Source of the DNA: Streptomyces sp. 1222.5
Lineage (GTDB): Bacteria > Actinomycetota > Actinomycetes > Streptomycetales > Streptomycetaceae
Assembly (NCBI RefSeq): GCF_900105245.1
Contig: NZ_FNSZ01000001.1
Coordinates: forward strand, 6,136,001-6,200,000
Direction of reading: 5' to 3'
Length of the DNA stretch: 64,000 nucleotides
A program made the position numbers and the translations under genes. The notes under the pieces are model-generated. The model saw only the letters and a program-made list of their open reading frames with translations, made no database searches and was not told the DNA's origin. Below are positions 1 through 64,000 of this stretch, one piece after another. How positions within the stretch are numbered: the first letter of the stretch is position 1; every line of letters begins with the position of its first letter.

Positions 1-1063
1 GATCGAGCGGGCGGACCGGTACATACAGTTCGCCCTGGTCGCGGGCGAGGAGGCGGTGCTGGACTCGGGGCTCGACCTCGGCCGGGAGAACCCCTGGCGG
101 ATCGCGGTCTCCCTGGGCACCGCAGTCGGCGGCACCACCCGGCTGGAGAGCGACTACGTGCTGGTCAGCCACCGCGGTGAGCGCTGGGACGTCGACCACA
201 CCGAGGCGCGGCCCCAGCTGCACCGGGCGTTCTCGCCGAGCACCGTGGCCTCCGCGGTGGCGGAACGTTTCGGCGCCCAGGGGCCCGTGCAGACCGTGTC
301 CACCGGCTGCACCTCCGGCCTGGACGCCGTCGGCTACGCCTTCCACACCGTCCAGGAAGGCCGGGCCGACATATGCATCGCGGGGGCGTCGGACTCCCCG
401 ATCTCGCCGATCACCATGGCGTGCTTCGACGCGATCAAGGCCACGTCCCCGAACAACGACGACCCCGCACACGCCTCCCGGCCCTTCGACAACGACCGTG
501 ACGGGTTCGTCATGGGCGAGGGCGGCGCGGTGCTCGTCCTGGAGGAGCTGGAGCACGCCCGGGCTCGCGGCGCCCACGTGTACTGCGAGCTGGGCGGCTA
601 CTCCACCTTCGGCAACGCCTACCACATGACCGGCCTGACCAAGGAAGGTCTGGAGATGGCGCGGGCCATCGAGACCGCCCTGGACCAGTCGCGGCTCGAC
701 CCGACGGCGATCGACTACGTCAACGCGCACGGATCCGGCACCCGCCAGAACGACCGCCACGAGACGGCGGCCGTGAAGAAGGCGCTCGGCCACCACGCCT
801 ACGACACCCCGATGAGCTCCATCAAGTCCATGGTGGGGCACTCCCTCGGGGCGATCGGCGCCATCGAACTGGTGGCGTGCGTGCTGGCCCTCACCAAGCA
901 GGTCGTACCGCCGACCGCCAACTACGAGATCCCCGACCCCGAGTGCGACCTGGACTACGTCCCGCGCGTCGCCCGCGAACGGAAGCTGAGCAGCGTGCTG
1001 TCCGTGGGCAGCGGATTCGGCGGCTTCCAGTCCGCGGTGATCCTGACCCGGCCGAGGGAGTGA
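1..1063 (+). CDS. Type II polyketide ketosynthase alpha (KS-alpha), 5' truncated by the window edge
   Basis: This is the condensing subunit of a minimal type II polyketide synthase; with the chain length factor it extends a poly-beta-keto chain on the ACP. The reading frame is open from base 2, so the N-terminus lies outside the window. The active-site cysteine is visible in [10 protein letters not shown], and the two catalytic histidines in VNAHGSGT and SMVGHSLGA, so the enzyme looks competent. It stops 7 nt before the next gene, which indicates an operon. The order KS-alpha, CLF, ACP, aromatase, TcmI-type cyclase is that of whiE-like spore pigment clusters. The product is inferred from order and similarity only. 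Confidence 0.95.
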
Positions 1064-1070
1064 GGACACG

Positions 1071-2315
1071 ATGAGCGAACCACAGGACCGGCGTGCGGCC
1101 GTCACCGGAATCGGGGTGGTCGCGCCCAACGGCACCAGCACCGACACCTTCTGGAAGGCCACCCAGGAGGGCCTCAGCGTCCTCGGCCGGGTCACCCGTG
1201 AGGGCTGCGAGGACCTTCCCCTCAAGGTGGCCGGCGAGGTCCGCGCCTTCGACCCGGCCGACACCATCGAGGAGCGCTTCCTCGTCCAGACCGACCGGTT
1301 CACGCACTACGCCATGGCCGCGGCCGACTTCGCCCTGGAGGACGCCCGGCTCGGCCAGGCCGACACCTCCGAGGCGCCGTACTCCATCGGCGTGGTCACC
1401 GCCGCCGGCTCCGGCGGCGGCGAGTTCGGCCAGCGCGAACTCCAGCGACTGTGGGGCAAGGGCAGCCGGTTCGTGGGCCCCTACCAGTCCATCGCCTGGT
1501 TCTACGCGGCGAGCACCGGCCAGGTGTCCATCCGGCGCGGCTTCAAGGGGCCCTGCTCGGTCGTCGCCTCCGACGAGGCCGGCGGCCTGGACGCCCTGGC
1601 CCACGCGGCACGGGCGGTACGGCGCGGTACCGACGTGATCGTGGCGGGCTCCACCGAGGCGCCGCTCGCCCCGTACTCGATGGTCTGCCAGCTCGGCTAC
1701 GACGAGCTGAGCCGCGAGACGGACCCGTCCCGGGCCTACCGCCCGTTCACGGACGGGGCGTGCGGGTTCGTGCCGGCCGAGGGCGGCGCGATGCTCGTGG
1801 TCGAGGCCGCCGGTGCCGCGCGGGAGCGCGGTGCCCCCGTCCGGGCGGTCGTGGCGGGCCACGGTGCCACCTTCACCGGCGCCTCCCGCTGGGCGGACAC
1901 CCGGGAGGGTCTCGCCCAGGCCGTCCGGCAGGCGCTCGCGGAGGCCGACTGCGCCCCCGAGGAGATCGACGTCGTCTTCGCCGACGCGCTCGGGGTGCCG
2001 GAGGCGGACCGGGCCGAGGCGCTGGCGCTCGCCGACGCCCTCGGCGCGCACGGCACCCGGGTGCCGGTCACGGCCCCGAAGACGGGGACCGGCCGCGGCT
2101 ACTGCGCGGCTCCCGTGCTGGACACCGCGGCGGCCGTGCTCGCGATGGAACACGGCCTGGTCCCGCCGACGCCGAACGTCTTCGACGTCTGCCACGACCT
2201 CGACCTCGTGACGGGCCGCGCCCGGGTCGCCGAACTGCGGACGGCGCTGGTCCTCAGCCGTGGACTCATGGGGTCCAACTCGGCACTGGTGCTGCGGCAC
2301 GGCGCCGCGCACTGA
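1071..2315 (+). CDS. Chain length factor (KS-beta) of the type II PKS
   Basis: This is the partner of KS-alpha and sets polyketide chain length. It has 414 residues, the usual size. It keeps the thiolase fold (VTGIGVVAPNG at the N-terminus), but the active-site cysteine is replaced: the motif reads SDEAGGLDAL, with glutamate where KS-alpha has cysteine. Many antibiotic CLFs carry glutamine there. The second catalytic region is also degenerate. The ATG sits just after the KS-alpha stop, with GAGG in the junction as ribosome binding site. It is most likely translated with KS-alpha as an obligate heterodimer. Confidence 0.95.
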   Translation: MSEPQDRRAAVTGIGVVAPNGTSTDTFWKATQEGLSVLGRVTREGCEDLPLKVAGEVRAFDPADTIEERFLVQTDRFTHYAMAAADFALEDARLGQADTSEAPYSIGVVTAAGSGGGEFGQRELQRLWGKGSRFVGPYQSIAWFYAASTGQVSIRRGFKGPCSVVASDEAGGLDALAHAARAVRRGTDVIVAGSTEAPLAPYSMVCQLGYDELSRETDPSRAYRPFTDGACGFVPAEGGAMLVVEAAGAARERGAPVRAVVAGHGATFTGASRWADTREGLAQAVRQALAEADCAPEEIDVVFADALGVPEADRAEALALADALGAHGTRVPVTAPKTGTGRGYCAAPVLDTAAAVLAMEHGLVPPTPNVFDVCHDLDLVTGRARVAELRTALVLSRGLMGSNSALVLRHGAAH

Positions 2316-2335
2316 GCACAGCAAGGAGGAAGCAC

Positions 2336-3071
<736 letters not shown>

Positions 3072-3094
3072 GCCGGACGACAGGAGAAGAGACC

Positions 3095-3427
3095 GTGCAC
3101 CAGGCCCTGATCGTCGCCCGCATGGCCCCGGGTTCCGCCCCCGACATCGCCAAGGTGTTCGCGGAGTCCGACCGGGGAGAGCTGCCGCACCTCGTCGGAG
3201 TCGTCCGGCGCAGCCTCTTCCAGTTCGGCGACGTGTACATGCACCTCATCGAGTCCGAGCGCGACCCGGGACCGGCGATCGCCAAGGTCACCTCGCACCC
3301 CGAGTTCACCGAGGTCAGCAAGCGCCTCACGGCGTACGTCAGCGCGTACGACCCGGAGACCTGGCGGTCCCCCAAGGACGCGATGGCCCAGCGCTTCTAC
3401 CTCTGGGAGCGCGACGCCCGCGGCTGA
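3095..3427 (+). CDS. TcmI-family polyketide cyclase
   Basis: A 110-residue ferredoxin-like alpha/beta protein of the TcmI / WhiE ORFVII cyclase family, which closes later rings of the aromatic polyketide. The conserved C-terminal block AYDPETWRSPKDAMAQRFY is present. The GTG start at 3095 is chosen because AGGAGAAGA lies just upstream. It is the last gene of the PKS operon in this window; a 19-bp hairpin follows 14 nt after its stop. Confidence 0.9.
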   Translation: MHQALIVARMAPGSAPDIAKVFAESDRGELPHLVGVVRRSLFQFGDVYMHLIESERDPGPAIAKVTSHPEFTEVSKRLTAYVSAYDPETWRSPKDAMAQRFYLWERDARG

Positions 3428-3441
3428 TCCTCCGTCCGGCC

Positions 3442-3482
3442 ACCGGTGCCGGGCCCGCGTCCGACGCGGGCCCGGCACCGGT
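3442..3482. terminator. Bidirectional hairpin between the PKS operon and the O-methyltransferase
   Basis: Perfect 19-bp inverted repeat (3442-3460 and 3464-3482) with a 3-nt loop, lying between convergent genes that end at 3427 (+) and 3503 (-). There is no T tract, as is common for actinomycete terminators. Confidence 0.85.
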
Positions 3483-3502
3483 GTTCTCGGGGGGAAGTGC
3501 GC

Positions 3503-4567
3503 TCACGCGGGGACGATGCAGTCGAACGCGTGCAGGTAGGGATTGACCGGCCGGATGTCGTTGACGGTCAGGCCCGCCGCCTGCAGCCGCTCGACCATGC
3601 TTTTCGTGGTGTGCTTGGCGCCGCCGACGTTCATGAGCAGCAGCAGGTCCATGGCGGTGCTGAACCGCATCGACGGGGTGTCGTCGACGAGGTTCTCGAT
3701 GACCACGACCCGGGCGCCGGGGCCGCCCGCACCGATCACGTTGCGCAGCAGCCTGGCCGTGGACTCGTCGTCCCACTCCAGGATGTTCTTGATGATGTAG
3801 ACGTCGGCGTCGACCGGGACGGACACCCGGACGTCGCCCGGCACGATGTCCGCCCGGTCGGCGAGGTCGCCGCCCGGCCGCAGCCGTGCCACCGCGTTCT
3901 CCACCACCCGCGGCAGGTCGAGCAGATGGCCCCGCATCGCCGGGTACTTGTCCAGCAGGCTGGCCACCACGTGGCCCTGGCCGCCGCCGATGTCCGCGAC
4001 GGACGAGCTGCCGGACAGGTCGAGCAGCGCGGCGACGTCACGGGCCGACTGCTCGCTGGAGGTCGTCATCGCCCGGTTGAAGACGTCCGCCGACTCGGGG
4101 GCGTCCTCGTTCAGGTAGACGAAGAACTCCTTGCCGTAGAGGTCCTCGATCACGTTCCGGCCGGAGCGCACCGCCTCGTCCAGTTTGGGCCAGGCGTCCC
4201 AGGTCCAGGGCTCGGTGCACCACAGCGAGATGTAGCGCAGGCTGTTCGGGTCGTCCTCGCGCAGCAGACGGGACATCTCGGTGTGGGCGAACGTCCCGTC
4301 CGGCCGCTCGGCGAAGACGCCGTAGCAGGACAGGGCGCGCAGCAGCCGGCGCAGCGGCTTCGCTTCCACCTTCACCGAGGCGGCGAGGTTCTCGACGGTC
4401 ATGGGGGCGTCCCCGAGTGCGTCGGCGACGCCCAGCCGGGCGGCCGCGCGGACGGCGGCGGCGCACGCCGCCCCGAACACGAGCTCTCGCAGCCGCATCG
4501 ACGGCGGAGGGGTGGGGGCCGCCCCCTGGGCGGACGGGGCCGAGAGCTCGGGGGATGGTGCGGTCAT
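3503..4567 (-). CDS. SAM-dependent O-methyltransferase, probable polyketide tailoring enzyme
   Basis: A 354-residue methyltransferase of the PF00891 class. It has an N-terminal winged-helix dimerisation domain (about residues 25-110) and a C-terminal Rossmann domain with the SAM motif ADIGGGQGHV at 191-200. The usual catalytic-histidine motif (LHDWDDE) reads ILEWDDE here, so the histidine is absent; it may belong to a subfamily that uses another base, or act by proximity. A good AAGGAAGG lies before the ATG. It converges on the PKS operon across a shared terminator, so a role in methylating that polyketide is likely but inferred. Confidence 0.88.
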   Translation of the reverse strand: MTAPSPELSAPSAQGAAPTPPPSMRLRELVFGAACAAAVRAAARLGVADALGDAPMTVENLAASVKVEAKPLRRLLRALSCYGVFAERPDGTFAHTEMSRLLREDDPNSLRYISLWCTEPWTWDAWPKLDEAVRSGRNVIEDLYGKEFFVYLNEDAPESADVFNRAMTTSSEQSARDVAALLDLSGSSSVADIGGGQGHVVASLLDKYPAMRGHLLDLPRVVENAVARLRPGGDLADRADIVPGDVRVSVPVDADVYIIKNILEWDDESTARLLRNVIGAGGPGARVVVIENLVDDTPSMRFSTAMDLLLLMNVGGAKHTTKSMVERLQAAGLTVNDIRPVNPYLHAFDCIVPA

Positions 4568-4628
4568 GTGCCGCCTTCCTTCCTTGCGTGGGTCTGGTAC
4601 GGCGCGTGGGTCGGGTACGGCCGTCCGG

Positions 4629-5729
4629 TCAGCACAGGCCCGCGGGCTTCGAGGCCCGGCAGGAGTTGCCGTCGAACGCGTTGGCGCTCTTGGTGGATTC
4701 CTGGTTGACGAGGTCCGCCGGGGAGTTCTCCTCCAGCCAGTTGCCGGTGATCCGGTTCCGCTCGCTGGTGACGCCCACGAAGCTCTTGAACAGGACGATG
4801 CCGCCCGAGAGCGGGGACTTGCCGGAGTGGCCGGTGACCACGTTCCGCGTCACCAGGGCCTTCTCGGTACCGGTCAGGACGATGCCGGAGCCCTTCAGGT
4901 AGGGCAGCCGGGCGGTCTTCGCGCAGTACTTGTTGTTCCGCACGACGTGGTTGCCGGTGACGGTAAGGCTGCCCGCCTTCGGCTTGTTCTCGTCACCGAC
5001 GACGAACACGCCCGCGCAGTTGCCGGTGACGTAGTTGTGCGTGACGGTGAGGTTGCGCAGGCGGCGCACGGTGACGCCGATCCGGTTGTCCTCCAGGCGG
5101 TTGCGCTCGACCACGGCACCCTTGCTGTCCGTGGCGCCTTCCTCGGCCTTCACGTTGTTGGCGAGGAACAGGCCCGCGTCACCGTTGCGCCGGGCGGTGT
5201 TCTCCCGGAACACACCGCGGGTGGAGTGCTCCTGGGCGATGCCCCACTGGCCGTTGTCGTCGGCGGTCACCCGTTCCACGGTCAGCCGGTCGGTGCCCAT
5301 CGACCACAGGCCGATCCTGCTGAATCCGCTCACCTTCAGGTCGGCGACGGTGACGTTCTTCAGGGGGGTGTTCTTCCCCCCGACCACGCAGACGCCGTTG
5401 CCGCCCTCGAGGCAGCTGACGGAGGCCTTGGCGCCCCGTGCCGACTTCGCGGAGTGCGCCACGGCCTTCTTCTTCACCGGCTCGATCACCGTGCGGGGGC
5501 CCACGCCCCGCAGGGTCAGTCCGGGCGTCTTGACCGTGACGCTCTCGTGGTAAGTGCCGGCCAGCACGAGCACCGTGTCGCCGGTCTTGGCGGCGTCGAC
5601 CGCCTTCTGGATGGACTCACCAGGATTCACCACATGGATCCGGTGGGCGGCCGAGGCGGGGGTGGTGCCGGCCAGGGCGCCGATGAGTGCCGTCGTGCAT
5701 GCGAGGTACGAGATATGGCGTTTTGTCAC
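4629..5729 (-). CDS. Secreted right-handed parallel beta-helix protein
   Basis: A 366-residue exported protein. A signal peptide ends near TTPASAA (about residue 28), followed by ESIQKAVDAAKTGDTVLVLAGTY, the usual opening of pectate-lyase/NosD-like beta-helix proteins, and then many PbH1-type rungs (RNGDAGLFLANN, VTRNVVTGHSG). Such proteins often bind or cleave polysaccharides, but no catalytic residues can be assigned here. The GTG start has no Shine-Dalgarno; a TAGCCT box 7 nt upstream suggests a leaderless transcript. It follows the methyltransferase start by about 60 bp on the same strand; functional linkage to the PKS is uncertain. Confidence 0.8.
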   Translation of the reverse strand: MTKRHISYLACTTALIGALAGTTPASAAHRIHVVNPGESIQKAVDAAKTGDTVLVLAGTYHESVTVKTPGLTLRGVGPRTVIEPVKKKAVAHSAKSARGAKASVSCLEGGNGVCVVGGKNTPLKNVTVADLKVSGFSRIGLWSMGTDRLTVERVTADDNGQWGIAQEHSTRGVFRENTARRNGDAGLFLANNVKAEEGATDSKGAVVERNRLEDNRIGVTVRRLRNLTVTHNYVTGNCAGVFVVGDENKPKAGSLTVTGNHVVRNNKYCAKTARLPYLKGSGIVLTGTEKALVTRNVVTGHSGKSPLSGGIVLFKSFVGVTSERNRITGNWLEENSPADLVNQESTKSANAFDGNSCRASKPAGLC

Positions 5730-5736
5730 ATTCGGC

Positions 5737-5742
5737 AGGCTA
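5737..5742 (-). promoter_or_regulatory. -10 box of the beta-helix gene, leaderless type
   Basis: TAGCCT on the minus strand, separated by 7 nt from the GTG start at 5729. The spacing places transcription initiation at or next to the start codon. Confidence 0.5.
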
Positions 5743-5868
5743 CGAGCGCATGAGCCGATTACCGGCTGGATACTCCGTTCGGCGGCGTGTCATCCGTGCG
5801 CGGGCGGGCCCGGCGCACCGTCCGGAGGGTGCCGTCCGGCGGGCGGATACGACAACGGCGCCGACGAC

Positions 5869-5921
5869 GACGCGGCGCCCACCCGTCCGGACCGCAGTCC
5901 GGAGCAGGTGGGCGCCGCGTC
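5869..5921 (-). terminator. Terminator hairpin downstream of the DUF4191 gene
   Basis: Perfect 15-bp arms (5869-5883 and 5907-5921) with an inner CCGGAC/GTCCGG pairing. It lies 30 nt beyond the stop of the minus-strand gene ending at 5951. The remainder of 5730-5868 shows nothing else I can assign. Confidence 0.75.
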
Positions 5922-5950
5922 ACAGTCGGCGAGCCGCCGGGGTCGCCGGG

Positions 5951-6640
5951 TCAGCGCCCCTTCGGCATCCGCATGCCCTTGGGCATCGGCCCCTTGGGCA
6001 CCGGCATGTTGCTCATCAGGTCGCCCAGGGCGCGCAGCCGGTCGTTGGTGGCGGTCACCTGGGGGCCGGTCAGCACGCGCGGGTACTTCAGCAGGGTCGT
6101 GCGCAGCTTCTTCAGCCCGACCTGGCCCTCGCCGTCACCGACGATCACGTCGTGCACCGGGACGTCCGCGACGATGCGGTTCATCTTCTTCTTCTCGGCG
6201 GCCAGCAGGCTCTTCACCCGGTTCGGGTTGCCCTCGGCGACGAGCACGATGCCGGCCTTGCCCACCGCCCGGTGCACCACGTCCTGGCTGCGGTTCATCG
6301 CCACCGCCGGGGTGGTCGTCCAGCCCCGGCCGATGTTGTCCAGCACGGCCGCCGCGGCGCCCGGCTGGCCCTCCATCTGGCCGAAGGCGGCGCGCTCGGC
6401 CCGGCGGCCGAACACGATCGCCGTCGCCAGCAGGGCGATCAGCAGGCCGAAGATGCCCACATAGACCGGGTGGCCGATCAAGAAGCCGATCGCGAGGAAG
6501 ACACCGAGGGTGCCGATGCCGACGGCCGCGAGTACAAGACCGATCTTCTTGTCGGCCTTGCGGGTCATCTTGTACGTAAGGGCGATCTGCTTCAGTCGCC
6601 CTGCGTTCGCGGCGTCCGCCGCGATTTCCTTCCTCGCCAT
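5951..6640 (-). CDS. DUF4191 integral membrane protein
   Basis: A 229-residue conserved actinobacterial protein of unknown function. The N-terminal basic segment is followed by two adjacent transmembrane helices (about residues 35-55 and 58-78), then a cytoplasmic domain of about 140 residues and a repetitive MPVPKGPMPKGMRMPKGR tail. In Streptomyces this family sits next to lipA/lipB and glnA (from memory), matching the neighbours here. A well-supported gene without a known role. Confidence 0.88.
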   Translation of the reverse strand: MARKEIAADAANAGRLKQIALTYKMTRKADKKIGLVLAAVGIGTLGVFLAIGFLIGHPVYVGIFGLLIALLATAIVFGRRAERAAFGQMEGQPGAAAAVLDNIGRGWTTTPAVAMNRSQDVVHRAVGKAGIVLVAEGNPNRVKSLLAAEKKKMNRIVADVPVHDVIVGDGEGQVGLKKLRTTLLKYPRVLTGPQVTATNDRLRALGDLMSNMPVPKGPMPKGMRMPKGR

Positions 6641-6698
6641 GCCACGAAGTCTACGTGTCTCCGGAAGCGCCGACGACGGCAGTGCCGGTGCGAGGGGT

Positions 6699-6899
6699 TC
6701 AGGAGCGGACGGCGGCCTGCTGCTCCAGGACGCGCTGCGCCTCGACCCGGTCCTTGGCGCGGCGGCGGTCCTCCAGCACGGAGGTCCAGGCGTTGCGGCG
6801 GGCGGTGCGCTGACCGCTGCTCATGAGCAGGGACTCGACGACGCGGAGCGCGTCGGTGAAGGACGGGATGGCGGTGGCGCGAACGGGCGCGGCCTGCAT
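6699..6899 (-). CDS. Small conserved hypothetical protein (66 aa)
   Basis: A short, charged, mostly helical protein with a central ARRNAWTSVLEDRRRAKDR segment. An ATG also exists at 6953, but the start at 6899 is preferred because a purine-rich GAGGGGGGACC lies just before it, and related small Streptomyces proteins at this locus begin with MQAA (from memory). It lies 58 nt upstream of the DUF4191 start on the same strand, so co-transcription is plausible. Function unknown. Confidence 0.7.
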   Translation of the reverse strand: MQAAPVRATAIPSFTDALRVVESLLMSSGQRTARRNAWTSVLEDRRRAKDRVEAQRVLEQQAAVRS

Positions 6900-7087
6900 G
6901 ATCGAGGTCCCCCCTCGGGGCGGGTGGTGTACGAGGCGTGATACCAGAGTCACTGATTGGTGTTACCAGGACGTGACCGAGCGGTCAAACGCCAATGAAA
7001 CCTTGATGCGGAACCCTCGAACGCCGACGCGGCCCTGACGGTGGCCCTCATCAGCGAGGACGGTCAGAACCGCGTCGTCTCGGCCAT

Positions 7088-7120
7088 TACTGGCCAGTAG
7101 CTACTTGTGCGTGAATTCAC
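7088..7120. promoter_or_regulatory. Two adjacent palindromes between lipA and the small gene
   Basis: TACTGGCCAGTA (7088-7099) and GTGAATTCAC (7111-7120) are perfect palindromes 11 nt apart, just after the lipA stop and about 190-220 nt upstream of the 66-residue gene. They could be operator sites for that gene. No T tract or long stem suggests a terminator. Confidence 0.35.
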
Positions 7121-7129
7121 ACGCTCGGC

Positions 7130-8095
7130 TCACACCGCCTGGCCGGCGATGTACGCACCACGCTTCTCGACGGCCATCCGGTAGAGGCGCCCGGCGCGGT
7201 ACGAGGACCGCACGAGCGGCCCCGACATGACGCCGGAGAAGCCGATCTGCTCGGCCTCCTCCTTCAGCTCCACGAACTCGTGGGGCTTCACCCAGCGCTC
7301 CACGGGGTGGTGCCGGACGGAGGGGCGCAGGTACTGGGTGATGGTGACCAGCTCGCAGCCCGCGTCGTGCAGCTGCCGCAGCGCCTCGCCGACCTCCTCG
7401 CGGGTCTCGCCCATGCCGAGGATCAGGTTGGACTTCGTGACCAGACCGTAGTCGCGGGCCTCGGTGATGACCTTCAGGGAGCGCTCGTAGCGGAAGCCGG
7501 GGCGGATGCGCTTGAAGATGCGGGGGACCGTCTCGACGTTGTGCGCGAACACCTCGGGGCGGGCGGAGAAGACCTCCGCCAGCTGCTCGGGGACCGCGTT
7601 GAAGTCGGGGGCGAGGAGCTCGACCTTGGTGTGCCCGCCCTCACGGCCGGCCGTCTGCGCGTGGATCTGGCGCACGGTCTCGGCGTACAGCCAGGCGCCG
7701 CCGTCCTCCAGGTCGTCGCGGGCGACGCCGGTGATGGTCGCGTAGTTCAGGTCCATGGTGACCACGGACTCACCCACGCGGCGCGGCTCGTCGCGGTCGA
7801 GCGCCTCGGGCTTGCCGGTGTCGATCTGGCAGAAGTCGCAGCGCCGGGTGCACTGGTCGCCGCCGATGAGGAAGGTCGCCTCGCGGTCCTCCCAGCACTC
7901 GTAGATGTTCGGGCAGCTGGCTTCCTGGCAGACCGTGTGCAGGCCCTCGCTCTTCACGAGGTTCTGCATCTTCGTGTACTCGGGACCCATTTTCGCCCGG
8001 GTCTTGATCCACTCGGGCTTGCGCTCGATGGGGGTCTGGCTGTTGCGGACCTCCAGGCGCAGCATCTTGCGTCCGTCGGGTGCGACTGCGGACAC
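7130..8095 (-). CDS. lipA: Lipoyl synthase (radical SAM)
   Basis: Inserts two sulfurs into octanoyl-lipoyl domains to make lipoate, needed by the E2 proteins of 2-oxoacid dehydrogenases such as the SucB encoded at 26-28 kb. Both iron-sulfur signatures are visible: the auxiliary cluster [12 protein letters not shown] and the radical [11 protein letters not shown], plus the C-terminal RSSYRAG motif that supplies the serine ligand. The GTG start at 8095 is chosen because AGGGAG lies about 7 nt upstream and the family's N-terminus starts there (321 aa); an upstream in-frame start at 8131 would add 12 unsupported residues. lipB lies just upstream on the same strand. Confidence 0.97.
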
Positions 8096-8203
8096 GACCG
8101 GCTCCCTAAGCTTTGATTCCTCGGCGCACACCAGGGTACGCCCGTGTTCCTTACGCCCTGACGGTCAGGCCAACCTCACGGATGCAGGGCGCATTCCCTT
8201 CGG

Positions 8204-9001
8204 TCAGGCGGTGGTCTTCTCGATCACGCGGGGTGCGAGCTCCGCGTGCTCCAGGATGTCCTTCAGGTGCTTCTCGACCACCGGCAGGACCTCCTCGATC
8301 GTGAGGTCCCGGCCCAGCTCGGCCGCGAGGGAGGCGACGCCGGCGTCCCGGATGCCGCACGGGATGATCCGGTCGAACCACTTGTTGTCCGGGTTCACGT
8401 TGAGGGCGAAACCGTGCATCGTGACGCCCTTCGCGACGCGGATGCCGATCGCGGCGATCTTGCGGTCCTCGCGCCGCTGGCCCGCGTTGGAGGGGGCGTA
8501 CTCGGGGCCGTTCAGCCGGGGGTCGAACTCCTCGTCGGCCAGCCGCGGGTCGAGGTCCAGGGACAGTCCGCCGAGCGCGGGCCGCCGCTCCACCGGGTCG
8601 CCGAGCACCCACACCCCGCTGCGGCCCTCGACCCGGGTGGTCTCCAGGCCGAACTCGGCGCAGGTGCGGATGAGGGCCTCCTCCAGACGGCGCACATGGG
8701 CGACGACGTCCACCGGGCGGGGCAGCTTCTGGATCGGGTAGCCCACCAGCTGGCCCGGCCCGTGCCAGGTGATCTTGCCGCCGCGGTCCACGTCGATCAC
8801 GGGGGTGCCGTCCAGCGGGCGCTCGCTGTCCGCGGTGCGGCGGCCGGCCGTGTACACCGGGGGGTGCTCCAGCAGCAGCACGGTGTCCGGGACCTCGTCG
8901 GCGAACCGGGCCGCGTGCACCCGGCGCTGTTCGTCCCACGCCTCCTGGTACTCGACGGCGTCCGCACCGAACCCCATACGGACGAACCGCAACTCACTCA
9001 C
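8204..9001 (-). CDS. lipB: Octanoyl-[acyl-carrier-protein]:protein N-octanoyltransferase
   Basis: Transfers octanoate from ACP to lipoyl domains, the step before LipA. The 265-residue protein has the family motifs: [14 protein letters not shown] near the N-terminus, [16 protein letters not shown] in the middle, and [21 protein letters not shown], where the catalytic lysine of the AIG block is expected. The GTG start is backed by a GGGAGG upstream. About 108 nt separate it from lipA, so the pair probably forms one unit. Confidence 0.96.
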
Positions 9002-9238
9002 GGCAAGCGCCTCCCTCAGCGACCGGTGTCAGGCGCGTGGCGCGCCCACGCCACTGTACGTCCGGCCGGCGTACGTCAGCCGTGGGGCCAATCCTCACAC
9101 GATCGGATGAATCGCTGGGGAACTATGCGATCGTCTGCTCACTCTCCGCTACATTCGCGCCGTTCGTGAGGGCAAAAGGGCTGCTCACAGGCAATCCCGG
9201 CACTTCACAAGCCCGGAAGGCAGGAGACCGTACCGCAG

Positions 9239-10696
9239 ATGACGGACCGACCCGCGCAGCGCACCCCCAACCGCCAGCTCGCCGCGCTCATCGCAGAAGC
9301 GGGGTTCTCCAACGCGGGTCTGGCTCGTCGCGTCGACCAGCTCGGCCTGGAGCACGGGCTGGACCTCAGATACGACAAGACCTCGGTCACCCGCTGGCTG
9401 CGCGGGCAGCAGCCGCGCGGCACGACCCCCGCCCTCATCGCCGAGGTGTTCACGCGCCGGCTCGGCCGTCGGCTCACAGCCCAGGACCTCGGCCTGGACG
9501 CCTGCGCCCCGGTGTACGCCGGGCTGGAGTTCGCGGCCACCCCGGAGGAGGCCGTCGACATCGTCAGCGGGCTGTGGCGCAAGGACTCCGGCAGCCACGC
9601 CGAGCTGCGGAAGATCGCCTTCACTCCGGCGGGCCTCGTGGTGCCGAGCCGGGACTGGCTGATCGGCAAGTCCGACGACCGGGTGGCCCGTGAACCGGCG
9701 CCCCGGGTGCCCGCGCAGGGGAGGCCGGCCGCGGCCAAGCCCCTGCCGCTCGCCCCGGCGCGGGTGCGCGGGCACGCGGAACGGGCCACCGGCCACCGGG
9801 TCTCCGGCGGCGACATCGCCGCGCTGCGCTCGGTCGGTGAGCTGTTCCGCACCCTCGACGACCGCTTCGGCGGCGGCCACGCCCGGCAGGCCCTGGTGCG
9901 CTATCTGGAGCACGAGTGCGAGTCGATGCTGCGCGGCAGCTACGACGAGCAGACCGGCCGCCGCCTGTTCGCGGCCGCGGCGGACCTCACCCGGCTCGCG
10001 GGCTGGACGTCGTACGACATCGCCGCGCACGGGCTCGCCCAGCGCTACTTCGTCCAGGCCCTGCGGCTCGCCCAGGCGGCCGGCGACCGCCCCTACGGCT
10101 CCTACGTCCTCGTCACCATGAGCCGTCAGGCCGTCTACCTGGGCCACGGCCGGGAGGCCGTGCAGCTGGCCCGGGTGGCCCAGCAGGGCGTCGGCACCGG
10201 CGCCCCGTCGGTCTTCCAGGCGCTGCTGCACGCGTCCGAGGCGAGGGCGCACGGCGTCCTGGGCGAGGTGCGGGCGTGCACCGCCGCGCTGGTCCGCGCC
10301 GAGCGGGCCCTGGAGGCGGCCCGGCCGGGGGACGAGGTGCCGTACTGGGCGAGGTTCTTCGACGAGGCGCAGCTCGCCGACGAGCTGGGGCACTGCCACC
10401 GCGATCTCCAGCAGTTCCGGGCCGCCGCGCAACACGCCGAGCGCTCCCTGCAGCTGCGCGCTCCCTCCTACGCGCGCAGCCGCCTGTTCTGCCGGGTCGT
10501 CCTCGCCACCGCCCGGCTCGGCCTCGGCGAACTCGACCAGGCCTGCGCGCTGGCCGCGGAGGCCGCGGGCCAGGCGGCGGAGATGCGGAGCGCCCGCGCG
10601 GTGGAGTACGTCAGGGACTTCGAACGCCGGCTGGAGCCGTACCGGGACGCGGCGCCGGTGCGCGGCTACCGGGAGAAGGTGGCCGCCCTGGGCTGA
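9239..10696 (+). CDS. HTH/TPR transcriptional regulator, NsdA-like
   Basis: A 485-residue putative DNA-binding protein. Residues about 10-65 form a helix-turn-helix region (GFSNAGLARRVDQ, then KTSVTRWLRGQQPRGTTP). A proline/alanine-rich linker follows near 165-185, then a long helical C-terminal half with tetratricopeptide-like repeats (about 200-480). The layout resembles NsdA-family regulators of Streptomyces development and antibiotic production, but the specific assignment is tentative. It is divergent from lipB with 237 bp between; the AGGAG upstream is about 12 nt from the ATG, longer than ideal. Confidence 0.75.
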   Translation: MTDRPAQRTPNRQLAALIAEAGFSNAGLARRVDQLGLEHGLDLRYDKTSVTRWLRGQQPRGTTPALIAEVFTRRLGRRLTAQDLGLDACAPVYAGLEFAATPEEAVDIVSGLWRKDSGSHAELRKIAFTPAGLVVPSRDWLIGKSDDRVAREPAPRVPAQGRPAAAKPLPLAPARVRGHAERATGHRVSGGDIAALRSVGELFRTLDDRFGGGHARQALVRYLEHECESMLRGSYDEQTGRRLFAAAADLTRLAGWTSYDIAAHGLAQRYFVQALRLAQAAGDRPYGSYVLVTMSRQAVYLGHGREAVQLARVAQQGVGTGAPSVFQALLHASEARAHGVLGEVRACTAALVRAERALEAARPGDEVPYWARFFDEAQLADELGHCHRDLQQFRAAAQHAERSLQLRAPSYARSRLFCRVVLATARLGLGELDQACALAAEAAGQAAEMRSARAVEYVRDFERRLEPYRDAAPVRGYREKVAALG

Positions 10697-10735
10697 GTGG
10701 GGGCGCGCGGCTGCCCGCCCCCCCCTACGGGTGCG

Positions 10736-12100
10736 CTACGCCGCCCTCGGCAGCCTCGGCGCCGGGTCGGCCCGGTGCATCGAACCCGTGGCGCCGAGGT
10801 CCGTGAGGATCGCCGCGGCGGCCCGGTGGGCCGAGTGCAGGGCGCCCTGGACGGTGCTGGTGTCCCGGTGGTCGCCGCACACGTACAGTCCGGCCAGCAG
10901 CCGCACCGGCCGGCGCAGGTCGTGCGGCGGGCGCATCGCCGCTACGGCCTCCGGCGTGTGGTGCACAGCCAGCGTCTCCCAGCGGCGTGTGGAGGTGCCG
11001 TAGAGGCGGGAGAGATGGATGCGGACCGCCGTGTCCACGCTCTCCGGCGGCCTGCCCAGCACCGTCGAGGAGATCAGCACGCGTCCGGCCGGCGCCCGGC
11101 TCGGGTCCACGTTGCTGAGCACCGCCGTGTGCGCCACCGGCCCGCCCCGGTCGGCGTCCAGCAGCAGCGAGGTACCGGCCGCGAGGGACGCCGAGGGCTC
11201 GTCGGTGGTGTGGTGGACGACGGTCACCGGGTGGAAGTCCGGCACCCGGAGCCCGGGCAGCAGCTGCGCGGCGGCCCGGGCGTCGGTCGCCAGCAGTACC
11301 GCCCGGCAGCGGATCTCCCCGTGCTCGGCGGTGGTCACCGAGGTCGTGGACACGGAGGTGACCCGCACCCCGGTGTGCACGGTGCCGGCCGGCAGCGCCC
11401 GCGCCAGCAGCTCCGGCAGCATCTCGGCGCCGCCCTCCGGGACGCACAGCCGTCCGCCGGCGAAGGCCCGCAGCGCCAGGTCGGCACACCGGCTGGACGT
11501 GCTCAGCTCGGGATCGCACAGCAGCGCGGCGAGCAGCGGACGCAGGAAGCCGTCGATGGTCCGGGCGGGCACCCCGCGCTGGGCGAGGGCCTGGGCGGCG
11601 GGCATCTCGGGACGGGCCAGGATGCGCTCGACGGGGGTCGAGGCGATCCGCCCGAGCGCGGCGCCCAGCCGCGCCTGGTCCACCGCGCCGCCCACCGGCG
11701 CACCGGCCCGGCCGGGCGCGACCGCCGGGTTCCGAGGGGCGCTCGCCAGGGCGCGCACCGCGTGGAGTGCGCCCCTTGCGCTCCCTCCGGCCGCCGGTGC
11801 GCCCGCGCGGTGGGTGCGTCCGTCGCGGTGCAGGAGCACGCCCGGCGCGAACCGGCGCACGGGCAGGGATTCCAGGCCCGGCGTCAGCCGGAGTTCGGGA
11901 AAGGACGTGGACAGCAGCTGTCCTATGCGGTCGAGCCGGAAGCCGTCGACCTTCTCCGTCGACATCCGGCCGCCCGCACAGGGAGCGGCTTCCAGGACTG
12001 CGGTCGTGATTCCTGCGCTGGTCAGCCGATGAGCCGCCGAGAGACCGGCGATTCCGGCTCCCACGATGACGACGTCCACCTGGTACACGGGCTCAAGCAC
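10736..12100 (-). CDS. FAD-dependent amine oxidase/desaturase-like protein
   Basis: A 454-residue flavoprotein of the protoporphyrinogen oxidase / phytoene desaturase superfamily. The N-terminal dinucleotide fold VVIVGAGIAGLSAAHRL and the second flavin-contacting stretch APCAGGRM are clear, and the C-terminal FAD motif reads GLYVCGDHRDTSTVQGALHS. No substrate can be deduced; there are no carotenoid or haem genes next to it. The GTG start at 12100 follows AGGAGGGG. It converges on the regulator gene that ends at 10696. Confidence 0.82.
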   Translation of the reverse strand: MLEPVYQVDVVIVGAGIAGLSAAHRLTSAGITTAVLEAAPCAGGRMSTEKVDGFRLDRIGQLLSTSFPELRLTPGLESLPVRRFAPGVLLHRDGRTHRAGAPAAGGSARGALHAVRALASAPRNPAVAPGRAGAPVGGAVDQARLGAALGRIASTPVERILARPEMPAAQALAQRGVPARTIDGFLRPLLAALLCDPELSTSSRCADLALRAFAGGRLCVPEGGAEMLPELLARALPAGTVHTGVRVTSVSTTSVTTAEHGEIRCRAVLLATDARAAAQLLPGLRVPDFHPVTVVHHTTDEPSASLAAGTSLLLDADRGGPVAHTAVLSNVDPSRAPAGRVLISSTVLGRPPESVDTAVRIHLSRLYGTSTRRWETLAVHHTPEAVAAMRPPHDLRRPVRLLAGLYVCGDHRDTSTVQGALHSAHRAAAAILTDLGATGSMHRADPAPRLPRAA

Positions 12101-12293
12101 GAGGCCCCTCCTGTGGTTGCGCGGCCGGTGGAGACGTCATGCCCCCAACAGGCTTCGGGGATACCCGAGTTCGGGTCGAGGTTAGGGCTCCTACCGGTCA
12201 GGTTCAGTCGCGCATCGACAGGGCACGGTCGCATGGAGGTCGCATACGGTCACGTCCGTTCTCAGGTGTTACAGGCGCCGTTCCCCGGCCGGC

Positions 12294-13190
12294 TCAGCCC
12301 GCCGCACGGATCGCGTCGTCGATGCCCGGGAACGCGAACCGGAACCCCGACTCCAGCAGCCGCGCCGGCACCACCCGCTGACTGCCCAGCACATCGCCGG
12401 CCAGCTCGCCCAGCGCCGCCCGCAGCACCGGCGCCGGCACCGGGAACAGGGCCGGACGGCGCAGCACCCGGGCCATCGCCTCGGTGATCTCACGGTTCGT
12501 CAGCGGCTCGGGCGCCGTCAGGTTGAACGGCCCGGACAGCGTCCCCTCGTCGATGAGGTGCCGGATCGCCGCGACCTCGTCGGCCAGCGCGATGAACGAC
12601 CAGTACTGCCGGCCGTCGCCGAGCCGCCCCCCGAGCCCCGCCTTGAACAGCGGGAACAGCCGTCCCCAGGAACCGCCGCCGCGCGCCACCACCAGCCCCG
12701 TCCGCACGAACACCGTCCGCACGCCCGCCTCCTCGGCCGGTGCCGCCGCCTCCTCCCACTCCACGCACAGCGACGGCAGGAAACCGTCGCCCGGCGGGGC
12801 GCTCTCGTCCACCACCCGGTCACCGGTGTCGCCGTAGATGCCGATCGCGCTGCCGCTGACGAACACCCGCGGCGGCTCCGCCAGCGAGGCGACCGCCTCC
12901 GCCAGCGCCGCCGTGCCCAGCACCCGGCTGTCCCGGATCAGCCGCTTGTACTCCGGGGTCCAGCGCCGGTCGCCGATCCCGGCCCCGGCCAGGTCGACCA
13001 CCGCGTCACAGCCGATCAGCCCCGCCGCGTCCACGGAGCCCCGCTCCGGATCCCAGCGGACCTCCTCCGGACCCCGGGGCGCACGGCGCACCAACCGGAC
13101 CACCTCGTGCCCGTCGGCGGTCAGTGACCGGACCAGGGCGCTGCCGATGAGACCGGACGCACCGGCCACCGCGATTCGCGAACGTTCCAT
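12294..13190 (-). CDS. TIGR01777 family NAD-dependent epimerase-like protein
   Basis: A 298-residue extended SDR protein, YfcH/SDR39U1 type. The nucleotide-binding motif GASGLIGSALV sits at residues 8-18, and the C-terminal DUF1731 domain (LRAALGELAGDVLGSQRVVPARLLESGF) is characteristic. The substrate is unknown. The ATG at 13190 is chosen because the fold begins immediately after it, although no clear Shine-Dalgarno precedes it; the upstream in-frame extension looks non-coding and would overlap the divergent promoter. The 192-bp gap to the amine-oxidase-like gene shows nothing assignable. Confidence 0.85.
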   Translation of the reverse strand: MERSRIAVAGASGLIGSALVRSLTADGHEVVRLVRRAPRGPEEVRWDPERGSVDAAGLIGCDAVVDLAGAGIGDRRWTPEYKRLIRDSRVLGTAALAEAVASLAEPPRVFVSGSAIGIYGDTGDRVVDESAPPGDGFLPSLCVEWEEAAAPAEEAGVRTVFVRTGLVVARGGGSWGRLFPLFKAGLGGRLGDGRQYWSFIALADEVAAIRHLIDEGTLSGPFNLTAPEPLTNREITEAMARVLRRPALFPVPAPVLRAALGELAGDVLGSQRVVPARLLESGFRFAFPGIDDAIRAAG

Positions 13191-13250
13191 GACCCCAGCA
13201 TGACCGCAGGGCCCGCGCCTAACCCGGTGGGACGCCGGGGGCGCCCGCCG

Positions 13251-13256
13251 TAGGGT
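13251..13256 (+). promoter_or_regulatory. -10 box of the GNAT gene, leaderless type
   Basis: TAGGGT lies 7 nt before the ATG at 13264, with no Shine-Dalgarno between. This fits initiation at the start codon. Confidence 0.5.
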
Positions 13257-13263
13257 GATCGTC

Positions 13264-13770
13264 ATGCCGCAACCGCACATACGCCCGGCCCGCCTCGACG
13301 ACGGCGGCGAACTGGCCGCCCTCGACCGGGCCGTCTGGTCCACCCTGCACGCCGTGACCCCCGCGCCGGAGCCGCCCTACGAGCCCTTCTTCGACGAGCG
13401 GCACACCCCCGACGACTACCTCGTCGCCGAACTCGACGAACCCGCCGCGCTCAAGGGACGCGTCGCCGGCTACGTCCGCCTCGTCCACGCCACCCCGCTG
13501 GCCTCCAACGCGCACGTCCTCGCGATCCAGGGCTTCGCCGTGGCCGAGGAGGCACGCGGCCGGGGAGTCGGGCGCCTGCTGATCCGGGCCGCCGCCGACG
13601 AGGCGCGCAGGCGCGGTGCCCGGCGCCTCACCCTGCGGGTCCTCGGGCACAACACCCCGGCCCGCACCCTCTACGAGTCCGAGGGGTTCGCCGTGGAGGG
13701 CGTGCTGCCCGAGGAGTTCCACCTCGACGGCCGGTACGTCGACGACGTCCTCATGGGCCGCCGGCTCTGA
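13264..13770 (+). CDS. GNAT family N-acetyltransferase
   Basis: A 168-residue acyl-CoA-dependent acetyltransferase. The acetyl-CoA pyrophosphate-binding loop is seen in EEARGRGVGRLLI, followed by the typical LRVLGHNTPARTLYESEGF strand-helix. The substrate cannot be inferred. I place the start at ATG 13264 rather than GTG 13255, because a TAGGGT box ends 7 nt before the ATG, which suggests a leaderless mRNA. It is divergent from the TIGR01777 gene and converges on the marP-like gene, 14 nt apart. Confidence 0.87.
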   Translation: MPQPHIRPARLDDGGELAALDRAVWSTLHAVTPAPEPPYEPFFDERHTPDDYLVAELDEPAALKGRVAGYVRLVHATPLASNAHVLAIQGFAVAEEARGRGVGRLLIRAAADEARRRGARRLTLRVLGHNTPARTLYESEGFAVEGVLPEEFHLDGRYVDDVLMGRRL

Positions 13771-13784
13771 GCCGGCCGCCCGGC

Positions 13785-14969
13785 TCACGAGTCGACCAGC
13801 TCGCCCGTCTCCACCGCGAGGGTCGCCGCGGCCGCCCGGGACGCGTCGTTCGCCACCTCGGCCGCCGTCAGCACGTACCCCGTCTCGGCGTCCGAGGTGG
13901 AGCGGGCGAAGACCACCCCGAACACCCGGCCCTCGGTGGTCAGCAGCGGGCCGCCGGAGTTGCCCGGCCGCACCGTGGAGCGGATCGAGTAGATCTCCCG
14001 GGTGACCGCGCGGTCGTTGTAGATGTTCTGGCCGGTCGCCCGCACCCGGTTCGCGACCGTCGCCGCCTGCAGGTTCAGGCTCCCGTCCTGCGGATAGCCG
14101 GCCACCACCGCCGAGTCGCCGCGCACCGCGCTCGTGTCGAAGCGCAGCACCGGTGCGCTCAGCTCCGGCACGTACAGCACCGCCACGTCCCGGTCGGGGT
14201 CGAAGAGCACCACCCGGGCCTCGTACGACCGCCCGACCCCGCCCACCCGCACGCTCGGCCGGTCGATGCCCGCCACCACGTGCGCGTTGGTCATCACATG
14301 CCGCGCCGAGTACACGAAGCCGCTGCCCTCCCGCCCCTCGGCCCCCGAGGCGCCCTCGATCTTCACCGTGCTCAGCCGGGCCGCGCTCGCCGCCGCCGGG
14401 GTGACGCTGTCACCGGTGGGCCGCGCCACCTGCGCCGTCGACTCGTTCTCGAACGGGTTGAAGACCTGCGGGAAGCCCGCCTCGGTCAGCGCGGACGTGG
14501 CCCGCGAGAACCACGCGGGCGTGGTGTCCGGCATCGCCTCCTGCACCGCGCCCAGCACCGCCGAGTTCCGTATCGCCGAGGCCAGGCCCTGCGAGGGGGC
14601 CGCGCCCAGCACGCTGGCCGCCACCCAGGCCACCACCAGCACCGCCACCGAGTTCGCCGCCGCACCGCCCAGGCCGTCCGCCACCCGCAGCGGGCCCCGG
14701 TCCAGCTCGCCGCGCAGCCGCAGCGCCAGCCGGCCCGCCAGCGCGTGCCCCACCACCGCCGGCACCAGCACCGTCGCCACCGCGAGCACCGTCGCCTGCG
14801 CCGAACCGCGCTCCACCAGATCCATGCCCCACGGCAGCATCCACACACCGACGGCCGCACCGCCGACGAAGCCGGCCAGGGACACGCACCCGGCCACCAG
14901 CCCGCGCCGGTAACCGGACACCGCGTAGACGAGGACCACCAGCACAAGCACCAGGTCGAGCAGGTCCAC
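13785..14969 (-). CDS. MarP-type membrane serine protease (CvpA domain plus trypsin-like domain)
   Basis: A 394-residue protein. The first 120 residues hold about four transmembrane helices of the colicin V production (CvpA) family; an extracytoplasmic chymotrypsin-fold protease follows. The catalytic triad is visible as H230 (TNAHVV), D261 (DPDRDVAVL) and S338 (GNSGGP). Mycobacterial MarP of the same layout guards against acid and oxidative stress by processing a peptidoglycan hydrolase. Here the neighbouring gene is a frameshifted peptidoglycan-recognition amidase, a suggestive but unproven link. The GTG start follows AAAGG. Confidence 0.92.
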   Translation of the reverse strand: MDLLDLVLVLVVLVYAVSGYRRGLVAGCVSLAGFVGGAAVGVWMLPWGMDLVERGSAQATVLAVATVLVPAVVGHALAGRLALRLRGELDRGPLRVADGLGGAAANSVAVLVVAWVAASVLGAAPSQGLASAIRNSAVLGAVQEAMPDTTPAWFSRATSALTEAGFPQVFNPFENESTAQVARPTGDSVTPAAASAARLSTVKIEGASGAEGREGSGFVYSARHVMTNAHVVAGIDRPSVRVGGVGRSYEARVVLFDPDRDVAVLYVPELSAPVLRFDTSAVRGDSAVVAGYPQDGSLNLQAATVANRVRATGQNIYNDRAVTREIYSIRSTVRPGNSGGPLLTTEGRVFGVVFARSTSDAETGYVLTAAEVANDASRAAAATLAVETGELVDS

Positions 14970-15166
14970 GGAGCCGCCTTTCTGTAGGACCCCTCAGTAC
15001 GAACGGGGCGGGCCCGCTGATCAGCCACGCGCGCACGAGCGGCCACCCGACGGCGAACCGGCCATGTGGGCGTGTACCCGCAGAAACGTCCCGGACCAGG
15101 ACGATGGTTCCACCAGGTGGCACAGCACACATCGCGGGCACGGAACAACGCCCCGAGAGTGGGACC

Positions 15167-15969
15167 ATGCGTGTCGTCCGAAGAGCTCCGGGACCACCGG
15201 CACGGCGAGGCGCGCGGCTCCGGCGCCCTGCCGATGCTGCTCGGCTGTCTGCCCGGGCCGCCGGCCGTCCTCGCGCCGGCCCTGTGCACGGAAGGGGTCG
15301 AGCGCTCGGTCACGGTACGGCTCCGGAACGCCCGGCACCCCGCCCCGGCCCATGGCCGCCCACCGCGCCGCCCGGCCCCCCGTCGTGCCCCGCTCCGCCT
15401 GGCTGGACCGCGCCACCCGGCGCACCCAGCCGCCCCCGCGCTACGACGACCGGGTGGTCGCCGTCTTCCTGCACCACACCGACTCGCCCAACGGCTACGC
15501 CTGCACGACGCGCCCCGCATCGTCCGCCACCTCTGTGCCGGCCGGACCGGCGCCCGCGCCTGGGACGACATCGGCTACAACTTCCTCGTCGACCGCTGCG
15601 GCACGATCCACGAGGGGCGCGCCGGAGGTGTGGACCGGCCCGTCACCGGCGCCCACGCCCAGGGCTTCAACCACCGCAGCGCCGGCATCGCCGCCCTCGG
15701 CACCTTCACCGCCGGCGTCCCCGTGCCCGGGCCATGACCGACGCCATCGCCGCCCTCGCGGCCTGGAAGCTCGGCCTCGCCGGCGTCGACCCGCGCGGCC
15801 ACGTCCGCATGGTCTCCAGCAACGGACCCAGCCGCTACAAGGCGGGCGCCACCGCCACCATGCCCGCCGTGGCCGGGCACGCGAGGGCTTCCCGGCCAGC
15901 TGCCCCGGCTCGGCCCTGACCGCCCGCCTCCCCGTCATCCGGGCGAAGGCGGCCCTGCTCCAGGGACGG
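15167..15969 (+). pseudogene. Frameshifted peptidoglycan recognition / N-acetylmuramoyl-L-alanine amidase
   Basis: Consecutive pieces in three reading frames rebuild one PGRP/amidase domain: RYDDRVVAVFLHHTDSPNGY, then APRIVRHL through YNFLVDRCGTIHEGRAGG and FNHRSAGIAALGTF, then MTDAIAALAAWKLGL, then FPASCPGSALTARLPVIR. The breaks are near 15504, 15730 and 15880, and inserting a single C at each would restore the frame. A possible signal peptide (PMLLGCLPGPPAVLAPAL, about 15230-15290) lies in yet another frame, so the 5' boundary is uncertain. Otherwise the domain, with its zinc-ligand histidines, is well conserved. This is either recent decay or local sequence error. Confidence 0.78.
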
Positions 15970-16062
15970 ACCCGCACAGCGACGCCACAGCCTCCCCGCA
16001 GCTCGCTCAAAGCCCGGCCTCCTACCGTCGGGGACGCCACAGGCCGACCGGAGGTGGGGATC

Positions 16063-16293
16063 ATGAAGAGCAGTCGTACCGGGACCGCGCGGGAGCGGAG
16101 CGGCTGGATCCGGACCGCCCGGGCCCCCTGGGTGGTGGTCTGCGCGGTCGCGACCGTCGTCCTCGGCCCGGCCGCGGTCACCGCGTCCGCCCTCGACCGG
16201 GCCGACGCCGCCCCGCCGCACCACGCCGACAGGGCCGCCGGCGTCCAGGTGCACCTGCCGGCGGACACCACCCGCAGGCGCCCGGCCGCCTGA
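16063..16293 (+). CDS. Small membrane-anchored or secreted protein (76 aa)
   Basis: The ATG at 16063 is preceded by GGAGGTGG with good spacing. The protein has a basic N-terminus, one hydrophobic segment (about residues 22-43, APWVVVCAVATVVLGP onward) and a short histidine- and arginine-containing tail that would face outside. It is in frame with the last piece of the degraded amidase, with no stop codon between them, but the ribosome binding site argues for a separate gene. I do not recognise the family. Confidence 0.6.
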   Translation: MKSSRTGTARERSGWIRTARAPWVVVCAVATVVLGPAAVTASALDRADAAPPHHADRAAGVQVHLPADTTRRRPAA

Positions 16294-16302
16294 CACAGGC
16301 CC

Positions 16303-16821
16303 TCACTGCCTGAACCGCTCCCACAGCCGCGGATACCGCTGCGCGAGCGCCCCTTCGTCCTCGAAGGCCACGGGCGTGCCCTCCGGTTCCGCGGGGGCCG
16401 GGGCGATACCGAGGTCGGGCGCGACGGTGCCGGTCAGCTGCTCGTAGGCCTCGTCCGCCGCGTAGCCCAGCTCCTCGCCGTCGCCGTCGATCTCGTCGTC
16501 GAAGTCGTCCAGCAGCTCGGCCAGGGAGTCCGGTTCGTGCACGGCGCCCTCGAAGACCTCCCGGCCCTGGCCGATCAGCCAGCACCGGAAGAAGTCGAAC
16601 GCGTCGTCGCTGCACCCGTCCAGCAGCACCCAGGCGGCACCCCACAGGTCCCAGCGGTAGGCGCGGTTGTAGCGGGCCTCGAAGTGACGGGCGAAGTCCA
16701 GGACCAGTTCGGGGTCCATCTGGAGCAGCCGGTCCACGAGCACGTCGGCCTGTTCCTCGGGATCACCCTCGGCGGCCGCGCGCGTGGTGTCGATCAGCTC
16801 CCAGAACTCCGTCTCGTCCAT
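16303..16821 (-). CDS. DUF4240 domain protein
   Basis: A 172-residue acidic cytoplasmic protein. It starts MDETEFWELIDTTR and has the conserved block FARHFEARYNRAYRWDLWGAA, both typical of DUF4240 proteins, often found in actinobacteria and next to toxin-immunity loci elsewhere. No catalytic residues are apparent. The ATG at 16821 begins the recognised domain; upstream in-frame sequence is antisense to a transcriptional regulator gene. Function unknown. Confidence 0.85.
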   Translation of the reverse strand: MDETEFWELIDTTRAAAEGDPEEQADVLVDRLLQMDPELVLDFARHFEARYNRAYRWDLWGAAWVLLDGCSDDAFDFFRCWLIGQGREVFEGAVHEPDSLAELLDDFDDEIDGDGEELGYAADEAYEQLTGTVAPDLGIAPAPAEPEGTPVAFEDEGALAQRYPRLWERFRQ

Positions 16822-16877
16822 CACGGCACCAGCATCGGGCCTGGGCCGGTGGGCCGCACGCGGAGTACCGCGGATCG

Positions 16878-17864
16878 TTACCCGCCGCCCGCGCCCCGGT
16901 ACAGCGCCGCGATCCGGGCCGCGTCCGCCGCGAACCGCTCCCGCAGGGCCGCCGGTGCCAGCACCTCGGCCTCCGGTCCGAGCGCGGTCAGCTGGGCGTG
17001 CGCGACCTCCTCCGACTCCACCGGCAGCTTCACCGTCACCCAGCCCCCGGCGTCCGGCTCGCCCGCACCGCCGAGCGCCTCCCGCGCGGACAGCGGATCG
17101 ACGGCGTACGGCAGCCTGCGCACGCCCTCGGGGGAGAGCCGTACGACGGCCTCGGCGCGCAGGATCGACCGCGCGAACCGCTCGGCCTGCGCCGCCCAGT
17201 GACCGGGCAGGTCGAAGTCCTCGTCCCGGTCGAAGCGCTCGTCCAGGACGTCCAGCGCGCCGAACCGGTCGATGCGGTAGGTCCGGAAGGAGTCGCCGCC
17301 GGCCACCCGGGCGCACAGGTACCAGACGCCCGCCTTCAGCACGAGCCCGTACGGCTCCAGCGTCCGCCGGACCTCCTCGTCCCCGCGGCGGTACCGGGCG
17401 CCGACCCGCCGGTCCTCCCACACCGCCTCGGCGAGCACGGGGAGCAGCGCGGGCGTCTCCGGCTCCCGGAACCAGGCGGGAGCGTCCAGATGGAACCGCT
17501 GGGCGGCACTGTCCGGGGCGTCCCGCAGCGACGGCAGCAGCGCGGCGGAGACCTTCAGCCGGGCGGCCGAGGCGGCGTCCTCGAGCCCCATCTCCCGCAG
17601 CGCCCCCGGCACCCCGCTGAGGAACAGCGCCTCGGCCTCGCTCCGGGCCAGCCCGGTGAGCCGCGTCCGGTAGCCGCCGACCAGCCGGTACCCGCCGGCC
17701 CGCCCCCGGTCGGCGTACACCGGCACCCCCGCCTCCGACAGCGCCTGCGCGTCCCGGGTGACCGTCCGCTCCGACACCTCCAGCTCCCGCGCGAGCTCGG
17801 CCGCGGTCATGACCGGGCGGGACTGGAGCAGGAGGACCATCTTGATGAGCCGGGCGGCGCGCAT
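16878..17864 (-). CDS. WYL-domain transcriptional regulator
   Basis: A 328-residue regulator. Residues 1-60 are an HTH_11/DeoR-like winged helix (MTAAELARELEVSERTVTRDAQALSEAG), and residues about 140-220 are a WYL domain (LEPYGLVLKAGVWYLCARV), which senses ligands or nucleic acid in this family; a WCX-like C-terminal region follows. The target is unknown. It lies downstream of aceE behind a hairpin, so it is probably transcribed separately. Confidence 0.92.
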   Translation of the reverse strand: MRAARLIKMVLLLQSRPVMTAAELARELEVSERTVTRDAQALSEAGVPVYADRGRAGGYRLVGGYRTRLTGLARSEAEALFLSGVPGALREMGLEDAASAARLKVSAALLPSLRDAPDSAAQRFHLDAPAWFREPETPALLPVLAEAVWEDRRVGARYRRGDEEVRRTLEPYGLVLKAGVWYLCARVAGGDSFRTYRIDRFGALDVLDERFDRDEDFDLPGHWAAQAERFARSILRAEAVVRLSPEGVRRLPYAVDPLSAREALGGAGEPDAGGWVTVKLPVESEEVAHAQLTALGPEAEVLAPAALRERFAADAARIAALYRGAGGG

Positions 17865-17895
17865 CCCCTCATGATGCCGGGGGCCACCGACGGGA

Positions 17896-17923
17896 AAGGG
17901 GTACGGCGGCGGCCGTACCCCTT
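17896..17923 (-). terminator. Hairpin after aceE
   Basis: An 11-bp stem, with GGGGTACGG (17898-17906) pairing with CCGTACCCC (17913-17921) plus two A-T pairs and a 6-nt loop, lies 20 nt beyond the aceE stop and upstream of the WYL gene. Confidence 0.65.
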
Positions 17924-17942
17924 CCCCGGAACCTCGGTGTGA

Positions 17943-20645
17943 CTACAGCCCGTACTTCTCGCGGGCTTCCTTCACCGCCGTCGCCCTGACCTCACCGCGT
18001 GCCGCCAGCTGGGCCAGGGCCGCGACGACGATCGACTGGGCGTCGACGCCGAAGTGGCGGCGGGCGGCCTCACGGGTGTCCGACAGACCGAAGCCGTCGG
18101 CGCCCAGCGAGGACCAGTCCTGCTCGACCCACTGCGCGATCTGGTCCGGCACCTGGCGCATGTAGTCGGAGACCGCGAGGACCGGGCCCTCGGCGCCGTG
18201 GAGCGCCTGGCGGACGTACGGCACACGCTCCTCGCCGCGCAGCAGGGCCGCGTCGGCCTCCAGCGCGTCGCGGCGCAGTTCCGACCAGGAGGTCGCGGAC
18301 CACACGTCGGCGGCCACGCCCCACTCCTCTGCGAGCAGCCGCTGCGCCTGCAGGGCCCAGTGGATCGCCGTGCCCGAACCGAGCAGCTGGATGCGCGGGG
18401 CGTTGGCCGGGGCGGACACGCCCGCGGACTCCGCCGTGTTGAAGCGGTACAGACCCTTGACGATGGCCTCGTCGATGCCGAGCCCGGCCGGCTTGGCCGG
18501 CTGCGGCATCGGCTCGTTGTAGACCGTCAGGTAGTAGAAGACGTTCTGGTCCTCGCCCGGCTTGGCCTCGCCGTACATCCGGCGCAGACCCTCACGGACG
18601 ATCACCGCGATCTCGTAGGCGAACGCCGGGTCGTACGTCAGTGCCGCCGGGTTGGTGGCAGCGATCACGGGGGAGTGGCCGTCGGCGTGCTGGAGGCCCT
18701 CGCCCGTCAGGGTCGTACGACCGGCCGTCGCGCCGACGAGGAAGCCGCGGCCGAGCTGGTCGCCGAGCTGCCACATCTGGTCGGCGGTGCGCTGCCAGCC
18801 GAACATCGAGTAGAAGATGTAGAACGGGATCATCGCCTCGCCGTGCGTCGCGTACGCGGTGGACGCGGCGATGAAGTCGGCCATGGAACCGGCCTCGGTG
18901 ATCCCCTCGTTGAGGATCTGGCCGTTCTTGGCCTCCTTGTAGTACATCAGCTGGTCGCGGTCGACCGGCTCGTACGTCTGGCCCTTGGGCGAGTAGATGC
19001 CGAGGGACGGGAAGAGCGACTCCATACCGAAGGTGCGCGCCTCGTCGGGGACGATCGGCACCCAGCGCCTGCCCGTCTCCTTGTCGCGGACCAGGTCCTT
19101 GACCAGGCGGACGAAGGCCATCGTGGTGGCCACGTTCTGCGAGCCGGAGCCCTTGTCGAAGGAGGCGAAGGCCTTCTCGGCGGGGGCGGGCAGCGGCGCC
19201 AGGGCGTGCGTGCGGCGGGCCGGGGCGGGACCGCCGAGGGCCGCGCGGCGCTCCTGGAGGTAGCGGACCTCGGGGGAGTCGGCGCCCGGGTGGCCGTAAG
19301 GCACCACGCCGTCGACGAAGTCGCTGTCCTTGATGGGCAGCTCCAGCAGGTCGCGCATCGTCTTGAACTCGTCCACCGAGAGCTTCTTCATCTGGTGGTT
19401 GGCGTTCTTCGACGCGAAGCCCTCGCCGAGGGTGTGGCCCTTGACCGTCTGGGCCAGGATCACGGTCGGCGCGCCCTTGTGCTCGACGGCGGCCTTGTAC
19501 GCGGCGTAGACCTTGCGGGCCTCGTGACCACCGCGGGAGAGGTGGAAGCACTCGAGGATCTTGTCGTCGCTCAGCAGCTTCGCCATCTCGGCGAGCGCCG
19601 GGTCCTTGCCGAAGAAGTCCTCGCGGATGTAGGCGGCGCCGCGCGTCTGGTACGTCTGGATCTGCGCGTCGGGTACCTCGCGCAGGCGGCGTACGAGCGC
19701 GCCGGTGGTGTCGAGCTGGAACAGCTCGTCCCAGGCCGTGCCCCACAGCGTCTTGATGACGTTCCAGCCGGCACCGCGGAACTGGGCCTCCAGCTCCTGC
19801 ACGATCTTGAAGTTGGCGCGGACCGGGCCGTCGAGGCGCTGCAGGTTGCAGTTGATGACGAAGGTGAGGTTGTCGAGTTCCTCACGGGCGGCGAGCGCGA
19901 TGGCCGCCGTCGACTCCGGCTCGTCCATCTCGCCGTCGCCGAGGAAGGCCCAGACGTGGGACGCGGAGACGTCCTTGATGGAGCGGTTGGTGAGGTAGCG
20001 GTTGAAGCGCGCCTGGTAGATCGCCGACAGCGGGCCGAGGCCCATGGACACCGTCGGGAACTCCCACAGCCAGGGCAGGCGGCGCGGGTGCGGGTACGAC
20101 GGCAGGCCGTTGCCGCCGGCCTCCTGGCGGAAGTTGTCCAGGTGGGCCTCGTCGAGGCGGCCGTCGAGGAAGGCGCGGGCGTAGATGCCGGGGGAGGCGT
20201 GGCCCTGGATGTACAGCTGGTCGCCGGAGCCGTCCGCCTCCTTGCCCTTGAAGAAGTGGTTGAAGCCGGTCTCGTACAGCCAGGCCGCGGAGGCGAAGGT
20301 GGCGATGTGGCCGCCGACGCCGTGCTTCGCGCCGCGGGTCACCATCGCCGCCGCGTTCCAGCGGTTCCAGGCGGTGATCCGGGCCTCCATCTCCGGGTCA
20401 CCGGGCAGGCCCGGCTCGGCGGAGGTGGGGATGGTGTTGACGTAGTCCGTCTCGAGGAGCTTCGGCAGCGCGACGCCGCCCGCTTCGGCCCGCTCCAGCG
20501 TGCGGCGCATCAGGTACGCGGCGCGGTGCGGCCCCGCCTCCCTGGCCACGGCGTCCAGGGAGGCCTGCCATTCGGCGGTCTCCTCCGGGTCGCGGTCCGG
20601 GAGCTGGTCGAGCGCGCTCGGCTGGATGGCCTTGGGGTCGGTCAT
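17943..20645 (-). CDS. aceE: Pyruvate dehydrogenase E1 component, homodimeric type
   Basis: Decarboxylates pyruvate with thiamine diphosphate and reductively acetylates the lipoyl E2, feeding acetyl-CoA into the TCA cycle. The 900-residue length is standard for homodimeric AceE. The thiamine diphosphate motif is visible as GDGEMDEPESTAAIAL to FVINCN. The ATG at 20645 is supported by AGGAAGG 7 nt upstream; an in-frame ATG at 20681 would add 12 residues without support. It is transcribed away from the GntR gene behind it. An E2 gene of the pyruvate complex is not adjacent; the sucB and lpdA genes are 5 kb downstream. Confidence 0.97.
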   Translation of the reverse strand: MTDPKAIQPSALDQLPDRDPEETAEWQASLDAVAREAGPHRAAYLMRRTLERAEAGGVALPKLLETDYVNTIPTSAEPGLPGDPEMEARITAWNRWNAAAMVTRGAKHGVGGHIATFASAAWLYETGFNHFFKGKEADGSGDQLYIQGHASPGIYARAFLDGRLDEAHLDNFRQEAGGNGLPSYPHPRRLPWLWEFPTVSMGLGPLSAIYQARFNRYLTNRSIKDVSASHVWAFLGDGEMDEPESTAAIALAAREELDNLTFVINCNLQRLDGPVRANFKIVQELEAQFRGAGWNVIKTLWGTAWDELFQLDTTGALVRRLREVPDAQIQTYQTRGAAYIREDFFGKDPALAEMAKLLSDDKILECFHLSRGGHEARKVYAAYKAAVEHKGAPTVILAQTVKGHTLGEGFASKNANHQMKKLSVDEFKTMRDLLELPIKDSDFVDGVVPYGHPGADSPEVRYLQERRAALGGPAPARRTHALAPLPAPAEKAFASFDKGSGSQNVATTMAFVRLVKDLVRDKETGRRWVPIVPDEARTFGMESLFPSLGIYSPKGQTYEPVDRDQLMYYKEAKNGQILNEGITEAGSMADFIAASTAYATHGEAMIPFYIFYSMFGWQRTADQMWQLGDQLGRGFLVGATAGRTTLTGEGLQHADGHSPVIAATNPAALTYDPAFAYEIAVIVREGLRRMYGEAKPGEDQNVFYYLTVYNEPMPQPAKPAGLGIDEAIVKGLYRFNTAESAGVSAPANAPRIQLLGSGTAIHWALQAQRLLAEEWGVAADVWSATSWSELRRDALEADAALLRGEERVPYVRQALHGAEGPVLAVSDYMRQVPDQIAQWVEQDWSSLGADGFGLSDTREAARRHFGVDAQSIVVAALAQLAARGEVRATAVKEAREKYGL

Positions 20646-20754
20646 GTCGCCGCCTTCCTCAGTCGAAGGGGGTTCCCTCATCGGTAAGGGTTCGGGGGTG
20701 CCCTTGTGTCTTTGGCAGGACAGGGCAGCGGACCTCGGTGGAGGTCCGTCGGCG

Positions 20755-20784
20755 ACTGTAACCCCCTGATCGATGATCGATCAA
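20755..20784 (-). promoter_or_regulatory. aceE promoter with overlapping palindromic operator
   Basis: On the minus strand, TTGATC (20779-20784) and TACAGT (20755-20760), 18 nt apart, form a good sigma-70-like promoter about 110 nt upstream of the aceE ATG. A perfect inverted repeat, TGATCGAT-G-ATCGATCA (20767-20783), covers the -35 box and much of the spacer, so a bound protein would block RNA polymerase. The adjacent GntR/FCD gene is a natural candidate regulator (inference). The rest of 20646-20905 shows nothing else clear. Confidence 0.65.
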
Positions 20785-20905
20785 AGGGTAGAGGGTGAAA
20801 ACCTCTTGATTTGGAGAAAGTCGGCACGCGGTGCCTTGCGTGCGGGCACCGGGTGCCGCTGTCGATCAGGGTTTTCGCAGGTGAGCGCGGGGATGCTCGA
20901 CCGAA

Positions 20906-21529
20906 TCAAGCGCGCGGGGCGCAGCCCAGGACGTGTGCCTTCACCAGCTCCGCGATCCTCGGGTCCCGGCGCTTGAACGCCTGCACCAGCTCCTCGTGCT
21001 CCTCCGCGTACGACTGCTGGACCGTGCCCAGCCAGCGGATCGACAGCGCCGTGAAGACCTCGATGCCGAGGCCTTCCCAGGTGTGCAGCAGCACCGAGTT
21101 GCCGGCGGCGCGTACCAGCTCGCGGTGGAAGCCGACGGTGTGCCGGACCTGGGCCGTGCCGTCGGCGTCGCGGTCGGCCTCGTACAGGGCCAGCACGTGC
21201 GGCTCCAGGGCCGAGCAGTCCTCCGCGAGGCGGGCCGCCGCCAGCTCCGCGGCGATGGCCTCCAGGCCCGCCCGGACCGGGTAGCTCTCCTCCAGGTCGG
21301 CCGCCGTCAGGTTCCGCACCCGTACGCCCTTGTTCGGCGCGGACTCGATCAGCCGCAGCGACTCCAGCTCGCGCAGGGCCTCCCGGACCGGGGTCTGGCT
21401 GACCTCCAGCTCGGTGGCGATCCGGCGCTCCACGATCCGCTCACCCGGCTGCCAGCGCCCGCTGACGATCCCCTCCACGATGTGCTCGCGGATCTGCTCG
21501 CGCAGCGAGTGGACGACGGGCGCGGTCAT
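20906..21529 (-). CDS. GntR family regulator, FCD subfamily
   Basis: A 207-residue regulator. The N-terminal winged helix (LREQIREHIVEGIVSGRWQPGERIVERRIA, then TPVREALRELESLRLI) is classic GntR. The helical C-terminal FCD domain carries metal-ligand-type histidines (VGFHRELVRAAGN and others), which in this family bind organic acids via a metal. It is directly upstream of aceE on the same strand, suggesting control of pyruvate metabolism, as with PdhR. Its own upstream region holds TATTGTCTAAAC around 21555, a possible autoregulatory half-palindrome. An AAGGAG-type site precedes the ATG. Confidence 0.92.
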   Translation of the reverse strand: MTAPVVHSLREQIREHIVEGIVSGRWQPGERIVERRIATELEVSQTPVREALRELESLRLIESAPNKGVRVRNLTAADLEESYPVRAGLEAIAAELAAARLAEDCSALEPHVLALYEADRDADGTAQVRHTVGFHRELVRAAGNSVLLHTWEGLGIEVFTALSIRWLGTVQQSYAEEHEELVQAFKRRDPRIAELVKAHVLGCAPRA

Positions 21530-21827
21530 GAGGGCTCCTTAGGGAGGGCTGACGTTTAGACAATACGGCGGGTTCGCTCCGCGGGTAGGACACGCGGGGG
21601 TGCTTTGGTGCAGGTGAGACGAGGCGCACACGGGGCGTGTGGCGCATGCGGGAGCCGGTGCGTGGCTGCCTTCGGGGAGTGTGGGCGTTTTGCCGCATGT
21701 CACGTACTTCGCCGCGCGCCCGCCGGTCGTCGCCGGTCCGAAATCGCTCCCCGTCGAATTCGCCTTCGCATAGGTTGGGCCCGCAGGCGTCAGCACGCGA
21801 TCGAGACCGAGGGGAACGGGGGGCCTG

Positions 21828-22217
21828 GTGAGCCGGAAAAAGGATCTGGCGGCCGAGGAAGAGGATCTGACCAAGCTGGCCGACGACCTCCAGTCGATGC
21901 AGGATCATCTGACCCGGCAGGTCACCCGTATGGACGGGCTCGTCGACGAGATCGAGCAGGGCTGGCAGGGGCCCGCAGCGGCTGAGTACCGCAAGCTCCA
22001 CCGCTCGGTCGCCGAGGACGCCGTCGGGATCCGCGAGGTCCTGAGGAGGCTCGAAGAGGCCGTACGGCTGAGCCGGGACGGGTTCACCGCGACGGAACTC
22101 GATGTCCTGGCGCGCATGCGTGCCGTCAAGGTGGACGTGCAAGCCGAGGCGGACCAGCTGTCCACCCCTGCCGAGGCGCCGCCGGCGCGTCCGCGCAGCA
22201 GCCTCGACCAACTGTGA
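21828..22217 (+). CDS. WXG100-like helical hairpin protein, first gene of a toxin locus
   Basis: A 129-residue, highly charged protein. It is predicted to be two long helices joined at GWQGPAAAEY, the W-x-G turn of ESAT-6/WXG100 proteins, with heptad patterning on both sides. Such proteins are exported by, or chaperone cargo for, type VII secretion systems. The gene starts at GTG 21828 with AGGGGAACGGGGGG upstream. Five same-strand genes follow with small gaps. No type VII secretion ATPase is in the window, so the export machine would be elsewhere. Confidence 0.8.
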   Translation: MSRKKDLAAEEEDLTKLADDLQSMQDHLTRQVTRMDGLVDEIEQGWQGPAAAEYRKLHRSVAEDAVGIREVLRRLEEAVRLSRDGFTATELDVLARMRAVKVDVQAEADQLSTPAEAPPARPRSSLDQL

Positions 22218-22241
22218 CACCGACCGCTGACAGAGGACGAA

Positions 22242-22607
22242 GTGATCCAGGACGGCGATGCGGAGGTGCGCCCGTCCGGAACGGGGGCGAGTATGCAGGG
22301 CGACAACGCCGGAGACGACTACATAGCGGTCTCGTTCGGCACGCTGGAGCATCTGACCGCAGAGCTCGACGACATCCTTGAGCGGCTCAACGGGCGATTG
22401 GACGATCTGTACAGGCGCCTGGCTCCCGTCGTCGCCTCCTGGCAGGGTGAGGCCCGCGACGTGTTCCTCGAGGAACTCGACAAGTGGGACAGCTCGGCGA
22501 GGGACCTGCAGGCGGCTCAGAAGTGGCTGCACGAGGTCGTGACCAGTGGTCATCACGGGTACGCGGCCGCGCACCGCGCGGTACTGCGCGGATGGGGCGG
22601 CGCCTGA
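22242..22607 (+). CDS. Second WXG100-like protein
   Basis: A protein of up to 121 residues with the WXG turn in VVASWQGEARDVFLEELDKW, flanked by two amphipathic helices (FGTLEHLTAELDDILERLNGR before it, SSARDLQAAQKWLHEVV after). The GTG at 22242 has AGAGGA upstream; an internal ATG at 22293 with a G-rich leader is an alternative that would give 104 residues, close to canonical WXG100 length. Its stop overlaps the ATG of the toxin gene (TGATG), so translation is coupled. It probably forms a complex with the toxin's N-terminus (inference). Confidence 0.82.
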   Translation: MIQDGDAEVRPSGTGASMQGDNAGDDYIAVSFGTLEHLTAELDDILERLNGRLDDLYRRLAPVVASWQGEARDVFLEELDKWDSSARDLQAAQKWLHEVVTSGHHGYAAAHRAVLRGWGGA

Positions 22608-24352
22608 TGGCGGAGAAGCGGCCCACCGACGAGCAGCGCAGCAAGGAGCGGGCCGAGGCCCGGACCCGCTCACCCAAGTCGAGCGGCGGTGGATTTGATG
22701 TACAGCCGCCACATCTGTATTACACCGCCCTCGTGGTGCGCGACGGGCAGTTCGACTACCACAAGGGCGCCACGGCGCTGACCGAAGTGCTGAACAAGTA
22801 CAGCCAGTCCGCGGGCGCAGGCTGGGGCGCGGACGCCTTCGCCGCCGCGTACAAGAGCGTGGCCGAGAAGTTCCTCCAGCTCTGGGCCAGGAGCCTGGTC
22901 AGCGTCGGCGGTGTCGCCGTCGGCCTGACGGACACGGCGAACAAGTACGTCCAGGCCGACTGGCAGGCGCGCAGGATGTACGGCCCGCCGCCCGTGTCGA
23001 AGACGCCGCCCGCCGTCATCGAGAAGCCGCCCAGGTACGGCCCGGTCAACGACATCAAGTGGTCCGGTACCGGCGAGGACGCGGACTCCTCGGAGATCGC
23101 CGGAATCCTCGGCGAGATCCCGGACTTCCTCGCCGATGTGATCCGGCCGGCCATCGAGCACGGCCTGAGGCTCGGCAAGATGCACGAAATCACGCCGGGG
23201 TGCCGCGACGAGGAGTTCAAGGACATGGCCACCGCCTGGGGCGCGGCCCAGAAGGCGGCCAAGGGTGCGTCCGACGACTTCAACGGCGCCATCAAGTTCA
23301 TCAGCAACAACAAGGGCAACGACGAGTGGCAGGGCGCCATGAAGGCCTTCTGCCAGACCATTTGGGGCACCACCGAATGGGGCCGGACCTACGACAAGCA
23401 GATGCAGCGGGTCTCCATCGGCCGTAGCTGGAACACGGACCGCAAGGTGGTGCCCGCGAAGCGGCGTCCCATCATCGACATCCTCCAGGAGACGGCGACC
23501 GCCGTGCAGAAGGAGCTGGACGACCTGGCCGGCGTGGCGGTCACCACCAGGGAGACCACCACCCGGCTCGGTAAGGAGGCGGCGAAGGCCACGGTCAGGG
23601 ACCTGACCACGGGCCTCGACCCGTTCGAGATGACGCGGCTCGCGGCGACCATGGCGTTCGGCGAGATCGTGATGACGTTCCGGTCGCACATGGACAAGGC
23701 GGCAGCGAACGCGGCGGTCGAGAAGTATCACCAGGCCTTCAGCGACGCCGCCGGCAAGCTGAACGAACTGGAGCCCGAGCTGGACGAGGCCCTGCTCAGC
23801 GTGCCGACGTTCGCGGCGGAGGAGGCGCGTGCGGAGGGGTACGGAGCGCGCTCCCTCAATGATTTCAAGAAGGAGCACAGCTGGCAGCGGCCGGAGAGTC
23901 CGGTCCCGTACAAGTACAGCCTTGACCTCGCGACCGAGGAGGAGCTGTACGGCGCGCACAGCGTCGACAAGCACGTCGGCCTGACGGACATGCAGCTGAC
24001 GCAGCGATTGCGGGACCAAGCCACTGGAGCCGGTGTGCCGCAGATCCCTGCCGCGTCGTCCTTCACCGACCTGGAGTCGGCCCAGAACTACACACAGTAC
24101 AACATTCGAAGTAATTCGGGAGAGATCGACAAGTGGCTCAAAGGCCCTCCGAGTCCGGGTGATACGGAGGACTTCTCGGTGGGAGCGGTCGACACCGGGA
24201 ATCACGCCCTTCCGGTCGTGACCGGGCGCACGGCGCAAGTGGTGAACGATCATCCGACGCCGCCGAAGGACGCTCACGGTGTCCTCACGGTGCTCAAGTA
24301 CGAGCCAAACTTGGACCCGCCCTTCGTCGTTTACACGTCCATGCCCAAGTGA
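22607..24352 (+). CDS. Polymorphic toxin with C-terminal RNase A-like (CdiA-CT type) domain
   Basis: A 581-residue protein. The N-terminal region contains WXG-like turns (SAGAGWGADAFAAAY near 60 and NDEWQGAMKAF near 245) and long helices, as expected for a secreted polymorphic toxin carrier. The last 137 residues (445-581) match the bacterial RNase A-like toxin domain known from the Yersinia kristensenii CdiA C-terminus: YGAHSVDKHVG with the likely catalytic H451, an arginine near 467-469, SSFTDLESAQNY, and a terminal YTSMPK. The family usually ends T-x-Y-P (from memory); here methionine replaces the tyrosine. It would cleave RNA in competitor cells. The ATG at 22607 overlaps the previous stop. 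Confidence 0.85.
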   Translation: MAEKRPTDEQRSKERAEARTRSPKSSGGGFDVQPPHLYYTALVVRDGQFDYHKGATALTEVLNKYSQSAGAGWGADAFAAAYKSVAEKFLQLWARSLVSVGGVAVGLTDTANKYVQADWQARRMYGPPPVSKTPPAVIEKPPRYGPVNDIKWSGTGEDADSSEIAGILGEIPDFLADVIRPAIEHGLRLGKMHEITPGCRDEEFKDMATAWGAAQKAAKGASDDFNGAIKFISNNKGNDEWQGAMKAFCQTIWGTTEWGRTYDKQMQRVSIGRSWNTDRKVVPAKRRPIIDILQETATAVQKELDDLAGVAVTTRETTTRLGKEAAKATVRDLTTGLDPFEMTRLAATMAFGEIVMTFRSHMDKAAANAAVEKYHQAFSDAAGKLNELEPELDEALLSVPTFAAEEARAEGYGARSLNDFKKEHSWQRPESPVPYKYSLDLATEEELYGAHSVDKHVGLTDMQLTQRLRDQATGAGVPQIPAASSFTDLESAQNYTQYNIRSNSGEIDKWLKGPPSPGDTEDFSVGAVDTGNHALPVVTGRTAQVVNDHPTPPKDAHGVLTVLKYEPNLDPPFVVYTSMPK

Positions 24353-24369
24353 TGAGTAGGGAGACGATG

Positions 24370-24939
24370 ATGGCCGATGTCGACGAGCGGTCGTGGTCCG
24401 AGGCGATCGGGATGTACGCGCGCAGGTACACCATCGCGAAAGTGACGCGCAGGGATCACGAGGACTGGGCGCAGGATGTGTACACCCTGATGCGCGGTGA
24501 CACGCCGGACGCGCGAGGCTGGCAGGTGAACGACCCGCTCGCGGACGAGTTCGAAAGGCTGGACGACCCGTTCTACCCCTTTGTCGAACTGCCTGCCGAC
24601 CTTGAGAAGGCAGGTGCCCTCAAAGCCCGTGTGTACGAGATCCCACGCTCTTCCGCGAAAAAGCTCCTCGTAGCCCTTTCCACGCTGTGGCTCAATGTCG
24701 AAGAAACCCCAGAATTCGAAGAGAGGAGGGGTGAACTGGAGAGGAAGGCCGACATCATCCTCACGCGCTTTCCTGAAGGTTCTCGCTTCTACGCCAACAC
24801 CGGACGGGACAGTGCACATCTCGACTACTACGAGCGAATTTCTAGCTGCACCACCATTTCCCGGCACGGCTGGGATCTGGGTTTGTTCCTCGTGTCCGGG
24901 ACAGAGGTAGGTATGGTCTGGTCCTTCCACGCGTGGTGA
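24370..24939 (+). CDS. Candidate immunity protein for the RNase toxin
   Basis: A 189-residue protein of no family I recognise, directly downstream of the toxin, as expected for its immunity partner. The start is placed at ATG 24370, 6 nt after AGGGAG; an in-frame GTG at 24349 overlapping the toxin stop is the alternative. It is acidic and soluble, with no signal or membrane segment; the C-terminus is hydrophobic (WDLGLFLVSGTEVGMVWSFHAW). Around 24600-24860 the DNA is visibly richer in A and T and uses rarer codons than the flanking genes, a sign of recent acquisition. Confidence 0.6.
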   Translation: MADVDERSWSEAIGMYARRYTIAKVTRRDHEDWAQDVYTLMRGDTPDARGWQVNDPLADEFERLDDPFYPFVELPADLEKAGALKARVYEIPRSSAKKLLVALSTLWLNVEETPEFEERRGELERKADIILTRFPEGSRFYANTGRDSAHLDYYERISSCTTISRHGWDLGLFLVSGTEVGMVWSFHAW

Positions 24940-24984
24940 CCCGGCCAACTCGATTCGAAGCCCCATCACCTCGAAAGGAGCCCC

Positions 24985-25284
24985 GTGCGCACCCGCACCG
25001 CCACCTACCCCGACCGGGAGACCGCCCGGTGGGCGACCCAGCACGTGGTCAACCGCAACGAACAGGTCGTCCACCGCTGGCTGGCGCAGTCCACCCGGCG
25101 GCGGCTGACGATCGAGGCGGCCTGGCCGTCCCGGGAGGAGCCCGTCGGCAGGGTGCTGCTGCAGGCCATGATGCTGGCCGGTCGCGATGCCGTCGACGTG
25201 CGGGCCGCCCGGGTCGTACTGCGCCGCGAGCCGTCCGCCGAGCACGGGTTCGCCGTGCACGCCAGCTTCCCCGTCTACCTGTGA
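24985..25284 (+). CDS. Orphan C-terminal half of an RNase A-like toxin domain (99 aa)
   Basis: A stand-alone protein with AAAGGAG just before its GTG start. Its sequence aligns with the last ~100 residues of the toxin encoded upstream: TATYPDRETARWATQHVVNRN here against SSFTDLESAQNYTQYNIRSN there, a following WL, and a terminal FAVHASFPVYL against FVVYTSMPK. It lacks the N-terminal part with the H-x5-H block, and the conserved threonine near the end is alanine, so it is probably not catalytic alone. It looks like an orphan toxin module kept next to its own immunity gene, but it has a functional-looking start. Confidence 0.72.
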   Translation: MRTRTATYPDRETARWATQHVVNRNEQVVHRWLAQSTRRRLTIEAAWPSREEPVGRVLLQAMMLAGRDAVDVRAARVVLRREPSAEHGFAVHASFPVYL

Positions 25285-25300
25285 AGGCAGTGGTCCGACC

Positions 25301-25951
25301 GTGGCGCTGACCCCCCTCGAACACGACCGCCGCTACGGCGAACTGGACCAGGTTCTGCGCGCCTATGCCGGTCAGCAGGCCGCCGACACCGAGGAGAGGC
25401 CCAGTGCGGCCCTCACCGCGTATCTGCGGCACACCTGGCACACCCGTCCCTGGGCGCTGGCCGCCGCCGAGAGCCAGCTCCGGGAGTACGCGCGTACCCC
25501 GCCGGGGCGGCTGAGGGTGCAGCTCGGCGAGTTCTACGCCCTTCCGGACGTGGGTCTGGACGACGCGGAGATCCTGGACTGGCTCGCGCTGGTCGCCGAC
25601 CACATCCGGCGAAGTGTCGAGGAGGGGCTGGTCCCGGCGCCGGCGAAGCCGGACACGCACTGGGAGTGGCATGCGAGGTTCCCCGAGCTCGGGCAGTTCC
25701 TCGGCGGTTGGTTCTCGCAGGACATGCCCGACGAGTTCGACGGTCACGACGCGGCGGTGGACGACTACGCCGGTACGACCGACCGGCAGCTCGTCGCGCG
25801 GCTGCTGGGGGAGATCCGGGAACTGCTGGCTCTCGGGCTCGACGAGGGCGAGTACGCCGTCGGCGCCGCCGAGCTGGGCCTCGAGGTGGAGCCGCCGGCC
25901 CCCTACGGCGTGAGCGGCTGGCTCGCGCTCGTGGCGGCACGTCTCGGCTGA
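25301..25951 (+). CDS. CdiI-type contact-dependent inhibition immunity protein
   Basis: A 216-residue acidic protein. The C-terminal half carries FPELGQFLGGWFSQDMPDEF, the hallmark of the CdiI_2 immunity family, with a following conserved LLGEIRELLAL helix. The N-terminal half (LTAYLRHTWHTRPWALAAAE, then RVQLGEFYALPDVGL) is a second helical unit, so the protein may be a fusion of two small immunity-like domains. The GTG at 25301 has only a weak AAGG upstream and may be coupled to the orphan toxin gene 16 nt before. It presumably neutralises an RNase A-like toxin; which one is unknown. Confidence 0.78.
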   Translation: MALTPLEHDRRYGELDQVLRAYAGQQAADTEERPSAALTAYLRHTWHTRPWALAAAESQLREYARTPPGRLRVQLGEFYALPDVGLDDAEILDWLALVADHIRRSVEEGLVPAPAKPDTHWEWHARFPELGQFLGGWFSQDMPDEFDGHDAAVDDYAGTTDRQLVARLLGEIRELLALGLDEGEYAVGAAELGLEVEPPAPYGVSGWLALVAARLG

Positions 25952-25965
25952 CGCGCCTCGCCGTA

Positions 25966-26012
25966 CGACGGAGCCCCCGTCCGGAGATCGACTCCGGACG
26001 GGGGCTCCGTCG
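25966..26012. terminator. Strong bidirectional terminator closing the toxin locus
   Basis: Perfect 21-bp inverted repeat (25966-25986 and 25992-26012) with a 5-nt loop, between the convergent CdiI-like gene and sucB. Confidence 0.9.
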
Positions 26013-26036
26013 TGTTGCTGGGGGCCCTGCGAGCCT

Positions 26037-27845
26037 TTACAGGCCGAGCTCGACCTCGAACTCGCCCGCCTCCAGGATCGCCTTGACCGCCGTCAGGTAA
26101 CGGGCCGCGTCGGCGCCGTCCACCAGGCGGTGGTCGTAGGAGAGGGTCAGGTAGGTCATGTCGCGAACGCCGATGACCGTGCCCTCCTCGGTCTCGATGA
26201 CGGCCGGACGCTTGACCGTGGCACCGATGCCGAGGATCGCGACCTGGCCCGGCGGCACGATGATCGTGTCGAACAGCGCGCCGCGCGAACCGGTGTTGGA
26301 GATGGTGAAGGTCGCGCCGGACAGCTCGTCCGGAGTGATCTTGTTGGCGCGGACCTTGCCGGCCAGCTCCGCCGTGGCCTTGGCGATGCCCGCGATGTTG
26401 AGGTCGCCGGCGTGCTTGATGACCGGGGTCATCAGGCCCTTCTCGGAGTCCACCGCGATTCCGACGTTCTCGGAGTCGAAGTAGGTGATCGTGCCCTCGG
26501 CCTCGTTGATCTTGGCGTTGATGACCGGGTGGGCCTTCAGCGCCTGGGCCGCCGCCTTCACGAAGAACGGCATCGGGGAGAGCTTGACGCCCTCGCGCGC
26601 GGCGAAGGAGTCCTTGGCCTGGGCGCGCAGGCGCATCAGGCGGGTGACGTCGACCTCGACGACCGACGACAGCTGGGCCTGCTCGTGCAGGGCCTTGACC
26701 ATGTTGTCGCCGATGACCTTGCGGATGCGTGGCATCTTGACGGTCTGGCCGCGCAGCGGGGAGACCTCCAGCGCGGGCGCCTTCTTGGCGGCCGGGGCAG
26801 CGGCGGCGGCCGGCGCCGGGGCGGCGGCGGCCTTCGCGGCCTCGGCGGCGGCGAGGACGTCCTGCTTGCGGATGCGGCCGCCGACACCGGTGCCCTTGAC
26901 GCCGGCCAGGTCGACGCCGTTCTCGGCGGCGAGCTTGCGCACCAGCGGGGTGACGTACGCGCCCTCGTCCGTCGCCTGGGTGGCGGTCGGGGAGGAGGGA
27001 GCGCTGGCCGGGGTGACCGGAGCCGGAGCCGGAGCCGCGGGCTGGACCGGAGCCGGGGCTGCGGCGGCGGGCGCGGCCGGAGCGGCGGGGGCCGGAGCCG
27101 GAGCGGCCGGGGCCGGAGCGGCCGGAGCCGCGGGGACGGCCGGGGCTGCGGCGGCGGGCGCCGGGGCGGCCGGGGCCGGAGCGGCGGCCGGCGCGGCACC
27201 GGGGGCGCCGATGACGGCGAGCTTGGCGCCGACCTCGGCGGTCTCGTCCTCACCGACGACGATCTCGAGCAGCACGCCCGAGGTCGGCGCGGGGATCTCG
27301 GTGTCGACCTTGTCCGTGGAGACCTCGAGCAGCGGCTCGTCGGCCTCGACGGAGTCGCCCACCGACTTCAGCCAGCGGGTGACGGTGCCCTCGGTGACGG
27401 ACTCTCCGAGCGCGGGCAGGACCACGTCGGTGCCCTCCGCGGAACCACCGCCGGAGGCGGCCTCCGCGGTCGGGGCCGGCGCGGGGGCGGCCTGCTCGGT
27501 GGACGGGGCGGCCGGGACGGACTCGGCGGCCGGAGCCGGAGCGGCCTCGGCGGCGGGGGCCGGAGCGGCCTCGGCGGCGGGGGCCGGAGCGGCCGCGGGG
27601 GCACCGGTGCCGTCGTCGATGACGGCCAGCTCGGCGCCGACCTCGACGGTCTCGTCCTCGGCGACCTTGATGGAGGCCAGCACGCCGGCGGCGGGCGAGG
27701 GGATCTCGGTGTCGACCTTGTCGGTCGAGACCTCGAGCAGCGGCTCGTCGGCCTCGACGCGCTCGCCCTCGGCCTTCAGCCAGCGGGTGACAGTGCCCTC
27801 GGTGACGCTCTCGCCGAGCGCCGGAAGGGTTACGGAAACCGCCAT
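26037..27845 (-). CDS. sucB: Dihydrolipoyl succinyltransferase (2-oxoacid dehydrogenase E2) with two lipoyl domains
   Basis: E2 core of the 2-oxoglutarate dehydrogenase complex; the related pyruvate complex may use the same type of subunit in actinobacteria. The 602-residue protein has two nearly identical lipoyl domains (each with [17 protein letters not shown], lysine lipoylated, about residues 35-52 and 165-182). Alanine/proline-rich flexible linkers join them, followed by a peripheral subunit-binding domain ([17 protein letters not shown], about 295-330) and a catalytic domain ending in [17 protein letters not shown] with the HRxxDG active site. The lipoyl domains are substrates for the lipB and lipA products. 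lpdA lies upstream. Confidence 0.95.
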
Positions 27846-27906
27846 GGTTTCGGTTGCTCCTTACGAATTGCGGAAGTCTGTGTCGTCGCGCCCGTTGACC
27901 GAAGGC

Positions 27907-29295
27907 TCAGTCGTGGGAGTGCAGCGGCTTGCCGGCCAGCGCCAGGTGGGCCTCGCCGAGCGCCTCGTTCTGCGTCGGGTGGGCGTGGACGAGCTGGGCC
28001 ACCTCGGCCGGCAGCGCCTCCCAGTTGTAGATCAGCTGGGCCTCGCCGACCTGCTCGCCCATGCGGTCGCCGACCATGTGGACGCCGACCACGGCACCGT
28101 CCTTCACCTGGACGAGCTTGATCTCGCCCGAGGTGTTGAGGATCTTGCTCTTGCCGTTGCCCGCCAGGTTGTACTTCAGAGCGACGACCTTGTCCGCGCC
28201 GTAGATCTCCTTGGCCTTGGCCTCGGTGATACCCACGGAGGCGACCTCCGGGTGGCAGTACGTCACCCGCGGGACACCGTCGTAGTCGATCGGGACGGTC
28301 TTGAGACCGGCCAGACGCTCCGCCACCAGGATGCCCTCGGCGAAGCCGACGTGCGCGAGCTGGAGGGTCGGGACGAGGTCACCGACGGCGGAGATGGTCG
28401 GAACGTTGGTGCGCATGTACTCGTCGACCAGGACGTAGCCCCGGTCCATGGCGACACCCTGCTCCTCGTAGCCGAGGCCCTGGGAGACCGGACCGCGGCC
28501 GACGGCGACGAGCAGGACCTCGGCCTCGAACTCCTTGCCGTCGGCGAGGGTGACCTTGACGCCGTCCTGGGTGTACTCGGCCTTCTGGAAGAAGGTGCCC
28601 AGGTTGAACTTGATCCCGCGCTTGCGGAACGCGCGCTCGAGGAGCTTCGAGCTGTTCTCGTCCTCGACCGGGACGAGGTGCTTCAGACCCTCGACGACCG
28701 TGACGTCCGAGCCGAAGGACTTCCACGCCGAGGCGAACTCGACGCCGATGACACCGCCGCCCAGGATGATCGCGGACTTGGGCACGCGGTCCAGGACGAG
28801 GGCGTGGTCGGAGGAGATGATGCGGTCGCCGTCGATCTCCAGGCCCGGCAGCGACTTCGGCACGGAGCCGGTCGCCAGCAGGACGTGGCGGCCCTGGATC
28901 CGCTGCCCGTTCACGTCGACCGAGGTGGGGGAGGACAGCCGGCCCTCGCCCTCGATGTACGTCACCTTGCGGGAGGCGACGAGACCCTGGAGGCCCTTGT
29001 ACAGGCCGGAGATCACGCCGTCCTTGTACTTGTGGACGCCCGCGATGTCGATGCCCTCGAAGGTGGCCTTGACGCCGAACTGCTCGCTCTCGCGGGCCTG
29101 GTCGGCGATCTCGCCCGCGTGCAGCAGGGCCTTGGTGGGGATGCAACCCCGGTGCAGGCAGGTGCCGCCGACCTTGTCCTTCTCGATCAGGGCGACGTCC
29201 AGGCCCAGCTGCGCCCCGCGCAGGGCCGCGGCGTAACCACCGCTACCACCGCCGAGGATCACTAGGTCGAAAACGGTGCTGGCGTCGTTCGCCAC
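27907..29295 (-). CDS. lpdA: Dihydrolipoyl dehydrogenase (E3)
   Basis: Reoxidises dihydrolipoyl groups of the E2 proteins using FAD and NAD. The 462-residue protein has the N-terminal FAD motif LVILGGGSGGYAAA, the redox disulfide GGTCLHRGCIPTKAL, the NAD-binding motif ILGGGVIGVEFASA and the C-terminal catalytic HAHPTQNEALGEA. The GTG start at 29295 is chosen because GGAGG lies 7 nt upstream; longer in-frame versions run through the region in front of the gene. sucB follows after 61 nt and is probably co-transcribed. Confidence 0.96.
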   Translation of the reverse strand: MANDASTVFDLVILGGGSGGYAAALRGAQLGLDVALIEKDKVGGTCLHRGCIPTKALLHAGEIADQARESEQFGVKATFEGIDIAGVHKYKDGVISGLYKGLQGLVASRKVTYIEGEGRLSSPTSVDVNGQRIQGRHVLLATGSVPKSLPGLEIDGDRIISSDHALVLDRVPKSAIILGGGVIGVEFASAWKSFGSDVTVVEGLKHLVPVEDENSSKLLERAFRKRGIKFNLGTFFQKAEYTQDGVKVTLADGKEFEAEVLLVAVGRGPVSQGLGYEEQGVAMDRGYVLVDEYMRTNVPTISAVGDLVPTLQLAHVGFAEGILVAERLAGLKTVPIDYDGVPRVTYCHPEVASVGITEAKAKEIYGADKVVALKYNLAGNGKSKILNTSGEIKLVQVKDGAVVGVHMVGDRMGEQVGEAQLIYNWEALPAEVAQLVHAHPTQNEALGEAHLALAGKPLHSHD

Positions 29296-29495
29296 GTCAC
29301 GTCCTCCATGCATGTGCGCCTTGCGCCGGTCGTCACTGACCGGCGGGCGGCTGGTGTCCGGCCGCTTGATGCTTCGGCCCTTCGGTGGGGCCCTGTCCTG
29401 CCGGGCTCCATCTTTGCACTTGTTCGAGGCGAACGAGACGCGGGGCCTGAGTGTGAGACACCCCACGTACCGCGGAAAACGGGGGGCGTGCGCGG

Positions 29496-29536
29496 ACAGG
29501 GGCGCGGAGCTGCGTGAACAGCCCCCGCGCCCCTGT
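29496..29536 (-). terminator. Hairpin after pepA
   Basis: Perfect 12-bp arms (29496-29507 and 29525-29536) built on GGGGCGCGG, 40 nt beyond the pepA stop and 200 nt upstream of lpdA. The core resembles the GGGGCGCGG-type hairpins common between Streptomyces genes. Confidence 0.7.
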
Positions 29537-29575
29537 ACGTGGCGGTACCGCGGAGCGGACCTGCCGCCGGGCGGC

Positions 29576-31120
29576 TCAGCCCAGGTCGCCCGCGGCGGTC
29601 AGCTCGGCGAGACGGACCAGGGTGCGCACGGCGGAACCCGTGCCGCCCTTGGGCGTGTAGCCGAAGGGGCCGCCCTCGTTGAACGCCGGGCCGGCGATGT
29701 CGAGGTGCGCCCAGGTGATGCCCTCGCCCACGAACTCGCGCAGGAACAGGCCGGCGACGAGGCCGCCGCCCATCCGCTCGCCCATGTTCGCGATGTCGGC
29801 GACGGAGGACTCCATGCCCTTGCGCAGGTGCTCCGGCAGCGGCATCGGCCACGCCGGCTCGCCGACCTCGTCGGCCGCCTCGTGCAGCGCGGTGCGGAAC
29901 GCGTCGTCGTTGGCCATCACGCCGAACGTCCGGCTGCCCAGTGCCAGCATCATGGCGCCGGTCAGCGTGGCGACGTCCACGATCGCGTCCGGGCTCTCCA
30001 GCGAGGCCGCCCACAGCGCGTCGGCGAGGACGAGCCGGCCCTCGGCGTCGGTGTTGAGGACCTCGACGGTCTTGCCGCTGTACATGCGCAGCACGTCACC
30101 AGGGCGCACGGCCGAGCCGGACGGCATGTTCTCGGCCAGCGCCAGCCAGCCGGTGACGTTGACCTCCAGGCCGAGCCGCGCGGCGGCGACGACGGCGGCG
30201 AACACGGCGGCGGCGCCGCTCATGTCGCACTTCATCGTCTCGTTGTGCCCGGCCGGCTTCAGCGAGATGCCGCCCGAGTCGTAGGTGATGCCCTTGCCGA
30301 CGTAGGCGAGGTGCTTCTCCGCCTTGGGGTGCGTGTACGTCAGCTTCACCAGGCGCGGGGTCGCGGCCGAGCCGCCGCCCACGCCGAGGATGCCGCCGTA
30401 GCCGCCACGGGTCAGCGCCTTGTCGTCGAGCACCTGCACCTTGATGCCGTGCTCCTTGGCCGCGGCCTGCGCGATGCCGGCGAAGATCGCGGGGGTGAGG
30501 TCGTTCGGCGGCATGTTGATCAGGTCGCGGGCGCGGTTCAGCTCCTCGGAGACCGCGACGGCGCGGGCGACGGCCCCCTTGTGGGCGGCGTCGCGCGGCT
30601 TGCCGCCGAGCAGCGTGGCCTCGGCGAGCGGCGCCTTGCCGTTCTTGGCCCGGGCGCCCTTCGCCTGGCCGCCGTTCTCCTTGTAGGTGTCGAAGGAGTA
30701 CGCGCCGAGCAGGACGCCCTCGCCGATCGCCTCGACGGCGCCGGGGCTGTCGACGGGCAGCGCGAACGCGGCCTTCCTGGAGCCGGTGAGCGCGCGGGCC
30801 GCCACGCCGGCGGCCCGGCGCAGCGCCTCCGCCGCGTAGCCGGTGTCCTCGTCCTTGGTGCCGGGCTCCGCGCCCAGGCCCACCGCCACCACGAGCGGTG
30901 CCTTGAAGCCGGCCGGGGCGGGCAGCTTCGTCAGCTCGCCCTCGGCACCCGAGGCGCCGAGGGTCTCCAGGACGGCGGCCAGCTTGCCGTCGTACGCCTT
31001 GTCCACGGCTTCTGCGCCCGGCGCGACGACGGGGCCCTCGGCGCCCTTGGCGACACCGATCACGATCGCGTCGGCCCGCAGGCCGGGCGCCGCGGCGGTG
31101 CTGAGAGTCAGAGCAGTCAC
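29576..31120 (-). CDS. pepA: Leucyl aminopeptidase (peptidase M17)
   Basis: A cytoplasmic metallo-aminopeptidase of 514 residues. The metal and substrate motifs are clear: GKGITYDSGGISLKP and the family signature NTDAEGRLVLAD, with metal-ligand aspartates and glutamate. The N-terminal domain (about 1-170) is the less conserved M17 macro-like domain. The GTG start at 31120 marks where similarity to the family begins; the Shine-Dalgarno there is weak. It is upstream of lpdA on the same strand but separated by a hairpin. Confidence 0.93.
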   Translation of the reverse strand: MTALTLSTAAAPGLRADAIVIGVAKGAEGPVVAPGAEAVDKAYDGKLAAVLETLGASGAEGELTKLPAPAGFKAPLVVAVGLGAEPGTKDEDTGYAAEALRRAAGVAARALTGSRKAAFALPVDSPGAVEAIGEGVLLGAYSFDTYKENGGQAKGARAKNGKAPLAEATLLGGKPRDAAHKGAVARAVAVSEELNRARDLINMPPNDLTPAIFAGIAQAAAKEHGIKVQVLDDKALTRGGYGGILGVGGGSAATPRLVKLTYTHPKAEKHLAYVGKGITYDSGGISLKPAGHNETMKCDMSGAAAVFAAVVAAARLGLEVNVTGWLALAENMPSGSAVRPGDVLRMYSGKTVEVLNTDAEGRLVLADALWAASLESPDAIVDVATLTGAMMLALGSRTFGVMANDDAFRTALHEAADEVGEPAWPMPLPEHLRKGMESSVADIANMGERMGGGLVAGLFLREFVGEGITWAHLDIAGPAFNEGGPFGYTPKGGTGSAVRTLVRLAELTAAGDLG

Positions 31121-31473
31121 GGTGGTGAATTCTCGCTTCCGATGTGAAGTTGCTGTGGCCGAATGGGGGTGGGTCGACCGGGCCCGAGAGCCGACCCTAG
31201 GCCCAGGCCCGGGGACAGGTGGCAACCGGGGCCTTCACCCTGTCGGCGAACACCCGGGACGAGACTACGCGCGTGCGCGCGTTCGCTCATTCCTGCGGGT
31301 GTTCACCTGTGCGTGGCGTCATGGCCATTTCCGCCCCCTGGGAGTCGGTGACCTGAGCCACACTCGTCGGGTTCCGGCGGGCCGTCTGCCCGCCGATTCG
31401 CGAGATTTCCACTGATCCTACGCAAATCCGTCATGTATCGGGTGTGGGGATCTTCTGGGGGGAGGAACCAGAC
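31121..31473. other. Divergent intergenic region between pepA and the polysaccharide deacetylase gene
   Basis: This 353-bp stretch has no convincing gene. It contains a nested inverted repeat: ACAGGTG (31215-31221) and GAACACCCG (31248-31256) pair with CGGGTGTTC (31296-31304) and the overlapping CACCTGT (31304-31310). The region must hold promoters for both genes; I could not place a -10/-35 pair with confidence. Confidence 0.45.
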
Positions 31474-33510
31474 ATGGCTCATAGGGCGCACCGCTGGAGA
31501 GCGGCCGGCGTCACCGCGACGGCCGCGGGGCTCATCACGCTGGGACTGGCCGCGCCGGGCGCGTCGGCCGCGACCGACCCGCGCATCGACCTGAGGGTCC
31601 TGGTCGTCGACGACGGCGCGGGACCGGTCGGCGCGATCACGGCCCAGCTGAAGAGCGAGGGCATCCCGTACACCACCGTCGATCTGGGCGACTCCGGCCG
31701 TCCGACGATCAGCGCCACCTTCCTGAGCGACAGCGTCGGCGGCCGGCCCCGTGCCAAGTTCCAGGGCGTGGTCCTGCCGAACGAGGCCCCGTTCGGGGCG
31801 GGTTCGGCCGAGCAGACGGCTCTGGAGGCGTACGAGAAGACGTACGGCATCCCGCAGCTCGACGCCTACACCTGGGCCCACCCGGAGGTGGGCCTCGACT
31901 ACACCGACAGCAACGGGTACGCCGGATCCCTCGACGGGCGCACGGCCACGGTCAGCACGGCCGGCCGGACGGGCCCGTTCGGGTATCTGCGGGGGGCGTT
32001 CTCGTTCGAGGACAACTCGTCGTCGGTGGACGAGAGTTACGGCTTCGTCGCGCAGCCGCGCACCGGCTTCACCAGTTACGTCGACACGGCCGTGCCCGGG
32101 GGGACCGGCAGCGGCAGCCTGCTCGGCGAGTACGCGCACGACGGCCGCCGCGAGCTGGTGGTGACGTTCGCCTACAACCAGTACCAGCAGCAGTTCCGGC
32201 TGCTGGCCCGCGGCATGGTCGAGTGGCTGACCCAGGGCGTGCACCTGGGCCAGGCCCGCAACTACTTCGCCGTGCACGTGGACGACGTCTTCGCGCCGGA
32301 CGCCCGCTGGGACGCCGAGCGCAACTGCACGCCCGGCGACATCGACTGCGCGGGCGGCGGCGAGGACACCGGGACGCCGATCCGCATGACGGCGGCCGAC
32401 GCCCAGTACGCGGCCTCCTGGCAGCAGAGCCACGGCTTCACCCTGGACATGGTGTTCAACGCGGGCGCCGGCGAGGAGTGGAGGAGCGAGAACGGCGGCA
32501 CGGACGCGCTGACCGACCAGCTGCTGAAGGACAAGGCCAAGTACCGCTGGGTGAACCACACCTACACCCACATGTTCCTCGGCTGCGTCCAGGACACCTC
32601 GACCGTGCCGTGGAGCTGCGCGAAGAACGCCGACGGCTCGACGAAGTGGGTGAGCCGCTCGGACATCTCCGGGGAGGTCGCGGACAACTACACCTGGGCG
32701 CTCCAGCACGGACTGTCCGTCGACCGCGGCGAGCTGGTCACCGGGGAGCACTCCGGTCTGAAGACGCTGCCCCAGCAGCCGCAGGACAACCCCAACCTGG
32801 GTCCCGCGCTCGCCTCCAACGGGGTGAAGTGGACGGCCTCGGACAACTCCCGCGAGTCCGAGCAGCGGACCGTCGGCACCGGCACGCTCACCGTGCCGCG
32901 CTACCCGATGAACGTGTACTACAACGTGGGCACCAAGGCCGAGATGGCCGACGAGTACAACTGGATCTACACGTCCAGGGCGGACGGCGGCAGCGGGATC
33001 TGCGAGGACAACCCGGCCTCGACCTGCCTGTCCCAGCCGCTGGACACGGCCACCGGATTCACCGACGGCATCGTGCCCGCCGAGGCCCACACCGACCTCG
33101 GGCACGTGCTGAGCAACGATCCGCGCCCGCACTACGCCCACCAGTCCAACCTGGCCGAGGACCGCCTCCTCTACCCGGTCCTGGACCGCGTACTGGCCGA
33201 CTACCAGGGGCTGTTCGCCGAGAACACCCCGATCGTCAACCTGCGGCAGAGCGCCATCGGCACCGAGATGCAGAACCGGGCCACGTGGCAGGCCGCGCTC
33301 GACGCCGGCAAGGTCACCGCCTACCGGATCGGGAACACCGTGACCGTCACGGCACCCTCCGGCACCCAGGTCCCGGTGACCGCGCCGGAGGGGACGAAGC
33401 AGCAGCAGGTGCTGGGCACCACCACGTTCGGCACCGCCTACGCCGGGCAGCGCTCGGCCTGGACGGCCCCGGGCCTGCTCCAGTCCGCGCTCACGCTGAA
33501 GCTGGCGTAA
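31474..33510 (+). CDS. Secreted polysaccharide deacetylase-like protein (PelA deacetylase-like)
   Basis: A 678-residue exported protein. The signal peptide covers about residues 1-33 (to GASAA). After a globular N-terminal domain of about 240 residues there is a deacetylase-like (NodB/CE18-type) region: YFAVHVDDVFAPDARW with the aspartate pair, and NHTYTHMFLGC with an H-x3-H metal site. Such enzymes remove acetyl groups from GalNAc or GlcNAc polymers. The ATG at 31474 is chosen over one 30 nt upstream because GGGGGGAGGAA lies directly before it and the signal peptide starts there. It precedes a PelF-like glycosyltransferase and probably modifies the polymer outside the cell. Confidence 0.78.
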   Translation: MAHRAHRWRAAGVTATAAGLITLGLAAPGASAATDPRIDLRVLVVDDGAGPVGAITAQLKSEGIPYTTVDLGDSGRPTISATFLSDSVGGRPRAKFQGVVLPNEAPFGAGSAEQTALEAYEKTYGIPQLDAYTWAHPEVGLDYTDSNGYAGSLDGRTATVSTAGRTGPFGYLRGAFSFEDNSSSVDESYGFVAQPRTGFTSYVDTAVPGGTGSGSLLGEYAHDGRRELVVTFAYNQYQQQFRLLARGMVEWLTQGVHLGQARNYFAVHVDDVFAPDARWDAERNCTPGDIDCAGGGEDTGTPIRMTAADAQYAASWQQSHGFTLDMVFNAGAGEEWRSENGGTDALTDQLLKDKAKYRWVNHTYTHMFLGCVQDTSTVPWSCAKNADGSTKWVSRSDISGEVADNYTWALQHGLSVDRGELVTGEHSGLKTLPQQPQDNPNLGPALASNGVKWTASDNSRESEQRTVGTGTLTVPRYPMNVYYNVGTKAEMADEYNWIYTSRADGGSGICEDNPASTCLSQPLDTATGFTDGIVPAEAHTDLGHVLSNDPRPHYAHQSNLAEDRLLYPVLDRVLADYQGLFAENTPIVNLRQSAIGTEMQNRATWQAALDAGKVTAYRIGNTVTVTAPSGTQVPVTAPEGTKQQQVLGTTTFGTAYAGQRSAWTAPGLLQSALTLKLA

Positions 33511-33532
33511 CGGCGCAACGCCCCGCAGGGGC

Positions 33533-33596
33533 GCGGGGAACCGCGCGATCAACCGCCTCGGACCCGTAGCCGGAGTCGGGGCCCGCGGTTCCCCGC
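33533..33596. terminator. Inverted repeat / Streptomyces-type intergenic hairpin after the deacetylase gene
   Basis: Perfect 13-bp arms GCGGGGAACCGCG (33533-33545) and its complement (33584-33596) enclose a 38-nt loop. The preceding GCCCCGCAGGGGCGCGGGGAA is, from memory, a widespread Streptomyces intergenic sequence. It may terminate or attenuate transcription between the deacetylase and glycosyltransferase genes. Confidence 0.6.
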
Positions 33597-33631
33597 ACGT
33601 CATCCGCGACACAGGGGGGAGTTGCGCAGCG

Positions 33632-35152
33632 ATGCGCACCGGCCGTCACGTCACCATGCTCACCGAAGGCACCTACCCGCACGTCCACGGCGGGGTCAGC
33701 ACCTGGTGCGACCAGCTCGTCAAGGGCATGCCCGAGGTCTCCTTCCATCTCGTCTCGCTCACCGGCAGCGGCCGCGAACCCGTCACCTGGGAGCTGCCGC
33801 CGAACGTCCGCCGGCACACCACCGTGCCCACCTGGGGCCCGCGCCCCGGCCGCGCCCGTGCCCCGCACGGCAGGGACCGGCGCCGCTTCACCGACGCCTA
33901 CGAGCGTCTCCTGCTGTCCTTCCTCGACCCCGAGGCGCGCTGCGACTTCGGCGAGGCGCTGTACGAACTGGCCGCCGTCGCCCGCGAGGGACGGCTGTCC
34001 GCGGCCCTGCGCACCGAGTCCGCGCTGCGCTCGCTCCAGTGGATCTGGACGATGCCGCACCTGCCGACGGCCGCGGCCGGGCCCACCGTGCACGACGCCC
34101 TGACCGCCACCGACCTGCTGGAGCACGCCCTGCGCCCGCTGGGGGTGCGCATCCCCGTGGACTCGGTGGCCCATGCCGTCAGCAGCGGCCTGGCGACCCT
34201 GCCCGCGCTCGCCGCGCACCGCCTCGACGGGGTGCCGTTCCTGCTCACCGAACACGGCATCTACCTGCGCGAGCGCTACCTGGGACAGCGGGGCGGCGGT
34301 CACCGCTGGCCCGTGAAGGCGTTCCTGCTGGGCTTCTACCGCGAACTCAACTCGCTCGGCTACCGCGCGGCCGACCTGATCACGCCGTGCAACCAGTACA
34401 ACCGCCGCTGGGAGGAGCGCGGCGGCGCCGACGCCGGCCGCATCCGCACGGTCTACAACGGCGTCGACCCGCACGCCTTCCCGCACGCCGGTCCCGAACC
34501 CGCCGTACCGACCCTCACCTGGTGCGGACGCGTCGACCCCATCAAGGACCTGGAGACCCTGCTGCGCGCCTACGCCGCCGTCCGCGCCGAACTCCCCGAG
34601 ACCCGGCTCAGGCTCTTCGGGCCGGTCCCGCCCGGCGGCGAGGAGTACCGCACCCTCCTGGAGAAGCTCGCCGCGGAACTCGGTGTCGCCGACGGCCTCA
34701 CGTTCGAGGGCCTTGTCACCGAGGTCTGGCGTGCCTACGCGGCCGGTCACGTGGTGATGCTGTCCTCCATATCCGAGGGCTTCCCGTTCTCCCTCATCGA
34801 GGCCATGTCCTGCGGCCGTACGACGGTCTCCACGGACGTCGGCGGGGTCCGCGAGGCCGTCGGCGACACCGGGCTGGTCGTGCCGCCCCGCGAACCGGAG
34901 AAGATGGCCGCCGCCGCGCTCTCCCTCCTCCGGGACGACGAACGGCGCCGGGAACTCGGCGAGTCGGCACGACAGCGGGTCATCGACCGGTTCACCCTGC
35001 GCCGCTCGGTCGACAATTTCCGCACCATCTACCAGGAACTCGCGGGCCTGCCCGAGCGGTACGAGCCCGCGGTCGAGACGGTGGCCGACTGGACCGCGGA
35101 GCTGCACGACCCGTGGTACGCGGCCGTCGCGGCGGACGGGAGCGACCGGTGA
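33632..35152 (+). CDS. PelF-like GT4 glycosyltransferase
   Basis: A 506-residue cytoplasmic glycosyltransferase. The N-terminal ~200 residues match the DUF3492 domain typical of PelF (MLTEGTYPHVHGGVSTWCDQL, later LLTEHGIYLRERYLG). The C-terminal half is a GT4 domain with GRVDPIKDLETLL, SISEGFPFSLIEAMSCG and a nucleotide-sugar-binding glutamate. PelF polymerises a UDP-N-acetylhexosamine-based polysaccharide, so a similar amino-sugar polymer is inferred. A GGGGGAG lies about 11 nt upstream. Its stop overlaps the next gene's GTG by 4 nt, so the two are translationally coupled. Confidence 0.85.
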   Translation: MRTGRHVTMLTEGTYPHVHGGVSTWCDQLVKGMPEVSFHLVSLTGSGREPVTWELPPNVRRHTTVPTWGPRPGRARAPHGRDRRRFTDAYERLLLSFLDPEARCDFGEALYELAAVAREGRLSAALRTESALRSLQWIWTMPHLPTAAAGPTVHDALTATDLLEHALRPLGVRIPVDSVAHAVSSGLATLPALAAHRLDGVPFLLTEHGIYLRERYLGQRGGGHRWPVKAFLLGFYRELNSLGYRAADLITPCNQYNRRWEERGGADAGRIRTVYNGVDPHAFPHAGPEPAVPTLTWCGRVDPIKDLETLLRAYAAVRAELPETRLRLFGPVPPGGEEYRTLLEKLAAELGVADGLTFEGLVTEVWRAYAAGHVVMLSSISEGFPFSLIEAMSCGRTTVSTDVGGVREAVGDTGLVVPPREPEKMAAAALSLLRDDERRRELGESARQRVIDRFTLRRSVDNFRTIYQELAGLPERYEPAVETVADWTAELHDPWYAAVAADGSDR

Positions 35153-36597
35153 CCGACGAGAACCGGGTGCTGTCCGGCATCCCCCGCCAGCGCAACCGGC
35201 CCGGCTGGGCCCGGCCCGACCCGATCGACGAACTCGCCCGCGAACTGGACGAGTTCGTGGCCGCCGCCGTGCACCCCGACGAGATAGCCGCGCTGCTGGA
35301 GTCCGACGGCCTCTCCGACGACCGGATACGCGAGCGCTACGGCGTCGAGGACTCCTTCGCGCTCGCCGAGCGGCTCTGGGACCGCACCCCGCGCCGCCAT
35401 CCCGAACCGGACGGCCCGCCCGCGGACCCGTGGCGGATCGGCCCGCTCGGCTGTCTGCTGCGCGGAGTCCTCTTCGCCCTGCCGGGCTTCGCCTACGTGC
35501 TCGGCGCCCCGCTCCTGGCCGGCCCGCACGACACAGCCGGTCTCCCGGCCGGCACCCGCACCCTGCTGGCGGGCGCCCTGTGCGGCTGGGCCTGGAACCA
35601 GGGGCTCGCCCACCGCGCCTACTCCTGGCTGGGCCTGGGCGACCGCCCGGCGGCCCGGCGCTGCCTGCTGACCGGCACCCCGGCGGGGATTCTGCTCGGC
35701 ACCCTGGTCGCGCTCGCCGTCGCGGGGCCCGGGCATCCGGCCCAGGTCGCGTTCGCCGCCGGGCAGTCCTGCTACCTGGGCGCGTCCGGGGCCCTGCTGG
35801 TGACGGGCCGCGAACGGATCCTCCTGGCCGGGCTCAGCCCGCTGGCGGTGGGCGGCCTCGTGTCCCTGGTCCACCCGCTGCCCGGACCCGCCGCCCTCGC
35901 CTCCCTGCTGATCTCGCTGACGGCCGTGGCCGTCCTCGGTCTGCTGGAGGTCGCTCCGGGGATCAGGGACGTCAAGGGGCGCGGGAAAGCGGCCGGAAAC
36001 CCCGGGCGGGCGCCCGGCCCCGCCCTGCTCGCCTCCCTGCCCTACGCCGTGTTCGGGCTCGGCACCGGCGTCCTGGTGCTGTACGCGGCCCTCGGCGACA
36101 TCCTGGCCGGAGGCGCCGGGCACGGCGCGCCGTCGGCCGTGGCGCTCACGCTCAGCATGGGCCCGGCCGAATGGCTGCTGTACCGCTTCCGCAGCGGGGC
36201 GCTGGCCGCCCTGCGCGGCAGCGGCACCCCGCGGGCCTTCCGCCGGGCGACCGTCCTCACCCTGGCCGGCTGCCTCACCGGATACCTCGCGGCCCTGCTC
36301 GCCCTCGCCCTGGCCACCACCGCGCTCTGGCCCGGCGCCCCGGCCCCGGCCGGTCCTCGCCTCGCCGGACTGCTCATGCTCGGCGTGGTGCTGTGGACGG
36401 GCCTGCTGCTGCAGTCCTTCGGGGCCGTCCTCGGTGCCACGGCCGTGTGCTGCGCCGCCGCGCTCGCCCAGACCCTCGCCCTGGCCGGACACGCGGGTCA
36501 CCCGCACGTGGTCGCCCTCGCCGTGTACACGGCGGCGGCCGCGGCCCAGTCGGCGCTGGTCTGCCACCGGCTGGGAAGGGCGACCGCCCACCGATGA
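35149..36597 (+). CDS. Polytopic membrane protein in the PelG position
   Basis: A 482-residue protein. The N-terminal ~95 residues are cytosolic and charged (ELARELDEFVAAAVHPDEIA, then a YGVEDSFALAERLW motif); about twelve hydrophobic segments follow, spread over 100-480. PelG, the partner of PelF, is also a twelve-helix flippase-like protein, so a role in moving or guiding the polymer through the membrane is likely. The sequence itself gives only topology and context. The GTG start overlaps the glycosyltransferase stop (GTGA) and the stop overlaps the next ATG, so the three genes form a tight operon. Confidence 0.75.
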   Translation: MTDENRVLSGIPRQRNRPGWARPDPIDELARELDEFVAAAVHPDEIAALLESDGLSDDRIRERYGVEDSFALAERLWDRTPRRHPEPDGPPADPWRIGPLGCLLRGVLFALPGFAYVLGAPLLAGPHDTAGLPAGTRTLLAGALCGWAWNQGLAHRAYSWLGLGDRPAARRCLLTGTPAGILLGTLVALAVAGPGHPAQVAFAAGQSCYLGASGALLVTGRERILLAGLSPLAVGGLVSLVHPLPGPAALASLLISLTAVAVLGLLEVAPGIRDVKGRGKAAGNPGRAPGPALLASLPYAVFGLGTGVLVLYAALGDILAGGAGHGAPSAVALTLSMGPAEWLLYRFRSGALAALRGSGTPRAFRRATVLTLAGCLTGYLAALLALALATTALWPGAPAPAGPRLAGLLMLGVVLWTGLLLQSFGAVLGATAVCCAAALAQTLALAGHAGHPHVVALAVYTAAAAAQSALVCHRLGRATAHR

Positions 36598-37244
36598 GCA
36601 CTCTGCTGGTCCCCTACTACGAGCACCCCGCGGTCCGCCCCGCCGACTGGGCGGCCGTCCTCGCCGCCGCGCCCCGCCTGTACGGGGTGGTCCTCAACCC
36701 GGCGAGCGGGCCGGGCGACCGCCCGGACGCGGCCTTCGCCGAGACGGCCGCCGGGCTGCGGACGGCGGGTGTCACCGTGCTGGGCTACGTCGACACCGGC
36801 TACGCCCGCAGGCCCCATGAGGACGTCGTGCGCGACCTGGCCCGGCACCGTGCCTGGTACGGCACCGACGGCGCCTTCCTGGACCAGGTGAGCTGCGACA
36901 TCGGCGAGTTCGGGCACTACGAACGGCTGGCCACGGCCGCCCGGGCCCTCGGCTGCCCGACCCTCGCGCTGAACCACGGCACCCGGCCGCACCCCGCGTA
37001 CGCGGCGCTCGCCGAGCTCCTGGTCACCTTCGAGGGCCCCTGGTCGGCGTACCGGCGCACCCCCGCCCAGGCCCCGGCCCCCGCGCCGGGCGCGCTCGAA
37101 TGCCATCTGGTGTACGGCGTGCCGGCCGGCGCCGACGTGGCCGCCGCGGCACGCGAACGGGGCGCCCGCGTGCACTGCGCGGTACCGGGCGACGGGGCCC
37201 ACCCCTGGGGCACGCTGCCCCACGGGCTGGCCCCGGCCCACTGA
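36594..37244 (+). CDS. Spherulin-4 family glycoside hydrolase-like protein
   Basis: A 216-residue TIM-barrel-like protein of the spherulin-4 family (PF12138, related to GH135/GH114 galactosaminidases). Family motifs are visible: LLVPYYEHPAVRPADW, GVVLNPASGPGDRPD, VLGYVDTGYARRP and DGAFLDQVS with the likely acidic catalytic residues. No signal peptide is seen, which is odd for an enzyme expected to act on an exported polymer. In Pel and galactosaminogalactan systems a hydrolase of this class trims or clears the polymer. The ATG overlaps the preceding stop (ATGA). Confidence 0.82.
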   Translation: MSTLLVPYYEHPAVRPADWAAVLAAAPRLYGVVLNPASGPGDRPDAAFAETAAGLRTAGVTVLGYVDTGYARRPHEDVVRDLARHRAWYGTDGAFLDQVSCDIGEFGHYERLATAARALGCPTLALNHGTRPHPAYAALAELLVTFEGPWSAYRRTPAQAPAPAPGALECHLVYGVPAGADVAAAARERGARVHCAVPGDGAHPWGTLPHGLAPAH

Positions 37245-37358
37245 CACCCGACCGCCTGCCCGTGCGGCGGGACCCGGGTCCGTCGTGTGGATCATGCCCG
37301 CGTCGCGTCGGCCGACAAGGCACCGTGAGCCAGGCCGGCCTGATCCGAACGACAGGCC

Positions 37359-38144
37359 CTAGCGGCCGAGGGCCAGTACCACGAGCGCCGTCGTCGCCGC
37401 CGTCTCCTCCAGGGCGCCGAACACGTCCCCGGTGATCCCGCCGAAACGCTGCGTGCAGCGGCGCAGCAGGAGTTCGGCGACGGCCGCGGCGACGGCCACC
37501 GCCAGGGCGGCGCGCAGGGCGTCGTACCCGCCGAGGCAGGCCCCCGCCGCCCCGGCCGCCGCGATCACGGCCACCGCCACGGCCAGGGCGGCGCCTCTCG
37601 GCACGACCCCGGCCACCGCCGCCCCCAGCCCCTCGGGCCGCGCGGCCGGCACCCCGGTGCGCGCGGCCAGGGTCAGCGCGAGACGGGCGGCCGTCGCCGA
37701 GACGACGGCGGCCAGCGCGCCCCGCGCCCACGAGCCGCCGTAGAGCTGGGCCAGCACGCCGACCTGGGCCAGCAGCACCAGCACGAGGGTGATGACGCCG
37801 AACGGCCCGATGTCCGACTGCTTCATGATCCGCAGCGCGTCCTCGGCGGGCTTGCCGCTGCCCAGCCCGTCGGCGGTGTCGGCGAGCCCGTCGAGATGCA
37901 GTCCGCGGGTGAGCACGGCCGGAGCGGCGACCGAGGCGACGGCGGCGAGCAGCGGGCCCGCGCCCAGCAAGAGGAGCAGCAGCGCCGGCCCGGCCGAGAG
38001 GACGCCGACGACCAGACCGGCCGCCGGCGCGGTGAGCATCCCGCCCCGCGCGGCCGGCCGGTCCCACCGGTGCACCCGGACGGGCAGCACGGTGAGCGTG
38101 CCGAAGGCGAAGCGGAGGCCGTCGAGAGGGGAGGACTTGAGCAC
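37359..38144 (-). CDS. cobS: Adenosylcobinamide-GDP ribazoletransferase
   Basis: Joins adenosylcobinamide-GDP to alpha-ribazole, the last step of the nucleotide-loop pathway of vitamin B12. A 261-residue membrane protein with about six helices and the signature GLHLDGLADTADGLGSG carrying the catalytic aspartates; the C-terminal RRFGGITGD-like block (QRFGGITGDVFGALEE) is also present. The GTG start at 38144 has no Shine-Dalgarno, but TAACCT lies 6 nt upstream, fitting a leaderless transcript. cobT and cobU lie 3.6 and 5.8 kb away, separated by membrane-protein genes. Confidence 0.95.
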   Translation of the reverse strand: MLKSSPLDGLRFAFGTLTVLPVRVHRWDRPAARGGMLTAPAAGLVVGVLSAGPALLLLLLGAGPLLAAVASVAAPAVLTRGLHLDGLADTADGLGSGKPAEDALRIMKQSDIGPFGVITLVLVLLAQVGVLAQLYGGSWARGALAAVVSATAARLALTLAARTGVPAARPEGLGAAVAGVVPRGAALAVAVAVIAAAGAAGACLGGYDALRAALAVAVAAAVAELLLRRCTQRFGGITGDVFGALEETAATTALVVLALGR

Positions 38145-38150
38145 CGGCGC

Positions 38151-38198
38151 AGGTTACCCGGCGGTCGCGAGGCTCCCTTCCGCACCCGGGGATAAGGT
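38151..38198. promoter_or_regulatory. Back-to-back leaderless promoters of cobS and the 254-aa membrane protein
   Basis: On the minus strand TAACCT (38151-38156) ends 6 nt before the cobS GTG; on the plus strand TAAGGT (38193-38198) ends 6 nt before ATG 38205. The two starts are only 60 bp apart, so the -35 regions must overlap or interleave. Confidence 0.5.
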
Positions 38199-38204
38199 GC
38201 GCAT

Positions 38205-38969
38205 ATGGGGCACTGGTGGGAGCGGAACATCCTGGAGCCGGGCAAGCTCCCCCTCCTGCTCGCCCTCACCGCCTTCGTCGTCACCTTCCTGGTCACCCGG
38301 GTCATCACCCGCATGATCCGGGCGGGCAGGGGCCCGTTCGGGAACGTCAAGGCGGGCGGCCTGCACATCCACCACGTCGTCCCCGGGGTCCTCCTCACCG
38401 TCGTCGGCGGCTTCGGCGCGGTCGCCAGCGACCGGCACGGCGCCGGCGGGGCCGTCGCCGCCGTCGTCTTCGGCATGGGCGCGGGCCTGGTCCTCGACGA
38501 GTTCGCACTGATCCTGCACCTGGACGACGTCTACTGGAGCACGGAGGGCCGCAAGAGCGTCGAGGTGGTCGTGCTCACCGCCGCCCTGGTCCTGCTGCTG
38601 CTGGCCGGCTTCTCGCCCTTCGGCGTCAACGACCTGACCCAGGACGAACTCCAGGACCGCGGCAGCGTCATCGCCACCATCGCCGGCAACTTCGTCTTCG
38701 CGCTCATCGCCCTCGGCAAGGGCAAGACCCGCATCGCGGTCTTCGGCGCGATCGTGCCGCTGGTCGCGATCGTCGGGGCGGTCCGGCTCGCCCGCCCCGG
38801 CTCCCCGTGGGCCCGCCGCTTCTACGGCCGCCGCCCCCGCGCCCGCGCCAAGACCGCCCTGCGCGCCTACCGCCACGACCGCCGCTGGGCCCGGCCGCGC
38901 CGCGCCCTTCAGGACTGGATCGGCGGCAAGCCCGACCCCCGCCCGCTCCGGCTGCCCGACCGCCGCTGA
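38205..38969 (+). CDS. Integral membrane protein of unknown function
   Basis: A 254-residue protein with five or six hydrophobic segments between residues 15 and 200. It has a conserved GGLHIHHVVPGVLL histidine cluster, FALILHLDDVYW, and a very basic cytoplasmic tail (RRPRARAKTALRAYRHDRRW). The paired histidines and aspartates could bind metal, but I do not know the family's role. A TAAGGT box 6 nt before the ATG and no Shine-Dalgarno suggest leaderless expression. The last 61 bp overlap the 3' end of the convergent gene. Confidence 0.8.
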   Translation: MGHWWERNILEPGKLPLLLALTAFVVTFLVTRVITRMIRAGRGPFGNVKAGGLHIHHVVPGVLLTVVGGFGAVASDRHGAGGAVAAVVFGMGAGLVLDEFALILHLDDVYWSTEGRKSVEVVVLTAALVLLLLAGFSPFGVNDLTQDELQDRGSVIATIAGNFVFALIALGKGKTRIAVFGAIVPLVAIVGAVRLARPGSPWARRFYGRRPRARAKTALRAYRHDRRWARPRRALQDWIGGKPDPRPLRLPDRR

Positions 38970-39649
38970 GGGTCCCGCGGCCGCCGCGGGGCGCACAGCC
39001 CGTACCGGTGCCGCACGGCCACCGCCAGGCACAGCGTCCCCACGGCCATCAGCGCGGCGAGATGCTCCTTGCCGGCCAGGTTCTCCTTGACCAGGACCTC
39101 GACGACCATCGCCAGGGTCACCGCCGCCGACGTGAGGTACGCGCCGTACCGCCAGCTGACGAACACGGCGAGCCCCACCACGGCCGCCGACGGACCGGTG
39201 TCCACCACCTGCGCGTCGGACCACGGCAGCCCGAACGGCGCGTGCGGGCCGAGTGCGATGCCCACGCGCGCGTACAGCGTCCCGGCGAGCGTGGCGAGGT
39301 AGGCGATGGCCAGCGTCCGCCACCAGCCCAGGCACACCTCGGCGATCCCGAACACGAACAGGATCTGCGCCAGCGCCCCCCACACCGGCAGGTCGAGGGC
39401 GGGCACGAAGAGCGACAGGGGAGTGCGCAGCAGGGCCGACCACAGCGGGTCCTCGGCCCGTACGGCGCCCAGGTTCTGCACGAGCCGGTAGCCCCACGGC
39501 TGGTTCTGCACGTACTGCAGGACGGCCGTCAGGCACACCGCCCCGAGCGTCATCGGCAGCGCCCGCAGGTTCCTGGTGCGCAGGGGCTCGCGCACGGTGA
39601 CGTACAGCAGCCCCCATTCGGCGCGGGCCCAGTCGGCGAGCGTTCCCAT
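38909..39649 (-). CDS. Rhomboid-like integral membrane protein
   Basis: A 246-residue protein with six or seven hydrophobic segments. It resembles actinobacterial rhomboid-like proteins commonly found beside DUF2156/lysyltransferase genes. I could not identify a catalytic serine-histidine dyad (no GxSG), so it is probably not a protease. The C-terminal arginine/serine-rich tail is encoded in the 61 bp that overlap the opposite-strand gene. It lies 34 nt downstream of the lysyltransferase-like gene and probably shares its transcript. Confidence 0.75.
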   Translation of the reverse strand: MGTLADWARAEWGLLYVTVREPLRTRNLRALPMTLGAVCLTAVLQYVQNQPWGYRLVQNLGAVRAEDPLWSALLRTPLSLFVPALDLPVWGALAQILFVFGIAEVCLGWWRTLAIAYLATLAGTLYARVGIALGPHAPFGLPWSDAQVVDTGPSAAVVGLAVFVSWRYGAYLTSAAVTLAMVVEVLVKENLAGKEHLAALMAVGTLCLAVAVRHRYGLCAPRRPRDPQRRSGSRSGRGSGLPPIQS

Positions 39650-39683
39650 CGAGCGTTCCCTCGTCCGTGCGGCTGTTCGGTGG

Positions 39684-41480
39684 CTATCGGTGCGTGTCCA
39701 GGTGCCTGCGGTGCAGCCACTTCGGCAGCCCCGGCGCCTCCAGGAAGCCCTCCGCGCGGGCCGCGCCGAGGCCGATGCGCGGCAGGTCCGCGCTCTTCTC
39801 GAAGAGCAGGAACCGCGGCTCCCAGATGGGCCGGTACTTGGCGTTCGCGCGGTACAGCGACTCGATCTGCCACCAGCGGGAGAAGAAGCTGAGCAGCGAC
39901 CGCCACAGCCTCAGCACCGGCCCGGCGCCGAGGCGTGCGCCACGTTCGAAGACCGACCGGAACACCGCGAAGTTCAGCGACACTTGAGTGATCCCCGTCT
40001 CGCCGGAGCGCTGCAGCAGCTCGATGACCATGAACTCCATCAGCCCGTTGTCGGAGTCCCGGTCGCGCCGCATGAGGTCCAGGGACAGCCCCTTCGGGCC
40101 CCACGGCACGAAGGAGAGCAGGGCCCGCAGCCGGCCCTCGGCGTCCGTGCACTCCAGCATCACGCAGCGGCCGTCCTCGGGGTCGCCGAGCCGGCCGAGG
40201 GCCATGCTGAACCCGCGCTCGGTCGCCCCGTCGCGCCAGTCGTCCGCGCGTTCAAGCAGGTACGCCATCTCGTCCGCCGGGATGTCCTCGTGCCGCCGGA
40301 TGCGCACCCGGTACCCGGCCCGCCGCACCCGGTTGCAGGCTTGCCGGACGGTCCGCATGGCCCGTCCCTCCAGCGTGAACTCGGCGATCTCCACCAGCGC
40401 CTCGTCACCGAGCTCCAGCGCGTCCAGGCCGTACCGGGCGTAGACGGTCCCGGCCTCCTCGCTCGCCCCCATCACGGCCGGGATCCACCCGTGCGCCCGC
40501 GCCTGGGCGAGCCACGGCAGGATCGCCCCGGGCCAGGCCTCCGGGTCCCCGAGCGGATCCCCGGACGCGAGACTCACCCCGCCGACGACCCGGTAGGCGA
40601 CGGCCGCCTTCCCGGTCGGCGACCACACCACGCTCTTCTCCCGGCGCAGCGCGAAGTAGCCGAGCGAGTCCCGCTCCCCGTGCCGTTCGAGCAGGGCCCG
40701 CAGCCGCTTCTCGTCGTCCTCGGTGAGCGGGTCGACGGCCCGCCGGGACCGGAACGCGGCGTAGAACACGGCGAGGACCAGGGCCGTGCTGAGCACGTTG
40801 ACCGCCACGTTCGCCCAGTTGGGCGGGTCGATGCCGGGGAAGCTGGACTCCTCGGCGGCCACCGACACCAGCCGCAGGGTGCCGTAGTGCCAGCGCTCCA
40901 GGAACGTCGAACGGGCCGCGTCCGGCGCCCGGTTGGTGACCGTCACCAGCAGTCCGGCGAGCAGGGAGGCGGCCAGTCCGCCGCCCACGGCGACCGTGGC
41001 CGCGAGCCGCGGGTTGGACCGGTCCCCCTTGGCGTAGAACTCGCCGCGGCCGGCGAGCAGCGCGCCGACGAACGCGGCCGTCAGCGCCAGGGAGATCCAG
41101 TTCTGCGGGTACCGCCGGATCTCCGGGAACGCCATGGCGAACGCGAACAGGGCGAGGAAGGCGCCGCTGAGCACGAGGTTCAGGATCCACGCGGCCCGTT
41201 TGCGGCGCCGCATGGTGATCGCCAGGAACGCGGTGAACACGCCCGAGGCGAAGCCGGCGGTCAGCAGGTACGGGGTGAAGAAGTCGTCCTGGTTGTGCCG
41301 GCGCACGTCCTGGCCGAGGGAGACCCACACGGCGCTGAGGAAGTTGACGAAGGCGACGGTCCGCAGATACCAGACGGCGACGGCGGCGGCGCGCCGGGAA
41401 GTCCCGGTGGACCGCCGCCCCTCCTCGCTCGGACGCCCCGGTTCGGCTTCCGGCTGCACGGCAATTCGGGCATCTCCCAT
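39684..41480 (-). CDS. Phosphatidylglycerol lysyltransferase-like membrane protein (DUF2156)
   Basis: A 598-residue protein. The N-terminal ~225 residues carry five to six transmembrane helices; the C-terminal half is the MprF/LysX-type dual GNAT domain (KSVVWSPTGKAAVAYRVVGGV, GDPLGDPEAWPGAI and FFSRWWQIESLYRANAKY, all family hallmarks). Such enzymes transfer lysine or another amino acid from tRNA to phosphatidylglycerol, making the membrane less anionic. The ATG at 41480 has TATGAT 8 nt upstream and no Shine-Dalgarno, suggesting a leaderless mRNA. The 229 bp up to cobT hold that promoter and nothing else convincing. Confidence 0.88.
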   Translation of the reverse strand: MGDARIAVQPEAEPGRPSEEGRRSTGTSRRAAAVAVWYLRTVAFVNFLSAVWVSLGQDVRRHNQDDFFTPYLLTAGFASGVFTAFLAITMRRRKRAAWILNLVLSGAFLALFAFAMAFPEIRRYPQNWISLALTAAFVGALLAGRGEFYAKGDRSNPRLAATVAVGGGLAASLLAGLLVTVTNRAPDAARSTFLERWHYGTLRLVSVAAEESSFPGIDPPNWANVAVNVLSTALVLAVFYAAFRSRRAVDPLTEDDEKRLRALLERHGERDSLGYFALRREKSVVWSPTGKAAVAYRVVGGVSLASGDPLGDPEAWPGAILPWLAQARAHGWIPAVMGASEEAGTVYARYGLDALELGDEALVEIAEFTLEGRAMRTVRQACNRVRRAGYRVRIRRHEDIPADEMAYLLERADDWRDGATERGFSMALGRLGDPEDGRCVMLECTDAEGRLRALLSFVPWGPKGLSLDLMRRDRDSDNGLMEFMVIELLQRSGETGITQVSLNFAVFRSVFERGARLGAGPVLRLWRSLLSFFSRWWQIESLYRANAKYRPIWEPRFLLFEKSADLPRIGLGAARAEGFLEAPGLPKWLHRRHLDTHR

Positions 41481-41488
41481 AGGGGAGG

Positions 41489-41494
41489 ATCATA
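41489..41494 (-). promoter_or_regulatory. -10 box of the lysyltransferase-like gene, leaderless type
   Basis: TATGAT on the minus strand, 8 nt before ATG 41480. I did not find a good -35 partner. Confidence 0.5.
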
Positions 41495-41709
41495 TGGGCG
41501 ACGCCCTGACGAACCCGGCCATTCCGCCGGATGTGGTGGCACGCCGGACCCGGCCCGGGCCCGCTGCCGGAGTGCCGGAAGGGGGCTGCCGCTCCGGCGT
41601 CGGGCCGGTGCCAGGGGGCCTTCGACGAGGCCCGGTCGGGCAGCTTCCTCCTCCCGCCGCGTCGGCCGGCGCCCGACGCCGCGGGTCGCGGCGGTGCCGG
41701 GCCGGCGCG

Positions 41710-42807
41710 CTACTCGGCCGTCGGCGTGTCCGGCTCCTTCGGCTCCTCGGGGGTGACCGGCTCCGGCCGCTCGGGGAGTTCCGCCGCCAGGGCCGCGGCG
41801 GCCCGGACCAGCGGCAGCGCCAGCAGCGCGCCCGCGCCCTCGCCGACCTTCACGCCCTGCTCCAGCAGCGGCTCCAGGGCCATCCGGTCCAGCGCCTTCG
41901 CCTGTCCCGGCTCCCCGCTGGCATGGCCGGCCAGCCACCAGTCCGGCGCCCGGAAGGCCACCCGCTGTCCGACCAGCGCGCACGCGGCGGCCACGACCCC
42001 GTCCAGGATCACCGGCAGCTTGCGCACCGCGCACTGCAGCAGGAACCCGGTCATCGCCGCGAGGTCGGCCCCGCCCACGGTCGCCAGCAGCTGCAACTGG
42101 TCCCCGAGCACCGGCCGGGCCCGCCGCAGCGCGTCACGGATCGCCGCGCACTTGCGCATCCACGCCAGGTCGTCGATGGCGAGCCCGCCGCGCCCGGTCA
42201 CCACGGACGCGTCCGTCCCGCACAGCGCGGCGACGATCACCGCGGCCGGCGTGGTCCCGCCCACGCTGATGTCGCCGAGCACCACCAGGTCAGTGCCCGA
42301 GTCGGCCTCCTCGTCGGCGAGCGCCACGCCCGCGCGCAGCGCCGCCTCGGCCTCGTCCAGGGTGAGCGCGTCCTCGATGTCGATCCGGCCGCTGCCCCGC
42401 CGTACCCGGTGCCGTACGACGTCCTCCGGAAAGCCCGCCGGATCGCAGTCCAGGGCCATGTCCACGACCCGTACCGGCACCTCCAGCCGCCGCGCGAGCA
42501 CCGCGACCGGGCTCGCGCCCTCCAGCACCGCCCGCACCAGCTGCTCCGCACCGCCCGCCGGCCGCGCCGAGACGCCCAGCTCGGCGATGCCGTGGTCACC
42601 GGCGAAGAGGACCACGCGCGGCCGCTCGACCTGCCGTACCGGTACGGCGCCCTGCGCGGCGGCCAGCCACTCACCCAGCTCGTCGAGCCGCCCCAGGGCC
42701 CCGGGCGGCACGATCTGGCGCTCCCGCCGGGCCTCGGCGTCACGGCGCACGCCCCCGTCCGGGCGCTCGATCAGATCGGTGAAGTCGTCCAGATCAATCC
42801 TGCTCAT
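41710..42807 (-). CDS. cobT: Nicotinate-nucleotide--dimethylbenzimidazole phosphoribosyltransferase
   Basis: Makes alpha-ribazole phosphate from the lower-ligand base and nicotinate mononucleotide, for joining by CobS. The 365-residue protein has family motifs VVLFAGDHGIAELGVS, GDISVGGTTPAA and, near the C-terminus, GVKVGEGAGALLALPL with the catalytic glutamate. A short proline/glutamate-rich tail follows. The ATG at 42807 is where the family begins; upstream in-frame sequence is antisense to the methyltransferase gene. TACTGT 7 nt upstream and no Shine-Dalgarno point to leaderless expression. Confidence 0.95.
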   Translation of the reverse strand: MSRIDLDDFTDLIERPDGGVRRDAEARRERQIVPPGALGRLDELGEWLAAAQGAVPVRQVERPRVVLFAGDHGIAELGVSARPAGGAEQLVRAVLEGASPVAVLARRLEVPVRVVDMALDCDPAGFPEDVVRHRVRRGSGRIDIEDALTLDEAEAALRAGVALADEEADSGTDLVVLGDISVGGTTPAAVIVAALCGTDASVVTGRGGLAIDDLAWMRKCAAIRDALRRARPVLGDQLQLLATVGGADLAAMTGFLLQCAVRKLPVILDGVVAAACALVGQRVAFRAPDWWLAGHASGEPGQAKALDRMALEPLLEQGVKVGEGAGALLALPLVRAAAALAAELPERPEPVTPEEPKEPDTPTAE

Positions 42808-42814
42808 TCGCCGA

Positions 42815-42820
42815 ACAGTA
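42815..42820 (-). promoter_or_regulatory. -10 box of cobT, leaderless type
   Basis: TACTGT on the minus strand, 7 nt before ATG 42807. Confidence 0.5.
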
Positions 42821-42939
42821 CCGCCCGGGAACGAACGCCCCGGCGCCACGTGGCCACCACGCCGCGACGACGTCGTTGCACCCACCACCGGCATCCCATA
42901 CGTTCCGTTTTGAAGCGGAATGTCGCACAGGGAGCCGCC

Positions 42940-43974
42940 ATGCCGAGCACGCCCCCCACGCCGTACGTCACCAACGTCACCCCGGACACCACCGACACGT
43001 TCCTGGAGCCGCGCCGCGGGAACTGCCCCTGGTGCGGCTCCGTACGGCTGCGCACTCGGCTGCGCGCGTCCGACCCGCTGCGCCACCGGCCGGGGATCTA
43101 CTGCCTCGACGCCTGCGACGACTGCGGCCACGTCTTCCAGAACCCCCGCCTCACGGCCGAGGGCTTCGCCTTCTTCCACCGGGACTTCTACGAGAGGCAG
43201 CTGGAGGAGCTCACCGCCCGGATCGTGCCGGCCCGCACGCTCCGCCGCCGGCACCGCACCGCCGCGTACCGCCTGTCGGCCCTGCCCGAACCGGAGAGCT
43301 GGCTGGACGTGGGCACGGGCCACGCCCACTTCCCCGCGGCGGCCAAGGAGTTCTTCCCCTACACCAGCTTCGACGGCCTCGACCCCACGGACCGCGTGGA
43401 GCAGGCCCGGCGGGAGGGCCGGATCGAGGAGGCCCACCGGGGCCACCTCACGACCCCCGGCATGACGGCCCGGCTGCGCGCCCGCTACGACGTGGTCAGC
43501 ATGTTCCACCAGCTCCAGCACGCCCCCGACCCGCGCGCCGAACTCCGCGCCGCCCTCGCCGCGCTGCGCCCCGGCGGCCACCTGATCGTCGAGCTCCCGG
43601 ACCCGAGGTGCGGCCTCGCCACCCTGCTCGGCAGGTGGTGGCTGCCCCACGGCCAGCCCCGCCACCTGCACCTGCCGCCGCGGGCCAACCTCCGCGCCGA
43701 ACTGGAGAGCCTCGGCTGCACGGTCCTCGTCACGGACCGCCGGGATCCGCACCTGCCCTACGACCTGTCGGCGGCCGTCGCCCTGGCCGTGGCCCATGTC
43801 CACCCGCTGCTGCGGGAGGCGGCCACCCCGGTGCAGGCGCTGGCCGCGGCCGTGGACCGGAGCCTGGCCCCGCTGCTGCGCCGCACCCCGCTCTCCAACG
43901 CGTACCGCGTCGTCGCCCGCAAGGACCGCCGCCTCGCCACGCCGCCCGCTCAGCCCCGCAGTACCAGCGCCTGA
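42940..43974 (+). CDS. Class I SAM methyltransferase with an N-terminal zinc-ribbon-like motif
   Basis: A 344-residue protein. It has two CxxC pairs, CPWCGS near residue 28 and CDDCGH near 60, forming a probable zinc ribbon. A methyltransferase fold follows, with ESWLDVGTGHAHFP as motif I and ALRPGGHLIVELPDP as motif IV-like. This arrangement is seen in sugar- or glycolipid-modifying C-methyltransferases, but the substrate cannot be assigned. AGGGAG precedes the ATG by 5 nt. It is divergent from cobT and its last 25 bp overlap the 3' end of the convergent cobU fusion gene. Confidence 0.82.
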   Translation: MPSTPPTPYVTNVTPDTTDTFLEPRRGNCPWCGSVRLRTRLRASDPLRHRPGIYCLDACDDCGHVFQNPRLTAEGFAFFHRDFYERQLEELTARIVPARTLRRRHRTAAYRLSALPEPESWLDVGTGHAHFPAAAKEFFPYTSFDGLDPTDRVEQARREGRIEEAHRGHLTTPGMTARLRARYDVVSMFHQLQHAPDPRAELRAALAALRPGGHLIVELPDPRCGLATLLGRWWLPHGQPRHLHLPPRANLRAELESLGCTVLVTDRRDPHLPYDLSAAVALAVAHVHPLLREAATPVQALAAAVDRSLAPLLRRTPLSNAYRVVARKDRRLATPPAQPRSTSA

Positions 43975-45152
43975 CCCGCGACCACCAGCAGCACGTGCTC
44001 GCACTCCGCCCCGAACGCCGCGTTCAGCCGCCCCAGTTCGTCCCGGTACCGCCGGCCGGACGCGGTCGCCGGCACGATGCCGGAGCCGACCTCGTTGGAC
44101 ACCGCGACCACCGTCCGCCGAGTACGGCGCACGGCCGACGTCACCTCCCGCACCCGTTCCCGCAGCGCCTTCTCACCGCCGCCCGCCCACTCCGCGTCGT
44201 CCCAGGCCCCCACCGCGTCCATGGCGTCCGTCAGCCACAGCGACAGACAGTCGATCAGCAGCGGCGGGCCGTCCTCGGCCAGCAGCGGCACCAGATCCGT
44301 GGTCTCGGCCGTCCGCCACGACCCGGGCCGCCGGTCCCGGTGCACCGCCACCCGCTCCGCCCACTCGGTGTCCCCGCCCCGCGTCCCGCCGGTCGCCACG
44401 TACAGCACCTCCGGGAAGGACTCCAGCCGCCGCTCCGCCTCCACCGACTTCCCCGAGCGCGCCCCGCCCAGCACCAGCGTCCGGCGCGGCACGTCCGGCA
44501 CGTCCTCGTACCCACCGGCCACCACCGTCGTACCGTCCGGCACCGCCCGCGCGCCGGCCGCAGCGAGCCGCCGCCGCAACTCCGCGCCGGACGGCACGTC
44601 GTGGTCGAGGTGGACGGCGAGCACATCGGTCGTCGGACCGACGGCACCCACCGCCCGCAGCCGGGCCAGCGCGTCCGGGCGGCCCACCACGTCCGCGAGG
44701 ACCAGGTGGTACGACTCCGCCGTCGCCTCCTCCAGGCCCGCCGGGGCCCCGCCCGGCGGCAGGTACAGCAGCCGCTGCCCGTCCGGCCCGGTCACCGCGT
44801 ACCCCGTGCCGCCCGCGTCCATCGCCACGGCCCGTACCCGATGACCCGTCAGCAGCGTCAACTCCCGTCCGTCCGGCACCCGCACGGGCTGGGGCAGTCC
44901 GGCCGGCACCTCCACCGGGGGACCGTCGTGCGGGTGCGACAGCAGCACCTGCCGCACCCCGCCCAGCGAATGCCCCGCCCGTGCCGCCGCGAACGCCGCG
45001 CCCGGCGTCAGGTCCAGCAGCAGCGTCCCGTCCACGAGCAGTGCGGTCGCCGCCCGGGCGTCCGGCCCCAGTGCGGTCGCGCACACGGCGCAGGGGCAGT
45101 CGGGGCGAGGCAGACCCGCCGGGGCACCGGTACCGAGCAGAGTGATTTCCAC
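43950..45152 (-). CDS. cobU: Fusion of metallo-beta-lactamase-like domain and CobU (cobinamide kinase/guanylyltransferase)
   Basis: A 400-residue protein. Residues 1-220 resemble PhnP-type metallo-beta-lactamase domains (MEITLLGTGAPAGLP, then CPCAVC), but the metal motif reads SHPHDGPP instead of HxHxDH, so the metal site is probably damaged. Residues about 225-400 are CobU: P-loop GGARSGKS, the guanylylated histidine in VAVHRDRRPGSW, and AVSNEVGSGIVP. CobU phosphorylates adenosylcobinamide and adds GMP, supplying the CobS substrate. The GTG/ATG start at 45152 is where the beta-lactamase fold begins. cobS and cobT are nearby on the same strand. Confidence 0.92.
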   Translation of the reverse strand: MEITLLGTGAPAGLPRPDCPCAVCATALGPDARAATALLVDGTLLLDLTPGAAFAAARAGHSLGGVRQVLLSHPHDGPPVEVPAGLPQPVRVPDGRELTLLTGHRVRAVAMDAGGTGYAVTGPDGQRLLYLPPGGAPAGLEEATAESYHLVLADVVGRPDALARLRAVGAVGPTTDVLAVHLDHDVPSGAELRRRLAAAGARAVPDGTTVVAGGYEDVPDVPRRTLVLGGARSGKSVEAERRLESFPEVLYVATGGTRGGDTEWAERVAVHRDRRPGSWRTAETTDLVPLLAEDGPPLLIDCLSLWLTDAMDAVGAWDDAEWAGGGEKALRERVREVTSAVRRTRRTVVAVSNEVGSGIVPATASGRRYRDELGRLNAAFGAECEHVLLVVAGQALVLRG

Positions 45153-45303
45153 GCGACCGATTTTCGCCCGTCCACGCGGCTCCCGCGCACCGGCGGCCCC
45201 TCGGGGGCGTCACCGCGGGCCCGCGGAGCATCCGGGGCCTCTAACGGCCGACCCCGCGGAGCGCATACGCTGCGAGCAGGAGTTGGATCACGAGGAGGCC
45301 CAT

Positions 45304-45516
45304 ATGACGGCATGGACGTGGCGGTTCGAGAAGGCCGACGGGACGGAGGTCCAGCCCGCGGTGCAACCCGAGGAGTTCACCACGCAGGGGGATGCCGAGT
45401 CCTGGATCGGCGAGCACTGGAAGGCGCTGCTCGAGGGCGGGGCCGAGCAGGTGCGGCTGTTCGAGGAGCAGTCCGAGATCTACGGGCCGATGAGCCTGAA
45501 CGCCGAAGGGGCGTAG
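45304..45516 (+). CDS. Small conserved actinobacterial protein (70 aa)
   Basis: A short acidic protein beginning MTAWTWRFEKADG and containing DAESWIGEHWKALLEGGAEQV, a pattern I recognise from uncharacterised Streptomyces proteins at this locus. GAGGAGG lies 8 nt before the ATG at 45304, so the start is secure. It has no membrane segment. It is divergent from the cobU fusion gene and convergent with the methyltransferase gene. Confidence 0.8.
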   Translation: MTAWTWRFEKADGTEVQPAVQPEEFTTQGDAESWIGEHWKALLEGGAEQVRLFEEQSEIYGPMSLNAEGA

Positions 45517-45655
45517 ACCGCTCCGGGACGTGCGGACGGGCGGCCGGCCCCCGGGCGGCGGCCCTCCGCGCGGCCCGCGCGCCGCGGGCCCGGCCGTCCT
45601 GCGCGGTCGGCACGCCGGCACCGGCGCCGCCCCCGCCGACGGCCCGTAGCCCGCT

Positions 45656-46444
45656 TCAGCCCCGTACGCCGCACAGATGCAGCAGTGCCGCCACGCCCCG
45701 GTAGGGGTCCGTGCGCCCGGCCCGCTCCTCGACCGCGAGCAGCGTCCCGAGGTCCTCGGGAACGTCCGCGTCGTCCGCTGCCGTGTCCGTGAAGACCCGG
45801 ACGCCGTACCAGGCGTGCAGCGGGGCGGCGATACCGGCGAGCGTGGCGGTGAGGGAGGCCAGCCGGTCGGCCCGTACGTCGAGGCCGAGACGGTTGCGGT
45901 AGGCGGTGGTGTCGAAGGCGGCCAGCGCGCCGGCCCAGTCGCCGGACAGGCCCGGCCGCACGGCGAGCGCGTCGCCGTTGCGCACGAGGAGCGACAGCAG
46001 TCCGCCGGGCGCCAGCATCCGGGCCAGACCGGCCACCAGCGGGTCGGGCTCCTCGACGTACATCAGGACCCCGTGGCACAGCACCACGTCGAAGCTGCCC
46101 GGCAGGAAGTGCACGCCGGTGTCCCGCCCGTCGCCCTCCACCAGCCGGACCCGGGCGCGGATGCCCTCCGGTTCCCCGGCGAGGGCCGCGCGCGCGGTGG
46201 CGATCATCGTCGAGTCCTGCTCGACGCCGGTGACCTGGTGGCCGAGCCGGGCCAGCCGCAGCGCCTGCGTACCCTGGCCCATCCCCACGTCGAGCACCCG
46301 CAGCCGCTGCCCGACGGGGAACCGCCCGGCTATCTGCTCGTCGAGCTGCCGGGCCACCAGCTCCTGTCGTACGACATCACGCAGGCCGCCCAGCTTGTTC
46401 AGCCAGGCATCGGCCGCACCCCCGGTGAAAGCGTCTGCGCTCAG
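45656..46444 (-). CDS. SAM-dependent methyltransferase, apparent CTG start
   Basis: A 262-residue class I methyltransferase with motif I LRVLDVGMGQGTQALRLARLG, motif II VTGVEQD and motif IV FDVVLCHGVLMYVEEPD. It follows the DUF3043 gene on the same strand. No ATG, GTG or TTG lies near the natural N-terminus; the reading frame begins LSADAFTGGAADAWL with CTG at 46444, which overlaps the upstream stop as CTGA, and GGAGAG sits 5 nt before it. Homologues, from memory, start MSA at this point with ATGA, so I infer a real CTG start. The substrate is unknown. Confidence 0.82.
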   Translation of the reverse strand: MSADAFTGGAADAWLNKLGGLRDVVRQELVARQLDEQIAGRFPVGQRLRVLDVGMGQGTQALRLARLGHQVTGVEQDSTMIATARAALAGEPEGIRARVRLVEGDGRDTGVHFLPGSFDVVLCHGVLMYVEEPDPLVAGLARMLAPGGLLSLLVRNGDALAVRPGLSGDWAGALAAFDTTAYRNRLGLDVRADRLASLTATLAGIAAPLHAWYGVRVFTDTAADDADVPEDLGTLLAVEERAGRTDPYRGVAALLHLCGVRG

Positions 46445-47040
46445 GGCCGCTCTCCGCGCTTGACCTGCGGCTTCGGCAGGCGGAGCCGGCGCATCTGCAG
46501 GGAACGCATCAGGGCGTAGGCGACCGCGCCGCGCGTGTTCTGGTCCGGGAAACGCTCCTTGAGCCGCTTCCGCAGCCGGAAGCCGCTCACCGCCGCGTCG
46601 AGCACGATCAGCACGATCACGACCAGCCACAGCAGCAGCGCGATGTTCTGGATCGACGGCACCCGCACCACGCTCAGCACGAGGATCACCACGGCGAGCG
46701 GCAGGAAGAACTCCGCCACGTTGAACCGCGAGTCCACCCAGGCACGGGCGAACTTGCGGACCGGACCCTTGTCGCGGGCCGGCAGATAGCGCTCGTCGCC
46801 GCTGGCCAGCGCCTGGCGCTGGCGCGCCATCGCCTCGCGCCGGTCCTCACGCTGACGCCTGACGGCGTCCTTGCGGTTGGTCGGCGTCTGGGCGACGCTG
46901 CGGCGCGTGGACTGGGCCTCACTGCGCTTGGGCGTGGGCCTGCCCTTCGGGGCCTGCGGGTCACGGGTCTGCTTGGAGAGGGTCACCTGCGCCTTGTCGG
47001 CGGTCGGGGCCTTCTCTTCCTTGGCACGGCTACGGAACAC
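46441..47040 (-). CDS. DUF3043 membrane protein
   Basis: A 199-residue conserved actinobacterial protein. The basic, disordered N-terminal ~90 residues (PKGRPTPKRSEAQS) precede two transmembrane helices (about 117-137 and 141-160) and a short basic tail. The GTG at 47040 is preferred over an ATG at 47070, because family members begin at FRSRAKEEKAP, no ribosome binding site precedes the ATG, and TACCCT lies 8 nt before the GTG, suggesting a leaderless transcript. Function unknown. It overlaps the methyltransferase by 4 nt. Confidence 0.87.
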   Translation of the reverse strand: MFRSRAKEEKAPTADKAQVTLSKQTRDPQAPKGRPTPKRSEAQSTRRSVAQTPTNRKDAVRRQREDRREAMARQRQALASGDERYLPARDKGPVRKFARAWVDSRFNVAEFFLPLAVVILVLSVVRVPSIQNIALLLWLVVIVLIVLDAAVSGFRLRKRLKERFPDQNTRGAVAYALMRSLQMRRLRLPKPQVKRGERP

Positions 47041-47048
47041 AAAACCCA

Positions 47049-47054
47049 AGGGTA
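47049..47054 (-). promoter_or_regulatory. -10 box of the DUF3043 gene, leaderless type
   Basis: TACCCT on the minus strand, 8 nt before the GTG start at 47040. Confidence 0.45.
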
Positions 47055-47087
47055 CGGGCTTCACCGGCATGGACCACAGTCCGGCGG

Positions 47088-47127
47088 GGAACGATCCCGC
47101 AACGCCGGGCGTCTGTAGGGGACAGAC
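47088..47127 (+). promoter_or_regulatory. Candidate ECF sigma (SigE-type) promoter and operator upstream of pspA
   Basis: GGAAC (47088-47092) and CGTC (47110-47113) are 17 nt apart, matching the Streptomyces SigE-type pattern as I recall it. The -10 element overlaps a perfect 6-bp inverted repeat GTCTGT-AGGGG-ACAGAC (47111-47127). It would give an mRNA leader of about 210 nt before pspA. A second possible -10, TACTGT, lies at 47266-47271, closer to the gene. Confidence 0.45.
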
Positions 47128-47328
47128 AAGACGTTTCCGGGGAGGTTCCGCCGGGGTCCGGGTGGGGGATCACCTACTCCCTGCGCCGGAGCGGTACCGT
47201 CCACGGTCGTCCTTGGGGATGAGCGCATCACCGCCCGAACAGTGCGGTAATGGAGGCAGGGCCCGTACTGTGGGTCCTGTCGCAGGATCTGTGAGCTGGA
47301 GTCCGTCAGAAGGGGGCGCGCGAAGCCC

Positions 47329-48120
47329 ATGAGCGGTGTCATGAAGCGTATGGGGATGATCTTCCGCGCGAAGGCGAACAAGGCCCTTGACCGGGCCGAG
47401 GACCCGCGCGAGACCCTCGATTACTCGTACCAGAAGCAGCTGGAGCTGCTCCAGAAGGTGCGCCGCGGCGTCGCCGACGTGGCGACGTCCCGCAAGCGCC
47501 TGGAACTCCAGCTCAACCAGTTGCAGCAGCAGTCCTCCAAGCTGGAGGACCAGGGCCGCAAGGCGCTCGCGCTCGGCCGCGAGGACCTCGCCCGTGAGGC
47601 GCTGTCCCGCCGTGCCGCCCTCCAGCAGCAGGTGACGGACCTGGAGACGCAGCACACCACCCTCCAGGGCGAGGAGGAGAAGCTCACCCTGGCGGCCCAG
47701 CGCCTGCAGGCCAAGGTCGACGCCTTCCGGACGAAGAAGGAGACCATCAAGGCCACCTACACCGCCGCGCAGGCCCAGACCCGCATCGGCGAGGCCTTCT
47801 CCGGCATCTCCGAGGAGATGGGCGACGTCGGCCTGGCCATCCAGCGTGCCGAGGACAAGACCGCCCAGCTCCAGGCCCGGGCCGGCGCCATCGACGAGTT
47901 GCTCGCCTCCGGCGCCCTCGAAGACCCCTCCGGCATGGCCAAGGACGACATCCAGGCCGAGCTGGACCGGCTCTCCGGTGGTACGGATGTAGAGCTGGAA
48001 CTGCAGCGCATGAAGGCCGAGCTGGCCGGGGGCTCCCCGCAGCAGGCCCTCGAGGGCGGCACCGGTCAGGGGCAGTCCCAGCAGCAGCCGCAGGACACCC
48101 CGCGCTTCGACAAGCAGTAG
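47329..48120 (+). CDS. pspA: Phage shock protein A
   Basis: A 263-residue PspA/Vipp1 (ESCRT-III-like) coiled-coil protein that binds stressed membranes and limits proton leakage. The amphipathic N-terminal helix (KRMGMIFRAKANKALDRAEDP) and the long heptad-patterned helices (residues 25-220, glutamine-rich QLNQLQQQSSKLEDQ) are typical. A glutamine/glycine-rich tail replaces the usual short end. It is divergent from the DUF3043 gene and followed after 34 nt by its partner gene. Confidence 0.95.
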   Translation: MSGVMKRMGMIFRAKANKALDRAEDPRETLDYSYQKQLELLQKVRRGVADVATSRKRLELQLNQLQQQSSKLEDQGRKALALGREDLAREALSRRAALQQQVTDLETQHTTLQGEEEKLTLAAQRLQAKVDAFRTKKETIKATYTAAQAQTRIGEAFSGISEEMGDVGLAIQRAEDKTAQLQARAGAIDELLASGALEDPSGMAKDDIQAELDRLSGGTDVELELQRMKAELAGGSPQQALEGGTGQGQSQQQPQDTPRFDKQ

Positions 48121-48154
48121 CCCGGCGCCGGGGCCCCGAGCCGAGGAGGCGGAC

Positions 48155-48433
48155 GTGATCGTACGGATCATGGGGGAGGGTCAGGTGAAGCTGGACGACT
48201 CCCACTTCCCTGAGCTGAACAAGCTGGACGACGAGCTGCTGGCGGAGGTGGAGAGCGGCGACGACGACGGCTTCCGTCGCACGCTCACCGCTCTCCTGGA
48301 CGCGGTCCACCGGCTCGGCACCCCGCTGCCGGACGACGCGCTGGAACCCTCCGAACTGATCCTGCCGTCGCCCGACGCGACGCTGGAGGAGGTCCGGGAC
48401 CTCCTCGGCGACGACGGCCTGATCCCGGGCTGA
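48155..48433 (+). CDS. PspA-associated protein PspAA
   Basis: A 92-residue acidic protein (MIVRIMGEGQVKLDDSHFPELNKLDDEL) of the PspAA family, which in actinobacteria is encoded directly after pspA and probably regulates or binds it. A conserved DDDGFRRTLTALLDAV stretch and a C-terminal LEEVRDLLGDDGLIPG match the family. GAGGAGG lies upstream of the start. It forms a two-gene unit with pspA. Confidence 0.9.
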   Translation: MIVRIMGEGQVKLDDSHFPELNKLDDELLAEVESGDDDGFRRTLTALLDAVHRLGTPLPDDALEPSELILPSPDATLEEVRDLLGDDGLIPG

Positions 48434-48452
48434 CCCGGGGCGGCCCCGGGGG

Positions 48453-49829
48453 TCAGCCCAGGGTGAACCAGGTGGTGCGGGACTTCTGCCACTCCGGGTG
48501 GGTGAGGTCCTTCGCCTCCACGCCGTCGCCGTACAGGTCGGCCGCCCCGTCGTCGGTGATCAGCTGCACCCGGGCGCCGGCCACGGACAGGTCGGGCACG
48601 GACACGACCGACTCCCAGCCGCCCGCGTCCGCCGTCGGCAGATCCAGCACCTTGACCGGCTGGTGCCCGGCCACGCCGTCCCACGAGTAGAGCGCGTACG
48701 GGTCGCTGTTGTCGTCGGCGGCCCAGGACCCCGCGACGATCAGGTACTGCCCCTGGTCGTTGCGGCGCAGGTCGCGGATGGCCAGGCCGCCGAGGTCCAG
48801 CTCGATCGGCGTGCCGAAGGTCGCCTTGGCGCCGCGCACCACCTGGTCCATGTCGGTGACCGGCACGATCAGCGCCTTCCCGCCGGTCCGCGGCGGCACC
48901 AGCGGGGCCCGGAAGCCGACGTAGGCGGTGGTCGTGGAGCCCGGCGCGAACTCCAGCCCCTCGACGTTGAAGCCGTCGATCTGCTTCGGGACCTGCCCGG
49001 CCGCGGTCCCGGCGGCGAAGCCGTACCGGTTGCCGTTCGCCTTGTCCCAGGCCACCAGGTCGTCGCGGAGGCGGTGGCCCGCGCTGCCGAAGGCCAGCTG
49101 GGTGGCGGCGCCCGAGCCGGAGACGGTCGTGGTGAACACGGTGTTCCGGTCGGCCTTGTACTCGCCGTCCTTGTTGTTGCCCAGCGAGCCCGTCCAGTAG
49201 ACGGTGTTCCCGACCCGCGCGGCCCCCTCGATGTCGACCTCCTTGTCGGCGCCCAGGGCGTTGTCCAGGTCCCAGGTGCGCACCGGAGCGCCGGAGGCCG
49301 CGCCGTCGTACAGGCGCAGGGTGTTGTCCTCGTCGTTGGCGACCACGACGTACCCGCCGCCGAAGTCCACGCCGGCGGAGGCGTCCGAGGCTCCGGTCAG
49401 GTAGCGGGCGTCGGCGCTGTGCTGGACGGCCGGGGAGGCCGCGTAGCGCAGGGTCGTGGTGGCGGTCTTGCCGCCGAGCCCGGTCACCTTCAGGGTGAGG
49501 TCGGCGTAGCCCTGGGCGTGCGCGGTGACGGCGACGGTACGGGTGCCGCCGGTGCCGGTGACCCGGACGTCGCCCGTGCCGGCCACACCGGCCTTGCTGG
49601 TCCCGCTCGCGGCCACCGTCAGGGCGGAGGCGTCGGCGCCGCTCTGGGCGACGGTGACGGTGACCACCGGGTCCCCGGTGCTGCCGACCGCGCCCGAGAG
49701 GTAGGAGGCCGACAGCTTGATCGTCGGCGTGCCGTAGGTGACGGCGTGGGCGGATCCGCTGAGGCCGGTGGCAGAGACCAGGGCGGCAGCGGCGGCGGAC
49801 CAGATCACTCGGAGCGGGAGGGGGCGCAC
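48453..49829 (-). CDS. Secreted protein with an N-terminal beta-sandwich and a beta-propeller-like domain
   Basis: A 458-residue exported protein. The signal peptide ends near GSAHA (about residue 29). Residues 30-135 look like an Ig-like beta-sandwich (TVTVAQSGADASALTV), and the rest repeats beta-propeller-like strands (DFGGGYVVVANDEDNTLRLYD, then DGFNVEGLEFAPGSTT), resembling DUF3616/esterase-like propellers. No enzymatic function can be deduced. The GTG at 49829 is chosen because the signal peptide begins there and GAAAGG lies 6 nt upstream. It converges on the PspAA gene. Confidence 0.8.
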   Translation of the reverse strand: MRPLPLRVIWSAAAAALVSATGLSGSAHAVTYGTPTIKLSASYLSGAVGSTGDPVVTVTVAQSGADASALTVAASGTSKAGVAGTGDVRVTGTGGTRTVAVTAHAQGYADLTLKVTGLGGKTATTTLRYAASPAVQHSADARYLTGASDASAGVDFGGGYVVVANDEDNTLRLYDGAASGAPVRTWDLDNALGADKEVDIEGAARVGNTVYWTGSLGNNKDGEYKADRNTVFTTTVSGSGAATQLAFGSAGHRLRDDLVAWDKANGNRYGFAAGTAAGQVPKQIDGFNVEGLEFAPGSTTTAYVGFRAPLVPPRTGGKALIVPVTDMDQVVRGAKATFGTPIELDLGGLAIRDLRRNDQGQYLIVAGSWAADDNSDPYALYSWDGVAGHQPVKVLDLPTADAGGWESVVSVPDLSVAGARVQLITDDGAADLYGDGVEAKDLTHPEWQKSRTTWFTLG

Positions 49830-50180
49830 GGGATGCCTTTCGTCGGCGGGATGCTGGCGAGAAGGCTGAGCGCGACCGGCCAACGGGACGCGTCCGCCGG
49901 TGGTCCGGGTACCCAACAGCTCGCGGCGGGTTGTGGATCGACGCCGGGGGCCCGGCGGCCGGGGCGGGGCGCCCGCCGGCTCGGGACGCGTCGTCGGCGG
50001 GCGGCCGCGGGACCGTCGTGACCGGTCGCGCGCTTCCCCGCGCCTCTGGGGGCGGCGGCACCTTGCACGCGCGGGCAGGCGGGCCGGCCCCCCGGCCGGC
50101 ACCGGTACCGCGCACTGTCCGGCCCCGGCTCCGGGACCTTTTGGTGACCGGCATCCGAAACGCCCGTACTGTTCAGTCCC
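49830..50180. other. Divergent intergenic region before the histidine kinase gene
   Basis: This 351-bp stretch has no gene I can support. Near its right end TACTGT (50167-50172) lies 8 nt before the kinase GTG, with GGTGAC (50143-50148) 18 nt further upstream as a possible -35. The rest is GC-rich with short repeats of no clear meaning. Confidence 0.5.
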
Positions 50181-51497
50181 GTGAGCACTCTCGACCGCGC
50201 CCGCCGCAGCCTCAAGGCCCACCCTCTGGCGCTGGACGCGGCCATCGCCGCCGGCGTGCTGCTGTGCATGGTCGCCGGTTCCTTCGTCGTGCCGAAGGAC
50301 GGGCACGGGGTCAGCTGGGGCGTCCGCACCCCCGACCCCTTCGCCCTCCTCCTCATGCTCCTCGGCGCCGCCGCCCTCGTCTTCCGCCGCCGCGCCCCCA
50401 AGACGGTCCTCGCCGTCACCGGCGGCGTCTCCCTGGTCGAGTTCGTCACCGGCGACCCGCGTGCCCCCGTGGCGATGTCCGCCGTCATCGCCCTGTACAC
50501 CGTCGCCTCCACCACCGACCGCTCCACCACCTGGCGCGTCGGTCTGCTCACCATGACCGTGCTGACGGCCGGCGCCATGCTCGGCGGCCCGCTGCCCTGG
50601 TACGCGCAGGAGAACCTGGCCGTCCTAGCCTGGACCGGCATCGGCGCCACCGCCGGGGACGCCGTCCGCAGCCGGCGCGCCGTCATGCAGGCCATCCGGG
50701 AGCGCGCCGAGCGCGCCGAACGCACCCGCGAGGAGGAGGCCCGCCGCCGGGTCGCCGAGGAACGCCTGCGCATCGCCCGCGACCTGCACGACGTCGTCGC
50801 CCACCACATCGCCCTGGTGAACGTGCAGGCCGGGGTCGCCGCCCACGTCATGGACAAACGGCCCGACCAGGCCAAGGAGGCCCTCGCCCACGTCCGCGAG
50901 GCCAGCCGCAGCGCACTGAACGAACTGCGTGCCACCGTCGGGCTGCTGCGCCAGTCCGGCGACCCCGAGGCGCCCACGGAGCCCGCCCCCGGCCTCAGCC
51001 GCCTCGAGGAGCTGGCGGCCGCCGTCCGCAGCGCGGGTCTCCCGGTGGAGGTGGCCCGCGCCGACCAGGGCACCGACCTCCCGGCCGCCGTCGACCTGGC
51101 CGCCTACCGGATCGTCCAGGAGGCTCTGACGAACGTGCAGAAGCACGCGGGCGCCGGCGCCCGTGCCGAGGTGAGCGTCGTACGCGTCGGACCGCACGTC
51201 GAGATCACCGTCCTCGACGACGGGGCCGGACAGGACGCGGCGCCCGGGGGCGGCGGCGGACACGGGCTGCTGGGCATGCGGGAGCGGGTCTCCGCCCTCG
51301 GCGGCACCCTGACCACCGGCCCCCGCTACGGCGGCGGCTTCCGCGTCCATGCGATCCTGCCCGTCGAGACGCGTCCCGAGACCCGCTCCGGGACTCGTGC
51401 CGACACCCGCTGCGGGCCGCGTGCCGAGACCGGCCCCGGGACCCGTACCGACAGCCGTGCGCAGAGGCGTACGACGGCCCCGGGGGAGCCCGCATGA
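50181..51497 (+). CDS. Two-component sensor histidine kinase (HisKA_3, NarL-type partner)
   Basis: A 438-residue membrane kinase. Four or five transmembrane helices lie in residues 15-165. The dimerisation/phosphoacceptor helix reads RIARDLHDVVAHHIALV with the phosphorylated histidine, and the HATPase domain ends with GHGLLGMRERVSALGG. A C-terminal ~35-residue extension is built of short repeats of the type ETRxGTRADTR, unusual for this family. The GTG start has TACTGT 8 nt upstream. Its stop overlaps the response regulator ATG. Confidence 0.92.
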   Translation: MSTLDRARRSLKAHPLALDAAIAAGVLLCMVAGSFVVPKDGHGVSWGVRTPDPFALLLMLLGAAALVFRRRAPKTVLAVTGGVSLVEFVTGDPRAPVAMSAVIALYTVASTTDRSTTWRVGLLTMTVLTAGAMLGGPLPWYAQENLAVLAWTGIGATAGDAVRSRRAVMQAIRERAERAERTREEEARRRVAEERLRIARDLHDVVAHHIALVNVQAGVAAHVMDKRPDQAKEALAHVREASRSALNELRATVGLLRQSGDPEAPTEPAPGLSRLEELAAAVRSAGLPVEVARADQGTDLPAAVDLAAYRIVQEALTNVQKHAGAGARAEVSVVRVGPHVEITVLDDGAGQDAAPGGGGGHGLLGMRERVSALGGTLTTGPRYGGGFRVHAILPVETRPETRSGTRADTRCGPRAETGPGTRTDSRAQRRTTAPGEPA

Positions 51498-52174
51498 CGA
51501 TCCGTGTCCTGCTCGCCGACGACCAGGCGCTGCTGCGCAGCGCGTTCCGCGTGCTGGTCGACTCCGAGCCCGACATGGAGGTGGTGGGGGAGGCGTCCGA
51601 CGGCGCCGAGGCGGTCCGGCTGGCCCGGACGGAGGCCCCCGACGTGGTCCTCATGGACATCCGGATGCCGGGCACCGACGGCCTCGCCGCCACCCGGGCG
51701 ATCAGCGCCGACCCCGCCCTCGCACAGGTCCGTGTGGTCATCCTGACCACCTTCGAGGTCGACGACTACGTCGTGCAGGCCCTGCGCGCGGGCGCCTCCG
51801 GCTTCCTCGGCAAGGGCAGCGAGCCCGAGGAACTGCTCAACGCCATCCGGCTGGCCGCCGACGGCGACTCGCTGCTCTCCCCGGCCGCCACCAAGGGTCT
51901 GATCGCCCGCTTCCTCGCCCAGGGCGACGGCGACGACGGCCGTGACCCCGCCCGTTCCGAACGCCTCGGCGCGCTCACCGGCCGGGAGCGCCAGGTGCTC
52001 GTGCAGGTCGCCGGCGGACACTCCAACGACGACATCGCCGAACGCCTGGAGGTCAGCCCGCTGACCGTGAAGACGCACGTCAACCGGGCCATGGCCAAGC
52101 TCGGCGCCCGGGACCGGGCCCAGCTCGTGGTGATCGCGTACGAGTCCGGGCTGGTACGTCCGAGGACGGACTGA
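51494..52174 (+). CDS. NarL/FixJ family response regulator
   Basis: A 226-residue regulator. The receiver domain has the acidic pair DDQ and the phosphoacceptor aspartate in VVLMDIRMPG (about residue 54). The C-terminal LuxR-type HTH reads LTGRERQVLVQVAGGHSNDDIAERLEVS. It is translated from an ATG overlapping the kinase stop (ATGA), so the two form a dedicated pair. The adjacent downstream transporter gene is a natural target (inference). Confidence 0.94.
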   Translation: MTIRVLLADDQALLRSAFRVLVDSEPDMEVVGEASDGAEAVRLARTEAPDVVLMDIRMPGTDGLAATRAISADPALAQVRVVILTTFEVDDYVVQALRAGASGFLGKGSEPEELLNAIRLAADGDSLLSPAATKGLIARFLAQGDGDDGRDPARSERLGALTGRERQVLVQVAGGHSNDDIAERLEVSPLTVKTHVNRAMAKLGARDRAQLVVIAYESGLVRPRTD

Positions 52175-52328
52175 TCTCCACCCGCGCGTACTGCGCGCGG
52201 AGTAGGGGGCGGATAAGGAACGGGACCTGGGGCCTACGGTTCGGCCCTCCGGCATGGCTCAGGGTGGTGGGGTGGGCGCGCCCGTGCGTCCCCCGCCGCT
52301 CCTGCCGCTCACAGAGAGAACCGGATCC

Positions 52329-55300
52329 ATGTCCTGGCTGTCGAGATTCAGCCTCGCGCAACGCGCCCTCGTCGGGCTCGTCTCGCTCATCGCGCTCGCC
52401 TTCGGGCTGATCGCGATACCCCAGATCAAGCAGCAGCTGCTGCCCACCATCGAGCTGCCCATGGTGTCGGTCATCGCGCCGTACCAGGGCGCCTCGCCCG
52501 ACGTGGTCGAGAAGCAGGTCGTCGAGCCCATCGAGGACAACCTGCAGGCCGTCGACGGCATCACCGGTGTCACCTCCACCGCGAGCGAGGGCAACGCCGT
52601 GATCATGGCGTCCTTCGACTACGGCAACGACACCGAGCGACTGGTCTCCGACGTCCAGCAGGCCGTCAACCGGGCCCGCAACCAGCTCCCGGACGACGTC
52701 GACCCGCAGGTCGTCTCCGGCTCCACGGACGACATGCCGACCGTGGTCCTCGCCGTCACCTCCGGCAAGGACCAGCAGGCCCTCGCCGACCAGATCGACA
52801 AGTCGGTCGTCCCGGTCCTGAAGAACATCGACGGAGTCGGCCGCGTCCAGGTCACCGGCGTCCACGACCAGCAGGTCACCGTCACCCCGGACGACGCGAA
52901 GATCGCCCGGGCCGGTCTCACCCCCGCCGCCCTCGGCCAGGCCCTCCAGGCGGGCGGCGCGACCGTCCCGGCGGGCTCCTTCGACGAGGACGGCGCCAAC
53001 CGCACCGTCCAGATCGGCGGCGGTTTCACCTCGCTGAAGCAGATCCGCGACCTGCGGATCGCCGGCGAGGGCGGCAAGAGCCCCGTCCGCCTCGGTGCCG
53101 TGGCGACCGTCGCCGAGAAGCCGGCCCCGGCCGACTCCCTCACCCGCACCGACGGCCGGCCCAGCCTCGCCGTCAACGTCACCATGGACCACGACGGCAG
53201 CGCGGTCGCCATCTCCGACGCCGTCCAGGACAAGCTGCCCGGCCTGCGGACGGACCTCGGCGCGGACGCGAAGCTCACGGTCGTCAGCGACCAGGGCCCG
53301 GCGGTGTCCAAGTCCATCAAGGGCCTGACCACGGAGGGCGCGCTCGGCCTGCTCTTCGCGGTCCTGATCATCCTGGTCTTCCTGGCCTCGGTCCGCTCCA
53401 CGCTGGTGACCGCGGTGTCCATTCCGCTGTCCGTCGTGCTCGCGCTGATCGTGCTGTGGACGCGCGGTCTGTCGCTGAACATGCTCACGCTCGGCGCGCT
53501 GACCATCGCCATCGGCCGGGTCGTCGACGACTCGATCGTGGTGCTGGAGAACATCAAGCGCCACCTCGGCTACGGCGAGGAGCGCAGGGAGGCGATCCTC
53601 ACCGCCGTGCGCGAGGTGGCCGGCGCGGTCACCTCCTCCACCCTCACCACGGTCGCCGTGTTCCTGCCGATCGGCCTGGTCGGCGGCATGGTGGGCGCCC
53701 TGTTCGGCTCGTTCAGCATCACGGTGACGGCGGCCCTGCTGGCCTCGCTGCTGGTCTCGCTGACGGTCGTCCCGGTCCTGTCGTTCTGGTTCCTGCGCGC
53801 ACCCAAGGGCACCCCCGAGGACGCGGCGGAGGCCCGCCGCCGGGCCGAGGAGAAGGAGGCGAACAGCCGCCTCCAGCGCGCCTACGTCCCCGTCCTGCGG
53901 TTCGCGACGCGCCGCCGCCTCACCAGCGTGCTGATAGCGCTCGTGGTCCTGGTTCTCACCTTCGGCATGGGCGGACTGCTGAAGACGAACTTCTTCGACC
54001 AGGGCGACCAGGAGGTCCTCACCGTCAAGCAGGAGCTGAGGCCCGGAACCAGCCTCGCGGCCACGGACCTCCAGGCCCGCAAGGTGGAGAAGCTGCTCGC
54101 CGCCACCGACGGCGTGAAGGACTACCAGGTCACCGTCGGCTCCTCCGGCTTCATGGCGGCCTTCGGCGGCGGCACGGACACCAACCAGGCGTCGTACCAG
54201 GTGATGCTGAAGGACTCGGCGTCCTACGACGACGTGCAGCGGCACCTCGAGGACGGCCTGAAGAAGCTCGACGGCATCGGCACGACCACCGTGTCCGCCG
54301 GTGACGGCTTCGGCAACCAGGACCTGAGCGTCGTGGTGAAGGCCGCCGACCCGGAGGCGCTGCGCACGGCCGCCGAGCAGGTACGCTCCACCGTCGCCGG
54401 GCTCGACCACGTCACCGACGTCACCAGCGACCTCGCGACGAGCGTCCCGCGGATCTCGGTCAAGGCCGACACCGAGGCCGCCGCCGCCGGGTTCGACGAC
54501 CAGAAGCTCGGCGCCGCGGTCGCGCAGGCCGTGCGCGGCACGACGGCGGCGAAGGCGGTCCTCGACGACACCGAGCGCGACGTCGTCGTGCGGTCGGCGA
54601 AGCCCGCGACCACCCTGGCCCAGCTGAAGAAGCTGCGCCTCGGTCCCGTGAGGCTCGGCGACATCGCCACCGTGAAGCTGGTGGACGGCCCGGTGTCGAT
54701 GACCCGCATCGACGGCCGGCGCGCCGCCACCGTCACGGCGAAGCCGACCGGTGACAACACGGGCGCGATCAGCACCAAGCTCCAGTCGAGGATCAAGGCC
54801 CTGAAGCTCCCCGCGGGCGCCACGGCCGAGATCGGCGGCGTCTCCTCCGACCAGGACGACGCGTTCAAGAACCTGGGCCTGGCCATGCTGGCGGCCATCG
54901 CGATCGTCTTCATGCTGCTGGTGGCGACGTTCCGCTCGCTGGTCCAGCCGCTGATCCTGCTGGTCTCGATCCCGTTCGCGGCGACCGGCGCGATCGGCCT
55001 GCTGATCGCCACCGGCACCCCGATGGGTGTCCCGGCGATGATCGGCATGCTGATGCTGATCGGCATCGTGGTGACCAACGCGATCGTGCTGATCGACCTG
55101 ATCAACCAGTACCGCGCGCAGGGTCACGGCGTCGTGGAGGCCGTGATCGAGGGCGGCCGGCACCGGCTCCGCCCGATCCTCATGACGGCCCTCGCGACGA
55201 TCTTCGCCCTGCTCCCGATGGCCCTGGGCGTCACCGGCGAGGGCGGCTTCATCGCCCAGCCGCTCGCGGTGGTCGTCATCGGCGGCCTGATCAGCTCCAC

Positions 55301-55445
55301 CCTGCTGACCCTGCTTCTCGTCCCGACGCTCTACGCGATGCTGGAGCTGCGCAAGGAGCGGCGCGCGAAGAAGCGGGCGGCGAAGAAGGGTCTCCCGTCC
55401 CCGGCCCCGGCCGCCTCGGACGAGCCGGAGCCCGCGGGGGTCTGA
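52329..55445 (+). CDS. RND family efflux transporter (AcrB/HAE1-type)
   Basis: A 1038-residue inner membrane transporter with the classic RND arrangement: one helix near the N-terminus, a large extracytoplasmic loop (about 35-330), six helices (335-535), a second large loop and six more helices (about 840-1030). Family motifs include GRVVDDSIVVLENI and the helix 10 IGIVVTNAIVLIDLI. It starts at ATG 52329 after GAGAGAA; an earlier in-frame start would add a non-hydrophobic leader. The product probably exports drugs or lipids; no membrane-fusion partner is encoded nearby. The kinase/regulator pair just upstream may control it. Confidence 0.92.
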   Translation: MSWLSRFSLAQRALVGLVSLIALAFGLIAIPQIKQQLLPTIELPMVSVIAPYQGASPDVVEKQVVEPIEDNLQAVDGITGVTSTASEGNAVIMASFDYGNDTERLVSDVQQAVNRARNQLPDDVDPQVVSGSTDDMPTVVLAVTSGKDQQALADQIDKSVVPVLKNIDGVGRVQVTGVHDQQVTVTPDDAKIARAGLTPAALGQALQAGGATVPAGSFDEDGANRTVQIGGGFTSLKQIRDLRIAGEGGKSPVRLGAVATVAEKPAPADSLTRTDGRPSLAVNVTMDHDGSAVAISDAVQDKLPGLRTDLGADAKLTVVSDQGPAVSKSIKGLTTEGALGLLFAVLIILVFLASVRSTLVTAVSIPLSVVLALIVLWTRGLSLNMLTLGALTIAIGRVVDDSIVVLENIKRHLGYGEERREAILTAVREVAGAVTSSTLTTVAVFLPIGLVGGMVGALFGSFSITVTAALLASLLVSLTVVPVLSFWFLRAPKGTPEDAAEARRRAEEKEANSRLQRAYVPVLRFATRRRLTSVLIALVVLVLTFGMGGLLKTNFFDQGDQEVLTVKQELRPGTSLAATDLQARKVEKLLAATDGVKDYQVTVGSSGFMAAFGGGTDTNQASYQVMLKDSASYDDVQRHLEDGLKKLDGIGTTTVSAGDGFGNQDLSVVVKAADPEALRTAAEQVRSTVAGLDHVTDVTSDLATSVPRISVKADTEAAAAGFDDQKLGAAVAQAVRGTTAAKAVLDDTERDVVVRSAKPATTLAQLKKLRLGPVRLGDIATVKLVDGPVSMTRIDGRRAATVTAKPTGDNTGAISTKLQSRIKALKLPAGATAEIGGVSSDQDDAFKNLGLAMLAAIAIVFMLLVATFRSLVQPLILLVSIPFAATGAIGLLIATGTPMGVPAMIGMLMLIGIVVTNAIVLIDLINQYRAQGHGVVEAVIEGGRHRLRPILMTALATIFALLPMALGVTGEGGFIAQPLAVVVIGGLISSTLLTLLLVPTLYAMLELRKERRAKKRAAKKGLPSPAPAASDEPEPAGV

Positions 55446-55530
55446 CACCCCGCACCGGCGTCCCCTCCCGCGCAGGACTTTCCTATCCTGTGATCCGGAA
55501 CTGCTCTTGCGGGGGAGGGGGAACGGGGCG

Positions 55531-57819
55531 GTGGCACTGCACGAGGGCGATCCCGGGTCGCTCGGTGGGTACCGGATCGTCGACCGGCTGGGAGCCGGTG
55601 GGATGGGTGTCGTCTACCGGGCGAGGGCCGGATCGGGCCGCGAGGTCGCCGTCAAGGTGGTCCACGCCCAGTACGCCGAGGACCCCGTCTTCCGGGCCCG
55701 TTTCCGCCAGGAGATCGCCGCCGTCCGCAAGGTGAGCGGCGCCTTCACCGCGCCGGTCGTGGACGCGGACCCGGAGGCGCCCCGGCCCTGGATGGCCACC
55801 CAGTACGTACCCGGACGCCCGCTCTCCGCCCGCGTCCGGGACGACGGACCACTGGCCGGCGCCGAACTGCGCCGGCTCGTCCTCGGCCTGGTGGAGGCCC
55901 TGCGCGACATCCACCGGGCCGGAGTGGTGCACCGCGACCTCAAGCCCGCCAACGTCCTGATGGCCGAGGACGGCCCCCGGGTCATCGACTTCGGCATCTC
56001 GCGCGCGGCGGAGAACCAGGCGCTGACCGAGACCGGGCACATGATGGGCACCCCGCCGTTCATGTCCCCCGAGCAGCTCGCGGACGCCCGTTCGGTGGGT
56101 CCCGCGTCCGACGTGTTCTCGCTCGCCGCGCTGGTGGTGTTCGCGGCGACCGGACGCGGCCCCTTCGACGCGGACAGCCCCTATCTGACGGCGTACCGGG
56201 TGATGAGCGAGGAGCCCGACCTGACGGGGGTCGCCGAGCCGCTGCGCGCGGTCCTGTCCCGCTGCCTGGTCAAGCGGGGCGCCGCCCGGCCCGGACTCGA
56301 CACCCTGGCCGCCGAGTTCGCCGCCGCCCTGCCCGAGCCGGCCGCCGCGGAGCCGCCCACCGTCCCGCACCGCCGGGCGGATCCGGAGCCGACCCGGCCT
56401 CCGGCGGCGGATCCGGCCGCCTCCGTCCCGTACCGGGCCCCGGCCGTCGCGGACCCGGACGCCGTGCCGCCCGAGGCGGCGGCCGACGCCCCCGCACGCC
56501 GCGGGCGCGGCCTGCGGGTGCCGCTCGCCGTCGGGGTGGCGGGCGTCCTGCTCGCCGCCCTCACGGCCTATCTGATCGGGCCGTTCCAGAGCGGGGCGAG
56601 GCCCGGGGCCGGCCCTTCGCCCGGTGCCACGGCCACCCGCTGGGGTGCCCTCCCGGACGGCTGGCGGCCCTGGCGGACGACGGTGTACGCGGTCGCCGCC
56701 CACGGCGTGAAGCGTTCCTCGGGGCCGGCGGACGGCCCCGGCCACGGCGGGCAGCCGTCCTGCGCGCTGAGCGGGGGAGCGGTCTACTGCGGGGGCAGCG
56801 GCACCCTGCCGATCCGCGTCGACGCGGTCACCGGCCGCACGGTCTGGCGGGCCGGCACCCAGCCGCCGGGGATCGGTCTCGACCACTACGACAGCGGGGT
56901 CGTCGGGGTGCACGAGGGCGTCGTGCTCGTCCGCGAGAGCGTCCTGAACGCGGCGGGCAACGACACCACGGCCACCGTCGCCGCGTTCGCCGCCGCCGAC
57001 GGACGGCGGTTGTGGTCCCGTCCGACGCGCGACGGGAACGCGTCGGCGGTGCTCGTCGGCGGCCTCGTCCTCGTCCCGGACGGCCCGACCGTGACGGCCC
57101 GTTCCCCGCGCGACGGCTCCGCGCGCTGGTCGATGCCGGTGCCGGCCGGACACCACTGCGACTTCCTCGGCGCGGGCGGCGGCTTGTACGCGGACTGCAC
57201 CGGCTACCACACCCCGTCCGGCGCCCAGCGGCGGCTGATCGCCGTCGATCCCGCCGACGGCTCCGCGCGACGGCTCCCGGCCGCGCCGCCGGTGACCGCG
57301 GACTACGCGGGAACCCTGGACGGACGGCTGGTCTACGCGGCACGGCGGTCCGTCGACCCGACGGTGCAGGACAACCCGTACACCCGGGTCGAGATGATCG
57401 ATCCCCGCACCGGGGCCCGCGGGAGCCGCGCGCTGGGCGACGAGTACCGGGGGCGGGCGGCGATGGCGCACGGGGTGCTGTGTTTCGCCGCCTCGGACGG
57501 GCGGACGACCGCCGTCTCGCCCGTGACCGGCCGACAGGTGTGGCGCACCGCGACGACCCTCGAACAGCCGGCCGCGCCCGTCGCGGACGGGCGCAGCAGC
57601 GTGTTCCTGGCCAGCGCGAGCGGCCGGGTCGCGGCCCTCGACGCCCGCACGGGACACAGGCTGTGGGAGTCCTATCCGCGGGCCGGCACCGTGGTCAGCG
57701 GCGACTACCACTCGCCGGAACTGCTCGTGAACGGCGGCGCCCTGGTGGTGACGACCCCCGACGGCACACTCTTCACGCTGGATCCGGCCCGCCCCGGACG
57801 GAAACCGGCGTCGGCGTGA
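55531..57819 (+). CDS. Membrane Ser/Thr protein kinase with an extracellular PQQ-type beta-propeller
   Basis: A 762-residue protein. The kinase domain (about 8-270) has GAGGMGVVYRA, AVKVVH, HRDLKPANVLM, DFGIS and SPEQL. A proline/alanine-rich linker leads to one transmembrane helix (about 335-355, PLAVGVAGVLLAALTAYLIG). The outer domain of about 400 residues has pyrrolo-quinoline quinone type repeats (VDAVTGRTVWRAGT, LDARTGHRLWESYP), probably sensing a ligand or cell-wall state. The GTG at 55531 is chosen because GGGGGAGGGGG lies upstream and the kinase fold begins shortly after. It converges on nadA. Confidence 0.92.
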   Translation: MALHEGDPGSLGGYRIVDRLGAGGMGVVYRARAGSGREVAVKVVHAQYAEDPVFRARFRQEIAAVRKVSGAFTAPVVDADPEAPRPWMATQYVPGRPLSARVRDDGPLAGAELRRLVLGLVEALRDIHRAGVVHRDLKPANVLMAEDGPRVIDFGISRAAENQALTETGHMMGTPPFMSPEQLADARSVGPASDVFSLAALVVFAATGRGPFDADSPYLTAYRVMSEEPDLTGVAEPLRAVLSRCLVKRGAARPGLDTLAAEFAAALPEPAAAEPPTVPHRRADPEPTRPPAADPAASVPYRAPAVADPDAVPPEAAADAPARRGRGLRVPLAVGVAGVLLAALTAYLIGPFQSGARPGAGPSPGATATRWGALPDGWRPWRTTVYAVAAHGVKRSSGPADGPGHGGQPSCALSGGAVYCGGSGTLPIRVDAVTGRTVWRAGTQPPGIGLDHYDSGVVGVHEGVVLVRESVLNAAGNDTTATVAAFAAADGRRLWSRPTRDGNASAVLVGGLVLVPDGPTVTARSPRDGSARWSMPVPAGHHCDFLGAGGGLYADCTGYHTPSGAQRRLIAVDPADGSARRLPAAPPVTADYAGTLDGRLVYAARRSVDPTVQDNPYTRVEMIDPRTGARGSRALGDEYRGRAAMAHGVLCFAASDGRTTAVSPVTGRQVWRTATTLEQPAAPVADGRSSVFLASASGRVAALDARTGHRLWESYPRAGTVVSGDYHSPELLVNGGALVVTTPDGTLFTLDPARPGRKPASA

Positions 57820-57858
57820 CCTCGCACGCCGACGCCGGGCCCCGCCGGACGGGTACGG

Positions 57859-59043
57859 CTACGGAAGCGCGAGCATCCGCTCCAGGGCCAGCTTCGCGAA
57901 CGCCTCGGTCTCCTTGTCGACCTCGATGCGGTTGACGAGGTTGCCCTCGGCCAGGGACTCCAGGGTCCAGACCAGGTGCGGCAGGTCGATGCGGTTCATC
58001 GTCGAGCAGAAGCAGACCGTCTTGTCGAGGAAGACGATCTCCTTGCCCTCGGGAGCGAAACGGTTCGCCAGCCGGCGGACCAGGTTCAGCTCGGTGCCGA
58101 TGGCCCACTTGGAACCGGCCGGGGCCGCCTCCAGGGCCTTGATGATGTACTCGGTGGAGCCGACGTAGTCCGCGGCGGCGACGACCTCGTGCTTGCACTC
58201 GGGGTGGACGAGGACGTTCACACCCGGGATGCGCTCGCGGACGTCGTTCACCGAGTCCAGGCTGAAGCGGCCGTGGACCGAGCAGTGGCCGCGCCAGAGG
58301 ATCATCTTCGCGGCCCGCAGCTCCTCGGCGGTCAGGCCGCCGTTCGGCTTGTGCGGGTTGTAGACGACGCAGTCGTCCAGGGACATCCCCATGTCCCGCA
58401 CGGCGGTGTTGCGGCCGAGGTGCTGGTCGGGCAGGAACAGCACCTTCTCGCCCTGCTCGAACGCCCAGTCCAGAGCGCGCTTGGCGTTCGACGACGTGCA
58501 GATCGTGCCGCCGTGCTTGCCGGTGAAGGCCTTGATGTCGGCCGAGGAGTTCATGTACGAGACCGGCACCACCTGCTCGGCGACGCCCGCCTCGGTGAGC
58601 ACGTCCCAGCACTCGGCGACCTGCTCGGCCGTCGCCATGTCGGCCATGGAGCAGCCGGCGGCGAGGTCGGGGAGGACCACCTTCTGGTCGTCGGACGTCA
58701 GGATGTCCGCCGACTCGGCCATGAAGTGCACACCGCAGAAGACGATGTACTCGGCCTCCGGGCGCGCGGCCGCGTCGCGGGCCAGCTTGAAGGAGTCGCC
58801 CGTGACGTCGGCGAACTGGATGACCTCGTCGCGCTGGTAGTGGTGGCCGAGCACGAAGACCTTGTCGCCGAGCTTCTCCTTCGCCGCGCGGGCGCGCTCG
58901 ACCAGGTCGGGGTCGGACGGCGACGGCAGGTCACCGGGGCACTCGACGCCCCGCTCGCTCTTCGGGTCGGCCTCACGGCCGAGCAGCAGCAGGGCGAGCG
59001 GAGTCGGCTGAACGTCGAGTTCCGGGGTCTGGGCGGTGGTCAC
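57859..59043 (-). CDS. nadA: Quinolinate synthase
   Basis: Condenses iminoaspartate with dihydroxyacetone phosphate to quinolinate in NAD synthesis, using a [4Fe-4S] cluster. The 394-residue protein shows its cysteine ligands in the FCGVHFM region, in GHCSVHG and in KTVCFCSTMN, plus FVLGHHYQRDEVIQFAD near the N-terminus. The GTG at 59043 is preferred because AAAGGG lies about 8 nt upstream and the family starts TTAQTPEL; a GTG 9 nt earlier is possible. nadB and nadC are not in the window. Confidence 0.95.
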   Translation of the reverse strand: MTTAQTPELDVQPTPLALLLLGREADPKSERGVECPGDLPSPSDPDLVERARAAKEKLGDKVFVLGHHYQRDEVIQFADVTGDSFKLARDAAARPEAEYIVFCGVHFMAESADILTSDDQKVVLPDLAAGCSMADMATAEQVAECWDVLTEAGVAEQVVPVSYMNSSADIKAFTGKHGGTICTSSNAKRALDWAFEQGEKVLFLPDQHLGRNTAVRDMGMSLDDCVVYNPHKPNGGLTAEELRAAKMILWRGHCSVHGRFSLDSVNDVRERIPGVNVLVHPECKHEVVAAADYVGSTEYIIKALEAAPAGSKWAIGTELNLVRRLANRFAPEGKEIVFLDKTVCFCSTMNRIDLPHLVWTLESLAEGNLVNRIEVDKETEAFAKLALERMLALP

Positions 59044-59074
59044 GACACGCACCCTTTCTACTTTTCGTCTAACT

Positions 59075-59139
59075 GACGCTATCTATCATAACCGCTTCAC
59101 GTCACTTTGACGACGGCGATAGCGTCTATGTGACGTGAA
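59075..59139 (-). promoter_or_regulatory. nadA promoter with two interleaved inverted repeats
   Basis: A TATGAT -10 box lies on the minus strand (59085-59090), with transcription expected about 35 nt before nadA. Two perfect inverted repeats interleave around it: GACGCTATC (59075-59083) with GATAGCGTC (59118-59126), and TTCACGTCAC (59096-59105) with GTGACGTGAA (59130-59139). They flank the -10 and spacer, as operator arms would. No known NAD regulator site was recognised. The rest of 59044-59308 is unremarkable. Confidence 0.55.
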
Positions 59140-59308
59140 TCCCGCCCGGCGCCCTCCACGGGTCGCTGTGCGTGCCCGCGCCCGTGTGCGAGCATGAAGA
59201 CGGAAACAGAAAACGCGACCACGCGAATGCCCGGCCCGGAATGAATCCGCGGAAGCGCCGGTTGCACTCGTCGGCAAGCAGTCTCCGTACAACCCGGGAG
59301 AGATGTAG

Positions 59309-59665
59309 ATGTCCGTATCGGACGAGACCACCACCGTCACCGACGGCATCATCCTGACCGACGCCGCCGCGGCCAAGGTCAAGGCCCTGCTCGACCAGGA
59401 AGGCCGTGACGACCTCGCCCTGCGCGTCGCCGTCCAGCCCGGCGGCTGCTCCGGCCTGCGCTACCAGCTCTTCTTCGACGAGCGCTCGCTCGACGGCGAC
59501 GTGGAGAAGGACTTCGGCGGGGTCAAGGTCGTCACCGACCGCATGAGCGCTCCGTACCTGGGCGGCGCCACCGTCGACTTCGTGGACACGATCGAGAAGC
59601 AGGGCTTCACGATCGACAACCCGAACGCGACCGGCTCCTGCGCCTGCGGCGACTCCTTCAGCTGA
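59309..59665 (+). CDS. HesB/IscA/ErpA-type iron-sulfur carrier
   Basis: A 118-residue A-type iron-sulfur carrier. The three conserved cysteines are in GGCSGLRYQLFFDE and GSCACGDSF (C-x-C). It would deliver clusters to apo-proteins such as the nadA product next door and LipA. GGGAGAG lies 6 nt before the ATG. It is transcribed alone, away from nadA, and ends in a strong hairpin. Confidence 0.93.
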   Translation: MSVSDETTTVTDGIILTDAAAAKVKALLDQEGRDDLALRVAVQPGGCSGLRYQLFFDERSLDGDVEKDFGGVKVVTDRMSAPYLGGATVDFVDTIEKQGFTIDNPNATGSCACGDSFS

Positions 59666-59694
59666 GCCGCCCGGCCTGCCCACGGCCCGACGGA

Positions 59695-59730
59695 GAAGGC
59701 GGCGGTCCCCTGTGCGGGGCCGCCGCCTTC
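59695..59730. terminator. Hairpin between the IscA-type gene and the membrane-anchored protein gene
   Basis: An 11-bp GAAGGCGGCGG/CCGCCGCCTTC stem extends through a one-base bulge into CCCC/GGGG, with a short loop, between convergent genes. Confidence 0.82.
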
Positions 59731-59760
59731 GTCTGCGGTGCGAGTGCCGTGCGCCTCCGT

Positions 59761-61275
59761 TCAGCCGGTCTGCGGCCGCAGCGCCCCCGGCTTCGTCCTC
59801 GCGATCCGCCCGCCGTCGGTACCGACCACGGTCCGCCCGTCCAGCGGCGCGTCCAGCCGTACGGTCTTCACGTACTCCTTGGCGATCAGCACGCACACCT
59901 TGTCCGGCCAGGGCTTCTCGGTCACCGAGACCGTCACCCGGCCGCCCTTCTCCCGCGCCGAGGCCGTGTAGTCGGCGCACACCCCGCCGAAGAAGCTCAC
60001 GGTCAGCTCCCGGCCGTCGCCCGTGTAGCCGGTCACCTTCACCTCCCGGGTGCCGCCCGGCGCCGCGGACGGTCCCGCGGCCGGGGCCGACCGGCTCGAC
60101 CGCAGGTACTTCGGATCGACCGCCGGGTACGTCACGGTGAACGGCTCCGGGGCCGCCGCCCCCCGCACCTCGAACAGCCAGGACGGCACCAGCGCCTGCC
60201 GCCCGCCCACCGAGTGGGCGGCCAGCCCGAACACCGCCTTCTCGACCGTGGCCGTGCCCGCCGCCCGTTTGGGCGCCCCGGTGGCCGCGCCGCACGGCTG
60301 CTCCAGCCGGTCCTTCGCCGGCACCGGGGTCGCGCACCCGCCGATCCCCATGCGGTGACCGGTCTTCGCCGCCCCGTTCATCAGCTCCAGCGTCCTGCGC
60401 GCGTCCAGGACGGGGTACGTGTCGCCCTTCACCGGCGTGCCCAGCAGCCCGTGGCCGCCGACCACCTCACCCTTGCGGGCGACGGTCAGGCCGGTCGTCC
60501 AGCCGTACGTGGGCAGCCCGCCGACCACCGGGTCCGCGTCGACCACCCGCTGGGTGCCCAGCACCCGGCTCGCGTCGATCTTCGCGCCGTCCAGGCCGGC
60601 CGCCTTCAGCACCGGGGCCGCGGCCTTCTCGGCGGCCGCCTCGCTCGACGGGCCGCCGGTGGGGCCCACCGGGTCGTGCGCGCACAGGGGCCCCTTCTTG
60701 CAGTCGTCGGTGCCCGGCGCGTACCGGCTGTAGGTCCAGCTGCCGGGCGCGTCCCGGTCCACCCGGAGGCTCGGCCCCGAACCGTCCTTGCCGCCGACCC
60801 GCCAGGTCCGCCCCTCGTCCACCGGAGCCGCGTCGATGCCCAGCGCCCGCGCCAGACGGGCCACGGCCTCCTTGCCGACCCGGCCCCGCGGCGCGTACAC
60901 GGGCGCCGCGTCCGGCCCGTCCGGCAGCTCGCCCCGGACGGTGTAGGTCGTCCCGTTCGGGTCCGGCTCGCCGGGCGCGATGCCGTTCGTGCCCGAGGAG
61001 GAGCCGTCCAGGGCCAGCGGCGGGGGAGTGCCACCGCCACCGGAAGCGCCCGCGTGCGTTCGGCCGTCCGGGCCGCCGTGCGCGGCGAGGTACGCGCCGC
61101 CCCCGCCGGCCAGTAGGACCGCCGCGGCGACGGAGGCCACGACGACGGGTGTGCGGCGCCGTGCGGACCGCTCGCCCGCCCGGTCGTCGCCGACCCGCGG
61201 CTCCTCGGCCGCACGTTCCCCGGACACCTCCGGCTCCTGCGCCTCGCCGGAGTTCTCAGGCCGCTCCGTGTTCAC
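59761..61275 (-). CDS. Membrane-anchored extracytoplasmic protein of unknown function
   Basis: A 504-residue protein. A cytoplasmic acidic N-terminus of about 42 residues is followed by one transmembrane helix (about 43-65, TPVVVASVAAAVLLAGGGGAYL) and a long outer domain rich in glycine and alanine. The outer domain has pairs of cysteines (DDCKKGPLC and GGCATP with EQPC) that could form disulfides. I do not recognise the family; its topology suggests an envelope role. The GTG start is supported by GAGGAG upstream. Confidence 0.78.
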   Translation of the reverse strand: MNTERPENSGEAQEPEVSGERAAEEPRVGDDRAGERSARRRTPVVVASVAAAVLLAGGGGAYLAAHGGPDGRTHAGASGGGGTPPPLALDGSSSGTNGIAPGEPDPNGTTYTVRGELPDGPDAAPVYAPRGRVGKEAVARLARALGIDAAPVDEGRTWRVGGKDGSGPSLRVDRDAPGSWTYSRYAPGTDDCKKGPLCAHDPVGPTGGPSSEAAAEKAAAPVLKAAGLDGAKIDASRVLGTQRVVDADPVVGGLPTYGWTTGLTVARKGEVVGGHGLLGTPVKGDTYPVLDARRTLELMNGAAKTGHRMGIGGCATPVPAKDRLEQPCGAATGAPKRAAGTATVEKAVFGLAAHSVGGRQALVPSWLFEVRGAAAPEPFTVTYPAVDPKYLRSSRSAPAAGPSAAPGGTREVKVTGYTGDGRELTVSFFGGVCADYTASAREKGGRVTVSVTEKPWPDKVCVLIAKEYVKTVRLDAPLDGRTVVGTDGGRIARTKPGALRPQTG

Positions 61276-61375
61276 CGCATCGCTCCTCGCGTCGTGTCCC
61301 GCATCCCCTGCGCGGGGGACGCCGATGGGACGCGGGAGAGGAGCGCGCGGTTCCCGCGCGAATGCGCCCCGCGGG

Positions 61376-61585
61376 TCAGTCGCCGTAGTCGGACATCGCG
61401 TCCAGCAGTCGTGCGGACCGGGCCGGCACGCTCACCCCGTGGATGAGAGAAGGGGGTACCGGCCGTGACGTGCCGTGCTCGGGAACCACCCAGTGCGGAG
61501 CCATCCGGGCACAGTCGCCGCGCAGTGCGGCGAGGTCGCCCTCGAGGTCGGCCGGGGGGGTGAAGTTGACCCTGGGGTTCGTCAT
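61376..61585 (-). CDS. Small conserved hypothetical protein (69 aa)
   Basis: A short protein (MTNPRVNFTPPADLEGDLAAL) with HWVVPEHGTSRPVPPSLIHG, matching small conserved Streptomyces proteins from memory. It lacks membrane segments. The ATG at 61585 has no Shine-Dalgarno; TACGGT lies 6 nt upstream, so it is probably leaderless. It is divergent from the sugar kinase gene. Confidence 0.72.
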   Translation of the reverse strand: MTNPRVNFTPPADLEGDLAALRGDCARMAPHWVVPEHGTSRPVPPSLIHGVSVPARSARLLDAMSDYGD

Positions 61586-61591
61586 GACGGC

Positions 61592-61597
61592 ACCGTA
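61592..61597 (-). promoter_or_regulatory. -10 box of the 69-aa gene, leaderless type
   Basis: TACGGT on the minus strand, 6 nt before ATG 61585. Confidence 0.45.
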
Positions 61598-61714
61598 GGC
61601 ATGTTCCGGGTCGCGAAGAAAGATCTACTATCGGGTAGTTTTGTCAGCTTCAGTGGCGCCCCACCAACAGGTAGCGTGAACTGTCAACCCACCCTCCCGC
61701 AGGAGAATGCCGAC

Positions 61715-62689
61715 GTGCGCATCGCAGTCACGGGCTCCATCGCCACCGATCACCTCATGACCTTCCCCGGCCGTTTCGCCGACCAGTTCGTCGCGGACCA
61801 GCTGCACACGGTCTCGCTCTCCTTCCTGGTGGACAACCTGGACGTGCGCCGGGGCGGCGTCGGCGCGAACATCGCCTTCGGCATGGGCCAGCTCGGCACC
61901 CAGCCGGTCCTGGTCGGCGCCGCGGGCTTCGACTTCGACGAGTACCGTGCCTGGCTGGAGCGGCACGGCGTCGACACCGACTCCGTCCGCATCTCGGAGA
62001 CCCTGCACACCGCCCGCTTCGTGTGCACCACCGACGCCGACCACAACCAGATCGGCTCCTTCTACACCGGCGCGATGAGCGAGGCCCGCCTCATCGAGCT
62101 CAAGACGGTGGCCGACCGCGTCGGCGGACTCGACCTGGTCCTCATCGGCGCCGACGACCCGGAGGCGATGCTCCGCCACACGGAGGAGTGCCGCTCCCGC
62201 GCGATCCACTTCGCCGCCGACTTCTCCCAGCAGATCGCCCGCATGGAGGGCGAGGAGATCCGGATACTGCTGGACGGCGCCACGTACCTGTTCTCGAACG
62301 AGTACGAGAAGGGCCTCATCGAGACCAAGACCGGCTGGAGCGACGCCGAGATCCTGTCCAAGGTCGGCCACCGCGTCACCACCCTCGGCGCGCGCGGCGT
62401 GCGCATCGAGCGCCACGGCGAGGACCCGATCGAGGTCGGCTGCCCCGAGGAGGAGCGCAAGGCCGACCCGACCGGCGTCGGCGACGCCTTCCGCGCCGGC
62501 TTCCTGTCCGGCCTCACGTGGGGCGTCTCCCTGGAGCGCGCCGCCCAGGTCGGCTGCATGCTCGCGACGCTCGTCATCGAGACCGTCGGCACGCAGGAGT
62601 ACCAGCTGCGGCGCGGCCACTTCATGGAGCGGTTCACCAAGGCGTACGGCGACGAGGCGGCCGAAGAGGTCCGCGCCCACCTGCGCTAG
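61715..62689 (+). CDS. PfkB family carbohydrate/nucleoside kinase
   Basis: A 324-residue ribokinase-like enzyme. The N-terminal motif RRGGVGANIAFGMGQLG and the C-terminal anion-hole signature DPTGVGDAFRAGFLSGL, with the catalytic aspartate, are intact. Actinobacterial relatives are often annotated adenosine kinase or sugar kinase; the phosphate acceptor cannot be decided from sequence. The GTG at 61715 is chosen because AGGAG lies 9 nt upstream. TACTAT near 61631 may be its -10 box, giving a leader of about 75 nt. Confidence 0.92.
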   Translation: MRIAVTGSIATDHLMTFPGRFADQFVADQLHTVSLSFLVDNLDVRRGGVGANIAFGMGQLGTQPVLVGAAGFDFDEYRAWLERHGVDTDSVRISETLHTARFVCTTDADHNQIGSFYTGAMSEARLIELKTVADRVGGLDLVLIGADDPEAMLRHTEECRSRAIHFAADFSQQIARMEGEEIRILLDGATYLFSNEYEKGLIETKTGWSDAEILSKVGHRVTTLGARGVRIERHGEDPIEVGCPEEERKADPTGVGDAFRAGFLSGLTWGVSLERAAQVGCMLATLVIETVGTQEYQLRRGHFMERFTKAYGDEAAEEVRAHLR

Positions 62690-62705
62690 GACGCTCCCCG
62701 GGCGC

Positions 62706-64000
62706 TCAGCCGAGCCGGCGGACCAGGTACGCCGTACCGCGCTCCGCCGGCTCCTCGCCCACGTACTCCTGCCCGCGCATCTCGCACCAGGCCGGGATGT
62801 CCAGCCGCGCGGCCTCGTCGTCGGAGAGCACCCGCACCGTGCCGCCCACCGGCACCTCCCCGATCACCTTGGCCAGCTCGATGACGGGGATCGGGCAGCG
62901 TTTGCCGAGGGAGTCGACGACCAGCTCCGCGGAGCGCACCCGGGTGGCCGGCGCCGGTGCGCCCAGCTTCTCCCGCACGGACGCGACGGCCCCCGGCAGC
63001 ACCTCAAGGAACCGCTCGACGTCCGCCTCGGCCACCCCCCGGGGCAGCGACACCCGGACGTTCCCCTCGCTCAGCACGCCCATCGCCCGCAGCACATGGC
63101 TCGGCGTCAGCGTGCTGCTCGTGCACGAGGACCCGGACGAGACGGAGAACCCCGCCCGGTCCAGCTCGTGCAGCAGCGCCTCTCCGTCGACATAGAGACA
63201 GGAGAAGGTGACGATGCCCGGCAGCCGCCGCTCGGCGTCGCCCACCACCTCCACGTCCGGCACCAGTTCCGGCACCTGCGCCCGGATCCGCGCCGTCAGC
63301 TCCCGCAGCCGTACCGCCTCCTGCTCCGCCTCGGCCCGCACCGCGCGCAGGGAGGCCACGGCCGCCACGATCGCCGGGATGTTCTCGAAACCGGCGGCCC
63401 GCCCCGACTCCCGCTCGTCCACCGGCCCTTGGGCCGCGAACCGCACCCCCTTGCGGACGACGAGCAGCCCGACCCCGGACGGCCCGCCCCACTTGTGCGC
63501 ACTGGCCGTCAGCAGCGACCAGTCGCCCTCGACCGGACCCCAGCCCAGCGACTGCGCCGCGTCCACCAGCAGGGGCACCCCGGCCGCCCGGCAGATCCCG
63601 GCCACCTCGGCCACCGGCTGTACGGTCCCCACCTCGTGGTTGGCCGACTGGAGCACGGCCAGCGCGGTGTCCGCGCGGAGGGCGGCGGAGTAGCCGGCGG
63701 CGTCCACGGCCCCGCCCCGGTCGACGGCCACCCGGTCGACCGTTCCCCCTGCCGCCTCGAACACTTCAGCCGAATGGAGCACGGAGGAGTGTTCGACGGC
63801 GGACACGATCAGGTGGCGTCCGGTCCGGCGTCTGCCCGCCAACGCGCCCGCGACGCCCGTGTGTACGGCCCTGGTCCCCGACGGAGTGAAGACCATCTCG
63901 TCGGCCCGGCAGCCCACGGCCTCCGCCGCCGCCTCCCGGGCCGCGTCCAGCAGCATCCGCGCCTTGCGCCCCTCCCGGTACAGCCGGGCGGGGTCGGCCC
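62706..64000 (-). CDS. Cysteine desulfurase fused to a TusA-like sulfur carrier, 5' end outside the window
   Basis: A class V aminotransferase-fold protein. PLP-lysine motif SAHKWGGPSGVGLL and the persulfide-cysteine loop SVSSGSSCTSSTLTPSHVL are present, so it should release sulfur from cysteine. The C-terminal ~75 residues are a TusA/SirA domain (DSLGKRCPIPVIELAKVIGE) whose CPxP cysteine could receive the persulfide in the same chain. The frame is open to the right edge (DPARLYREGRKAR before the first internal ATG), so the N-terminus is missing. It converges on the PfkB kinase gene. Confidence 0.9.
   Translation of the reverse strand, partial: ADPARLYREGRKARMLLDAAREAAAEAVGCRADEMVFTPSGTRAVHTGVAGALAGRRRTGRHLIVSAVEHSSVLHSAEVFEAAGGTVDRVAVDRGGAVDAAGYSAALRADTALAVLQSANHEVGTVQPVAEVAGICRAAGVPLLVDAAQSLGWGPVEGDWSLLTASAHKWGGPSGVGLLVVRKGVRFAAQGPVDERESGRAAGFENIPAIVAAVASLRAVRAEAEQEAVRLRELTARIRAQVPELVPDVEVVGDAERRLPGIVTFSCLYVDGEALLHELDRAGFSVSSGSSCTSSTLTPSHVLRAMGVLSEGNVRVSLPRGVAEADVERFLEVLPGAVASVREKLGAPAPATRVRSAELVVDSLGKRCPIPVIELAKVIGEVPVGGTVRVLSDDEAARLDIPAWCEMRGQEYVGEEPAERGTAYLVRRLG

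Follow-up and report, generated by a model that had tools for sequence, protein, structure and literature searches.

Which polymer, if any, is made by a four-gene block of Streptomyces sp. 1222.5 that reads partly like a bacterial Pel operon and partly like a mould gene cluster? The block lies on the + strand at positions 31474-37244 of the window, by which we mean the whole 64,000-nucleotide stretch analysed (contig NZ_FNSZ01000001.1). Its genes encode, in this order, a deacetylase, a glycosyltransferase of the DUF3492/GT4 type, a membrane protein with 12 helices and a GH135 protein of the spherulin-4 family. An initial annotation of the DNA letters had called it a minimal Pel-like exopolysaccharide locus. 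We think it probable that the locus is an Agd3-type exopolysaccharide operon making a partly deacetylated GalNAc polymer like galactosaminogalactan (GAG) or Pel. The family evidence gives good support to the broader part of the first proposal, namely that a spore-forming actinomycete synthesises an amino-sugar polysaccharide. The locus is minimal only in a relative sense, as the same genome holds two further modules of related type with extra sugar-nucleotide genes.

The deacetylase

The first gene (31474..33510, + strand) encodes a protein of 678 aa (P0001) with a CBM87-like domain followed by a CE18 domain. Its N-terminus resembles a signal peptide, as called by eye from the sequence, and the two motifs by which a secreted deacetylase had been proposed were found, DD as D270-D271 and HxxxH as H362-x3-H366. 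A profile of its family (A1) matched the Agd3 structure 6nwz with E = 1e-30 across both domains, and the first stretch of the profile, spanning 6nwz chain residues 26-264, places the CBM87-like domain ahead of the CE domain. The Pfam model Agd3_CE scored 20.2 bits on P0001, below its cut-off of 27.6, and matched 11 of the 12 A1 members at E <= 0.01; at the same threshold CBM87_Agd3 matched 5 of the 12 members but not P0001 itself. All four CE18 motifs (DD, HxxxH, Arg and His; roles as described in PMC7229062) are present in P0001. Residues D270, D271, H362, H366 and H556 are invariant across A1 and A3, and R476 is invariant in A3 and nearly so in A1, where it differs in one of 12 rows (L038). 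A single-sequence phmmer search of P0001 against solved structures gave nothing relevant and did not find Agd3, which the family profile alone recovered. These profile and model comparisons place P0001 with the deacetylases of the fungal Agd3 type (CE18/CBM87), and thus with one of the two folds, CE4 or CE18, expected at the outset. Agd3 is described as deacetylating alpha-1,4-GalNAc oligomers (PMC7229062).

The structure model of P0001 was poor (pLDDT 52), probably because its 28 alignment rows were too similar, and the fold searches made with it therefore weigh less than the family profile. With this weak model, the best VIA-align row was Agd3 6nwz (Z 19.2, 347 aligned, rmsd 8.7), the second was the heparan sulfate N-deacetylase NDST1 (Z 16.9), and PelA 9cgy reached Z 9.4; PelADA was absent among the VIA-align matches listed. 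Foldseek with the same model placed NDST1 first, and Agd3 was not among the 50 rows listed. A CE fold of this kind might N-deacetylate a sugar other than GalNAc, in which case the locus would make a different N-acetylated polymer, such as a glycopolymer of the cell wall or a chain resembling heparosan. The rank of NDST1 in both searches is consistent with this, and one related module in the same genome contains epimerase/dehydratase and nucleotidyltransferase genes, so that precursors may vary. Agd3 nevertheless stood above NDST1 both by VIA-align and by sequence profile (E 0.004 for NDST1), and the family of the GH135 partner is reported as characterised on GalNAc polymers (PMC12054363). We regard such a non-GalNAc product as improbable.

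Synthesis and export genes compared with Pel

The glycosyltransferase gene (33632..35152, + strand, 506 aa) follows the deacetylase gene after a gap of 121 bp. Its N-terminal DUF3492 region matched Pfam PF11997 with 190.9 bits (cut-off 23.3), and the protein passed the NCBIfam PelF model NF038011 with 169.1 bits (cut-off 100). The first description, a DUF3492/GT4 enzyme like PelF, is thus borne out, including the DUF3492 domain on which it depended. The E-x7-E motif of the enzyme is E382/E390, and hydropathy analysis found no hydrophobic segment in it. For comparison, a PelF encoded beside PelG scored 490.7 bits on the PelF model.

The membrane protein gene (35149..36597, + strand, 482 aa) was modelled by AF2 with 12 long helices at a mean pLDDT of 83.4. 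Searched with this model, VIA-align gave MATE (Z 19.7), WzxE (15.4) and MurJ (13.2), and the best Foldseek row, also MATE, had E 1.5e-3, with no match at E <= 0.001. No Pfam family matched the protein. The PelG model PF16933 gave no match at E <= 1 in this genome, whereas 2 of the 246 genomes searched had hits to it, at 459 and 471 bits; hhalign against PelG returned a probability of 0.1, with only two sequences on the PelG side. PelG is described as a 12-helix bundle of the MOP superfamily in a 2026 paper (PMC13254593). The model indicates that the membrane protein has the MOP-exporter fold ascribed to PelG, a likeness to PelG as published. The earlier placing of a 12-helix protein in the PelG position therefore stands for the helices and the fold, and fails for sequence similarity to PelG. 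At its N-terminus the protein also carries a conserved cytosolic domain, about 60 residues long, which occurs in three copies in the genome, always in a membrane protein beside a DUF3492 glycosyltransferase.

The locus could be a shortened true Pel operon, in which PelF, PelG and a PelA-type deacetylase were kept and PelD and PelE were lost. The score above the PelF cut-off and the MOP-fold protein in the PelG position fit such an origin. So do two actinobacterial relatives with PelD-, PelE-, PelF- and PelG-like genes and an Agd3-type deacetylase in the place of PelA; in both, the adjoining spherulin-4 protein has a start like a signal peptide. These relatives also speak for the Agd3-type reading that we favour, since in them a deacetylase of this type is linked with a synthase of Pel type. 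PelD and PelE had been noted as missing, and indeed neither domain was found when eight neighbouring genes were scanned, of which two had no family match; a TPR-type gene was likewise not found among these eight. The PelD model PF16963 had no match in any genome, control genomes included, and so carries no information on PelD elsewhere in the genome. Against a shortened Pel operon stand the failure of the PelG model and of hhalign, a deacetylase closer to Agd3 than to PelA by the Z scores from the weak model, and a glycosyltransferase at 169 bits where the PelF beside PelG has 491. We consider this origin unlikely.

The Gram-positive pel operon pelDEADAFG of B. cereus, as described in PMC7112168 and PMC13254593, shares with the Streptomyces locus a PelF-like glycosyltransferase, a MOP-type exporter and a secreted deacetylase with an N-terminal domain ahead of the CE domain. 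The deacetylase is of CE18 type in Streptomyces and is assigned to CE26 in B. cereus, and unlike the B. cereus operon the Streptomyces locus showed no PelD or PelE and no PelG sequence match. The label Pel-like is too narrow for this operon: the PelF cut-off and the MOP fold agree with it, and the Agd3-type deacetylase, the Sph3-type hydrolase and the missing PelG match do not. The operon resembles the Aspergillus-type mould polymer cluster more than the bacterial Pel system.

The spherulin-4 protein and the proposed pathway

The last gene (36594..37244, + strand) encodes a protein of 216 aa (P0004) that matched Spherulin4 (PF12138) with 90.4 bits against a cut-off of 30.2, confirming the spherulin-4 assignment; a phmmer search with it found the Sph3 structure 5c5g (E 5e-8). 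Asp97 and Glu147 align with conserved acidic positions (Asp in 65 of 65 ungapped rows, Glu in 65 of 66), and at the site beside the aligned Asp, where Sph3 has Glu, P0004 has Gln. Judged by eye, P0004 begins at the first barrel strand, which leaves no space for a signal peptide, as had been proposed. At most five residues precede the first aligned strand in 51 of 62 spherulin-4 homologs (65 minus one fragment and minus two distant ones with signal-peptide-like starts), with gene starts taken from a simple gene caller. The missing leader is a family trait.

We propose the following pathway. In the cytoplasm, the PelF-like glycosyltransferase would polymerise a UDP-amino sugar, most likely UDP-GalNAc, and the extra cytosolic domain of the membrane protein may dock it. 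The MOP-fold protein, in the role of PelG, would move the chain across the membrane. Outside, the secreted CE18-type enzyme would strip acetyl groups. The polymer left behind, of the GAG/Pel kind, would be adhesive and in part cationic and could bind hyphae to surfaces as well as to one another. The leaderless GH135 protein is most likely intracellular, where it may cut still-acetylated chains that stall or overrun. Control would be transcriptional, through a putative Crp-like site, and not through binding of c-di-GMP to PelD.

Alternatively, the locus may serve to attack or use fungal GAG, with the secreted deacetylase and the hydrolase acting on mould biofilm and no synthesis taking place. 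The enzymes do match fungal GAG enzymes, Streptomyces encounter fungi in soil, and among the best 80 of 538 related loci five with full flank keep the deacetylase alone, the other three genes being missing. Against this reading stand a glycosyltransferase and an exporter that sit between the two enzymes in overlapping genes and a hydrolase that has no export signal, and we give it little credence.

For the Agd3-type operon that we favour, the nearest published description is that of Bamford et al. 2020 (PMC7229062). Because that work reports bacterial operons with a CE18/CBM87 deacetylase, a cytoplasmic glycosyltransferase and a multi-spanning membrane protein, and spherulin-4 in some Actinobacteria, the Streptomyces operon is a variant of a reported type. 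GH114, described there as highly consistent though not universal, is absent from our locus; the genome has a single GH114 match, located at 1278430, about 4.9 Mb away and unlinked. The membrane-protein fold, the leaderless GH135 protein, the Crp-like site and the paralogous modules appear to go beyond the description in that source. Among the best-ranked literature matches, judged by titles and abstract starts, no account of this exact Streptomyces operon was found. The GAG cluster of Aspergillus fumigatus (uge3, gtb3, agd3, ega3, sph3) shares the deacetylase and GH135 types and a glycosyltransferase gene, and the Streptomyces locus differs from it in having neither an epimerase nor a GH114 gene. 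In Streptomyces two separate genes encode the glycosyltransferase and the membrane part, whereas Gtb3 is described as a putative transmembrane glycosyltransferase (PMC4817252).

Gene order, regulation and spread

Two 4-bp overlaps join the glycosyltransferase and membrane protein genes and the membrane protein and spherulin-4 genes. Counted from the simple gene caller, the same overlaps occur in 42 of 71 and 43 of 62 such pairs in relatives. All four genes may form a single transcript, although the 121 bp gap after the deacetylase and the five loci that keep the deacetylase alone count against it. A consensus scan found neither sigma-70 promoters nor terminators.

Upstream of the deacetylase, the palindrome GTGACCTGAGCCAC (31348..31361, + strand), 126 to 113 bases before the ATG, fits the Crp-type consensus GTG(N)6GNCAC as given in PMC10033298. 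Among the best 80 of 538 related loci, a Crp-like site lies upstream of the deacetylase in 47; counting any consensus match within 300 bp gives 48, the additional one (L110) having its sole match in the start of pepA, and the other 32 have no exact match within that distance. Of 20 genomes without the deacetylase, one (L164) has a comparable site on that side, one was unassessable and one was partly assessed. In nine of these 20 genomes a further consensus match lies 57 bp ahead of the position taken as the pepA start, and we read this match as pepA coding sequence. The putative Crp-like site tends to accompany the operon. A reading of the palindrome as a BldD box was dropped, as its spacing is unlike that of the BldD consensus.

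It is possible, though we lean against it, that a cationic polygalactosamine like that of moulds is a product of many streptomycetes. They would make it with a c-di-GMP-independent PelF-like synthase and a MOP exporter with a private docking domain, intracellular GH135 editing of acetylated chains before export, and transcriptional control of the cAMP/Crp type, and in these modules the proposed bacterial source of the fungal GAG cluster would have living relatives. Hyphal aggregation is important in Streptomyces fermentation. Poly-GlcNAc, made by the MatAB system, is described as one polymer underlying it (PMC5972031); it is likewise an amino-sugar polymer, and its sugar, GlcNAc, differs from the one proposed here. 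If the proposal holds, a second, galactosamine-type system in 53 of 101 genomes would provide a new way to act on pellets and surfaces. Streptomyces would also be a harmless filamentous bacterial host for testing what enzymes of the Agd3 and Sph3 types, studied in a fungal pathogen, do, and the operon suggests a cytosolic polymer hydrolase, a location outside the published models as described in these sources.

Among the best 80 of 538 related loci, a sample biased to close relatives, the glycosyltransferase is present in 72, the membrane protein in 68 and the spherulin-4 gene in 60. The deacetylase is carried by the above 53 of 101 Streptomyces genomes, about half of the sampled species, at 64 places (66 rows, with the second pieces of the broken deacetylases of G047 and G069 merged with the first). 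At 58 of these a DUF3492 glycosyltransferase lies directly downstream, and 52 of the 58 also have the spherulin-4 gene (30 compact, 22 long form). Left out of the counts were DUF3492 rows below the genome's own type C row and Spherulin4 rows below the window's own or located at other places. The genome-level search missed the genome's own type C spherulin-4 gene (79.5 bits as protein), so that counts of places with no spherulin-4 gene are upper bounds. Of the places lacking a glycosyltransferase, at least one, in G014, stops at a contig edge, and a weaker Spherulin4 row lies near the broken deacetylase of G069.

Deacetylase and synthase genes of the operon

The operon lies within G000:C1:6136001-6200000 of a genome of 8.85 Mb, flanked by a divergent pepA gene (M17 aminopeptidase) on one side and a convergent cobS gene on the other. 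All its genes are on the plus strand: the deacetylase gene (31474-33510), whose product scores below the Pfam threshold for Agd3_CE, the glycosyltransferase gene (33632-35152), the membrane protein gene (35149-36597), without a Pfam family, and the spherulin-4 gene (36594-37244; Pfam Spherulin4). A few genes downstream, a phosphatidylglycerol lysyltransferase-like gene (39684-41459), another source of surface positive charge, is probably unrelated to the operon.

Operons of this kind have already been reported, uncharacterised, by Bamford et al. (PMC7229062), whose accessible text also mentions galactosamine polysaccharides of Streptomyces walls and an S. griseus endo-galactosaminidase. We add, for the deacetylase, paralogous modules in which it has decayed and its combination (Agd3-type) with pelDEFG; for its partners, an exporter fold (with a private domain) and a leaderless GH135 protein (with its acidic pair kept); and, for scope and control, the extent within Streptomyces and a Crp-like site. 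None of these was found among the best-ranked papers in searches of the open literature.

A deacetylase-like protein with DD and HxxxH motifs had been proposed from the sequence, and homology searches bore this out. A profile of 12 homologs reached the crystal structure of Agd3, the CE18/CBM87 deacetylase of the Aspergillus galactosaminogalactan cluster (E 1e-30), in two stretches that correspond to its CBM87-like and CE domains. Agd3_CE was matched at E <= 0.01 by 11 of the 12 profile members and CBM87_Agd3 by five. The catalytic residues given for Agd3 by Bamford et al. in the accessible part of their paper (DD, HxxxH, Arg and His; PMC7229062) correspond to D270/D271, H362/H366, R476 and H556. 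In the 12-homolog alignment five of them are invariant and R476 deviates in a single row; in a second homolog alignment all six are invariant. The AlphaFold model of the deacetylase is weak (pLDDT 52); with it, VIA-align placed Agd3 at the top (Z 19.2) and the heparan sulfate N-deacetylase NDST1 second (Z 16.9), followed by polysaccharide deacetylases (Z about 10) and PelA (Z 9.4). Foldseek with the same model ranked NDST1 first, and Agd3 was absent among the 50 matches listed. Human NDST1 was also found by the deacetylase profile (E 0.004).

The glycosyltransferase is PelF-like, as the initial annotation had it: both the Pfam DUF3492 and GT4 domains are present, and the NCBIfam PelF model scores 169.1 bits against a cut-off of 100. 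The predicted 12-helix membrane protein was likewise recovered in a model of pLDDT 83.4, in which a helical N-terminal domain precedes 12 long helices arranged as two sets of six. VIA-align returned 49 of 50 listed rows titled MATE/MOP, WzxE or MurJ (top Z 19.7), the remaining row being 5c6n, titled only 'protein A'. Foldseek also pointed to a MATE/MOP-type fold, though weakly: its best E-value was 1.5e-3, and no match reached 0.001. A 2026 paper (PMC13254593), in its accessible part, assigns PelG to the same MOP exporter superfamily, with a 12-helix bundle. A search for the PelG family in the genome gave no match at E <= 1, and hhalign of 34 membrane protein homologs against two PelG proteins gave a probability of 0.1, a weak negative because both sides are little diverse. 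The genome encodes three copies of this N-terminal domain (about 60 residues), always in a membrane protein adjoining a DUF3492 glycosyltransferase, which suggests that it may be a dedicated partner contact.

A leaderless spherulin-4 protein

The spherulin-4 protein matched structures of Sph3, the GH135 hydrolase of the Aspergillus cluster, at E 5e-8. Asp97 is present in all 65 ungapped rows of the homolog alignment, and Glu147 in all but one of 66 rows. An Asp nucleophile and a Glu acid/base are reported for the related GH114/GH191 enzymes in the available passages of PMC12054363. Directly after Asp97, 60 homologs have Gln and 3 have Arg; the 2 with Glu are proteins with signal-peptide-like starts from pelDEFG-bearing relatives.

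That this glycosidase lacks a visible signal peptide proved to be common to the family. With one fragment and the two proteins with signal-peptide-like starts excluded, no more than five residues precede the first aligned strand in 51 of 62 homologs; the other 11 carry extensions (6 to 35 residues) that by eye do not resemble leaders. In 43 of 62 pairs, the membrane protein gene runs 4 bp into the spherulin-4 gene. Given the missing leader and this overlap, the simplest reading is that the protein would trim the chain inside the cell.

Paralogous modules and the link to Pel

The genome carries three DUF3492 modules, of which the operon is type A. Type B (L123) comprises a glycosyltransferase, a membrane protein, an epimerase/dehydratase, a nucleotidyltransferase, an epimerase and spherulin-4. 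Its deacetylase (L123:8415-8923, near 7976415) is a remnant of two end pieces with the middle gone, matching residues 1-105 and 676-709 of an intact relative; the other module genes keep open frames. Type C (L124:5557-10547, near 3265557-3270547) has a glycosyltransferase under the PelF cut-off (90.4 bits against 100), a membrane protein, an epimerase and a spherulin-4 protein whose conserved Glu is replaced by Ser; the deacetylase is absent. GH114, the family of Ega3-type endo-galactosaminidases, has a single match in the genome (L159, G000:C1:1278430-1279068), distant from all three modules.

Two distant actinobacterial genomes contain pelD-E-F-G-like operons (G140, L127:2999-12139; G111, L129:2915-12024). 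Both encode a PelD-like GAF and GGDEF-type protein (GGDEF just below cut-off in L129), a PelE-like TPR/HEAT protein, a DUF3492 glycosyltransferase (490.7 bits with the PelF model in L127) and PelG (459-475 bits). An Agd3-type deacetylase, over both Agd3 Pfam cut-offs, stands in the place of PelA in the same direction as these genes, and a spherulin-4 gene, whose protein start is signal-peptide-like, lies on the opposite strand. The presence of an Agd3-type deacetylase beside a full Pel-type synthase set supports a GalNAc-type polymer as the likely product of our operon. In a further distant actinobacterial genome (L130, G388:C5:84000-99608), a deacetylase relative near two matches to the glycosyltransferase is interrupted by several stop codons or frameshifts, through either decay or an assembly error.

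Distribution and a Crp-like site

A GTDB genome scan with the deacetylase gave 538 relatives. In the best 80 of these 538 loci, the glycosyltransferase was found in 72, the membrane protein in 68 and spherulin-4 in 60, counts that include partial matches at contig ends, which also account for some misses. In five of the 80 (L044, L046, L047, L052 and L101) the deacetylase is alone despite a full flank; the neighbours in L044, L047 and L101 match the pepA side and the downstream side of our operon (first residues compared). Because two lone-deacetylase genomes (G016 and G061) carry a type B place at another position, the lone deacetylase may act in trans. Among 101 Streptomyces genomes, the deacetylase occurs in 53 (a few of them broken) and DUF3492 in 96. 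The 64 Streptomyces deacetylase places include 30 with the compact order and 22 of a longer form in which spherulin-4 lies about 6 kb further along; in 6 the glycosyltransferase was present and spherulin-4 was not found, and in 6 no glycosyltransferase was found. A phylum sample of 296 genomes gave 9 matches, 4 of them in the same genus (own genome counted).

A palindrome at 31348-31361 fits GTG(N)6GNCAC, given in the accessible text of PMC10033298 as the strong Crp consensus of Streptomyces, and is a putative Crp site. Of the best 80 of 538 loci, 47 have such a site upstream of the deacetylase, 43 of them at -113 to -136. Mononucleotide-shuffled upstream regions from 40 of these loci gave a match in about 2% of shuffles, a contrast inflated by relatedness among the loci.

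Among 20 genomes that lack the deacetylase, 15 have cobS in the 1.5 kb flanking pepA. A Crp-like site of this kind on this side was found in L164 only, with one genome not assessable and one assessable only in part. The L164 genome has a spherulin-4 gene beside pepA (G026:C38:33172-33609) and no deacetylase; this gene with its Crp-like site looks like, and probably is, an operon remnant. The putative Crp site follows the operon and not pepA. Counting against this, a further consensus match stands 57 bp before the assigned pepA position in 9 of the 20 genomes; its sequence marks it as the start region of pepA. With a match on the opposite strand in L162 as well, the consensus alone is not rare here. 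Moreover, deacetylase-only loci can also keep the Crp-like site: it is present in L044, L046 and L101 (3 of 5) and absent from L047 and L052.
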